Of a DNA stretch of 44,105 bases, positions 1-44,105 are shown piece after piece. A program made the translations under genes and the position numbers. The notes below the pieces were generated by a model. That model was not told the DNA's origin. It was given only the letters and a program-made list of their open reading frames with translations, and did not search any database. Origin of the DNA: a virus. The stretch is taken from IMG/VR virus record IMGVR_UViG_3300006165_001513, positions 1-44,105 of that record, one strand, 5' to 3'. Every line of letters starts with the position of its first letter. Position 1 is the stretch's first letter.

Positions 1-72
1 AGCTTTCTGAAAATATGCAATATGGCCTGAGTGAATTGGATCAAATCCACCTGTTACTAACACTACTCTCAT
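1..72 (-). CDS. Cytidylyltransferase-like nucleotidyltransferase, N-terminal fragment
   Basis: Only the first 24 codons lie in the window and the gene continues past the left edge. They read MRVVLVTGGFDPIHSGHI and onward. This is the phosphate-binding start of the class I nucleotidyltransferase fold: a beta strand, then GGFDPIHSGH with the HxGH motif. Glycerol-3-phosphate cytidylyltransferases, RfaE-type and pantetheine-phosphate adenylyltransferases share it. Such enzymes activate a small phosphorylated compound or sugar with CTP or ATP. The start codon overlaps the stop of the methyltransferase gene upstream (ATGA), so the two are probably translated together. The neighbouring glycan-type genes make a role in sugar or polyol activation plausible. 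The exact substrate cannot be judged from this fragment. Confidence 0.75.
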   Translation of the reverse strand, partial: MRVVLVTGGFDPIHSGHIAYFQKA

Positions 73-1322
73 TTTAATTCCTCCATCGTATAATCCCAAG
101 CAAAGTTAATTTTATTAATAGATTTCATTTCAGGTTTCTTGTTTGCGTGCATTGGATGTACCCACCAATCTTCATAGTTAGTTTTATCATCAGTTGAAAT
201 ATCACTTACAAATAACACATAACCGATTTTACTAAGTATTTTTCTAGACTCTTCCCTAAATTCAGGACCCCACCAAGATGCGTTATGTTGGAACTGTATT
301 ACACCAAATTCATACTTGTCAAACGGAATGTTGTTTAAAGCTTCTATAGATGCGGTTTCTGCGTTTATTCTCAATAGATCTATATGTTGCTCTAAACAAT
401 TTTGCTTAAATAGCGCCTTATAATCTGTATTAGCTGCATCGCCTAATATAACATTTGTAGTTCTTTCACGAGAAAATATATGGCACATTCTTTCAGAATT
501 ATCTAATGAAATTCCTTTCCATTCAAACTCCTTTTCTAATAAAAGTGTATTATTATATAACTCAGGGTGACCACATCCAAGCTCAACGAATGTGCCATTG
601 CGCTTACCATCTAACAAAGATAATACAAACATATCTTGAAAGTGGCGAGAATAATTAGTATTAATATTTTCTAGTCCGGTGAATGGATATTTAAATCTAC
701 TATAATCACTCGGTGTATATGGTAACGTACTTGGATAACCATGCATCGCTAATAATTCTGTAGCGCCTTTTTGCACATCTGCGCATGTGTTATATCTGTG
801 CTTTAAATCAAACGCTAGATTTTTAGAATCATCCCTGCCGTTTGTTTTCCACTTTGCTTCTGCATATAATAATTCTAGCATGTCAGTGCCCGGATAACCA
901 ACATCATTATCATCAGTACACCAACTGCTACCAGGAGATCCGTGTTTTACTGACAAACCAATCTTGGCATACATTAAGCATTCACGCCAATCACTCTTTT
1001 CTTTTTTATATTTTGCAAGAAAGTAATAAGCGTCTGGCATATCAGGTAGTGTATCAATTGCAATCTTAAGAAGACCCTCAACACTTTGACCACGATTACC
1101 GTTGCGTTCATAGATAAATGCGCTCAGAATCATACATTTGTACTGTAACCATTTATCTTTTATTGTTTTTCCAGAAGACATATCAGCAGCTCTTAAATAG
1201 AAACCAAAGGCGCCTGACCCCTGTTCTAATCTATCGTATTCACGTGCTAATTTATAGATCTTATCTGGATTGTTATAGTCTAAGACTACATCGGTCAATA
1301 ATTGTGGATTTGCAAATTTCAT
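69..1322 (-). CDS. TPR-like repeat protein fused to FkbM-like methyltransferase
   Basis: This 417-residue protein has two parts. Residues about 15-130 form helical pairs of TPR type (for example LPDMPDAYYFLAKYKKE). The C-terminal third has the start of an S-adenosylmethionine-binding fold: GTFVELGCGHPELYNNT, then LLLEKEFEWKGISLD. That spacing and the NT-LLEK-WKG pattern match FkbM-family methyltransferases. Members usually methylate sugar or polyketide hydroxyl groups. TPR-like units joined to transfer enzymes also occur in phage and bacterial glycan-modifying proteins. The gene follows the propeller gene by 7 bases and overlaps the nucleotidyltransferase gene downstream, so the three form one minus-strand unit. 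Methylation of a glycan on the virion or host surface is an inference. The family assignment is fairly secure and the substrate is unknown. Confidence 0.75.
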   Translation of the reverse strand: MKFANPQLLTDVVLDYNNPDKIYKLAREYDRLEQGSGAFGFYLRAADMSSGKTIKDKWLQYKCMILSAFIYERNGNRGQSVEGLLKIAIDTLPDMPDAYYFLAKYKKEKSDWRECLMYAKIGLSVKHGSPGSSWCTDDNDVGYPGTDMLELLYAEAKWKTNGRDDSKNLAFDLKHRYNTCADVQKGATELLAMHGYPSTLPYTPSDYSRFKYPFTGLENINTNYSRHFQDMFVLSLLDGKRNGTFVELGCGHPELYNNTLLLEKEFEWKGISLDNSERMCHIFSRERTTNVILGDAANTDYKALFKQNCLEQHIDLLRINAETASIEALNNIPFDKYEFGVIQFQHNASWWGPEFREESRKILSKIGYVLFVSDISTDDKTNYEDWWVHPMHANKKPEMKSINKINFAWDYTMEELK

Positions 1323-1329
1323 TTTATAA

Positions 1330-2376
1330 TCACCCGTTATCCATTAAAAAATCTAAAAATACTTTCTGAGGCATTCTAAGAATAAACGAAGCGTTATCTT
1401 GCCAACCAAAAGAGATTAAAATATCACCATTATCTGGGTGTACGGTCATACCAGTTACAAACTCAATACCATAATCGGTATCAGTAACATGATCATAATA
1501 TGTACCCATAAAATGGAAATTGCGAGAAGCGTGGATTAGATTCCAATCATTATCCCATATAATAACACGATGTGAATACTCACCATCTTTGCGACCAAAT
1601 GGATCTCTTAGTAAATTTGTTTCATGGATGAAAGCCATGCGCTGATTATCATTGATTCTAATAACCTGCGATCCGCCACGGAAATCTCTACCAAAAGGTT
1701 TACGCTCACCTTCTTCAATAAACGCATCTTCTGTAGTTCCCGCTTCAATATCGAATTTAACAACTTGAGTAGGATTACACCATTTAACAAAGTGGTATGG
1801 CATATCAATAACCGGCATCCAGTTCTTTTCACAGAAACTACCATCACCGTTTGGTGCAGGAATAGGATGTCTTGAGATTTCAGTCCATTGACCATCTACA
1901 AATTCAATATGACACAATTCCATGCGGCCTGTGCCTTTACTATCATAGCAATCGCGACGAACACCACAAAGATAAAGTTTATCATCCCACTCAAATAAAC
2001 GAGCGTCTTCCAAACCAATGAAGTTCCAAGTGGGTTCGCCAGTGTCCAGAGCCATATCTACACGCTGTGCAGACTTCAAATTCAAGTTACTATCTAACTC
2101 ACACATAACATTGTGCGTAGTTAAAGTTATGTCATTTTCTGGATGGATATATACTAGAGGTCCCCACTGATGCGGAAACTTTTTACCCTCACTATGATAG
2201 AGGATATAATTGATGTGACGAATGTTTAGGAGTATCTTACCTTCGTGTGTGAAGATAGATGGATTCATAACTCCTGTTTCGTTTCCTAGAACCGATTTTG
2301 GTAATAGGACTGGTGATAGCGACCCACCGCGTTTTAATGCCCAGGCCGCTAAGCCACCCATATGCAAATCATGCAT
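1330..2376 (-). CDS. Five-bladed beta-propeller, GH130-like glycosidase or phosphorylase
   Basis: This 348-residue protein is rich in short beta strands. Its motifs are typical of five-bladed propeller carbohydrate enzymes: NPSIFTHEGKILLNIR near residue 40, GLEDARLFEWDDKLYLCG near residue 120, and EKNWMP near residue 183. The GLEDAR element recalls the GxEDxR motif of GH130 mannoside phosphorylases and hydrolases. I see no signal peptide. The start at 2376 is preceded by GGAG about 7 bases upstream, and a TATAAATA element lies at 2413-2420. It is the first gene of a three-gene unit with the methyltransferase and the cytidylyltransferase-like gene. It could cut, phosphorolyse or transfer sugars on a surface glycan. 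Propeller-fold phage proteins of unknown activity also exist, so an enzymatic role is likely but not certain. Confidence 0.6.
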   Translation of the reverse strand: MHDLHMGGLAAWALKRGGSLSPVLLPKSVLGNETGVMNPSIFTHEGKILLNIRHINYILYHSEGKKFPHQWGPLVYIHPENDITLTTHNVMCELDSNLNLKSAQRVDMALDTGEPTWNFIGLEDARLFEWDDKLYLCGVRRDCYDSKGTGRMELCHIEFVDGQWTEISRHPIPAPNGDGSFCEKNWMPVIDMPYHFVKWCNPTQVVKFDIEAGTTEDAFIEEGERKPFGRDFRGGSQVIRINDNQRMAFIHETNLLRDPFGRKDGEYSHRVIIWDNDWNLIHASRNFHFMGTYYDHVTDTDYGIEFVTGMTVHPDNGDILISFGWQDNASFILRMPQKVFLDFLMDNG

Positions 2377-2412
2377 TCAGAATCTCCATAATATAAAATA
2401 AGTTATTACGTT

Positions 2413-2420
2413 TATTTATA
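2413..2420 (-). promoter_or_regulatory. T4-type late promoter TATAAATA
   Basis: The minus strand reads TATAAATA, 36 bases upstream of the propeller gene start at 2376. It sits in the short gap after the stop of the 109-residue gene. The octamer is the -10-like element recognised by the T4 late sigma factor gp55. Confidence 0.75.
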
Positions 2421-2421
2421 A

Positions 2422-2751
2422 TTACCAGCTAGGGGTAATTTCACGCCCTTCTTGTTTAGCCAATCTTTTAACTAGTTCAGCGTCGATTACGGCTGTTTTA
2501 GCAGTCCCAATCTCTGCTTCTAGCCATGCGATTGCCTGAACAGCGGTTACATTGTTTACAGCAACGAAATCAGCAGCTGAAGTTGTTTGCGGATACAATT
2601 TAGTATTGCCAACGTAACTCGCTTTATTTCCATCGCTGTCAACTAGTACTCTTTTCCACTTAAGATTTACGATAGCATTTTCAAGAAGAACATCATCTTG
2701 ATTCAGTTCGTCGTTTAATCCAAGCTTTGTGATATTCCAAGTATAAGTCAC
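2422..2751 (-). CDS. Small phage protein, paralogue of the upstream 132-residue protein
   Basis: This 109-residue protein has no recognised catalytic motif. It starts at GTG (2751), preceded by AAAGGA about 8 bases upstream. Its pattern TWNITKLGLNDELN, then NAI and W, then a YP/TPF segment, then ITxxxAIAWLEAE, runs in the same order as in the protein encoded just upstream at 2764-3162. The two therefore look like diverged tandem copies. Small proteins with this TYxWxI-NAV-W layout are, to my recollection, common near structural genes of marine T4-like phages, which would fit a small virion or assembly protein. No function can be assigned from sequence. It is probably co-transcribed with its paralogue, 12 bases away. 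Confidence 0.6.
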   Translation of the reverse strand: MTYTWNITKLGLNDELNQDDVLLENAIVNLKWKRVLVDSDGNKASYVGNTKLYPQTTSAADFVAVNNVTAVQAIAWLEAEIGTAKTAVIDAELVKRLAKQEGREITPSW

Positions 2752-2763
2752 AGTAGATTTCCT

Positions 2764-3162
2764 TTATTCAGGATCAACTGCATCAGCAGGAAGATCAGGA
2801 GTTACATCGTCAACCGCCCAAGGCATTGTGGCTTCAACAACTTGTGTAGCATCAATTTCTTTTTGGATTTGAGCTTCGATATGTGATTTATAGCCTGGAT
2901 CAGCTTCTACTACAGCAGTAATCCAACCAATAACCACATCTTCAGTTAATGATGCAAAATCAGTAAAGTTTGCTAAGGAAACAGACGCAGCGGTAAACGG
3001 TGTTGCACCAGAGAATTCGCCGACCTTTGTATCGTCAACTGTATCAGTTCCGACTACTTTCCAATATGTTTGACAAACCGCGTTTGACAACGTGTCGCCA
3101 TCTGTGTTAACTTCGTCTTTGACTTTAATGCCAGTGACGCTATATGCTAATGTTAGTGCCAT
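2764..3162 (-). CDS. Small phage protein, paralogue of the downstream 109-residue protein
   Basis: This 132-residue acidic protein has the layout AYSVTGIKVKDEVNTDG, SNAVCQTYWKV, GATPF, then an amphipathic VIGWITAVVEADPGY stretch. Each block has its counterpart in the 109-residue neighbour. The C-terminus adds a Pro/Asp/Ala-rich extension (PDLPADAVDPE) that the neighbour lacks. The ATG at 3162 has CGGAG about 9 bases upstream, and a late-type TATAAATA lies at 3218-3225. It holds a single cysteine and no signal peptide. Function is unknown. The late promoter and the surroundings suggest a minor virion component or assembly factor. Confidence 0.6.
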   Translation of the reverse strand: MALTLAYSVTGIKVKDEVNTDGDTLSNAVCQTYWKVVGTDTVDDTKVGEFSGATPFTAASVSLANFTDFASLTEDVVIGWITAVVEADPGYKSHIEAQIQKEIDATQVVEATMPWAVDDVTPDLPADAVDPE

Positions 3163-3217
3163 GTTATTTTCTCCGTTATTTTAACCAAGGTTAATTAATA
3201 TTTTGTTGATCTGGTTC

Positions 3218-3225
3218 TATTTATA
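3218..3225 (-). promoter_or_regulatory. T4-type late promoter TATAAATA
   Basis: Exact TATAAATA on the minus strand, 55 bases upstream of the 132-residue gene start (3162) and just before the end of the oxygenase-like gene at 3230. Confidence 0.7.
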
Positions 3226-3229
3226 CTCT

Positions 3230-3790
3230 TTAGCCACTGTGTAGATAAAGGTCTACCGGTATAGCTATTCGTAAGCTAGAATAGTAAGGATTTACGTGGT
3301 GATATGTAAAACTTGGGAAAATTAAATAATCACCGGTTTGAGGAGTATGTTTAAATCTTTCAAACATTGGTTCGAATTCACTATCGTATCCTCTGTTAGC
3401 GTTTGATCTAGGATCAGAAAATACGATGTCACCACCTGAATTTTGATCTTCGGCCATAACATAAAATACTGCAGATAAATGAGCCCCAGAATGATTGTGA
3501 ATAGTCATACTGTAATCTTTGCCATGGCCAGTAATCCAGCCTTTCATTTCATGGTTATTCCAATCACTTATTTCTTTATTAATAGTTTCTTTTAAATAAG
3601 AATTAAAATGGTCGTAAACCAATTCTTTAAATGCATGCATTACATCAGAATCGTCGTCAAATATATTGCAGCCGTCTACTTCCGCATCTAAATCGTGCAA
3701 GTCGTAATTTGTAAATATATGTTCAACCAGTCCGTCAACTTCAAATTTGCCACTACCAAACATTGTTGGCCACTGTGGTGTCATTTTCAT
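3230..3790 (-). CDS. 2OG-Fe(II) oxygenase-like protein (TIGR02466 / 2OG-FeII_Oxy_5 type)
   Basis: The protein (186 residues from the chosen start) has the double-stranded beta-helix signature of this putative oxygenase family. HNHSGAHLSAVFYV lies near residue 98, then GGDIVFSDPR, then TGDYLIFPSFTYHHVNP and LRIAIP. The histidine in FTYHHV and the arginine in LRIAIP fit the distal iron and 2-oxoglutarate ligands. The proximal motif reads HNH rather than the textbook HxD, as in two proteins of the plus-strand operon. The second in-frame ATG (3790) is preferred because GAGGAG lies 6 bases before it, whereas it directly abuts the ATG at 3796. It is divergently transcribed from the modification operon but its family ties link it to that operon. 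Its substrate is unknown. Confidence 0.75.
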   Translation of the reverse strand: MKMTPQWPTMFGSGKFEVDGLVEHIFTNYDLHDLDAEVDGCNIFDDDSDVMHAFKELVYDHFNSYLKETINKEISDWNNHEMKGWITGHGKDYSMTIHNHSGAHLSAVFYVMAEDQNSGGDIVFSDPRSNANRGYDSEFEPMFERFKHTPQTGDYLIFPSFTYHHVNPYYSSLRIAIPVDLYLHSG

Positions 3791-3816
3791 ATTCATCTCC
3801 TCATACTATATAAGGT

Positions 3817-3824
3817 TATTTATA
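3817..3824 (-). promoter_or_regulatory. T4-type late promoter TATAAATA (left arm of divergent pair)
   Basis: Minus-strand TATAAATA 26 bases upstream of the oxygenase-like start codon at 3790. It is back to back with a plus-strand copy at 3864-3871, with 39 bases between the two octamers. Confidence 0.75.
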
Positions 3825-3863
3825 TGTATCTTTTCTGTTGACATTTTGATCTACTTGTGTTAT

Positions 3864-3871
3864 TATAAATA
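3864..3871 (+). promoter_or_regulatory. T4-type late promoter TATAAATA driving the modification operon
   Basis: Plus-strand TATAAATA 26 bases upstream of the cupin gene start (3898). It is the only candidate promoter ahead of the first gene of the plus-strand operon. The cupin gene has TAAGGA about 6 bases before its ATG. Confidence 0.8.
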
Positions 3872-3897
3872 CATGTTGCAGCACAGTAAGGATTTAA

Positions 3898-4365
3898 ATG
3901 AATTTTCAACAGTTTGAAAAATTTCTGTTATCAGAAGATTGCTATATGAACCATGATGTATCTATTATTGATACAGATGGTCTTCAGCACTATGTTAGTG
4001 AAACAGAATTCTTTACTTATCAAGCCAAAATGACTAAGCATTTGGTACAAGAAAAGTATACTGTTAAAATTGAACAGATGGAAAATCATTGGAAATTTAA
4101 TGATCGCACGATGCATTTGTTTTATAATCCAAAGAACGGCCCAACATTTAGTGAACATACAGATCCAATAGATGTTATTATCGAATGCAAAGATGGTATT
4201 AAACATGTAGAAGTAGAAGGCCGGAAAATTGATCTACTTCCAAATGAACGGCTGCATATTCCGGCAAACACATTTCACAAAGCATTAAACTATGAAAAGG
4301 CATTGGTGATATCACATGGCATTAGCGACACAGAAACACTTGAGTGTTTACGTAAAAACGACTGA
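3898..4365 (+). CDS. Cupin / JmjC-like oxygenase-type protein
   Basis: This 155-residue protein has a single cupin-type core in its C-terminal half. HTD at residues 87-89 is followed by a beta-rich stretch (DVIIECKDGIKHVEVEGR), then LPNERLHIPANTFHKALN with His127. HTD plus His127 would complete an Fe(II)-binding HxD...H triad like that of cupin-fold 2-oxoglutarate hydroxylases. The LHIPANTFHKALN phrasing resembles the second cupin motif of JmjC-like enzymes. No clear 2-oxoglutarate-binding residue can be picked out, so a non-oxygenase cupin is possible. It is the first gene after the late promoter. Its 3' end overlaps the first radical SAM gene by 50 bases, which suggests coupled translation and a shared task. 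Confidence 0.65.
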   Translation: MNFQQFEKFLLSEDCYMNHDVSIIDTDGLQHYVSETEFFTYQAKMTKHLVQEKYTVKIEQMENHWKFNDRTMHLFYNPKNGPTFSEHTDPIDVIIECKDGIKHVEVEGRKIDLLPNERLHIPANTFHKALNYEKALVISHGISDTETLECLRKND

Positions 4366-5323
4366 AACTTGTAATTTAGATTGCTCTCATTGTTTCACCT
4401 CAGGCTCTAAAGGCGCAAAAATCTATTTTGATCCAGTTCGAACTGCGAATTGGCTTAATCAACTAGATCGCGATACAATCTTTTATGAATTTCACGGTGG
4501 CGAGCCTATGCTTGCTTCTATCGAATCAATGATGAAGTTTGTTGAACTTACTAAAGGTAAAGGCGTAGAATATGGTACAACTACAAACCTTGTATATAAG
4601 TTAACAGATGAAAAGCTAAAGTTTTTTGATGAAGTTCTTAATAAAAGAATTGGTACATCATGGGATCCTACCATTAGATTTACTAACGAAAAGCAAAGAC
4701 AGCTATGGGAAGACAATGTTAAATTACTTGTTGCTCGTGGTTACACAATTAAAGTCTTTGTTAGTTTAAGTAAAGACGTAGTTAATATGGAACCAAGAGA
4801 CATTTGTTCTTACATGGAAGATCTTGGTATTCAAGAAATTGATTTCGAGCGTATTACTATGGACGGTAATGCCAAAGGTAAAATGTGGCCATCTAACATT
4901 GAGTTAGACGAATGGTTTGTGAAATACCACTCTCAGATTGAATCTAGAGACGGAATTTTTCATGTAATTATGGAAAATGTATATGCTAAGTATGAACACA
5001 ATAATACATCCCGAGGTACGTGGTGCAGAGACTGTGAACAAAAACTATTAACTATTAACGCTAATGGATCTATAGCAGGTTGTCCCAACACAGCACCGAG
5101 TAAGGCGTATGGTCATATCGATACACCAGCAAGCGAAGTCATGAAATCGGACGGACGTTGTAGTATTATCATAAAAGAACTAAACAGAAATCCAGCGTGT
5201 TATGAATGTCCAGTATTTGATGTGTGTGGTTCAGACTGCCATCAATTAGAATGGGAAGGTGACATATGCCCGTCTCCCAAGACACTAATGATGCAATTAA
5301 AAAATGAATATAAATATAAATAA
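4316..5323 (+). CDS. Radical SAM enzyme with complete SPASM domain (rSAM1)
   Basis: This 335-residue protein has the radical SAM cluster motif CNLDCSHC (Cys19, Cys23, Cys26) and the SAM-amine-binding motif HGGEP at residues 60-64. The C-terminus matches the SPASM pattern exactly: Cys240-x10-Gly-x4-Cys256, then Cys295-x2-Cys298-x5-Cys304-x3-Cys308, then Cys318, with an additional Cys237. SPASM enzymes hold two auxiliary 4Fe-4S clusters and mostly modify peptides or proteins (AlbA, PqqE, anaerobic sulfatase maturases). The ATG at 4316 lies inside the cupin gene. A TTG at 4340 would give an N-terminus as short as those of rSAM3 and rSAM4, but it lacks a visible ribosome site. The next gene downstream is the CHxS-tailed protein, its best candidate substrate. 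Confidence 0.9.
   Translation: MALATQKHLSVYVKTTETCNLDCSHCFTSGSKGAKIYFDPVRTANWLNQLDRDTIFYEFHGGEPMLASIESMMKFVELTKGKGVEYGTTTNLVYKLTDEKLKFFDEVLNKRIGTSWDPTIRFTNEKQRQLWEDNVKLLVARGYTIKVFVSLSKDVVNMEPRDICSYMEDLGIQEIDFERITMDGNAKGKMWPSNIELDEWFVKYHSQIESRDGIFHVIMENVYAKYEHNNTSRGTWCRDCEQKLLTINANGSIAGCPNTAPSKAYGHIDTPASEVMKSDGRCSIIIKELNRNPACYECPVFDVCGSDCHQLEWEGDICPSPKTLMMQLKNEYKYK
5309..5322 (+). promoter_or_regulatory. Overlapping tandem pair of TATAAATA late promoters ahead of the CHxS protein
   Basis: Two copies of TATAAATA (5309-5316 and 5315-5322) share two bases and cover the last codons of rSAM1. The CHxS gene starts at 5352, with CGGAG about 10 bases upstream of its ATG. The placement would give the CHxS gene its own late transcript. 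The overlapped codons encode YKYK, so coding-driven coincidence is possible, but an exact doubled octamer at this spot is striking. Confidence 0.65.
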
Positions 5324-5351
5324 TGGAAAGAACACTCGGAGTTAGTATAAC

Positions 5352-5936
5352 ATGGTATCATTAACAAATAACGTTAGTCGATCAAACGTCCGTCTTAGAT
5401 GGCAAGACTACGTAGCTGCAGCTGCACGATCTGGTATTGCGTGGGGGTATAACCGAAAGCCTTTTTCGCAAGCTCCTAACAGTTGGTTTGGTGGCAATTA
5501 CAACTCACCTCCGGGCGCAAGTTCTTACGCCAGCGATAACACAATAGGTAGTTCTGGTGGTTTGATTACTGCTTCTACACTTCGCAATGGTTTGGTTGGT
5601 GCTACTACTAACTGGACTCACTTGCGAAATATGAATGCGCGCAGATATTTTAACAGACAAGGATCGAATCAACTTCAATATAACTCAACACAAAAGGCTT
5701 ATCAAACTACAAGTGTTAGAGCAACCATTGCTACTCCAAGTATTCCAAGTAGTGGACCTACAGCGGGTGGTATTATTAGAATTGGTTCAGACGGAAGTAA
5801 CACGGGTCTTGAAGAATACTTTGCCAGATTACGAAGTGCGTATTATACTCGCCGCAACCAAGCAGTAGCTCGGTATGCTTATGTTTGCCATTACAGCTGC
5901 CATTACAGTTGCCATAGCTCAAGAGGACGTAGATAA
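5352..5936 (+). CDS. CHxS-repeat-tailed protein, candidate substrate of the radical SAM system
   Basis: This 194-residue protein has a basic start (SNVRLRWQDYVAAAARSG) and a long middle rich in Gly, Ser, Asn and Tyr. An Arg/Tyr-rich segment near residue 160 leads to the tail CHYSCHYSCHSSRGRR (residues 179-194). The only cysteines are Cys179, Cys183 and Cys187, at exact four-residue spacing and each followed by His. The H-x-S phase (HYS, HYS, HSS) recalls the repeats of HxsA, the presumed substrate of the His-Xaa-Ser radical SAM systems. Here a cysteine precedes each His. I see no signal peptide or membrane segment. It sits directly after a SPASM radical SAM gene, has its own putative late promoter pair, and overlaps the next gene by one base (TAATG). 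It could be a RiPP-like precursor, a modified virion protein, or a metal-binding structural protein. Confidence 0.7.
   Translation: MVSLTNNVSRSNVRLRWQDYVAAAARSGIAWGYNRKPFSQAPNSWFGGNYNSPPGASSYASDNTIGSSGGLITASTLRNGLVGATTNWTHLRNMNARRYFNRQGSNQLQYNSTQKAYQTTSVRATIATPSIPSSGPTAGGIIRIGSDGSNTGLEEYFARLRSAYYTRRNQAVARYAYVCHYSCHYSCHSSRGRR
5886..5921 (+). repeat. Three 12-base tandem units encoding CHYS-CHYS-CHSS
   Basis: Units begin at 5886, 5898 and 5910. The first two differ only in the last base (TGCCATTACAGC and TGCCATTACAGT). The third keeps TGCCAT and then reads AGCTCA. They encode the cysteine/histidine/serine tail of the 194-residue protein. Confidence 0.85.
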
Positions 5937-6685
5937 TGATAAAAAATACCGTGGCTCCTATTCCTATTGAGTTACTCAAGGAATATTTTAGTGATGATAC
6001 TATTGTTTTCAATATTGATTACGCCGAAAGTATTTTAAAAGGTGATAAGCTTATTACATATTTGAGTAACTTAGATGTTCCTTCTAAGTTGACTGGATGG
6101 GATAAAGTATCAACACAAGATAAATTTTCTTTTATTAAAGATTATATGAATGCAAAACTAGTTATTAAAAATTATGAATTAGAAGTATGTGTTTTAAAGA
6201 TTTTATATGAGTTGTCTTACTTAGAATTCTGGGCTGAATACGAAGAAACTGAAAACATTCTATCATATGACGAGACTTGCAGTTTTTGTGAAGCTAACCA
6301 AGATATGATTCAGCAGTGGTTAACTATGCTAGCAAGCTGTTCTGTATACGCATTAATAACAGTTGGCGAAGATAGCGATTTAACTGACTTGGTACTAGAA
6401 GAATTTGAAACAATAGACGATTATGACTACTGTGGTGTAAACTTTGTGATGTTGTTTAGACATGAATTAACACAAGAATTATTAGGTGCCGATCGCCCCG
6501 TATACTATTTCGATAAACAGTTTAACGAGCCAATGTTTAAAGGGCAAGACCTGTATACATATTGGGACCATAATAACAACACAATGGCAATCATTACGCA
6601 GGGTATTTCATCTGGAGATATTCTACACGCCGAATTCGCCGCTAATATAGAAAAAGGATTGGACGATGTTTCTGCTATTCGATAG
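5936..6685 (+). CDS. Unrecognised acidic protein following the CHxS gene
   Basis: This 249-residue, strongly acidic protein does not match a family I recognise. It opens with NTVAPIPIELLKEYFSDD. Its middle is helical and aromatic (LKILYELSYLEFWAEYEETE), followed by SFCEANQD, and it has a long Asp/Glu-rich stretch (TVGEDSDLTDLVLEEFETIDD). No signal peptide or metal-binding motif is visible. Its start overlaps the stop of the CHxS gene (TAATG), so translation is probably coupled. The acidic protein next to a basic, Cys/His-tailed one suggests a partner, chaperone or recognition protein for the presumed substrate, but this rests on position alone. It is longer than the small HxsD-type proteins of Hxs systems, and I see no basis for equating them. 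Confidence 0.7.
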   Translation: MIKNTVAPIPIELLKEYFSDDTIVFNIDYAESILKGDKLITYLSNLDVPSKLTGWDKVSTQDKFSFIKDYMNAKLVIKNYELEVCVLKILYELSYLEFWAEYEETENILSYDETCSFCEANQDMIQQWLTMLASCSVYALITVGEDSDLTDLVLEEFETIDDYDYCGVNFVMLFRHELTQELLGADRPVYYFDKQFNEPMFKGQDLYTYWDHNNNTMAIITQGISSGDILHAEFAANIEKGLDDVSAIR

Positions 6686-7823
6686 AGTTTATGTAAAGTA
6701 CGACTTTATGCTAGACAATAATACTGATAACCTAATTTGCTCTCCAAATATTCCAACACTCATTTGGGATGAATTAGAAGCTATCCATACGAATATGGGC
6801 GAATTCATGCATAGGGTAGATACGTATGAAGATCTTGTTGGTACTGCTGAAGTTGGTGCATTAGATGATAACGACGAACAAATTGTTATTCCTTATCTTA
6901 ATGACCTAGAATTCTTTGATGCGTTGCTAACACAGGGCAGAATAAATATTCACGTTGATACAGTTGCATATGATAAGATCTTTTCTAAGTTTTTAAAAAT
7001 CTTTTTTCCAAGTATGTCGAGAGATGTTGCATGGAAAACATATAACATTTTCAGAACAAACAGCCAATTACTAAACACCACCAGTTTTATTTGGGGTGGA
7101 GCTGGCGAACAACAGCAGATCGATAACGCTGCGCAGTGGGTACCTAGAACAAAAACAGAATTTCTTGCGGTTTATGATACAATATCACGAGATCTAGAAG
7201 ACGATGCCTATACTACCTTTGTTGCTTCTGCAAAGCAGAAAATTGGCATTGAGTTTATGATTGCTAATAGACTAGCTGGTGATGAATCTTATGATGTTTT
7301 CCTTGGCGAAAAGATGTATAAGCTTATGGCAGCGAGAGTTAACGAAGAAGGTACGTTCTTAAAATCTACTTTGTTTAACAACATGTTCAGGCCTTGGGTA
7401 CAAACAGTACTAGGTGTTACTATAAACGCAAACGATGATTTATTAGATCTTCAAGATACTAATGATATGACTCGTTGGTTGTTTGACGATACTGAGCGGT
7501 ATTTCACTGTAGATTACCAAACAAACCATCCAAATATTAGGTTTAGTGCCATCCGTACTGCAATGATAACCGCGGTTACAGGATCTTCTTTAGAAGTAGA
7601 AGAAGCACTAACAAACGCATCAATGGATTTTGTTCACGATAATGTTTTAGTGCAAAACTTTACAACTGCTAATATCACAACTATATTGAGTGCTGATAAA
7701 ACTTACTTAGGACCATCTGTGTTTGAATGCGAAAGTAGACTTAAAGTTAATGCTCTATTCATAGGCTATATCTATAAATTAGCTATTGGCGAAGATGCTG
7801 AGCTGGGTATGTTTAGCCTATGA
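6666..7823 (+). CDS. Unrecognised 385-residue protein of the modification operon
   Basis: No family is recognisable. The protein starts MFLLFDRVYVKYDFMLDN, with AGGA 7 bases before the ATG. It is mostly helical in pattern, acidic, low in cysteine and without a signal peptide or membrane segment. The segment near residue 145 (SFIWGGAGEQQQIDN) and the C-terminal part are the only distinctive stretches. The gene overlaps the preceding acidic-protein gene by 20 bases and the following oxygenase-like gene by 4 (ATGA), so it belongs firmly to the operon. It could be an accessory or scaffold protein for the modification enzymes, or the product of a second target gene. Nothing in the sequence decides between these. 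Confidence 0.7.
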   Translation: MFLLFDRVYVKYDFMLDNNTDNLICSPNIPTLIWDELEAIHTNMGEFMHRVDTYEDLVGTAEVGALDDNDEQIVIPYLNDLEFFDALLTQGRINIHVDTVAYDKIFSKFLKIFFPSMSRDVAWKTYNIFRTNSQLLNTTSFIWGGAGEQQQIDNAAQWVPRTKTEFLAVYDTISRDLEDDAYTTFVASAKQKIGIEFMIANRLAGDESYDVFLGEKMYKLMAARVNEEGTFLKSTLFNNMFRPWVQTVLGVTINANDDLLDLQDTNDMTRWLFDDTERYFTVDYQTNHPNIRFSAIRTAMITAVTGSSLEVEEALTNASMDFVHDNVLVQNFTTANITTILSADKTYLGPSVFECESRLKVNALFIGYIYKLAIGEDAELGMFSL

Positions 7824-8362
7824 TACAAAACTGCTATGAATCTTCGATATGGGTTAAACAATTTGACAATAGCAACGAGTTCAATCAAGATGTTTTAAAT
7901 ACCACAAAAGCAATATCAGCTACAACTCCCAAGCCTGTAGCTGATCATAACGTTGATCTGTGGGTGTCTGATAATATGCAAACTGTTAGATCATATTTTA
8001 TGGAAGGCTTTAAAGACTTATGTACTACATATAATGAAAAAGCAGACTTTGATATAGATTCTATGAATATGGTTAATCCTATGAAACACGGCGACTTTAA
8101 GTCATGCCACAACCACGATGTTATCGACGCATTCGGTGTTTATTATGTTAATGAATCGGATGAAGGCGGTAAGCTAAGATTATATGACCCAAGATTCCTC
8201 AGCAAGAAGTCATTTTCACAAGGCCCTTATCTTGAGATAAAGCCACGAACTGGTCTTATGGTAGTTGCACCATACTATTTTTGGCATGAGGTTACTCCAT
8301 ATCTAGGTAATGAAACTCGATACAGTTTAATATGTAATATGGTATTTAATAATGTCACTTGA
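7820..8362 (+). CDS. 2OG-Fe(II) oxygenase-like protein (TIGR02466 type)
   Basis: This 180-residue protein is of the same type as the one at 3230-3790. HNHD occurs at residues 97-100, then FGVYYVNE, GGKLRLYDPR, and TGLMVVAPYYFWHEVTP with His156, then Arg167 in the segment ETRYSLICN. The His156/Arg167 spacing fits the distal iron ligand and the 2-oxoglutarate-binding arginine. The proximal site reads HNH where classical members have HxD, though an Asp follows directly (HNHD). The family is thought to hydroxylate unknown substrates. The start codon overlaps the upstream stop (ATGA), and the 3' end overlaps rSAM2 by 11 bases. Pairing with a radical SAM gene recurs through the operon. Confidence 0.75.
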   Translation: MIQNCYESSIWVKQFDNSNEFNQDVLNTTKAISATTPKPVADHNVDLWVSDNMQTVRSYFMEGFKDLCTTYNEKADFDIDSMNMVNPMKHGDFKSCHNHDVIDAFGVYYVNESDEGGKLRLYDPRFLSKKSFSQGPYLEIKPRTGLMVVAPYYFWHEVTPYLGNETRYSLICNMVFNNVT

Positions 8363-9344
8363 TATAATAACAAGGACAGGTAAACGAGCAAACACTGGCG
8401 AGATCATTGTTACATTGTTCGAATTCTGTAACCTAAGCTGTAAGTTTTGCAACCAAGATCATGATAGTCTAGAAGGTGTTAAGACTATAGCTGAAAAGGT
8501 TGATGTTGTAAAAAAGGTTATAATGCAAACGCCTCGGGAAAAATACAGTGTTCACTTTATGGGTGGCGAAGTATTTGCTGATGCGTTGCCTTTACACGTC
8601 TATACCGATTATCAATATGTATGTCAAGAATTAAACGCGTGGGCAATCGAACAGGATATTGAACTGCAGCTATGCTTTACTAGTAATATGGTATTTGATA
8701 ACACAGACGCTTTAGATGAGTTTCTTTATATTTCTAATCCTACATTAATAACTAGCTTCGATCCTGCTGCACGTTTTAATAATGATACGTTTGAGACTTT
8801 TAAGCGCAATGTAAAGAAGTACAAAGATCATATTAAGTCTGTTAATATCATCATGACTAAGCCGACGATAAATAAGTTTATGAAAGGTGACGTTGAATTT
8901 TTTGATTATCTATATGAGCATTTTGATGTTTACTTTGATTACTATACGCCAGAAAAGAACATGGCAATGTTTATTCCTAACGATGTAATGCTACGTGATT
9001 TTATGCTTTATATGCTTGAGCATTATCCTAAAGCATTACCCTTTGCAGATTATACGAGCAAGATTAAGAAACAAATGAGCTGTATGGATACAGTGACTAT
9101 TATGCCAGATAATTCGTTTGGCAATTGCACTATCCTACTAAAAGATTTTAAAAATGTAACGACAACTAAGCAAGACATGGAACAAGAATGGTTTAAGCAA
9201 TATAGTTGTTTAACCTGTCCACACTTTCAATACTGTTCTATGGGTTGCTTTTTGTCTAATCACATGCAGAGTTTTAGAACTCAAGAAGCGTGTTGGTTAA
9301 GTGAGGTTTATGATGTGGTCCACCCCGATTCAAGTATTCAATGA
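8352..9344 (+). CDS. Radical SAM enzyme with SPASM-type C-terminus (rSAM2)
   Basis: This 330-residue protein has CNLSCKFC (Cys26, Cys30, Cys33) and the MGGE motif. Its C-terminal cysteines are ordered as in SPASM domains: a Cys followed by DNSFGNC, where Asn stands in place of the usual Gly. Then comes CLTCPHFQYCSMGC with exact CX2CX5CX3C spacing, and a last cysteine in EACW. It can therefore bind two auxiliary clusters. An N-terminal extension of about 16 residues precedes the barrel, unlike rSAM3 and rSAM4. The Cys-to-Gly/Asn variation and weak similarity outside the motifs show it is not a recent copy of rSAM1, so it may carry out a different step. It sits between two TIGR02466-type oxygenase-like genes. 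Confidence 0.9.
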   Translation: MSLDIITRTGKRANTGEIIVTLFEFCNLSCKFCNQDHDSLEGVKTIAEKVDVVKKVIMQTPREKYSVHFMGGEVFADALPLHVYTDYQYVCQELNAWAIEQDIELQLCFTSNMVFDNTDALDEFLYISNPTLITSFDPAARFNNDTFETFKRNVKKYKDHIKSVNIIMTKPTINKFMKGDVEFFDYLYEHFDVYFDYYTPEKNMAMFIPNDVMLRDFMLYMLEHYPKALPFADYTSKIKKQMSCMDTVTIMPDNSFGNCTILLKDFKNVTTTKQDMEQEWFKQYSCLTCPHFQYCSMGCFLSNHMQSFRTQEACWLSEVYDVVHPDSSIQ

Positions 9345-9810
9345 TGGTTATAAAAAGCCAGTAGAAAGATATAGAGATTTTCTAAAAGAACACTTTGATC
9401 TTAATTTAGAAAATTTTAATTATGAAATAAGAGAGTGGGAAACAACCCCAGGCTCTGGCTATTGGTTAGCACCGCATAATCATGGGCATTCGCATTTTAC
9501 AGCAATTCATTACAGTTATGTTTCCGGAGAAGGCGGTGAATTAATCCTGCATGACCCAAGAGTGAACGCTAATAGAGGATTCCCACAAGAATTTGGATCT
9601 GAGTTTGCGCCATACATAATTAAACCAGAAACCGGAATGACTGTTATATTTCCATCTTATATCTACCATACAGCTGCGCCTTTTAGAGGCATGATAAGAG
9701 AAGGAAAGGTAAGTGAAATTCAATTAAATAGCCCACGTACTATTGACAATTTAATAGAAGAAGGATATATTAATATGGATAACGCGCATTTAGGAGCTAC
9801 TCCAATATGA
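9313..9810 (+). CDS. 2OG-Fe(II) oxygenase-like protein (TIGR02466 type)
   Basis: From the chosen start this protein has 165 residues. HNHGHSHFTAIHYSYV begins near residue 55, then GGELILHDPR, and TGMTVIFPSYIYHTAAP with the distal histidine. Three starts are in frame (GTG 9301, ATG 9310, ATG 9313). ATG 9313 is chosen because AGG lies 6 bases before it, but ATG 9310 is nearly as good. It overlaps the end of rSAM2 by about 32 bases. The core is shorter than that of the other two TIGR02466-type proteins, and the arginine after the distal histidine is not cleanly placed. It carries HNH instead of HxD. It may be an active oxygenase with an unusual site or a degenerate partner subunit. Confidence 0.7.
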   Translation: MWSTPIQVFNDGYKKPVERYRDFLKEHFDLNLENFNYEIREWETTPGSGYWLAPHNHGHSHFTAIHYSYVSGEGGELILHDPRVNANRGFPQEFGSEFAPYIIKPETGMTVIFPSYIYHTAAPFRGMIREGKVSEIQLNSPRTIDNLIEEGYINMDNAHLGATPI

Positions 9811-10445
9811 ATATTAATAAATTCTATACAGACGGATATGATGAATGGCAAATGCCTCCACACCTGTCAGCTATGATTTGGGGACAACTTTTGTGCGAGA
9901 ATTGGATTGATCATCCTGTATATAAAGAAATTCCAGACTGGAGTATTAATAAAGGTGGTGAAGCTCAAAACCAAGATCAAAAATATCTTAGAGGTAAAGA
10001 GCAAGAGATTAACGAACAAAGCCTATCTGTCGTTCCACCCACGTACCAAACAGTAATAGAAGAATTGCTCAAAGAAGATTACTATTCAGAATGGTTTGAG
10101 ACTGTATGTGGTTATCAACAAAAGATTAAATTCATTGATGTTTGGAATGGATCTGATGATCTTAAATGGCACTGGGATGGAGTAGAAGATCACGATATGG
10201 GGTTTCTGATATACTTTACAGAGCAACAACAATGGAACGAAGAATGGAAATCATATCTTCAAATTGGAGAAAGAGAATGGCCAAACAACGATGAAATCAA
10301 TATTAAACATACTGCGTATCCTAGTAACGGCAAGATTATCTTGTTAAACAATATGAATCCAAGATTCGTACATTCTGTAGCAAAACTGACAAACACTAAT
10401 GTTAATAGATATACTATTAACGCGGGGATTTCTTTATGGAACTAA
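9807..10445 (+). CDS. 2OG-Fe(II) oxygenase with intact HxD...H...R triad
   Basis: This 212-residue protein has the complete facial triad. HWD (His122, Asp124) is the proximal pair, His189 in FVHSV is the distal ligand, and Arg201 in NRYTI is the 2-oxoglutarate anchor. The spacing is that of prolyl-4-hydroxylase-like dioxygenases. These enzymes use O2 and 2-oxoglutarate to hydroxylate a substrate. In context the substrate is more likely a peptide or protein than a small molecule. Its N-terminal helix (HLSAMIWGQLLCENW) and its C-terminal half match the protein at 11983-12702, so the two are paralogues. The start overlaps the upstream stop (ATGA) and the end overlaps rSAM3 by 10 bases. Confidence 0.85.
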   Translation: MNINKFYTDGYDEWQMPPHLSAMIWGQLLCENWIDHPVYKEIPDWSINKGGEAQNQDQKYLRGKEQEINEQSLSVVPPTYQTVIEELLKEDYYSEWFETVCGYQQKIKFIDVWNGSDDLKWHWDGVEDHDMGFLIYFTEQQQWNEEWKSYLQIGEREWPNNDEINIKHTAYPSNGKIILLNNMNPRFVHSVAKLTNTNVNRYTINAGISLWN

Positions 10446-11437
10446 TTATTAAACCAACCGAGAAATGTAATTTTAAATGTACATTCTGTTCAAGTACATC
10501 AATTGCAGATGATGCTACGGATGAACTAGGCTTAGAACATATTTACACGTTTCTTAGGAGATTTCCTGATACGAACACTATCGTAGTAAATGGTGGTGAT
10601 CCTTTAATGATGAAGCCGTCTTATTACACAAAGCTGCTTGATCATCTTGACGAACACGACTATCCTACTACGGTAGCCTTTACAACAAACCTATGGCCGT
10701 TTTATATGAAGCCAGATAAGTGGATTGATATCTTCTTACATCCTCGTATAGGTATTACAACAAGTTTTCATTATGGCGAATCAAGACTAAAGGGTGATTA
10801 TTCGGTATTTACTGAAGAAGACTTCTGGGCAGCATCAGACAAAATGCTAGAACTCGTTGGGTATCGGCCAGGATTCATATCTGTTATAGACGAACACAAC
10901 GCAGACAGAGCACTTGATAATGTGCGCCTTGCAAAAAAGATGGGCGTTGAATGTAAACTAAATTACACGATGGCGTCTGGTATTGCTGGCCGTCCTTATC
11001 AATTATCAAAGATGTATAGTATCTATTTAGATGTATATGAAGCTGGTTTAACTGAGTGGGAATTCAATACTAAACAAATGGTTGTGAGGCTTCGTAATGA
11101 ATCTTTGATGTGTCCTCAGAATAGAGCTTGTGATAGTACTATTAGAGCATTGCAACCAAGCGGAGACTATTATAGCTGTGGAGCGATGGGTGACGATAGA
11201 GAATACGCTATTGATTTTGAAAGAGAGATGGCTGGCGAATTCTTTACTCCTCTACAAGAAGATCCTGATATCCAAACAATGCGAACTGACGGTGAATGTT
11301 ATTCATGTCCAATGTTCCAAATTTGTAACGGATGCAAGAAAACGGTAAAAGACACTAAACGACATAATATGGTTGAGACCCACTGTACATTAATGAAACA
11401 ATTAGCACCGAGGATTATAGATGCAAATAACGGATAA
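10436..11437 (+). CDS. Radical SAM enzyme with SPASM domain (rSAM3)
   Basis: This 333-residue protein carries CNFKCTFC (Cys11, Cys15, Cys18) almost at its N-terminus and NGGDP as the SAM-binding motif, with Asp in place of Glu. Its SPASM half starts with a Cys, ten residues, Gly, four residues and Cys (GDYYSC), then CYSCPMFQICNGC and a last HC. The second block reads CX2CX5CX2C, one residue shorter than the canonical CX2CX5CX3C. It therefore probably still binds two auxiliary clusters. It most likely modifies a peptide or protein. It is flanked by two genuine 2OG-Fe(II) oxygenase genes, which it overlaps by 10 and 17 bases. Confidence 0.9.
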   Translation: MELIIKPTEKCNFKCTFCSSTSIADDATDELGLEHIYTFLRRFPDTNTIVVNGGDPLMMKPSYYTKLLDHLDEHDYPTTVAFTTNLWPFYMKPDKWIDIFLHPRIGITTSFHYGESRLKGDYSVFTEEDFWAASDKMLELVGYRPGFISVIDEHNADRALDNVRLAKKMGVECKLNYTMASGIAGRPYQLSKMYSIYLDVYEAGLTEWEFNTKQMVVRLRNESLMCPQNRACDSTIRALQPSGDYYSCGAMGDDREYAIDFEREMAGEFFTPLQEDPDIQTMRTDGECYSCPMFQICNGCKKTVKDTKRHNMVETHCTLMKQLAPRIIDANNG

Positions 11438-11993
11438 CGCACTGCCGCTTGTTGAATATAAAACAATACTAAATTACTTTACTTCAGAGGCACCAAATTG
11501 GAAATTTGTTACTAATGTAACTCACGGTTCTGTAGGTGAACATGGACGTGATAAATGGGGATTTGCGTGTAGTATATATGATTGTGGTGATGCGGTAGGT
11601 CGTAACCCAACAGAAGAGATAATTGATAGACTTGCGATGAAAGTTATTGAACCAATAATCATGGATAAAACTAAATTACTCAGAGTTCGTGCCGGAATGA
11701 TATTAAACGTAGGTCCTGATGCACCACACAATCCTCATATTGATCAACCTGGAATAGAGCATTTGACTCAGATATACTATCTAACTGCAAGTGATGCACC
11801 AACTAACGTATTTGAAGAGTATGGTCTTGATGAAAAATACAACACATACGCACCAGAAGATTTTACTATTAAAGCGCAATCTAAACCTGAGCCTAACAGA
11901 ATGCTTGTATTTGACGGGTTTCATTGGCATAGTTCATCGCACGTATATGGTCCAGAAGTAAGAATAACTCTGAATATTAATTATGCTAAGTAA
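11421..11993 (+). CDS. 2OG-Fe(II) oxygenase with HxD motif
   Basis: This 190-residue protein has a proximal HID (His106, Asp108) in NPHIDQP and the segment FDGFHWHSSSH with three candidate distal histidines (168, 170, 174). VRITLNI follows with the likely 2-oxoglutarate-binding arginine. The PHxD...VFDG...H...R layout is that of small phage and bacterial 2OG dioxygenases whose substrates are mostly unknown. It differs from the HWD/HFD pair on either side of it, so the operon holds at least three oxygenase subtypes besides the cupin. It overlaps the rSAM3 gene by 17 bases and the next oxygenase gene by 11. Confidence 0.8.
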   Translation: MQITDNALPLVEYKTILNYFTSEAPNWKFVTNVTHGSVGEHGRDKWGFACSIYDCGDAVGRNPTEEIIDRLAMKVIEPIIMDKTKLLRVRAGMILNVGPDAPHNPHIDQPGIEHLTQIYYLTASDAPTNVFEEYGLDEKYNTYAPEDFTIKAQSKPEPNRMLVFDGFHWHSSSHVYGPEVRITLNINYAK

Positions 11994-12702
11994 TAGTCCA
12001 AACTTTAACAACTTATATCTTAAAGGCGCAGACATAGTTGACGTTGATCCATCATTCTCTGCAATGCTGTTTGCTCAATTGCTTTCAGAGAAATTTTGTA
12101 CAGAAAGTAGTTACGGTACTGCTATAACTAATCCTATATGGGATAGAGAATATAATGAAAGAGAAGAGCCTGTTTATATTGCAGGTAAGAAACCTTATGT
12201 GGAATTCTTTAAAGAAGTTATTAAATCTCCCTACTTTGATTATTGGAGGCATGTTTATGGAGAGTTTGACGAGATTCATGTTAATGTTAACAAAGTAACG
12301 GCCGGTGGTGAGATGCCTTGGCACTTCGATGGATACGACGGAACATTTCTGCAACTGCTTTGTTATCCTAATATGGATGATTTTAATCCTGATGATGGTG
12401 GACATCTTTTAGTAGGCAGACCTGATACGTTATATCGCGAAGGTGATCCGATGCCGCACTGGGTACCAGAAAAAAGCTTAGATGATATTCTAACAAGCAA
12501 CGTAGAAGTAACACAAAGATTTGTTCCTAACAGAAACCAAATTGTTGTTCTTAATAATAACGATCCGTCGTTTGTACATAGAGTAACAAAGCTTAGCGCT
12601 GATAAAACAAGATATACTATAATTGCAACACTAGGATTTAGTTCTTTGTGGAAGACAAACAAATTGAAGTCTGGGTTCTATAAGGATATAAAGTTACTAT
12701 GA
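11983..12702 (+). CDS. 2OG-Fe(II) oxygenase with intact triad, paralogue of the 9807-10445 gene
   Basis: This 239-residue protein has a complete triad: HFD (His114, Asp116), His199 in FVHRV, and Arg210 in TRYTI. The N-terminal DPSFSAMLFAQLLSEKF and the C-terminal VVLNNNDPSFVHRVTKL correspond segment by segment to the 212-residue oxygenase at 9807. This points to a duplication within the operon, separated now by rSAM3 and another oxygenase. An insertion of about 25 residues near residue 150 (PDTLYREGDPMPHW) and a basic C-terminal extension are specific to this copy. The substrate is unknown. It overlaps the start of rSAM4 (ATGA). Confidence 0.85.
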   Translation: MLSNSPNFNNLYLKGADIVDVDPSFSAMLFAQLLSEKFCTESSYGTAITNPIWDREYNEREEPVYIAGKKPYVEFFKEVIKSPYFDYWRHVYGEFDEIHVNVNKVTAGGEMPWHFDGYDGTFLQLLCYPNMDDFNPDDGGHLLVGRPDTLYREGDPMPHWVPEKSLDDILTSNVEVTQRFVPNRNQIVVLNNNDPSFVHRVTKLSADKTRYTIIATLGFSSLWKTNKLKSGFYKDIKLL

Positions 12703-13622
12703 TTATATCATTAAACCCAACTTACTTGTGTAACTTTAGATGTGATTTCTGTTACCTAACGCCAGATCAATTAGCAGATAAGAATAAAATCGATTTAAAT
12801 GTTCTTGACCAGCGATTGTCTGAAGTATCAAAACATGCTCCTATTGAGCACGTTGATTTATATGGTGGTGAGATTAGTGTACTGGGCGACTCGTACTTCT
12901 ATGATATGAAAGAAAAGATTCGTAAATATTATCAAGGCGATATTAATATCATAACGAACTATGCATCTCCTAAGCCATATATGCATGATAAGGATATATC
13001 TCTTTCAGTATCATACGACTTTGATGCTCGTGAAAAATCTGATTTAGTATTTACTAATATGATTATGTGTCCTGTTCCAATCTCAATTCTAATACTTGCT
13101 AGTAGAAAAGTTATTGATATGGACGTTAAGTCTATGGTCCAACAATTAAGTATGTTATCTAATATTCGTTCTGTAGAGATTAAACCATATTCAACGAACC
13201 AAGCTAACCAACAAGATGTTACTCATAAGGACTTCGAGGACTTTGTTATTAAATGGCTTGAGATGGACCTACCGTTTGAGTTTGAAAACAGACATCGTAT
13301 AGAAGATTCAATTGCAAAATACTACGACGCATTCAGCAACAATCACGTTTACATTAATCCTAACGGTAAGTTTTCCGTTCTAGAATTTGATGAAGACGAC
13401 AATGAATACTTTCTAGAATTGAATTCGTTTGATGAGTATAGAGAGTGGGCTAAAAACGAAGCAAAAGATAATACAAGTGACATATGTAGAAATTGTGAAT
13501 ACTACGGTCATTGTTTAACTGAACATTATAGATATGTTACAGATTTAACTAACAGTTGTAATGGATATAAGGGGTTATTAGAATGGGCAGAATCTTTAAG
13601 CGTCGCAAACCAACAGTACTAA
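12699..13622 (+). CDS. Radical SAM enzyme with reduced SPASM-like C-terminus (rSAM4)
   Basis: This 307-residue protein has CNFRCDFC (Cys11, Cys15, Cys18) and YGGE. Unlike the other three it lacks the first SPASM cysteine pair. The segment after YINPNGKF has an acidic run and no Cys. The second block reads CRNCEYYGHC, then His at the position of the fourth Cys, then NSC. It may hold one auxiliary cluster, or a cluster with a histidine ligand, rather than two. It could be a catalyst of another step or an enzyme specialised for a different substrate. It is the fourth radical SAM gene and the last before the halogenase gene, which it overlaps by 40 bases. Confidence 0.85.
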   Translation: MIISLNPTYLCNFRCDFCYLTPDQLADKNKIDLNVLDQRLSEVSKHAPIEHVDLYGGEISVLGDSYFYDMKEKIRKYYQGDINIITNYASPKPYMHDKDISLSVSYDFDAREKSDLVFTNMIMCPVPISILILASRKVIDMDVKSMVQQLSMLSNIRSVEIKPYSTNQANQQDVTHKDFEDFVIKWLEMDLPFEFENRHRIEDSIAKYYDAFSNNHVYINPNGKFSVLEFDEDDNEYFLELNSFDEYREWAKNEAKDNTSDICRNCEYYGHCLTEHYRYVTDLTNSCNGYKGLLEWAESLSVANQQY

Positions 13623-14866
13623 TTTGTGGTGGTGGAACAGCCGGATGGTTAGCAGCAGTAATGCTACATGAAAAGTTTGATGTAACACTTATTGAAAGTG
13701 AATCTATCCCTCCAATCGGTGTGGGTGAAAGTACAACTGAAACAGTAACAGACGTAATGCGAAGCGCCGGAATTGATATGAAAGACTTTGTATCAAAAAC
13801 AAACGCAACAGGCAAATACGGTGTACAGTTTACTGGATGGCCAGATTACTTCCATCCTTTTGGAGAGACTTGGTTACAAGAACATATTGATGAAGATAAA
13901 CTTAGCTCGATGTATAGTGCTGGTCATAACATAAGTAAGCTATCTCCTTACACGCACATGGCGCAAGATGGAATAGAACCTCCAATGGATTTCAAAGACG
14001 AGTTTTATCATGATGTTGCTTTGCATTGGCAAAACGATCTTGTTGCTCCTTATTTAAAAGAGTTTCTAGGCGACAAGATTAATCATCACTATCATGATAT
14101 AGATGTAGTAGCGACAGATAAGAACGGTGTTAAGTCCGTTGATTCTTTCACTGCTGATTATTATGTTGATTGCACTGGGTCTGCGAGACTCCTCAGTAAA
14201 CCGTTCGGAATTGAATATATTCCGTTTGATGATCTGCATTTAGACTCAGCAATAGTATATTCAATACCTATGAATAGCAATCTATACACTGAAGCAATTA
14301 AACGAAAGTTTGGTTGGGAGTGGTCAATCCCACTGCAAGATAGAAACAATAGAGGGTACGTGTACTGCTCTGACTGGGCCACTGAACAAGAGATAATAGA
14401 CGAGATTGGTGTTAAAGAAGGTTATAGAGTTGTAAAATTCTGTGCAGGCGCGTTAACTAACATTGCCCACAAGAATGTTATATCTAACGGTCTTGCCGCG
14501 CACTTCATAGAACCACTCGAAGCCACTAATATTGAGTTTGGTGTATTTACTATCAGGTGGTTTATGGAATCTGTAGAAGCTGGTTATGATTATAAATCTC
14601 TTAACGATAAACTTTTGGCGTCTGTAACAGAGATTAGAGATTTTATTGTTTTTCATTACCATAACGATGATAGGTTTAGAACAATAGAGAATATCCAAGA
14701 TCGCCCACCAATAGAACCTTGGCATCCTTTTAATTGGTACTGTGTTGCACAAGGTGTAAGTTTAAAAAATGAGATAAATAACGATATAGATGCTTTACTA
14801 GATTATGTGATTATTGAGGGGAAGGTGCATGAAAGAATGGCAAGCAAGACAAGAGATCTACCGTAG
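13583..14866 (+). CDS. Flavin-dependent (tryptophan-type) halogenase
   Basis: This 427-residue protein has the family's landmarks. The FAD-binding start is LICGGGTAGWLAAVMLHE and IPPIGVGEST follows near residue 42. Lys78 in ATGKYGVQF aligns with the catalytic lysine (Lys79 of PrnA). WEWSIP (residues 245-250) is the WxWxIP halogenase signature. FIEPLEATNIEFG puts Glu313 at the position of the catalytic glutamate, with Ala314 where PrnA has Ser. The fold oxidises halide with FADH2 and O2 and passes the halogen to an aromatic substrate. Phage halogenases have precedent in VirX1 of a marine cyanophage. No flavin reductase is visible here, so reduced flavin would come from the host. The target could be an aromatic or histidine residue of the CHxS protein or another phage protein. 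Confidence 0.9.
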   Translation: MGRIFKRRKPTVLICGGGTAGWLAAVMLHEKFDVTLIESESIPPIGVGESTTETVTDVMRSAGIDMKDFVSKTNATGKYGVQFTGWPDYFHPFGETWLQEHIDEDKLSSMYSAGHNISKLSPYTHMAQDGIEPPMDFKDEFYHDVALHWQNDLVAPYLKEFLGDKINHHYHDIDVVATDKNGVKSVDSFTADYYVDCTGSARLLSKPFGIEYIPFDDLHLDSAIVYSIPMNSNLYTEAIKRKFGWEWSIPLQDRNNRGYVYCSDWATEQEIIDEIGVKEGYRVVKFCAGALTNIAHKNVISNGLAAHFIEPLEATNIEFGVFTIRWFMESVEAGYDYKSLNDKLLASVTEIRDFIVFHYHNDDRFRTIENIQDRPPIEPWHPFNWYCVAQGVSLKNEINNDIDALLDYVIIEGKVHERMASKTRDLP

Positions 14867-15221
14867 GTTAAACAAACCAACAACAGACGATCTCAGCAAA
14901 TTTGATATTGTATGGCGACCTGATACAATTGTTGAAGATGCTGTAAGACACTTTAAAGAACACGTAGGTGAATGGATATATCCAGGCAAGTCGTACTTTG
15001 TTGCGATCTGTTATGCTACGTGGATCGCTAATGAATTTAATGAAAATCTTATAGAAGTATTAGACGATATTGATTTACTTCCAGGTGACCCGCACTTCCT
15101 ACCGTATTGCCAAGCTAGTGAAACTTATGACCAAATTCTCAAGAATTTAAAATGGCATGATACTGACGGCATGGTTCCAGATGTTCGTAAATACTATGAT
15201 GAAGAGATGCATTATGATTGA
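14829..15221 (+). CDS. Unrecognised small protein after the halogenase
   Basis: From the ATG at 14829 this protein has 130 residues and starts MKEWQARQEIYRRLNKP. The upstream TTG at 14814 is less likely, because GAGGGGAAGG lies only 5 bases before the ATG. The middle segment (GKSYFVAICYATWIANEFNEN) and DLLPGDPHFLPY look like a compact helical fold. I recognise no family and see no signal peptide or metal motif. Its sole link is position: it overlaps the halogenase gene by 38 bases and the next gene by 8. It might assist the halogenase or be an unrelated phage gene caught in the operon. Confidence 0.7.
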   Translation: MKEWQARQEIYRRLNKPTTDDLSKFDIVWRPDTIVEDAVRHFKEHVGEWIYPGKSYFVAICYATWIANEFNENLIEVLDDIDLLPGDPHFLPYCQASETYDQILKNLKWHDTDGMVPDVRKYYDEEMHYD

Positions 15222-15774
15222 TAAGATTATGCCTACTTTGATTGAGAATAAGTGGTCTACTGACGGTGAGCAGAGATTTTATAGACCTGAATCGTTTCAC
15301 AATCTACCTACATTCGTTTCAAAAGTTGGAATAGAGTTAATTGGCGTGAGTGAAAAAAGTATCAATGTTACATATGATAATCATCCTACTAAAAAGATAT
15401 TAAAGGTTTTTAACGTAACAAAGAAGCATGCGTATTGTGATTATTATGCTATAGAGATTTTTGATGATCATCAGGTGTTAAAGATATACGATCAAGATCT
15501 TTCGAAGTATCCATTGCCATCATTACCGCCCGGATCAAGATTAGATCCTCTTAAATCAGGAATAGGTATTCAATATCCCGATAGCGATGTAGCAAAGATT
15601 TATTTTTTGCATGATGATGTAAGCGTTGTGCATGAATGGTTTAAAGATATGAATCCAGTGAAAGCTGACGCTGTTTCAAGACTTACTTATTTTGGTTTAG
15701 AATATAATTTAAAAACTTTATTATTGACAAACCTTTCACAATATGACATATACGAGGAAGAAGATCTTGGGTAA
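15214..15774 (+). CDS. Unrecognised 186-residue protein
   Basis: I chose ATG 15214 (MIDKIMPTLIENKWSTDGEQRFY). It has GAAGAGA a few bases before it and overlaps the previous stop by 8 bases. A start at 15157 would add a 19-residue stretch that reads as part of the previous gene in another frame. The protein contains a beta-rich stretch around residues 60-80 (SINVTYDNHPTKKILKVFNV) and LPSLPPGSRLDPL, which may be a loop. No recognisable family, signal peptide or metal site is visible. It belongs to the operon's 3' part, between the small protein and the P-loop NTPase. Confidence 0.7.
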   Translation: MIDKIMPTLIENKWSTDGEQRFYRPESFHNLPTFVSKVGIELIGVSEKSINVTYDNHPTKKILKVFNVTKKHAYCDYYAIEIFDDHQVLKIYDQDLSKYPLPSLPPGSRLDPLKSGIGIQYPDSDVAKIYFLHDDVSVVHEWFKDMNPVKADAVSRLTYFGLEYNLKTLLLTNLSQYDIYEEEDLG

Positions 15775-16351
15775 AGCAAATAAAAGAATAGCGGTAGTAG
15801 GTGCACACGGTGTAGGTAAGAATACTATCGCAATCAAATTGCTTGAGCGTGAGAAGTTTAGTCAACGTGGCGTTAATGTAACTTATATGCCTGAGACCGT
15901 ACGATCAACTATGTTTATGGACCACAACATTCTGGGTAAAGAGATCGGTGGTAATTATTATTCAGTCAGTTGGTTATTCCATAGACATTGGAGCCAAATG
16001 CTTGAACACGAATACAGTTGCGATGTGTTTATCTCTAAACGTCTTCCACTAGATTACGTAGTATTTAATGAAGTTGCGTATCAGTTAGGGATGGTTGATA
16101 GATTGCTCGAGCCTACATATACGCTATTAGCAGTAGATCAAGCAAAAGAGTTTGATGAAGTTTGGTTTGTAAGGCATAATTCTGAACACGAAATGGTTGA
16201 AGATAGTGTAAGGCAAGGAGATGCTGGTAGCGCTGACCTCCAACCATTATGGGATAAGCGCTACAAAGACATCATTGATAATTGGAATATTCCTGTAATT
16301 GAAGGAACGTGTGGAGAGTTGCTAGCTCTCCACTTTGATGTTAAACCTTAA
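15743..16351 (+). CDS. P-loop NTPase / kinase-like protein with altered Walker A
   Basis: This 202-residue protein begins with a beta strand and the phosphate-binding loop GAHGVGKNT (residues 20-28). YMPETVR and DVFISKRLPLDYVVFNEVAYQ follow, and the C-terminus has DEVWFVRHN. The order recalls AAA-type or nucleoside-kinase-like NTPases of phages (NadR/thymidylate-kinase type). The residue after the P-loop lysine is Asn, with Thr next (GKNT), whereas the family norm is Ser/Thr directly after Lys. Two starts compete: ATG 15743, which overlaps the upstream gene by 32 bases, and TTG 15767, with a strong GAGGAAGAAG site and an 8-base overlap. The gene ends 11 bases inside the convergent tail-fibre gene. 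Its role in the operon is unknown. Confidence 0.75.
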   Translation: MTYTRKKILGKANKRIAVVGAHGVGKNTIAIKLLEREKFSQRGVNVTYMPETVRSTMFMDHNILGKEIGGNYYSVSWLFHRHWSQMLEHEYSCDVFISKRLPLDYVVFNEVAYQLGMVDRLLEPTYTLLAVDQAKEFDEVWFVRHNSEHEMVEDSVRQGDAGSADLQPLWDKRYKDIIDNWNIPVIEGTCGELLALHFDVKP

Positions 16352-19300
16352 CTTCTACTTCGCCGTTTTCGCTATCACTTAGAGCGATACCAATGATCTC
16401 GTAGCTATTCACGCCTGGGGTGCCATAATCAACACCCTTGGCTTTACCATCAGCGTCTGGGATAACCCATTGGCCTTTCTTAACATCACCATTTACTAAG
16501 CATGGAATACGTCCTTTAAGAGCAACGAATGGATTCATTTTTGCTTTCTTAGAAGTACTTCCTGGTTCAATTCCCATATCGTTCATTTGAACAGCTGGGT
16601 TAGTAGAGATAACACCTAATAAAGGCATTCCTGGCTGCCATAAAGTAGCTTCAGAATCACCGTCAAGGTTAACACCAAGAACAGTTGCATTTTCATAGAT
16701 TGCATCAGCAGTATATCTTTCCGCCAAATCCGCCCAACGCGCTGACGTAGCTGTACCAACATATAGACCGTTGTTATCAACATATGATCTATCTGAACCG
16801 TTACGACGGAATTGACAGATTCTGCTTGAGTTACCACCAGCTTCAATATAGAAACGGTTTGAGTGATATTCAATCTTACCAGCATCGTTACCAATGTTAC
16901 CAGTCCAAGACTCGTTGCCAGACTCAATGAAACGTAGAGTTGGTGAGTAACCATCTGTATGACGAGTTTGTAATTGCCATTGACCAGCAGCGTTAAGATC
17001 ACCAGACCAAGTTCTGTCACCATACATCCAACGACACATTGTACCGTTATTAGCTGCTCTAAGTTGCAGAGACATAGATGAACTGTTATTGTTACCAGTG
17101 ATAGCCCAATACTGACCTTGGTATGAATACGAATGCGCACCAGTCGATTGGTTGTACATACCTTCACGGGAATTATCATTGCGGAACCAGTTACGAGCAT
17201 AAACCTCAGTTGCGCGCATGTCGCCGTTTAGGTTAGTGCCTGATGATGGGTTACAATAAAAGCCAGTGTTGTCTGCGTCAATAAAGCTACTAGCATACAT
17301 TGCAGCTGCGTTACCGTTGTTAACACCTAGTACCGGAATTGTTCTCCAAGCTTTAAATCCGCCCCAAGTTGAACGGAATCGTAAGTTCTCAATTGGTCCA
17401 CCAACCATCTGCCAACCGTAACGGCTTGAGCCATTCGAGTAGTGTAATGCCTGAGTACCAACCCAGTGAGATGTACCAGAAGGTTGGTTACCTGGATTTG
17501 ACCAAGAATCAATAAAGCCAGAACCCCAGTTAGCAACTGTGTTCATGTCCTGCGTACCCCAACCCATTGAGCCAACCCAATAGTTTGTATCACTTGTATA
17601 GTTAGGACGACGCATGAATGATTCGGCAGATGATCTAGTCTGGCCAGAGATGTTCATCTGTGCTTTAGTACGAGAGCTTACACCTTCAAATCGTGTTGAG
17701 TTAACTGATGCTCCGTTGAAGTAATAACCGGTGTCATCAGTATCGTAGAAGATCGGAGCTCTCATACTGTTTGTAGAGGTACTGATACCAGATGTCCACA
17801 TTCCAGTACCGATTGCGCTTCGAGTAGTACCGTTATGTTGAACCAACAACTGATGGCTTAAACCAGACTTGGTTTGACCGCCTGCGTTAGTGTGTGACCA
17901 AGCTAGGCCATATAAATTACCAGAACTAGTACCGTTTGCAGGTAAGTTATAAGAAGTACCCATTGACCAAACATGTTGGATTCTTGTAGAACTGTATAGA
18001 CCATACACGCCGTGACCATAATTACTTGCAACCCAAGCTTTTTGTGTGTTCATGTAAGATTGAGCGTTAATATTAACACGGCTTAAGTTAGAAGTAGATG
18101 CTGGATCTACGTAGTAACCACTGCTATTACGATCGTACATAATATTGGCATATAAGTTACCATATATTTCAGTTGTACCACTGTTAGTTCTTAATGCCCA
18201 GCTTCCAGCTTGGTTAAGGAAACCAATGTTGTTGCCGTTATCAGCGTACATATAACCACGAACATTATTACCAGAAGTTGCCATCTGAATTGCTTGTGTG
18301 TTACCAGTACCATACAATCTCCAATTGGTGGTACTTACTGCCATCCAGTGTTGAGCATATGGCGTGCTGTACATACCAGTGCTACCAGTATCGTTACGGA
18401 ACCAACCATCGTTGTATATTTCACCACGGTTATCAATACTGTTAAATACCGAAGTAGATGCTGGATTTGAATAATAAGCAGTGTCATTTCTGTCATATGA
18501 AATTGGGAAGTACGAATTACCTGCACTGTTAATTTCAGCCGCGATAGCGGTTGCGCCATTACCAAAGTAAGTTGAACCACCATCATAGTAGTTAATGTAC
18601 GTGTTGTTGCCGCTTGCAGAATCTAGATGCAAGTTACCATTAGTAGTACATACAGAAGCTGTTGATGTATTATTAACATAACCTTGGCGACCGTCACCGC
18701 CAACTAATAAGTAATTACCCCACGTTGGGTTTGGACCATGCAAAGCACCACCGCGAATACGCTGTGCTGAGTTAGAAGTAGATGTTAGATCTAACTTGTA
18801 ACCTGTACTATCTTCATCATAGAAGATATCAGCATATAAACTATTACCACCACCATCTGGGTTCTCATTGTAAACCGCAACGTTTCTATATGTAGAATAA
18901 GCAGAACCCGAATTAAAGGACTGCTGCCAGATTTTCATGCCAATGCCAGACTTCTTGAACGTTACAAGGTTGTCTGAACCGCCAGAAGAATCTGTATAAG
19001 ATCTCATGTGGAGGTAATCAGCGTAAGGCGCAGAGTCGTTGTTAGCCCAAGAGGTGAAACCAAACGTTAAACGTCCTGCTGGATCTTCGTTAGGTTCAAT
19101 AGTACGGTTATCTTTACGTAGTAATCCACCTGAATAACCATCCACGTTGCCTTGAATAACGTTATCTACTTGCAATGTTAATAGTCTAGAAGTACCATTA
19201 CCATCGATTTTATAAGCAGTGTTATTTGAATCATAATAGATAGGAGCACGCATTTGGTTATTTGCTTCGAAGTAACCGTCTTGAGTACGAGCCTGTTGTC

Positions 19301-22300
19301 CACCGTTATAGTAAAGAATAGTACGAGCATTACGCTCCATGTAAATTGACCATTCGTTATCTGGAGTTTTGAAGCCCCAATGCGAATCATCATCGAAGTA
19401 AATACGTCCACAATCTGTAGAGTTACTATCACGGAAGATGATTGTACCGTTATCAGAGTTATTAGAACGAATACTCATAGTGGTTGCACTATCGTCGTAA
19501 ATATCCCAACCATCATTCATGCTGTACATATTAGCATTAATAACGTTCATTCTAGATGTAGAAGCAAAGTTGCCGTAATATGCAGCATCATCAGGGTCAT
19601 AGAATATTGGTGAACGCATCGAGTTAGGTGCGAAACCGTAACCGCCGCGAGTACCTAGTTGTTCTACGTTATTTGCATATAGAGATACATAGTGAGCATT
19701 ACCACTGCCGCTGCCATCAGTGCGGAATCTTGCAATGTTGTATGCGCCAGATGAACCACCTCTAATATCCAAACCTTGATAAGTGTTCCAACGCATTCCA
19801 TCAAAGCTACCTGAACCAGCTGCGCCTTTTGCACCTGGACCTCCGTAGTATTGGTTCCAAAGAACATGATTTGCATCTGTTCCACCGTTAAACCAAATTG
19901 CGTTGTTGGTGTAATTGCGGCTCATTTGCAGGCCACCAGTTCTTAAAGTAAGGGCTGCAAATATAGATGTACTTGCTGGATCAGCATAATACGCTACGTC
20001 ATTTGAATCGCGGAAGCGAGTAGCATCCACATAACGTCCGGCAATAATATCACCACTAGTATTAAATCTAGCTCGTGATGTTGTACCCTGAACGATTTGT
20101 AAGTTGCCACCAGCGTTTGTAGTTAAGTTATCTGGAGACTCATAGATTTTCCAACCAGAACCACCTGTCCACTCAATACCTTCGTTAGGACCAGGATCGG
20201 CGAATGTTAGATTGTTAACGTTAGTAACACTACCATTATTGAAATTCCAAGTACCTGCAACACTTGCGCCAGATACGGGATCCATATAACGCGCAGTGTT
20301 AGTCTTATCACGGAATCTACTAGCATCTACATTATCTGCTGTAATATCATCAACAGTTAAGTCACCAACGATCGTTGCGTTAGTACCAACATATAAACTT
20401 TCTGACGTGTATAGCTTCATTTGGCCATCAACACGTTTTAGAATTGGAGGACCGTACTCACGTAGCGCGCCACCTGTTGAGTGGTTCATCAGAATTCGGA
20501 TTCTAATATACTTAACACCGGCTCCGTCTGATCCGCTAAACGCGGTGTGAGATGTAGGTATTGTATGATAAGCAGAGAATTTCTGCCAGCTCGTAGATGT
20601 AGTTACCTGACCGCCTGCTACAAAGTATGCAGTACCGGAGTTACCGGCGATAGGTTTCTTATCTTTGTCGAAACGCTCAATACCGTAATAAGTTCTACCA
20701 CCTGAACCACTAATAACTCGTGTCCAGAATTCACCGTAAATTTCTTCACCAGGTTCTACTGAAATCATATCTGAGTTGAATGTGCGGTATTGATCTGTAC
20801 GAACTACGTAACTAGATGCAAAAGGACCGTCGCCATTTTTAACATATTCGGACGTTAAAATATTATTAGATTCATTACCTTGGAGACCCGCAGTATTGCG
20901 TTTTTCCCAATATGCAGTGCCATCAAATAGTGTCTCATCGGCAAGACCTGAACCGTATTGTGGGTTCAAAGAGATATTCTCTCCGCCTGCACTCAATGCA
21001 AAGTTACCAGCTGAAACTTCATTTTGGAAGAAAGCATTACCACTATCTAAATCGATAGCTGCTCTAACAGTGCCAGCGCCAACAAATGATAGCATGTTAT
21101 CGCCAAACTGCGCGTGACGATAAGCTGATGATGTATTAGTAGCCCAAGCAATACCCCAGTTACTAGCAGTATTCCAAATCCATTGGTTTTGATCTTGTGC
21201 TGTTAGGAATTTGTTGTCTGCTCCATCATTAGCAGCAAAGCCTTCCCTGAAGATTTCTCCGCCAACTTTAAGAGCTTCACTACCATTAGTTGCGTCGAGA
21301 TCTAAGAATCTAGTTGTTCCTGACGGTGGATAATAAATTGGAGAACGGAAGCTATTAGCAGCTTTTGCATATCCATTTTCAGCACTAAGTTGCGCAGTAC
21401 CGTTAGCGAAGATTTCAGTGCGGTTATTATCAGTTGCAAGTAATGCCCATTCGTTACGAGTATCGTTATAAAGACCAGCTTGGTTTGTGCCATTAGACAT
21501 AAATGCCCAATCATCACGAATTACGTAACCAGCCCAACCATTTTTAGCACCATCAACTTTGATAGAACCATAATCGCCAGAAGGTGAATCAATTGTGTAT
21601 GTAGAACCATCAACTTGGAATTGATTAGCTCTTACAACATTCATTACTGAAGTAGAAGCTGGATCTGTATAATAAGCAGTGTCATTTGAATCAGTAAATC
21701 TTGGTGCTCTGAATTCTCCGCGAGCTTCAACGTAAGAAGCATCACGTGGACCTTTCATTGCCCAGTTGCCGTTTACGCTATTGTCATGTCCGATCATTGC
21801 CCATTGACCGTTAGTAGCACCGTTTATAGTAACTGGCTGACCAGTGACGCTATTAATAGTATTGCTACCACCGTGATAAGCAAGAGACATACCATATCGA
21901 TCTTGCGCTGCAGCAGTTGAGTTATGTTCAGCAAAGAAGATACGACTTGAACCTTCACCACCTGCATCAGCATTACCTTCAATAGATAAGAATCGACCTT
22001 TCGTATTTGCGCTACCAGCTACACCAAATGAGATGTTATTCATTACTGATGTTGTTGCAGGATCTACATAATACGTAGAATCATTTGAATCGTAATAACG
22101 AGGTGCATATACATTAACAGCAAAATCAGCAGAGTTTGCATCTACGTTAAACCGCTCTACGCCATTTGTAAATAGCTTATAGTTGTTGTTACCTGAGAAA
22201 CCAAAGTAAGCGTCTGTGTTACCTTTATGTTGGATATAATCGTCAAGCTCAATAGTAGCTAAAACAGAAGTACCACTTGGGTGAACAAGATAATCATTGT

Positions 22301-25300
22301 CTGCAGAATCGATTAATCGAGGTCCATACATCCATTGTGAGAAGTTAGCAGAATCATTATCGATATTTACTTGCTGACTTCCGCCAGTAAAGATTTTAAA
22401 TGTATCAGCAGCACTAAATCCAAAGTAAGTATTTGTATCACCGTTGTGGCGAATATAATCATCAAGATCAATACGATTCATTATGGAAGTAGATGCTGGA
22501 TCAGCATAGTAAGCGGGATCATTACCGTCAACAAATCGACCAGCTGATATATTACCCGTAGTGAAAACATCCTTGTTACCACGTACCTTAACGGTAGTGG
22601 GTTCATCCATGTATAAACCGCCGCCAGCACTAAATCCTAATTCGTTAACACCTAAGAATGTAGCTTCGTTAACTGCAGCATCAGCACCATCAGCGTTGTA
22701 AATACTTAAAAGACTGTTTTTGCCTTCAATTGAAATACCGCCAGCAGAATGGAATTTGTTTGCAGCTGGTGTTGTAATAAAGTTTGTAGTTACTGCTGGT
22801 GTTCCGTTAATGAATGAATCAGATCCAGCAACTACTGAACCATCATTAAAGATAGCAAACTTACCACCAGCACCAGTGTCGTACCAATATTGATTTCCAC
22901 CATTATCATTTACGTGATAGATGTTACCAACCGCGTCTGTGCGAATACTATAATCTACTGTACCGACATCACCTAAAGTAAGTAATGATGTACCAGTGGT
23001 GAATGGGTTATTACCCTGCGCCACAGTTTTATTAATAGTAAGAGTTGCACCAGCGCTAGTTGTACCAACACCAACGTTACCACCATTTGGCTGTAAAGCT
23101 AGTGGGAAGTTAGCATCGTCTGATTCTCGACCAGATTGTAATGCAACTGCGTAATCGCCAGCAGCAGCTAAAGAAGCAATATGCAAGTGAACATCTGATC
23201 CACCAATACGTACTGCCGAATCGCTTAAGTCTGAAAGATCATCTGGACGAGTTAAGCTATTTCCAAGGGTAGATCTGCCAGTTACATCAAGTGCAGCATT
23301 TATGTCTGTGTTTAAATTAATATCTACTTTAGTTGTGCTAACTGCGATTTGTTTTGTGCCATTAGTCCATACACCAAATTGATCAGCAGCATCAAATCCA
23401 ATATAAGTATTTGTGTCACCGTTGTGTGTTAAGTAATCGTTGGTATATAATCTTGGTGCATATACATTATTTGTAAATGTTGCTGCAGTGTTAGTAATAT
23501 TTAAACGCTTTGCAGCATTAGTCCATACACCAAATTGATCAGTAGCATCGAAACCAACATAAGTATTTGTATCACCGTTATGGGTAATGTAGTCGTCGAT
23601 ACCAATATCGTTCATTACTGAACTGCCGGCTGGATCTACATAATATGAATTATCGCCAGAATCATAATAACGTGGTGCGTATACATTAACGCCAAAGTCA
23701 GCAGAGTCATTATCAATATTTAATCTTTGAACTGCGTTGGTCCATACACGGAATGTATCGTTAGCACCAAATCCAAAGTAGTTGTTTGTATCGCCCTTGT
23801 GCTGAATGTAATCGTCAAGCTCAATACGAGCCATAACTGATGTACCAGCAAAGTTACCGTAATAAGCTGTGTTATTAGTATCGATGAAAGTTGGAGCACG
23901 GAATGAACCTGGGGCAGAAGTATATGTTGTATTTACTTGTAGCTCAACATTACCGCCTGCTGTAAAGTCTAATCTGTCAGTAGTACCTCTAAACATACCG
24001 GTGTTTGTATCTGAACCAAACGTATATGTTGGCGCTGCGGAAGTACCATTACCACCTTCGATAGTACCGGCCATATTAATGGAATTGCCAACGTTATTAA
24101 AGTCTGCAAAATATGTTTCATCATCGTAATCGTAGAACTTTGGAGCGTATACACCAGAAGAGAATACACCAAATCCGCCAGAGATTTCATTACCGGCAGC
24201 ATTAATGCTTTTATTAAAGTTAAATCTGTTTAAACCGATACCCGAAGATACAATTTCAAAGTTAACTGAATTATCTGTCGCGTTTGTATCATCTTGGATA
24301 TATCGAATATAGCCTTGTCCGGCTGTAGCATTAATGCTAAATCTTTCGTCAGCACTAATACCAATATTAACCGTATTATCTGTTGCACCACTATAAAAAT
24401 CAGCAGAATTTAATACTGAGTTTCCAGCTGGATCTAAGAAGAAAGCGTTGTTATTACGATCAATGAATTTATCAGCAATCACGTCTCCAGTATATTGGAA
24501 AGATGTAGTAGACATTAAGCCTTGCTGTGCACCGCCTAATGTAAATCCAACTTGATCAGAAGCTGGGAAATTGATTAGCGTGTTTGTCTCGCCATTATGA
24601 CGTAAAGCACCTTCTAAATCAATATTGTTTAACGATGATACACCAGAAGGAATAACTTCATAAGCATTATTGTTAATATCGATAAACTTTTGTGCGTAAA
24701 TATCATCTGTTACTTGAACATCACCAGCTGAATCTACTTTAAGCGCGTAGTTGAATGAGGTATTTAAGAAACCAATTTCACCAGCAGATGAATAAATTGT
24801 ACCGTTATTGCCAGCACCATCTAAATAGATATAAGCACCACCAGAACCAGTTCCAATAGTAGCTGAACCTTGAATTCTTGCGTTACCTGAAGTTACTGTA
24901 CCGTTAGATTCTGTACGAAGTTTCGGAACTCCATTGTAACGTAGCTCGCCGTATGATACACCAGATCCTTGATTATAAAACGATGCAACACCAGCTTCAG
25001 CTTCCGTAGCGCCAAGTTTACCTGACAAGAACACTGTACCATCTGATACACCAGAAGCACCACCTGCTTCTATAATGAATGAATTGGCGTAAGATGTGAT
25101 ACTACCTTGTAAAGTAGAAGCATCACCCAGAACCAATCCTAGGGACGGTCCGGCCATTGACCACTTGTCTGCTGCTTCTAACCATTGGAACGACGCATTA
25201 GTTAATGTACCACGTTCAACTTCGATACCACCATTTTCGGAAGGAGCTGAACCAACGTAATTGCTGTTAAGTGTAATAATGTTATCAGCAAGTAGAATTT

Positions 25301-25883
25301 CTTCGGTGTTAATAGTTGTTGTAGTACCCGATACTGTTAAGTCGCCTGTAATTGTAAGGCTACCATTCATTGTATCAGATTCATCAGAACGTAAGAATTG
25401 AGTAGAATCTAATCCATCAATTAAGTCAGCATCAAGACCAGATCCTGCACCATCGTTACCAGCATTCCAGAAAACATCGCCTAAGTATGTAGGCTCGCGT
25501 TTAAAGTCAATACCAGTTGAATTAAAATCAACATCAGTAACACCGTTATATAGAATCTCTACACCATCAGTATCACTATACAGACGGAAACCGTTATCTT
25601 GACCGGTATTCAGAATCGAATAATCACCAGCGTTAGTATTTTCTATTTGAATGCTTTCGCTGTCACCCTTAAATTCTGCAATAAGCGATAAAGGACCGGC
25701 GCTATTAGTGAATTTAACTGTGGGAGTACTAGCTGATGATTGTGTTACATCTACTGCGCCGACAATTTTGGTAGATCCAGTTACCTGAAGCTTATCCGTA
25801 CCGTTATCAACTGTAGATCCAATAACGACGCTTTCTTGCGACTGCAAGCCGTTCTTGACTATGAATTTTTTATCGTTGGCCAT
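16341..25883 (-). CDS. Giant tail-fibre protein with about 19 copies of a YYxDPAxTS motif
   Basis: The largest gene of the window, 3180 residues. It is built from beta-rich units, most of which contain a copy of a roughly 24-residue motif of the form F/Y-x-D-x-N/D-x-x-A-Y-Y-x-D-P-A-S-T-S-x-M-N. I count about 19, some degraded. The N-terminus (MANDKKFIVKNGLQSQESVVIGS) is typical of phage fibre attachment regions and the middle is Gly/Asn/Thr rich. The C-terminus, starting RWADLAERYTADAIYE, is a conserved-looking domain, probably a trimerisation or chaperone-like cap. I prefer ATG 25883 (GGGGAGA upstream) over GTG 25892. A TATAAATA lies at 25935-25942. It is convergent with the NTPase gene. It likely forms a long trimeric fibre binding the host surface. 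Confidence 0.85.
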   Translation of the reverse strand: MANDKKFIVKNGLQSQESVVIGSTVDNGTDKLQVTGSTKIVGAVDVTQSSASTPTVKFTNSAGPLSLIAEFKGDSESIQIENTNAGDYSILNTGQDNGFRLYSDTDGVEILYNGVTDVDFNSTGIDFKREPTYLGDVFWNAGNDGAGSGLDADLIDGLDSTQFLRSDESDTMNGSLTITGDLTVSGTTTTINTEEILLADNIITLNSNYVGSAPSENGGIEVERGTLTNASFQWLEAADKWSMAGPSLGLVLGDASTLQGSITSYANSFIIEAGGASGVSDGTVFLSGKLGATEAEAGVASFYNQGSGVSYGELRYNGVPKLRTESNGTVTSGNARIQGSATIGTGSGGAYIYLDGAGNNGTIYSSAGEIGFLNTSFNYALKVDSAGDVQVTDDIYAQKFIDINNNAYEVIPSGVSSLNNIDLEGALRHNGETNTLINFPASDQVGFTLGGAQQGLMSTTSFQYTGDVIADKFIDRNNNAFFLDPAGNSVLNSADFYSGATDNTVNIGISADERFSINATAGQGYIRYIQDDTNATDNSVNFEIVSSGIGLNRFNFNKSINAAGNEISGGFGVFSSGVYAPKFYDYDDETYFADFNNVGNSINMAGTIEGGNGTSAAPTYTFGSDTNTGMFRGTTDRLDFTAGGNVELQVNTTYTSAPGSFRAPTFIDTNNTAYYGNFAGTSVMARIELDDYIQHKGDTNNYFGFGANDTFRVWTNAVQRLNIDNDSADFGVNVYAPRYYDSGDNSYYVDPAGSSVMNDIGIDDYITHNGDTNTYVGFDATDQFGVWTNAAKRLNITNTAATFTNNVYAPRLYTNDYLTHNGDTNTYIGFDAADQFGVWTNGTKQIAVSTTKVDINLNTDINAALDVTGRSTLGNSLTRPDDLSDLSDSAVRIGGSDVHLHIASLAAAGDYAVALQSGRESDDANFPLALQPNGGNVGVGTTSAGATLTINKTVAQGNNPFTTGTSLLTLGDVGTVDYSIRTDAVGNIYHVNDNGGNQYWYDTGAGGKFAIFNDGSVVAGSDSFINGTPAVTTNFITTPAANKFHSAGGISIEGKNSLLSIYNADGADAAVNEATFLGVNELGFSAGGGLYMDEPTTVKVRGNKDVFTTGNISAGRFVDGNDPAYYADPASTSIMNRIDLDDYIRHNGDTNTYFGFSAADTFKIFTGGSQQVNIDNDSANFSQWMYGPRLIDSADNDYLVHPSGTSVLATIELDDYIQHKGNTDAYFGFSGNNNYKLFTNGVERFNVDANSADFAVNVYAPRYYDSNDSTYYVDPATTSVMNNISFGVAGSANTKGRFLSIEGNADAGGEGSSRIFFAEHNSTAAAQDRYGMSLAYHGGSNTINSVTGQPVTINGATNGQWAMIGHDNSVNGNWAMKGPRDASYVEARGEFRAPRFTDSNDTAYYTDPASTSVMNVVRANQFQVDGSTYTIDSPSGDYGSIKVDGAKNGWAGYVIRDDWAFMSNGTNQAGLYNDTRNEWALLATDNNRTEIFANGTAQLSAENGYAKAANSFRSPIYYPPSGTTRFLDLDATNGSEALKVGGEIFREGFAANDGADNKFLTAQDQNQWIWNTASNWGIAWATNTSSAYRHAQFGDNMLSFVGAGTVRAAIDLDSGNAFFQNEVSAGNFALSAGGENISLNPQYGSGLADETLFDGTAYWEKRNTAGLQGNESNNILTSEYVKNGDGPFASSYVVRTDQYRTFNSDMISVEPGEEIYGEFWTRVISGSGGRTYYGIERFDKDKKPIAGNSGTAYFVAGGQVTTSTSWQKFSAYHTIPTSHTAFSGSDGAGVKYIRIRILMNHSTGGALREYGPPILKRVDGQMKLYTSESLYVGTNATIVGDLTVDDITADNVDASRFRDKTNTARYMDPVSGASVAGTWNFNNGSVTNVNNLTFADPGPNEGIEWTGGSGWKIYESPDNLTTNAGGNLQIVQGTTSRARFNTSGDIIAGRYVDATRFRDSNDVAYYADPASTSIFAALTLRTGGLQMSRNYTNNAIWFNGGTDANHVLWNQYYGGPGAKGAAGSGSFDGMRWNTYQGLDIRGGSSGAYNIARFRTDGSGSGNAHYVSLYANNVEQLGTRGGYGFAPNSMRSPIFYDPDDAAYYGNFASTSRMNVINANMYSMNDGWDIYDDSATTMSIRSNNSDNGTIIFRDSNSTDCGRIYFDDDSHWGFKTPDNEWSIYMERNARTILYYNGGQQARTQDGYFEANNQMRAPIYYDSNNTAYKIDGNGTSRLLTLQVDNVIQGNVDGYSGGLLRKDNRTIEPNEDPAGRLTFGFTSWANNDSAPYADYLHMRSYTDSSGGSDNLVTFKKSGIGMKIWQQSFNSGSAYSTYRNVAVYNENPDGGGNSLYADIFYDEDSTGYKLDLTSTSNSAQRIRGGALHGPNPTWGNYLLVGGDGRQGYVNNTSTASVCTTNGNLHLDSASGNNTYINYYDGGSTYFGNGATAIAAEINSAGNSYFPISYDRNDTAYYSNPASTSVFNSIDNRGEIYNDGWFRNDTGSTGMYSTPYAQHWMAVSTTNWRLYGTGNTQAIQMATSGNNVRGYMYADNGNNIGFLNQAGSWALRTNSGTTEIYGNLYANIMYDRNSSGYYVDPASTSNLSRVNINAQSYMNTQKAWVASNYGHGVYGLYSSTRIQHVWSMGTSYNLPANGTSSGNLYGLAWSHTNAGGQTKSGLSHQLLVQHNGTTRSAIGTGMWTSGISTSTNSMRAPIFYDTDDTGYYFNGASVNSTRFEGVSSRTKAQMNISGQTRSSAESFMRRPNYTSDTNYWVGSMGWGTQDMNTVANWGSGFIDSWSNPGNQPSGTSHWVGTQALHYSNGSSRYGWQMVGGPIENLRFRSTWGGFKAWRTIPVLGVNNGNAAAMYASSFIDADNTGFYCNPSSGTNLNGDMRATEVYARNWFRNDNSREGMYNQSTGAHSYSYQGQYWAITGNNNSSSMSLQLRAANNGTMCRWMYGDRTWSGDLNAAGQWQLQTRHTDGYSPTLRFIESGNESWTGNIGNDAGKIEYHSNRFYIEAGGNSSRICQFRRNGSDRSYVDNNGLYVGTATSARWADLAERYTADAIYENATVLGVNLDGDSEATLWQPGMPLLGVISTNPAVQMNDMGIEPGSTSKKAKMNPFVALKGRIPCLVNGDVKKGQWVIPDADGKAKGVDYGTPGVNSYEIIGIALSDSENGEVEVKV

Positions 25884-25934
25884 TCGGTTCACTCTCCCCA
25901 GTAAGGCTTTTATTAAACTATTATTTGTTTAGTG

Positions 25935-25942
25935 TATTTATA
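25935..25942 (-). promoter_or_regulatory. T4-type late promoter TATAAATA for the giant fibre
   Basis: Minus-strand TATAAATA 51 bases upstream of the ATG at 25883, in the gap after the 748-residue fibre gene. Confidence 0.75.
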
Positions 25943-25946
25943 TGTT

Positions 25947-28193
25947 TTAGACGTCAATCAAAGTGGCGACTATTTTAAATACAGTAGAGCTTGAACTTGC
26001 AGGAGTTGCTCTTAATTCAAGCAAGGATCCGGCAATGGCTACATCAAAGGCTGCTAATTCTGAACTAGTATATACTACACCGTATTCCGTAGCAACTGCT
26101 GTTGTCCCGTCGTGGGTTATTAGCAATTTAGTGATATGTCTTTCGCCACCAGACGTCGAAGTAACTAGGACCTCAGCTGCTGCGTATGAAGCATGAGCAA
26201 AAGAAATAATAGCAACTTGTGTTGTTGCGGCTGTAGTTTGTGTAAGCGAAGTAAATCTAGATTCTGCTTGTACTATATCTTGGTTAACAGTTAAAGTTGC
26301 ATCAACAATTAACGCACCAGTCATCGTATCGCCGGTTACATCTACAAACTTCGTATCTGATTCTGACTCTGTGTAATATCTATTGTCTAACTGACCAGCA
26401 TTTAACTCAGTTTCTGTGTAATATAGGTTATTTAATTGACCAGAATTTAACTCAGCTTCTGTGTAATATCTATTATCTAACTGACCAGTGTCTAATTCTG
26501 TTTCAGTATAATACTGATTGTCTAATTGACCAGAGTTTAATTCTGTTTGTGTGTAATAGCGAAGATCTAAATCAACAGATGTAACGGCTTGAGTATGTCC
26601 AAACGTATCAAACGTGACACCAGTTATAACACTGCCAAGAGTATTCGTGACATTAGTTACTGATGAAGTGTCGGCATGCTCAAAGTTAATGACTGTGTTA
26701 GAAGAATCGTTAAGATTAAATCCACCGTTACCAGTTAAACCGTTTGACGTTGTAAAGTCTACACGACCGTTGCCGATTTGTGATGCTGCGTTGTTGGCTG
26801 CTTGACTTAATAATTCACTTGCATGATAACCGTCTAGTAAATCAGCATCAAGTGCAGATCCGGTACCATCGTTTGTAGCATCAAAGAAACCAAGACCACG
26901 AATATCTGCAGCGGTTTGATCTGCTGTTGCGTTATCTTCGATGTTATCTAATTTAAGGCCGTCCGTGGCAAGGTCACGTCCATCGACCGTCCCTGTAACT
27001 GTGATATTGTTTGCGCTAATATCATTAAAGGCTTCAATTGGAACTAGATAAGTTGTACCGTCACCCGTTTCCAATGTTAATGTGTTGTTGGCTGTAGTCC
27101 AGTTGAAATCATCTACACCTGCTACTGATGCGGTTGAAGCAAGAGTAATACGACCATCTTCGTCTACTGTTATAATAGGAATAGCAGTAGATGAACCATA
27201 AGAACCTGCAGTGACCGCAGTATTTTCTAATTCAGTAGCAACTGACATTACGCCGTTGTTAGAGGTTACCGTACCAGTAACTTTACCAGTTAGAGTAACA
27301 GTTAAATCTTCTTCAATACGATCAAGTTTATTGATGCGAGCATAATAAGTTGAACCATCACCCGTTTCTAAAGTAATAGTATTATTAGCATCTTCAAAGA
27401 AGAAGTCTTCTACACCAGAAACTGGAGAAGTTGTTGCTGAAGTAATACGTCCATCTACATCAACAGTAAAGACTGGGACAGCGGTTGCAGAACCGTATGA
27501 ACCAGCTGTTACACCAGAATCTTCTAATTCTGTTGCAATAGTCATTACGCCAGTATTTGAAGAAGCGGTACCAGTAACTTTGCCAGTCAAGGTAAGATCT
27601 AAGCCATCTTCTAATAAATCTAGTTTAGCACCGTCCGCAGCAACATCACGACCATCAACAGTTCCGCCAACAGTAATATCTGTTGTTACATCAAGAACAT
27701 TAAATGTATCGATAATAGTATTATAACTATTTCCGTCTGCAGTGTCAATAGTAAATGTGGTATTAGCTGCGGTCCAAGTAGTATTGGATACACCTGCGAC
27801 TGAAACTGTATTTGCAGCGGTTAAGCGTCCGTCAGCGTCAACAGTAAAGACTGGAACTTCTGATGCGGAACCATATTCGCCAGCAACAACTGTAGTAGCG
27901 GTGTTTGTAAAGTTAGACCAATCTAAGTAATGTGTGCCTTCAAAGCCATCTAATAGATCGGAATCTAATCCTGAGCCAGCGCCATCAACAGTTATTAATT
28001 CTGCAAGAATAGCAGCAGCGTCTAAATTAGAAGATATATCAATGATGCTTTCAGTATTTGCTACTGGATCATATCTTTTAAAATAAATCTTACCGTCAGC
28101 TGTGTTGATAGCCAACTCACCTAGGTTTAACTGCTCGATAGTAGGTATGCGGCCTGAAATAGCGCTCCTACGAAGTAAAATATTTGTTGACAT
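25947..28193 (-). CDS. Tail-fibre protein with SYGSxTxxPxxTVDxDGRIT repeats
   Basis: This 748-residue protein starts MSTNILLRRSAISGRIPTIEQLNLGELAINTADGKI, abbreviated here to its key parts: LLRRS, GRIPT, QLNLGELAINT and DGKIYFKR. These mark a conserved N-terminal region shared by many phage tail-fibre and collar-type proteins. The middle has about four units of roughly 100 residues, each with TGKVTGT, ATELE, GSYGS and VDxDGRIT elements. Four full and one worn copy of a 15-residue YYTETELxxGQLDNR unit follow, and then a unique C-terminal domain. The start at 28193 has AAAGGG 8 bases upstream. No late promoter octamer is visible in the 73-base gap ahead of it, so it may be read through from 32566. 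Confidence 0.85.
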   Translation of the reverse strand: MSTNILLRRSAISGRIPTIEQLNLGELAINTADGKIYFKRYDPVANTESIIDISSNLDAAAILAELITVDGAGSGLDSDLLDGFEGTHYLDWSNFTNTATTVVAGEYGSASEVPVFTVDADGRLTAANTVSVAGVSNTTWTAANTTFTIDTADGNSYNTIIDTFNVLDVTTDITVGGTVDGRDVAADGAKLDLLEDGLDLTLTGKVTGTASSNTGVMTIATELEDSGVTAGSYGSATAVPVFTVDVDGRITSATTSPVSGVEDFFFEDANNTITLETGDGSTYYARINKLDRIEEDLTVTLTGKVTGTVTSNNGVMSVATELENTAVTAGSYGSSTAIPIITVDEDGRITLASTASVAGVDDFNWTTANNTLTLETGDGTTYLVPIEAFNDISANNITVTGTVDGRDLATDGLKLDNIEDNATADQTAADIRGLGFFDATNDGTGSALDADLLDGYHASELLSQAANNAASQIGNGRVDFTTSNGLTGNGGFNLNDSSNTVINFEHADTSSVTNVTNTLGSVITGVTFDTFGHTQAVTSVDLDLRYYTQTELNSGQLDNQYYTETELDTGQLDNRYYTEAELNSGQLNNLYYTETELNAGQLDNRYYTESESDTKFVDVTGDTMTGALIVDATLTVNQDIVQAESRFTSLTQTTAATTQVAIISFAHASYAAAEVLVTSTSGGERHITKLLITHDGTTAVATEYGVVYTSSELAAFDVAIAGSLLELRATPASSSSTVFKIVATLIDV
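26334..26558 (-). repeat. 45-base tandem repeats (four full, one worn) in the 748-residue fibre
   Basis: Units start at 26558, 26513, 26468, 26423 and 26378 on the minus strand and encode YYTxTELxxGQLDNx. The fifth keeps only YYTESESD. They are regular enough to form a stacked or coiled trimeric segment. Confidence 0.8.
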
Positions 28194-28253
28194 ATGTCGG
28201 ACCCTTTGGTATAATAGCTATATAGCTCTTTAAGGTAATAGTAATATCAATTT

Positions 28254-28273
28254 GTTTTAATTAAAATTAAAAC
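28254..28273 (-). terminator. Possible weak AT-only hairpin at the end of the 1313-residue fibre gene
   Basis: GTTTTAAT and ATTAAAAC form a perfect 8-base inverted repeat with a 4-base loop across the stop codon. There is no GC clamp and no long T run, so it may be a weak terminator or chance in AT-rich DNA. Confidence 0.25.
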
Positions 28274-31200
28274 GTTCCACCATCTAATGTTGTTACTGCA
28301 ATTGATACTCTTCCTGAAGTGATAGTCGTATCTACGCCATCCGTTCCTTCGATTATAAGAGTTTCACCAAGAGCAATGACCGTGTTTGCACCAGCTTCAC
28401 CATTTATGGTGAACTGAGGATTAGCAAGTTTAACGTTAGCAATTGCTTGATCAGCAACGGAAAATTCTGTTCCTGTTAGCGTTAATGTCTCGCCAGCTGT
28501 ATATGTTCCAGCACCAGAGAACTGATACCAAATAACGTCGTCAGTACCTACCGCGAATGTTTCAGCATCATCAACCGTCGCAACCCAACCAGTACCACTA
28601 TTTAGTGTACCGTCTGTTACGAATTGGAATGCACCTGGAATTTCAGATGATTCATTAAAGTATTCGCCGCGAGTAAGTTCCCATTGTGTTGATCCATCAC
28701 CAACTGTTGTTACTGTATATGAACCGTTTTCTAATGTAGTTGTCTGATCTTTAACAAGTACGATATCACCAATTGACCATGTAGTAACACCATCAATACT
28801 AAACGCTTCAGTAGCTATAGATGTTATAACACCACCAGCAAACGTTGCACTTAGATTTTCTGTAGTAGCCGCAAGTGCAGCAGGAATAACTCTTAATCCT
28901 TGGGCAACCGCATCAACGTATGATTTAGTTGCAGCATCCTGTCCAGTAGTTGGATTTAAAAGATTAGTAATCTTAGAGTTATTAACATCTAAATCATTAC
29001 CAAGTCCATTTAAACTAACACCATTGACAGACTCAATATTGAGAATACCGGTGGTTGTTTTGATTGTACGAATGCCAACATCACCGCCAATAGAAATATC
29101 ACTTACGACAATCTTATCTTCGATGTTAATTTGTTTTAGTAAAGAATCCGTACCACCTGGATGTAAGAAATAGCTATCAGAATCAGTGTCAACAAATCTT
29201 TCTGCCTTTACGTCACCGTTATCAACAACCCAGTTACCAGTAGATCTTTCGGCATACGCGGTATAGTTGAACGTGTTATCTAGGAAACCAACTTTACCAC
29301 CGGAAGCGTAAAGATATGACCAAGAGCCCGGCCCATCGCGCAATTTAATCTGTGAGTTAGTTGCTCCGAATCCAACTTCCATAGTGTTGATACGCGATGT
29401 ACCAGCTGGATCCATATAGAAATTAGTATTATCAGCATCAATATATCTTGAGGCAAGGAAGTCTCCACCAAGATTCTGGTAACGTGCATCTAGATAAGTG
29501 TAATCTACTTCAATCGAAGCATTAGAGTTTGGACCAGCAGTATGTGTAACAGTAATACCAGAGTTTGCATCAGCTGGAATTAAGTTAGATATAAAGTCTG
29601 CGGTTAAGCTTGTAGTAATAGTTGTATCGGTTAAACGAGTAACTTGAGCAGTACCAGAAACATCACCGTCTAGGGTAACATTAAAGTTATCAACTAAAAC
29701 ATTCATTACGTCGTTTGGATCGTCGTTTACAAAAGTTACACCTTCATGTGTACCATCCGTAAACATAAGCGAGATAATATCACGAGATGTTTCTGTAAAG
29801 TTAGGAATCGCGTTTGCTTGAAGCTCTAATGGAATTTCTGTAGCAAAGTCAATACGACCATCTTCAGTAATACGAATACGAGGAGTAAATCCATCAGTAC
29901 CGTACATTCCTGTAGATCCACTCATTGGAGCGTCGAGACCAAGCTTAAAGCTATTTGTTACAGAATTAATATCTTCTAATTCTAAGCCGCGACCAACTTC
30001 AAGTATTGGACTTGCAAGAAGATTAATATCTGTTGAGTAAGTATTAGCGCCATCGATGATAGTTAAATCTGAAGCAAATTCATTATCTAAGTAACGAAGG
30101 TTGACCGCGTCACCAGGGTTAACTGGATCTGGAAGATCAGTGATTGTATTATTAGCAACACTAATATTACCGACTGGATCTATAACTAAATTGTTAGTTG
30201 CTGTTAATCTACCATTGACAAACATGTCGCCTGAGGCATAATTAATTATTAGCTTATCAAGACCAGCACCAAACGTTAAATCACCAGTTGAACCAATTTG
30301 CATTCTTCTGACGTTATCAGTCCAGAAGTCAAGCTCGTTGTTGTTAGCGCCTGCTGATGTTTCTGCGATGATATAAGTATTTTTGTCTAGATCAATAACT
30401 GATCCAGCAAGACCTGACCATATCGTACCGTCGTAGCCTTCAAATCTTCCTTCATCACTATTAAATCGAAGCATACCAGCTTGACCAGTTGGTCTTAAAG
30501 CTGTACTTGCAGTAGGTATTTTTATTGCACCAGTATCACTAAACTTTACAATTCGATCAGAGCTTGTAATAGTATCTACGTTTAATTTGTACCAGTTCTT
30601 TAAATCAGAGCCAAGAGAATATGTTCTATCTTGGTCTGGAACTATATGAGATGTAACGTCAGCAGTAAAGCTAACTGTATCAGTATCTATATCACCAATA
30701 GTAAGGTTACCGGCAATTGTAACATCGCCTGTAAACGCTGCTGTGTTAGCACCAAATGTTGCAGCTAAAGTACCACCAGCATAGAATTTTAGTTCATCAT
30801 TGTCTGAACCAGGAGAGGTTTCAGCAATGATTTTTGTATCTTGGTCTACGTCAATTACACCACCAAGACCTGACCATGCGATTCCGTCATAGCCTTCAAA
30901 CTGGCCATCTTCAGAATTATATCGAACCATTCCTTGTACGCTTGAAGGGCGGGCACTAGATGTTCCGATTGGTAATCTTAAAGCGCCATCACCATTAATC
31001 GTTAATACATCAGAGGTTGGTGTAATAGAGGTAAGAGTTACATTTGGATTTAATGAGAATTGACTTCCGGCAAGTGTTAAACCGTCACCAGCAGTAAACG
31101 TACCATCACCAGAAAACTGTGTCCAATTTACTGCGTCACGGTTAATTGTAAATGATGAAGCGTCGTCTACAAGTACAACCCAACCAGTACCAGCGTTTAC

Positions 31201-32208
31201 TGTACCATCAGTAACAAACTCGTATGATCCAGGAACTTCATAACTTTCGTTTGACCATAAGGTTCTTTGGAAGATCCATGCAGTGTTTGCACTACCTTGT
31301 TGAATAACGTCGTATGAACCGTTTTCTAAAGGATCTGTTTGATCTTTAACAAGTAAGTTATCGCCAATATCCCAAGTTGTAATATCATCGATGTAAAGAA
31401 CATTTATTGGATCAAGCGTAATAGTAGATGCAATAGTAGTATTGCCTTCTTCAAATACACCACCAAGATCTGCCGTAGTTGCACCAAGTGCTTGAGGTCG
31501 TACTACAAATCCTTGTACTAACCCATCTACATATCTTTTATTCGTTGCATCTGTAGGTAGAATAGGATCTGTTACTACTTTAACCGTGTCTTCAATACTC
31601 TGAAGTTCAACTTCAAGATATCGTTTGTTAACTACGTCTTGATCACCAATCGGGTTTTCAACATTAATAATACGGTGTACACCAGCATTAATAACTGCGT
31701 CTGATGTTTGTAAGTTAAAGTTAAGATCACCTGGAACGGTAATGGTATTAGCTGTGATTGTAAACTCGCCAATTTCAGCAAGATTTAAATCTCTGAATTC
31801 ATCTACTGTTTCACCAATAGTAACTGCTGTAGTACCAAACGTAATATCTTTAGAACTAATTACGCCATTGGACACATTAAAGTTAGTAGCATCTAGACCA
31901 CCAGCAGAAAAGCCAGTGATATGACCAAATTGATCTAAAGTAGCATTCTGAATAAACTCAAAAGCACTATTAATTGTATTTGCTTGTGTGCTTGTTTCTG
32001 CGTGAGATATTACAACGTTCGCGGTTTCACCGCCAGTACCAGATTCTGAAGTTATAACTATTCCAACACCGCTATCAATTGCGCTGATGTATGGTCCTAC
32101 TGTATCAATACCAAGTGTAATTGAATCAGGTACGATAACTGGTCTTTTTTCGCCAGCGGCAACAAGACGAATATTTTTACTTGCCCCAACTTTAACTTTT
32201 ACAGTCAC
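28267..32208 (-). CDS. Tail-fibre or adhesin protein with internal duplication
   Basis: This 1313-residue protein has two pairs of internal copies. A block of about 180 residues near the N-terminus (TNKRYVDGLVQG through TAGDGLTL) recurs near the C-terminus (ATKSYVDAVAQG through TAGETLTL). A block with SSVQGMVRYNSEDGQFEGYDG and IIAETS also occurs twice. Two copies of the YYxDPAxTS-like motif of the giant fibre (RYIDADNTNFYMDPAGTS and a worn one) link the two proteins. The start is GTG at 32208, with GAGG 8 bases upstream, 3 bases after the stop of the small gene. It is therefore probably translated with that gene from the promoter at 32566. It likely forms a second fibre or a fibre segment. 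Confidence 0.85.
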   Translation of the reverse strand: MTVKVKVGASKNIRLVAAGEKRPVIVPDSITLGIDTVGPYISAIDSGVGIVITSESGTGGETANVVISHAETSTQANTINSAFEFIQNATLDQFGHITGFSAGGLDATNFNVSNGVISSKDITFGTTAVTIGETVDEFRDLNLAEIGEFTITANTITVPGDLNFNLQTSDAVINAGVHRIINVENPIGDQDVVNKRYLEVELQSIEDTVKVVTDPILPTDATNKRYVDGLVQGFVVRPQALGATTADLGGVFEEGNTTIASTITLDPINVLYIDDITTWDIGDNLLVKDQTDPLENGSYDVIQQGSANTAWIFQRTLWSNESYEVPGSYEFVTDGTVNAGTGWVVLVDDASSFTINRDAVNWTQFSGDGTFTAGDGLTLAGSQFSLNPNVTLTSITPTSDVLTINGDGALRLPIGTSSARPSSVQGMVRYNSEDGQFEGYDGIAWSGLGGVIDVDQDTKIIAETSPGSDNDELKFYAGGTLAATFGANTAAFTGDVTIAGNLTIGDIDTDTVSFTADVTSHIVPDQDRTYSLGSDLKNWYKLNVDTITSSDRIVKFSDTGAIKIPTASTALRPTGQAGMLRFNSDEGRFEGYDGTIWSGLAGSVIDLDKNTYIIAETSAGANNNELDFWTDNVRRMQIGSTGDLTFGAGLDKLIINYASGDMFVNGRLTATNNLVIDPVGNISVANNTITDLPDPVNPGDAVNLRYLDNEFASDLTIIDGANTYSTDINLLASPILEVGRGLELEDINSVTNSFKLGLDAPMSGSTGMYGTDGFTPRIRITEDGRIDFATEIPLELQANAIPNFTETSRDIISLMFTDGTHEGVTFVNDDPNDVMNVLVDNFNVTLDGDVSGTAQVTRLTDTTITTSLTADFISNLIPADANSGITVTHTAGPNSNASIEVDYTYLDARYQNLGGDFLASRYIDADNTNFYMDPAGTSRINTMEVGFGATNSQIKLRDGPGSWSYLYASGGKVGFLDNTFNYTAYAERSTGNWVVDNGDVKAERFVDTDSDSYFLHPGGTDSLLKQINIEDKIVVSDISIGGDVGIRTIKTTTGILNIESVNGVSLNGLGNDLDVNNSKITNLLNPTTGQDAATKSYVDAVAQGLRVIPAALAATTENLSATFAGGVITSIATEAFSIDGVTTWSIGDIVLVKDQTTTLENGSYTVTTVGDGSTQWELTRGEYFNESSEIPGAFQFVTDGTLNSGTGWVATVDDAETFAVGTDDVIWYQFSGAGTYTAGETLTLTGTEFSVADQAIANVKLANPQFTINGEAGANTVIALGETLIIEGTDGVDTTITSGRVSIAVTTLDGGTF

Positions 32209-32211
32209 GAC

Positions 32212-32538
32212 TTAAACCTCCGTGATAGTTGATACAACGAACGCAAGTCCATCAACAATTTTTGATAATTCTCCGGTTGGTTTTCTCATCATAACATCAT
32301 ATTGGTATTTTCCGGGTGCCAACTGGCGAGTAACATCAGCAGATAATAATAAGGTAATATCATTTTCATCTTTGTCAAATTCAAACTCAGCAGCTCTTTT
32401 TGTAGAGTATAGCTTTTTTAAATCTCCAAAGAAATCGTAATTTGCGATAGGTAGATCCAAGTCGTCATCGTCAAACAGTTGTACTGTTAGTCTGAAATCT
32501 GTGCCTTGGTCTACGTATATGTTTAATTGAGAACTCAT
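32212..32538 (-). CDS. Small beta-rich structural protein preceding the 1313-residue fibre
   Basis: This 108-residue protein has a compact all-beta pattern: SSQLNIYVDQGTDFRLTVQL near the start, then DDDDLDLPIANYDFFGDLKKL and later APGKYQYDVMMRKPTGE. The layout resembles immunoglobulin-like or BppU-N-terminal-like baseplate and adhesin domains, where short strands carry extended loops. It has no cysteine and no signal peptide. It follows a TATAAATA 28 bases upstream of its ATG. It may act as a connector or accessory protein at a fibre base, which is an inference from size, neighbours and shape. Confidence 0.65.
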   Translation of the reverse strand: MSSQLNIYVDQGTDFRLTVQLFDDDDLDLPIANYDFFGDLKKLYSTKRAAEFEFDKDENDITLLLSADVTRQLAPGKYQYDVMMRKPTGELSKIVDGLAFVVSTITEV

Positions 32539-32565
32539 GTTATATCTCTTTATCCTATTTAGACT

Positions 32566-32573
32566 TATTTATA
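32566..32573 (-). promoter_or_regulatory. T4-type late promoter TATAAATA for the small protein and 1313-residue fibre
   Basis: Exact minus-strand octamer 27 bases upstream of ATG 32538, directly downstream of the terminator at 32591-32620. Confidence 0.75.
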
Positions 32574-32590
32574 ATAGAAGGAGATTGTTT

Positions 32591-32620
32591 AAAAAAAGGA
32601 GGCGTTGAAAGCCCCCTTTT
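32591..32620 (-). terminator. Rho-independent terminator of the collagen-like fibre gene
   Basis: On the minus strand AAAAGGGGGC, a loop TTTCAAC, then GCCTCCTTTT and more T. The stem is fully paired if a single G-U wobble is allowed. The T run follows the right arm. The opposite strand would have an A-C mismatch, so the direction is clear. It ends the transcript of the 1553-residue gene. Confidence 0.85.
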
Positions 32621-32645
32621 ATGTTATAAACTAACCGGAACTATA

Positions 32646-35600
32646 TTAATCTTTTTTGAGCAGGTCAACTTCGATTTTAAGTTCTTTAATCGCTTCAACT
32701 AGAAGTCCAACAACGTTTGCGTAAGCAACACTCTTGATGTTTTCGCCTTCTGATGAAGTTGATACAACCTCTGGAAGAATACTTTCTACTTCTTGCGCGA
32801 TTAAACCAACCTTTCTAATACCAGGTCTAGCTTTCATATCGAAGTAAACACCGCGCATGCTAGATACTTTATCCAACGCGTTGCTAATAGTTTCGATATT
32901 CTCTTTTAGTCTTTCGTCTGAATTAGATTCTACATCACCAGTTGCAATAAAGTTACCAGTTCCCATACCAAAAGTAAATTGATCTGTCGCGGAGACTCTG
33001 TCTCTAAATACAATACTGTTAGTGATAGTTGAATTAATATCAAGTACTTGGTTCTGAGAAGTAGTTTCAAATCCGAACAACGCGTATGGCGCAGTATCAT
33101 CTCCACCAAACGTTACATCAAGATCAGATGCAAAGTGCATGCTTGCACCAGTATCAGCAATAACACCAGCTGTTAACGTACCAACTACTGTTAAGTTACC
33201 TTCAACCTGAATATTTTCTACCGATAATTCATCAACGTTCGATGTATAGTAGAAGTTTGATTCACCGCCTGGGTTAGGACCACTTGTTCCAAGGATAGGT
33301 CTGTGCGATGCACCGCCTTCAAACATTGCCATAAACAATGGAGTACCTTGTAAACCGGTTTCATGGACGTTCTGTAGGTTTTCAATACCACCTTGAATAC
33401 CGGGACCCTGCACACCTTGAGTACCTTGGAAGCCACGCTCACCTTGAATACCCTGTGCTGCTTGAGTACCTTGAACACCCTGAGTACCTTGACCTGGGAA
33501 ACCTTGAACACCTAAGTCACCTTGAACACCTTGAGTACCCTGTGTACCTTGAAGACCTGCTCCTAATGGACCTTGGATACCATTGTCACCTTGGAAGCCT
33601 TGAATACCTTGGCCACCTACATCACCCAAACCACCATCGACACCTTGAGAACCTTGAGCACCAAGTAGACCTTGAGCACCCTGTAGACCACCATCACCTG
33701 GAAGACCAATAAGACCTTGCAGACCTTGGAAACCTATAATACCTTGAGCACCAGTACCACCAATACCAACGGCACCTTGGAAGCCTTGTGTACCTTGGTT
33801 ACCAGTACCGCCAGTACCTTGAGTACCTTGAATCTCAGATCCGTCGATACCTTGAATACCCTGTAAACCTGAAGTACCTTGACCACCTAGGCCTTGAACA
33901 CCTTGACCACCTTCTTCACCAATTGTTCCTTGTCCACCTTGAAGACCTTGAATACCTTGAAGACCAAAACCAATTGGACCAACGTCACCCTGAACACCTT
34001 GATGTCCGGCTTGTTGAATACCTTGAATGCCTTGGAAGCCTTGAATACCTGTAGCACCTAAGCCAGCAATACCTTGAGGACCAGATTCGCCTTGGATACC
34101 TTGAGTACCCTCACCTAATAAGCCTTGAGTACCTTGTGAACCTTGGAAACCTTCCGCACCGTCAGCACCAGCAATACCTTGAACACTTTGCGTTCCTTGA
34201 GTACCTTGGAAACCTTGAATACCATCTCCGCCGATAAAGCCTGAAGTACCCTGAGCACCAAGTTCACCTTGCAAACCTTGGATACCTTGAATACCAATTC
34301 CACCGCCGCCACCTTGAATACCAACGTCGCCTTGAATACCATCAAAACCTTGAATACCCTGTGGACCTAATGGACCAATATCACCTGTTCTTGCGAATGT
34401 AATGATAATATCTGCGCCGTCAGCAAAAGTTGCTACCGAACCACTTACTACACCACAAATGATTGAGAAGTAACCAGCTTGTTCTACTAACGAAGAAATA
34501 GTAAATATTGTAAAATTAGATGGAGTAGCTTTTTCCGATATTCTAAAGTGACCTTTAATCGGACTAGTTGAATCATCAATTGTTCTTAGGAATGGTTGGA
34601 TATCAACAAAGCCGTCATCTCTATCATCCATGAACATAGCAGTTGCAGAAGCAAAATTAGTAGAATTAAACTTAAGAGTACCAACACCTGGATCTGTAGC
34701 TCCAGTATCTGTGCTATAAGTGTAATCAAATGTTACACCACCAAACCCGCCTGTATCACCTTGTAAACCGCCTGTACCTTGGTTACCATCAGTCCCTTGA
34801 ACACCTTGTGGACCAATCGGGCCTGGGAAACCTTGAACACCAAGATCACCTTGAATACCAAACGTTCCTTGTGCACCCTGAGTGCCCGCTCCAGTTGTAC
34901 CTTGTAGACCTAAGTCGCCTTGCAAACCTTGCAATGACTGTACACCTTGGATGCCCTGAACACCGATATCACCAGCACGCGTGAACGTAAAGATTATGTC
35001 AGTATTATTAGTAAAATATGTTGCATCAGCGTTAGTTGATTTAGTTAAGAATGTTACATTAAAGTTATAATACGCTGCGTTTTCTGTTAAAGCCGTAAGT
35101 GCGTATAATAAGAATTCTGCTGGATCAGCAATCGAAACAATCTTAATATAACCTAATACTGAACTACCACCATCATCTAAACTTCTTAGATATGGATCTA
35201 AGTTTGCACCGCCAACAGCTGTATCTGATATTCTCATTATAGTTGCTGCAGTTACATCAGTATTATTAAACTTAAGTAACGTTGGAGAAGGACCAGTAGG
35301 ACCAGTATCTGGAGTAAAGTCGTATTCAAACGAAGCACCACCATATGCACCAGCAGCACCTTGAACACCAAAGTCACCCTGAATACCTTGTGTACCTTGT
35401 CCACCCTGAATACCTTGTGTACCGAGCAAGCCTTGAACACCTTGAGTGCCTTGGAAACCCGTGATACCCTGAATACCAGCAGCACCTCGTGGAACAAAGT
35501 TAATAAGAGTTTTAGGACCGTGTCCGCTACCGATTACATCAGTAGCCCAACTTGTGCTTGTTACGCCGTATGAACCGACGTATACAACATCAAACCAACC

Positions 35601-37307
35601 AAAAGTTTTACCAGCGCCATCCCAAGTAAAGTTTGAGAATTCGTATACAACCTGATGGTGTCCTGAAGGACCAGCGCCATCATCGAAACTTTCTATTACG
35701 ATAAGACCTTTATTAGCGCCAGGAATTGCAGCTAACCAATCAAACGTTTCATCGATATCATTAGTATAGTTATCTAATGGAACATCATCAATTGTTAAGA
35801 TTGTAGCAGTTGCAATATTGTTAGTATTAAGTTTCCAGCCGCTTGTGCCTGGAGCAGTAGATGCTGTTATATTGCTTACAAAGTTGAACTCGTGAGTTAA
35901 GCCACCGTAATGACCAACCGATCCCTGAACACCTTGGAAACCCTGAACACCTTGTCCGCCTTGAGTTCCTTGAGTACCAGTTCCGCCTTGTAAACCTTGG
36001 ATACCAGTATCACCTTGGATACCAGTTGCGCCTTGAACACCCTGAAGACCTAATAAACCTTGGATGCCTTGAAGACCCTGAATACCAGTTGTTCCTTGAA
36101 CACCCTGTACGCCTTGAACACCCTGTACGCCCTGAGTACCTTGAATACCTTGAACACCAGTATCACCTTGAATACCTTGTGCGGCCTGAGCACCCTGAGT
36201 ACCTTGAGCACCCTGAGTACCTTGGATGCCAGTATCACCTTGAATACCAGTTGTTCCTTGGAAACCTTGAGTACCCTGTGGACCAAGATCGCTTACATTA
36301 ATTAAGCCACCCATTCCACTATGAATAGAACATTGATAATATAACGCAGATGGAGCATCATGTGGTAATTGTACTTTCACCGTACCAGTTTCAGCACCGT
36401 TATTAGTAACACCATCGTTATATTGATCACCTGCACCAGTTGTAGCTGCTGTTTTGATATAAAACGGATGGCCTGAAACTGATAGGTTAAAATTATATGA
36501 AAAGCCGCGAATAAGATGAAGCGTTGGTTGAGTTACACCATCAACAAGATAGTTTGTCGAGTTGATTGTTACTGTATAGTCTCTTGTACCTTCAGTACCC
36601 TGCGTACCTTGGATACCGACATCGCCTTGGATACCAGTTGTACCTTGAATTGATTGTACACCCTGTGTACCTTGGTTACCTAGTAAACCTTGAACACCTT
36701 GTACGCCCTGAACACCTTGTACGCCTTGTACACCCTGCGTTCCTTGGACTCCTTGAATACCTTGGGTACCCTGAATACCAGTTGTGCCTTGAATACCCTG
36801 CGTTCCTTGGAAACCGCGGAAACCACGAGAACCTTGAATACCTTCTTCACCAATAGTACCTTGTACGCCTTGCGTTCCTTGGTTACCAGTAAAGCCTTGA
36901 ACACCGCGGAATGAACCAACGTTAATCCATGTTGCTCCGTCATAAACCCAAAGCTCATCATCGGCGTCGTCAATTGCTGCTTGACCTGTTGTTGCTGATG
37001 CAAATGCTGTGTTAAGAGTTGCTTGTGGATCACCACCTGCATCTACATCAGCAACTGAACCAATAACATCAAATCCAGGACCATAATCGCCCTGTAGACC
37101 TTGTTGTCCATCGTCGCCTTGAATACCTGTTGTACCTTGAATACCAGCGCCAACTGCATTCCAAGTTGTTCCGTTAGAAACATAAATTAAACCATCGGAG
37201 CCATAAGCTACCGCACCAGTGTAGGGTGCCGGATCTAATTGAATAGGAACAGCTTGCGGCTGTCCCTGTCCAACGATCTTGTTCCCGCTAATAGATCTAA
37301 AAGCCAT
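32646..37307 (-). CDS. Collagen-like tail fibre with cupredoxin-like domain and S74 chaperone C-terminus
   Basis: This 1553-residue protein alternates Gly-X-Y blocks with globular domains. Most Y positions are Gln ([10 protein letters not shown] and so on) and Pro is scarce. Between blocks lie a cupredoxin-like domain (residues about 240-340) and three more globular domains. Two of those begin GGASFEYDF and GGVTFDYTY and are clear copies of each other. The third begins GGLTHEFNF. The C-terminus ([28 protein letters not shown]) is a Peptidase_S74 intramolecular chaperone that trimerises fibres and cuts itself off. The ATG overlaps the upstream stop (TAATG). It likely forms a long flexible fibre. 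A terminator follows at 32591-32620. Confidence 0.9.
33380..34380 (-). repeat. Longest collagen-like Gly-X-Gln coding block
   Basis: About one kilobase of near-continuous Gly-X-Y triplets with Gln most often at Y. Its DNA is a degenerate 9-base repeat, such as ACCTTGAAT on the plus strand, so false open frames appear on the opposite strand. Boundaries are approximate. Confidence 0.8.
36290..36585 (-). other. Cupredoxin-like domain within the collagen-like fibre
   Basis: A domain of about 100 residues between Gly-X-Gln blocks. It holds His280 in SGHPFYIKT, the segment [12 protein letters not shown], then [13 protein letters not shown] with Cys326, His329 and Met332. His...Cys-x2-His-x2-Met is close to the type 1 copper ligand set of plastocyanins, which use Cys-x2-His-x4-Met. 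Copper binding is inferred, not shown. Confidence 0.65.
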
Positions 37308-37729
37308 TATACATCATCCTCTTCAGACTGACCGAGGGTGAATGATAACGAAGCATCTACTGCTAAGTTTGTATCACATTTAATTTCTAGCAAATCGCCA
37401 GATTTAAAGAATTGGCCGTTAAGTGGTAATGGGATTGTGTCATACGCTGGGATTTGCAAGTTTCTTATAATCCAAAACTCAGCATTTACGTCTTCTCTAT
37501 GAGTTCTTACATCAACTGCAACAGTGCTTGCTGTAAAGTTACACAGAATGAGAGGCGAAATAACTTCGCCTACTCCGGGTTCTACTGTTGTTGATCCACC
37601 AAATACAAGTTCCGGTACCTCATAGTTGGGTACCTCGATCATTGTTTGCCAGTTGGTCGTCAAAGTAAACGATTTGGCGACCGGTTTAGCATCAGGTGCT
37701 TGTGATGTTACGATTGTTGTAATAGCCAT
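37307..37729 (-). CDS. Small structural protein between the two very large genes
   Basis: This 140-residue protein is mainly beta in pattern, with [15 protein letters not shown] near the start, [21 protein letters not shown] in the middle and an acidic end ([14 protein letters not shown]). The [29 protein letters not shown] phrase resembles small phage head or tail decoration proteins that have a jelly-roll-like core, but I cannot name a family. Both ends overlap neighbouring genes by one base (TAATG), so it is translated together with the large proteins and may be a connector or an assembly factor for them. Confidence 0.65.
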
Positions 37730-40700
37730 TATAGAGATGCCCTTGAGTTAGATGCTCTTCTTGCAAGTTTTCTTACTGATGATGTAAACGGTCTACCTTC
37801 GATACGTCCCGTTCTACCATTAATCTTCAAACCACGCGCGAAGTACTGGTTATTTAATTCGTCTGATCCAGACCACCTGATACGACCGCCGTTTTCTGAC
37901 AGTACCGAAGCGTTTGCACCAATTGCTGAACCAACGTTTCTGAAGTTAAGTGGCAAGGCGTTTCTGTTAACACCTGCCGAAGCTCCGTTAAACTGGTGAG
38001 CAATTGATTCAACCAGTGATCCAAAGACCAAGAAGTCTGGCCTAATTACACTATCGATAATTACGTTATCTATCAATTCGGATACCATATCTCTTTGCGG
38101 TTGATCTGTAGCGATATTGTTATTTATATAAGTTTTCATCTGTGTCCAGGCGCCAGTAAACGAATCAAGTAGATCAGTATTATTAGCTCCAATTGCACCT
38201 GATGCGGTCCAAGTTGTTCCTGTCCAATGAATGATATCACCTACATAACGATTGCCAGATGCGTTTGTCGAAATAATGTACGCGTCCCAACGCTTCATGC
38301 CAGTTAACAGATCACGAGCTGCCGTGTTTGCAACAGTTCCTTTAAATCTTAGCTTGCGCCAATCAGCAAAGGTTGCTGGTGGATTAAACACTGGGAATAC
38401 GTGCTTAGCATCAATATTAAACAATGCGCCAACAAAAGATCTTGAAGCTATATCAGAACCTTCAACTCCAAGTGCATCAACAGATTTAAAGTCGTTTTGG
38501 ATAACTTTAAGGAAGTTACCTGCATCGCGATAAGTCTTAGGTAGATCGATGAACTTGTATTCAGAAGTAATGAATCGCTGTGTTTCACGTTGGATCTTGT
38601 TTTTGTTACTATCAAGAATATCTTTAGCAAACTTGTATGATTTGTCAGTATCGAAACCAAAGTTAGGATTAATAGTTCTTCCAAGTTGGTTAACATCGTT
38701 ATAGAACAAGGCGTTATAGAAGATATTACCAAGATCAATTGCTTGAGCTTCTTGGATATCAGTTCCAAGATTAGTTCTAGTTGTTTGACCAGGATAATTA
38801 CCTGCAACAACCTGAGAAACAATATTACCAAGTTGGCGATATGCTTGTGCTGTTGCCACTCTTGTGTCTTCAGGTAAACGTAACTCGTTGTTCCAGAAGT
38901 AGAAGTTTGCATTCCATCTTGTTGCTAAGTTACCACCGTAGTTTAAGTCCCAAGACATTGCATCAACGATATAACCAGCATCTCTACGACATTTCACTTT
39001 ACTGTAATCAATAACGGTAAACGTGTCTTTCAAGAACTGAGTAATATCATCAGCTAATTCGTCAAGGTTATCATCAATTGCTGCGGCTGCTGCAATCTTG
39101 CCAGCGTTAACCCAAGAAGTATCTGGATCAATGATTGCTGGTATAGCATCCATGCTATCTCTTTGAATTGCATCTTCAACAATGCGAATCAAGTCCTTAA
39201 CTTCTTCTTTTTCAACCGCTGTAGCAACTGCGATGGATGTATCTTGTACTTTAGAGCTGTGCTTGGAGATTGATGCGTCGACCGTAGCACCTACAACAAC
39301 ATCGCCGATAGTATTAGACATTTGAGTGTAGAACTTAGCAGTTTGTTGTCTTTGATCGGCAGGTAATATTGATACCGCGTTAACAAAGTAAAGCTCTGCA
39401 GTTCGTACTGATGCATAGTTTGTTGTGTAGTTAACATCGTGCGAAATAGCATCGATCATCGTACCAACATCTCTACGACATTTCTCTTTAGAATAACTAA
39501 CACCGTTGTAAGTGTCGTAAATGTAACCTTGAAGATCGCTTGCCATTTGAACAGTAGCACTATCAACAAGTTCCTTTGAAGCAAGGATGTCTGCGTCGAT
39601 CCAAGTAGTGAATGCATCAACTCTTGCAGGGATTGCTCCAGGATTATTATCATCTGCAACCTTAGCAAGCATTAAAGCAAGATTCATAGCTTCTGTAGCA
39701 ATTGTTCTTCTTGCAGCAAGTGTAGGCATTTCTTGTTTAACTGAGTTTCCAGTTATGTGGGAAATAGCATTTAGTGAAGCGCTTACGAATGTATGAGCAC
39801 CACCACCTTTACCGTAAGGAACCTTGCCAACTTGCAATGTAATGATATCACCACTAACGTCAGTAATGATATTTGGTGCGTTATAGTAAGGATCATTTCC
39901 TTGTGGGCTTGGGTGTAATGCAACATCACCGTCCAGGCTACAAGTAAATACGATACTGTTTGGAGCAATTTGAACATAGTCACCAGCGATTAGACCGTGA
40001 CCAGTTTCAAGTGTTGCAGTAAACACACCAGTGTCTGGATTATAAGAAGCAAGTGATGGAGAGAACTGCTTACCAATCTCACGATCTACATACTCGTTAC
40101 GAACAACGCTTTGTACAACTTCACCCATATATTCGAATGCTTCTCTTGTTGCTTGACGTTGGTCAATTGGCAAGATATTTACTGCATTCTTGAAGTAAAG
40201 CTCTGCAGTTCCGTGCATTGCAACGTTACCACCGTACTGGATATCATGCGAAATCGCGTCAACAATGTATCCTGTATCTCGACGACATCTTTCTTCACTG
40301 TATTGTAAGAAGCTAAACTTATCACTTAAGTATTGAACAACCGCACTACCAAGTGCTTCCTTACGATCAAGGATGATAGCTACTGAAGCCTCTTGATCAT
40401 ATCCGGTAGCAGCACCATCAAGTACTTGTGGCTCTCTTGCTTGAGGAAGATTAATCAATGAATCTTCTGCGATGATATCTTGTACGATTACGATTAGATT
40501 CTCAACTTCAACACCAGAGGCTCCAACTACATTTCCGAATCCACCAGTTACTTGAGCAACCGTGTTTCCAGCTGTAGGAGTTACAGCTTGTTTAAGAACA
40601 ACTTGCTCTGCAACAGCGGCCATGTGACCATATAGTGCAGCAGTTGGTGCTCTTTGAGCTTCAGGTAATCCAACGTTAATACCATTTTCGAAGTATAACT

Positions 40701-43700
40701 TAACGAAGTCTCTCATTGCGACGTTAGAACCGTGTCTAATATCAAAAGCAGTAGCTTCAACTAAGATTTGAATATCTCTTCTGCACTTAGCTTCGTCATA
40801 TACTAATGAACCGTGATTTGCTGCGATCCAAGATATTGCTTCCTGTTGTAAGAATGCAATGTTCAAGGTTAAGCCCATAGTAGCATTAATATCTGAGCTA
40901 CCAGTTCCTGCAAGACCATAGTCGTAAGTAAATGATACTGGACCAGTTTTCATAATGTTGATAACATTTGTGAAAGCATCCGTTGCTCTAGTTAATGCAA
41001 CCCCAGCTAGTCTTGGTAGAATATCATCTCGTACATATTCGATAGCTTGTACTGTTTCTGATAATTGCTCGTTAATAACATTTTGTGCAAGAGCAGTACC
41101 AACTCTATAAGCTCGACCGTAATATTGTGAAGGATAATCAGAACCAGTCTGAACATCTCTTGCGATCGCGTCAATAATGAATCCAACGTCTCTAGCACAT
41201 TTAGCTTCGTCGTAAGTGTAGTTGTTATCGTTTACAAAACGAACAACTTCTTCTTGAATAAAGCTTCTGTTAGCTTGTAATGATTTACGAGCATATGTTC
41301 TACTTGGCTCCATAATAGGAACAAGAGAAGCAGTAGCAATAGGTAACGCTTCAGGTATTTGTTGACCAACGCTAACATCAAGTGATCCGGTGTATCCTGG
41401 AACAACTAAACGATCATCAACTACATCAGCAATAATATTTGTAAGTCTCTTAGCTTCAGTACCAGTTGCTATATCAGCAGCTGCAAGAGCAACATTTTGA
41501 TATACAAGGTTACCATTAATTTCGCTAAACCCATCAGTTAATGCGCTTACGAATGTATGTGTAGTACCTCCAGAGAAGGCTCCTACCCACAATGTAATAG
41601 TAGTTGATGTTACCCCAATGACTGGGCAAGCCTTGTTGTAGAAGCGATGGTGTGCTTCTGGTGAGGCATGGTTAGTAGCTCCAGAGCCTGTATCACAGCT
41701 GAATGTAATCGCGTCTGGCGTCATCCAAATATGATCATCAGTTGTTAATGTGTGAGTACCAATTTCTGCTACTAACATTCCTGTAGTTGGATTGTACGTA
41801 GTGCCAACAGCTGGAGTAAAGCGAGCTCCAAAGATTGGCTCATTTACTTCGTTCTTAACAATTTTTTCAACTACGTCAGCAATATGATTGAACGCCAACT
41901 TAGTAGGTAACATTGAATATGGCTCAAGGACACTTTGTGTACCTTGGTAATAATAATTTGCAGAATGTACTGTAGCTGAATCTCCACCGTACTCTAAGTC
42001 TTCTGATATTGCATCAACGATATATCCAACATCTCTTGGGCATTTTGCTTCATCGTAGCCAAGACCGTTATATTCTTCACTGATGTGTTGAATTATTTCG
42101 GTTTGATACTTAGGCTTTTGACCAGTGATAGCGTTTGCTTCGCTTGTTAATGTATAACTTGCGGTGTGTACACTAGTTTTTGGTTCTACAATTGCTGGAA
42201 TTGTTCCGTCGTTTTCACGGATAACATTACCAACACCTGCGAATAAGTTTTTAGCCTGTTGTACAACAGCAGGTTTAATGGATCTTCTTACACCGTTAGT
42301 CAGTGCACTTACGAATGTATGTACTGCATCAATTTTTGCAGGCCCGACTTGCATTGTAATCGTTGTTGGTGTTGCTGAGTCAATTCTAACTGGTTTGTTA
42401 AAGATTGGATCGGTAGGTCTTGGGTGTGATAGATTACCACCGCCATTACTAGAACAATTCAATGTAATAGCATTTTCAGCGAAGATTACATAATCCTTTT
42501 CTGTAAACCCGTGATCTGCAATTGTTAGTGTCATAACACCAGAGATATGATCGTATGCTACATCTGTTGGTGTAAACGCTTCAGCCATATTTGCAACTTT
42601 TACCGCGTCGGCAGTAACAGATACGAATGTGTGTGGTGACTGTGGCTCGTGCTTAACGGCATTAGCTGTTGCACTTACAAATGTATGTACAGAGGATGCA
42701 GCAGATCCAGCGTTACCAACATTAAATGTCATTGTACCATCTTGACGTCTAATAGAGTTAGCAACTGCTGATACGAATCGGTGATCGCCGCTATAAGCTG
42801 ATGGTCCAACATTGAATTTGAATGTATTTGTTGTAACATCAGAAATTTGTAACCATCTGCCAGATGCATAATCTGTAGATCTTGGATAACCTTTAGAAAC
42901 TGTATTATTATCAAGTACACAAGAATATACTAATCCGTAATCTGCAATCATTACATAATCGCCATTACTAAATCCGTGAGCACTAAGAGTGATAGTTGTA
43001 TCACCGCTTGCTGGTGAATAAGCTGCGGTTGTTGGTGTATGCTGAGTTTCACCAACCGCAGTAATCGATAATGATTTACCAGTTAATGGATCGCCAACTC
43101 TTGGATATGTATGCTGTGTAACATTGCTATCTTGATCACAAGTAAATGTAAACGAGTTATTATTTAGAACAACTCCATTTCCAACTCTTAAACCGTGTTG
43201 ACCAACTGTTATACTCATAACACCAGTTCCTGCGTCGTATGTTGCTGCAGTTGGTGTGAAGTATTTGTTTGGACCAGAAGCTCCTACGTCTAGTTTAACA
43301 GTTGTACCTGTACCACCAGCGTAAGCTGCTTCAATAACTTTGAATGTTTTCTTAGCGTATGGATCTAAACCTGGGCGTGGATAAGTTTTAGCAGCGTCGT
43401 CCCCATCCATGTCACAAGTGAATGTGAATGAATTAGGATCCAGTGTAACTCTATCGCCTTTTACAAGAGTGTGACCACTGATAGACATTTCAAAGTCACC
43501 AGTTGCCGGATCGTAATCTGCAGTTGAAGGTGTAAATGATGTTGTTTCAATGATCGTTTGTGTTACTACACCTTGTAGCGGAGTTACAACTTCGTTTCTA
43601 ATAATCTGACCGACAAGTTCTGCAGCGAAGAAATATGCTTCTGATGTTGGAACAACTTCTGCGTCGCTTAGTACTGGGATAGCGTTTTCAAAATAAAGTT

Positions 43701-44105
43701 TTGAATTTGTAGCCGTACCAGCGTTTGAACCGTGTTGTACATCCCAAGCAGCAAGATCAACAAAGATACCCATATCTCTTTCACAAGCAGCGGTATTGTA
43801 TGTGAAGCCAGGGTAGTTTGCTGTAATCCAAGCAATAATTTCTTTTTGGATAAACGTCTTGTTGGTAAGTAATGCACCACGAGCTTGACGATGTTCGTTT
43901 GAAAGTGCAACGTCTCCGTAAATTGGATCATCTACGTTTGTTACATCATTTTGCATAATGTCGATGATATTATCGAAGGCCGCGTTTGAGCGAGTAATTG
44001 CAGTAGAATCAGTTAATACTTCAGATGCGATTTTACCTTTTAGCCAAGTAATTGCACCAACAGTTTGTGTTAACTGTTCGTTAATAACTGCGTCAGCACC
44101 AACTG
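37729..44105 (-). CDS. Very large repetitive structural protein, 5' end beyond the window
   Basis: The frame is open without a stop from 37729 to the right edge, so the true start lies outside. The Met at 43956 is internal, and the 49 codons before it (AVINEQLTQTVGAITWLKG and so on) continue the repeat pattern. At least 2124 residues are visible. Two repeat families interleave. One has seven copies of a helical unit with CRRDxGYIVDAISxDxxYGxN. The other has six copies of a beta unit of about 90 residues with TFTCDxD, HPRPxDP and HTFVSAxxNAI. The C-terminus is different (YVGDIIHWTGTTW, then a basic tail). It is probably a baseplate-to-fibre linker or large virion protein. The gene ends with TAATG, overlapping the 140-residue gene. 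Confidence 0.85.
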   Translation of the reverse strand, partial: VGADAVINEQLTQTVGAITWLKGKIASEVLTDSTAITRSNAAFDNIIDIMQNDVTNVDDPIYGDVALSNEHRQARGALLTNKTFIQKEIIAWITANYPGFTYNTAACERDMGIFVDLAAWDVQHGSNAGTATNSKLYFENAIPVLSDAEVVPTSEAYFFAAELVGQIIRNEVVTPLQGVVTQTIIETTSFTPSTADYDPATGDFEMSISGHTLVKGDRVTLDPNSFTFTCDMDGDDAAKTYPRPGLDPYAKKTFKVIEAAYAGGTGTTVKLDVGASGPNKYFTPTAATYDAGTGVMSITVGQHGLRVGNGVVLNNNSFTFTCDQDSNVTQHTYPRVGDPLTGKSLSITAVGETQHTPTTAAYSPASGDTTITLSAHGFSNGDYVMIADYGLVYSCVLDNNTVSKGYPRSTDYASGRWLQISDVTTNTFKFNVGPSAYSGDHRFVSAVANSIRRQDGTMTFNVGNAGSAASSVHTFVSATANAVKHEPQSPHTFVSVTADAVKVANMAEAFTPTDVAYDHISGVMTLTIADHGFTEKDYVIFAENAITLNCSSNGGGNLSHPRPTDPIFNKPVRIDSATPTTITMQVGPAKIDAVHTFVSALTNGVRRSIKPAVVQQAKNLFAGVGNVIRENDGTIPAIVEPKTSVHTASYTLTSEANAITGQKPKYQTEIIQHISEEYNGLGYDEAKCPRDVGYIVDAISEDLEYGGDSATVHSANYYYQGTQSVLEPYSMLPTKLAFNHIADVVEKIVKNEVNEPIFGARFTPAVGTTYNPTTGMLVAEIGTHTLTTDDHIWMTPDAITFSCDTGSGATNHASPEAHHRFYNKACPVIGVTSTTITLWVGAFSGGTTHTFVSALTDGFSEINGNLVYQNVALAAADIATGTEAKRLTNIIADVVDDRLVVPGYTGSLDVSVGQQIPEALPIATASLVPIMEPSRTYARKSLQANRSFIQEEVVRFVNDNNYTYDEAKCARDVGFIIDAIARDVQTGSDYPSQYYGRAYRVGTALAQNVINEQLSETVQAIEYVRDDILPRLAGVALTRATDAFTNVINIMKTGPVSFTYDYGLAGTGSSDINATMGLTLNIAFLQQEAISWIAANHGSLVYDEAKCRRDIQILVEATAFDIRHGSNVAMRDFVKLYFENGINVGLPEAQRAPTAALYGHMAAVAEQVVLKQAVTPTAGNTVAQVTGGFGNVVGASGVEVENLIVIVQDIIAEDSLINLPQAREPQVLDGAATGYDQEASVAIILDRKEALGSAVVQYLSDKFSFLQYSEERCRRDTGYIVDAISHDIQYGGNVAMHGTAELYFKNAVNILPIDQRQATREAFEYMGEVVQSVVRNEYVDREIGKQFSPSLASYNPDTGVFTATLETGHGLIAGDYVQIAPNSIVFTCSLDGDVALHPSPQGNDPYYNAPNIITDVSGDIITLQVGKVPYGKGGGAHTFVSASLNAISHITGNSVKQEMPTLAARRTIATEAMNLALMLAKVADDNNPGAIPARVDAFTTWIDADILASKELVDSATVQMASDLQGYIYDTYNGVSYSKEKCRRDVGTMIDAISHDVNYTTNYASVRTAELYFVNAVSILPADQRQQTAKFYTQMSNTIGDVVVGATVDASISKHSSKVQDTSIAVATAVEKEEVKDLIRIVEDAIQRDSMDAIPAIIDPDTSWVNAGKIAAAAAIDDNLDELADDITQFLKDTFTVIDYSKVKCRRDAGYIVDAMSWDLNYGGNLATRWNANFYFWNNELRLPEDTRVATAQAYRQLGNIVSQVVAGNYPGQTTRTNLGTDIQEAQAIDLGNIFYNALFYNDVNQLGRTINPNFGFDTDKSYKFAKDILDSNKNKIQRETQRFITSEYKFIDLPKTYRDAGNFLKVIQNDFKSVDALGVEGSDIASRSFVGALFNIDAKHVFPVFNPPATFADWRKLRFKGTVANTAARDLLTGMKRWDAYIISTNASGNRYVGDIIHWTGTTWTASGAIGANNTDLLDSFTGAWTQMKTYINNNIATDQPQRDMVSELIDNVIIDSVIRPDFLVFGSLVESIAHQFNGASAGVNRNALPLNFRNVGSAIGANASVLSENGGRIRWSGSDELNNQYFARGLKINGRTGRIEGRPFTSSVRKLARRASNSRASL

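Follow-up and report, generated by a model that had tools for sequence, protein, structure and literature searches.

A probable T4-type late promoter inside the end of a radical SAM gene accompanies the CHxS gene of a phage protein-modification operon

Introduction

Why should two overlapping late-promoter octamers be found in the last codons of one gene, just ahead of the next, within an operon that already has a promoter at its head? The locus that raises this question lies in a 44,105-nucleotide fragment of viral DNA (IMG/VR record IMGVR_UViG_3300006165_001513, positions 1 to 44,105), the whole of which we call the window. Besides a cupin, its operon (3898-16351) encodes a tryptophan-halogenase-family enzyme, four radical SAM enzymes and several 2OG-Fe oxygenases, which together make up a protein-modification set that is unusual in a phage. 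This protein-modification operon is undescribed, and the radical-SAM, oxygenase and halogenase genes of these aquatic T4-like phages are otherwise unexplained. The gene behind the octamers, here called CHxS, stands directly after the first of the radical SAM genes, rSAM1.

The operon and its head promoter

The features on which the argument draws are as follows, in order of position.

3838-3871, plus strand: composite head promoter, consisting of TTGACA (3838-3843), 17 nt, an extended -10 TATTAT (3861-3866) and an overlapping late octamer TATAAATA (3864-3871); motif scan and eight aligned relatives
3898-4365, plus strand: cupin/JmjC-like protein, first gene of the operon (PF08007 0.004, below cut-off; phrog_8014)
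4316-5323, plus strand: rSAM1, a radical SAM/SPASM peptide-maturase-like enzyme (phrog_1802 8e-60), whose last codons and stop hold the putative internal promoter
5309-5316, plus strand: late-promoter octamer 1, an exact copy of TATAAATA, predicted start ~5322
5315-5322, plus strand: late-promoter octamer 2, TATAAATA, overlapping octamer 1 by two bases, predicted start ~5328
5338-5341, plus strand: GGAG, the probable CHxS ribosome-binding site from sequence, 10 nt ahead of the ATG
5352-5936, plus strand: CHxS gene, 194 aa, candidate substrate, with a folded domain and a disordered C-terminal tail CHYSCHYSCHSSRGRR (alignments, AlphaFold model)
5936-6685, plus strand: phrog_20767 protein of unknown function, its ATG overlapping the CHxS stop
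8352-9344, plus strand: second radical SAM enzyme, behind the putative CHxS promoter (PF04055 5e-8)
10436-11437, plus strand: third radical SAM/SPASM enzyme, downstream (PF04055 2e-9)
12699-13622, plus strand: fourth radical SAM enzyme, downstream (phrog_1802 1e-34)
13583-14866, plus strand: tryptophan-halogenase-family flavoenzyme, downstream (PF04820 2e-60)
16311-16333, plus strand: hairpin of 10 bp with a weak T tail behind it, where the operon most plausibly ends and meets the convergent tail-fibre gene

What is new at the head of the operon is that its predicted promoter is a conserved sigma70/late composite. The sigma70 match there is 11/12 with an extended -10 TG, in the consensus form TTGACA-17-TAnTAT, and in eight aligned sequences TTGACATTT, the extended -10 TG (TG-TA-TAT) and TATAAATA are invariant in a region that otherwise drifts. 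The head of L018 has TTTACA-17-TATAAT and no late octamer, and the CHxS site of the same locus reads CATAAATA. A scan of the collection for TTGACA-N20-TATAAATA had no chance control and was not used as evidence.

Several other features of the region are recorded here in their own right. The head octamer is one of two divergent late octamers 40 bp apart, 3817-3824 on the minus strand and 3864-3871 on the plus strand, which would drive a 2OG-oxygenase gene (3230-3796) and the operon respectively. Two adjacent small paralogous genes on the minus strand, 2422-2751 and 2764-3162, both match phrog_7802 weakly, and the second has its own late octamer at 3218. Within the operon, the PHROG label of 11421-11993, 'DNA endonuclease V' (phrog_274), looks wrong, the Pfam result being a weak 2OG-Fe(II) oxygenase match.

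A tandem octamer at the end of rSAM1

The earlier note on this DNA had described two overlapping octamers ending rSAM1, 29-42 nt ahead of the CHxS start, and both the coordinates and the distances proved to be correct. Together the octamers encode the E-Y-K-Y-K-stop of rSAM1, with the CHxS start codon at 5352, and the 14-mer that they form, TATAAATATAAATA at 5309-5322, occurs once in the whole record. On alignment to the window, octamer 2 is unaltered in L008, L009 and L017. The predicted message starts at ~5322 and ~5328 derive from the T4 rule that the first base of the octamer is -13 (PMC2988020).

The raw number of TATAAATA copies in this AT-rich window is unremarkable, nine against 5.5 expected, with at least nine in 10 of 100 shuffles. 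Their placement is another matter: for eight of the nine, a gene on the same strand begins 18-70 nt downstream, which is true of 1.7% of strand positions (binomial P = 7.5e-14, the true P being somewhat weaker because the overlapping pair is not independent), and the distance at CHxS matches that of the other late promoters in the window. The best sigma70-like match at the CHxS site was only 9/12, with TTAAAA as its -35, and the total for the region was 55 versus 57 in shuffles; the scan found no conserved -35 element there, as is the case for T4 late promoters. Unlike the head promoter, the putative CHxS promoter is not a sigma70/late composite.

The T4 late system in related phages

In T4, a late promoter lacks a -35 element and consists of an 8-bp TATA box that lies roughly one helical turn ahead of the start; the box is perfect at 32 of 50 sites (PMC2988020). 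The late promoters of cyanophages use NATAAATA (PMC2984593). Host RNA polymerase reads T4-type late promoters late in infection, in dependence on the phage-encoded sigma factor gp55 and on the sliding clamp. The window, a 44-kb fragment, has no gp55 of its own, and the presence of the factor was judged on relatives. The 146-kb relative G002, whose rSAM1 is 74% identical to that of the window, clearly encodes the late sigma factor gp55 (6e-52), and gp55 was found in seven further relatives (G005, G006, G008, G009 and G014, and more weakly G007 and G010). Among the cultured phages discussed below, Atu_ph07 and Phosso gave weak gp55 matches only, and gp55 was not detectable in FLC6 and pPa_SNUABM_DT01. 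When G002 was pooled with its near relative G001, 12 of 21 octamers were 18-70 nt before a gene, against an expected fraction of 2.8% (P = 5e-14), and the genes behind the G002 octamers include those for the portal, prohead core, tail tube, tail fibre, Hsp20 and a RegA-type translation repressor.

The octamer follows the CHxS gene

The CHxS set comprised 64 distinct genes from viral contigs, from which one representative per 70% identity cluster gave 34. The exact octamer was upstream of CHxS in seven of these 34, compared with 0.34 in dinucleotide shuffles (maximum 3 of 300), an enrichment at CHxS starts of about 20-fold; NATAAATA was upstream in 12 of 34, compared with 1.5. In the window's own CHxS clade (8 of the 64 genes, 98% support) all eight have the site, seven of them exact and one as CATAAATA, at 32-45 nt from CHxS. 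Across a conserved operon in seven relatives, NATAAATA was found at CHxS in 7/7 and at the other internal genes in 3/82, with the exact octamer at 0/82 (Fisher P = 2e-8, only indicative since the loci are related).

The reading frame in which the octamer is embedded is not constant. It is TAT-AAA-TA in the window and L048, encoding YKYK-stop or DYK-stop, T-ATA-AAT-A in L052 and L060, where the peptide is KDIN, and TA-TAA-ATA in the separate lineages L081, L115 and L073, in which the stop codon is spanned (gTA-TAA-ATA). Across the family, every one of the three frames in which the rSAM end can be read is used, which points to selection on the DNA that preserves nucleotides and not amino acids. 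A synonymous-site test on the four nearest relatives was uninformative: none of them has a change in the motif, but changes at Tyr and Lys codons are rare throughout this gene (1/13 and 4/23).

Two natural controls were available. In L026 and L028-L036, the gene immediately after rSAM1 is a further radical SAM gene, and no octamer is present at the rSAM1 3' end. In two of these genomes, G013 and G019, GTATAAATAGC is in the last codons of a giant tail-fibre gene that precedes CHxS genes, 74 nt ahead of the first CHxS ATG in G013; the fibre gene of the window, 88-89% identical to these over its end, has GGCGTGAATAGC and no CHxS behind it. The CHxS genes of G013 (L269/L271) and G019 (L268/L272) are short and stand in tandem as a pair; they come immediately after the giant tail-fibre gene, at a distance from the rSAM operon. 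That placement suggests that CHxS might work with tail fibres.

The wider family sets bounds on this pattern. No octamer is upstream of 36 of the 64 CHxS genes, so that other lineages can do without the promoter, and NATAAATA variants, as promoters only putative, make up a quarter of the counted CHxS sites. Both points count against the late-promoter reading. In Atu_ph07, CATAAATA lies 48 nt ahead of CHxS and is not in its sister phage Phosso; this match is weak and was left out of the counts. Even so, since the site tracks CHxS in relatives, changes frame inside rSAM1 and is missing where another gene follows rSAM1, a late promoter tied to CHxS is the best explanation, and the tandem octamer at 5309-5322 is in all likelihood a genuine, conserved T4/gp55-type late promoter. 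The search rule used for cyanophage late promoters accepted sites between genes or reaching no more than 10 bp into the upstream gene (PMC3037559), and would tend to overlook promoters buried in coding ends, as at rSAM1.

CHxS as a candidate protein substrate

rSAM1 combines a radical SAM core with a SPASM domain, as SPASM radical SAM maturases do (TIGR04085 SPASM 27.0 bits at a cut-off of 27; PF04055 22.9, under its cut-off of 29.5), and its matches to DarE, HxsB and sulfatase-maturase-like profiles were far under their cut-offs. The CHxS model (pLDDT 84, pTM 0.80) is a folded domain whose last ~15 residues are disordered, and the tail of the window protein includes CHYSCHYSCHSS. Family members are ~180-230 aa long and end in a nearly invariant C-H-x-S-C-x-x-x-C-H-x-x-R-x-R-R. 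CHxS falls into neither a Pfam nor an NCBIfam family and matches PHROG only weakly, and searches of solved structures returned no relative; against predicted viral structures its fold was significantly similar only to other phage proteins, including gp170 of Atu_ph07. A short leader-core RiPP precursor peptide was considered and set aside, CHxS being 194 aa with a folded domain. From its neighbourhood, its Cys/His tail and the SPASM-type maturase beside it, we infer a substrate role, and CHxS may possibly be a protein whose tail is modified.

When the window CHxS was used as query against cultured phages, neither nucleotide nor tblastn searches gave a match; its homologues there were reached via the rSAM1 match and then by reading the next gene. 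Atu_ph07, FLC6, Phosso and pPa_SNUABM_DT01 have the same order of a cupin-like or upstream gene, rSAM and CHxS. In these jumbo phages the homologues (L043:6056-6946 in Atu_ph07, L044:6069-6629 in FLC6, L045:6046-6582 in pPa_SNUABM_DT01 and L144:4001-4921 in Phosso) each immediately follow a radical SAM gene and carry no annotation beyond 'hypothetical protein'. In the paper on Atu_ph07, 'CDS 170-215' is given as a cluster of virion proteins (PMC6102473), of which CHxS, as gp170, is the first member, although all three clusters named there are exactly 46 genes wide and the edge is perhaps arbitrary; the gene numbering was verified by the capsid gene, gp215. As the four cultured phages share the core genes, the substrate, its modification and its virion location could be tested by existing mass-spectrometry methods. 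A 79% identical CHxS gene (L297) is on a contig binned as Bacteroidetes UBA4009, which may hint at the host or at viral contamination of the bin.

What the promoter would do

In the proposed mechanism, the whole operon would start from the composite at 3864-3871, by sigma70 early and gp55 late, and host RNA polymerase with gp55 would read the tandem octamer, so that messages beginning at ~5322/5328 in the rSAM1 end would carry CHxS first and then the rest of the operon. The net effect would be an extra, late-only dose of CHxS, and a lesser one of the genes behind it, relative to the cupin and rSAM1, at the time when virion proteins are made.

The earlier note had proposed a second late promoter within an otherwise continuous operon, and on sequence evidence this holds, as a conserved T4-type site belonging to CHxS. 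Its further proposal, that the promoter exists to make CHxS well beyond all its modifying enzymes, fared less well, and we regard it as possible but doubtful. In its favour are the promoter-proximal position of CHxS, its own GGAG and the recurrence of the promoter at CHxS and not at other operon genes. Against it, no convincing plus-strand terminator was found between CHxS and 16311 and no special hairpin just after CHxS (z = -0.35); with the CHxS stop overlapping the next ATG, a late start should therefore also raise 14 downstream genes. The start bypasses only the cupin and rSAM1, and three of the four radical-SAM genes, the 2OG-oxygenase genes and the halogenase gene would rise together with CHxS. 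Differential mRNA decay or translation could still produce an excess.

The absence of a terminator after CHxS, together with the continuous operon and its overlapping genes, also favours another account, in which the promoter mainly serves the modification genes of the whole downstream half-operon and CHxS merely happens to come first. We hold this to be just as tentative, since CHxS still has the octamer where it is relocated behind the tail fibre in G013 and G019, and an rSAM1 end followed by the same kind of downstream gene is without it.

That the product would be placed late, the remaining proposal, is not distinctive of CHxS, as the head promoter has a late octamer too. A timing asymmetry remains plausible all the same, because the head is a conserved sigma70/late composite and the CHxS site is not: early and late enzymes versus an extra-late CHxS. 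The enzymes would probably start early and continue late, with CHxS gaining an added late-only start. It is conceivable, if speculative, that the phage times a protein-modification pathway by its promoter layout, with enzymes made early from the composite and a particle- or fibre-associated substrate with a CHxSCHxSCHxSRGRR tail added late, the tail being modified by radical SAM enzymes, oxygenases and the halogenase just before virion assembly.

A codon accident, by which EYKYK and a stop in an AT-rich genome spell functionless octamers by chance, is improbable. The octamers are entirely coding, the raw window count is not significant, and several relatives have D/E-I-N at this position, which yields partial matches such as GATAAATG in L021 and AATAAATG in L027; the three reading frames, the enrichment at CHxS, the absence when another gene follows rSAM1 and the usual late-promoter distance all speak against it. 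Improbable too is a switch of the soc/e type, an arrangement known for some T4 late genes, in which a hairpin in the early read-through RNA would hide the CHxS ribosome-binding site and only the short late RNA would be translatable: accessibility in the window and L008 is lower in 200-nt read-through RNA (0.33-0.40 vs 0.46-0.60), but this difference is slight, is missing or runs the other way in L009, L016 and L018, gives a mixed picture in L019, and depends on which stretch is folded.

The preferred reading thus remains a late promoter belonging to CHxS. The promoter itself is ordinary T4 biology; its conserved link to one gene points to CHxS as the late product of the operon and sets it apart from the enzymes.

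Comparison with known systems

The site resembles the gp55/gp33/gp45 late promoters of T4 in having TATAAATA without a -35, a short distance to the ribosome-binding site, a gp55 homologue in relatives and sites ahead of structural genes. It differs in the two-base overlap of its octamers, in their location entirely within upstream coding sequence, and in a start that is only predicted.

As a phage radical SAM cluster, the operon is similar to the cassettes of pelagimyophages, of the Campylobacter phages CP220/CPt10 and of the jumbo phages FLC6, S13 and Atu_ph07, the available text of whose published accounts makes no mention of a CHxS gene or of a promoter ahead of it. In the HxsA/HxsB/HxsC system, too, radical SAM/SPASM enzymes stand next to a protein in which H-x-S units are repeated, and there are weak HxsB and HxsC matches here. 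Membership in that system was rejected (HxsB 41.8 bits vs a cut-off of 370; HxsC 29.8 vs 267.9); unlike its protein, CHxS has no NCBIfam match, CHxS units with an RGRR end, and a folded domain of ~180 aa.

The closest precedent for the head of the operon is found in the cyanophage S-PM2 and phage RB49, from which overlapping early and late promoters are known (PMC2984593), and in which, as here, a sigma70 promoter overlaps a late octamer. What sets the present arrangement apart is that a peptide-modification operon lies behind the composite, which has as its counterpart a putative late-only internal promoter at the candidate substrate gene.
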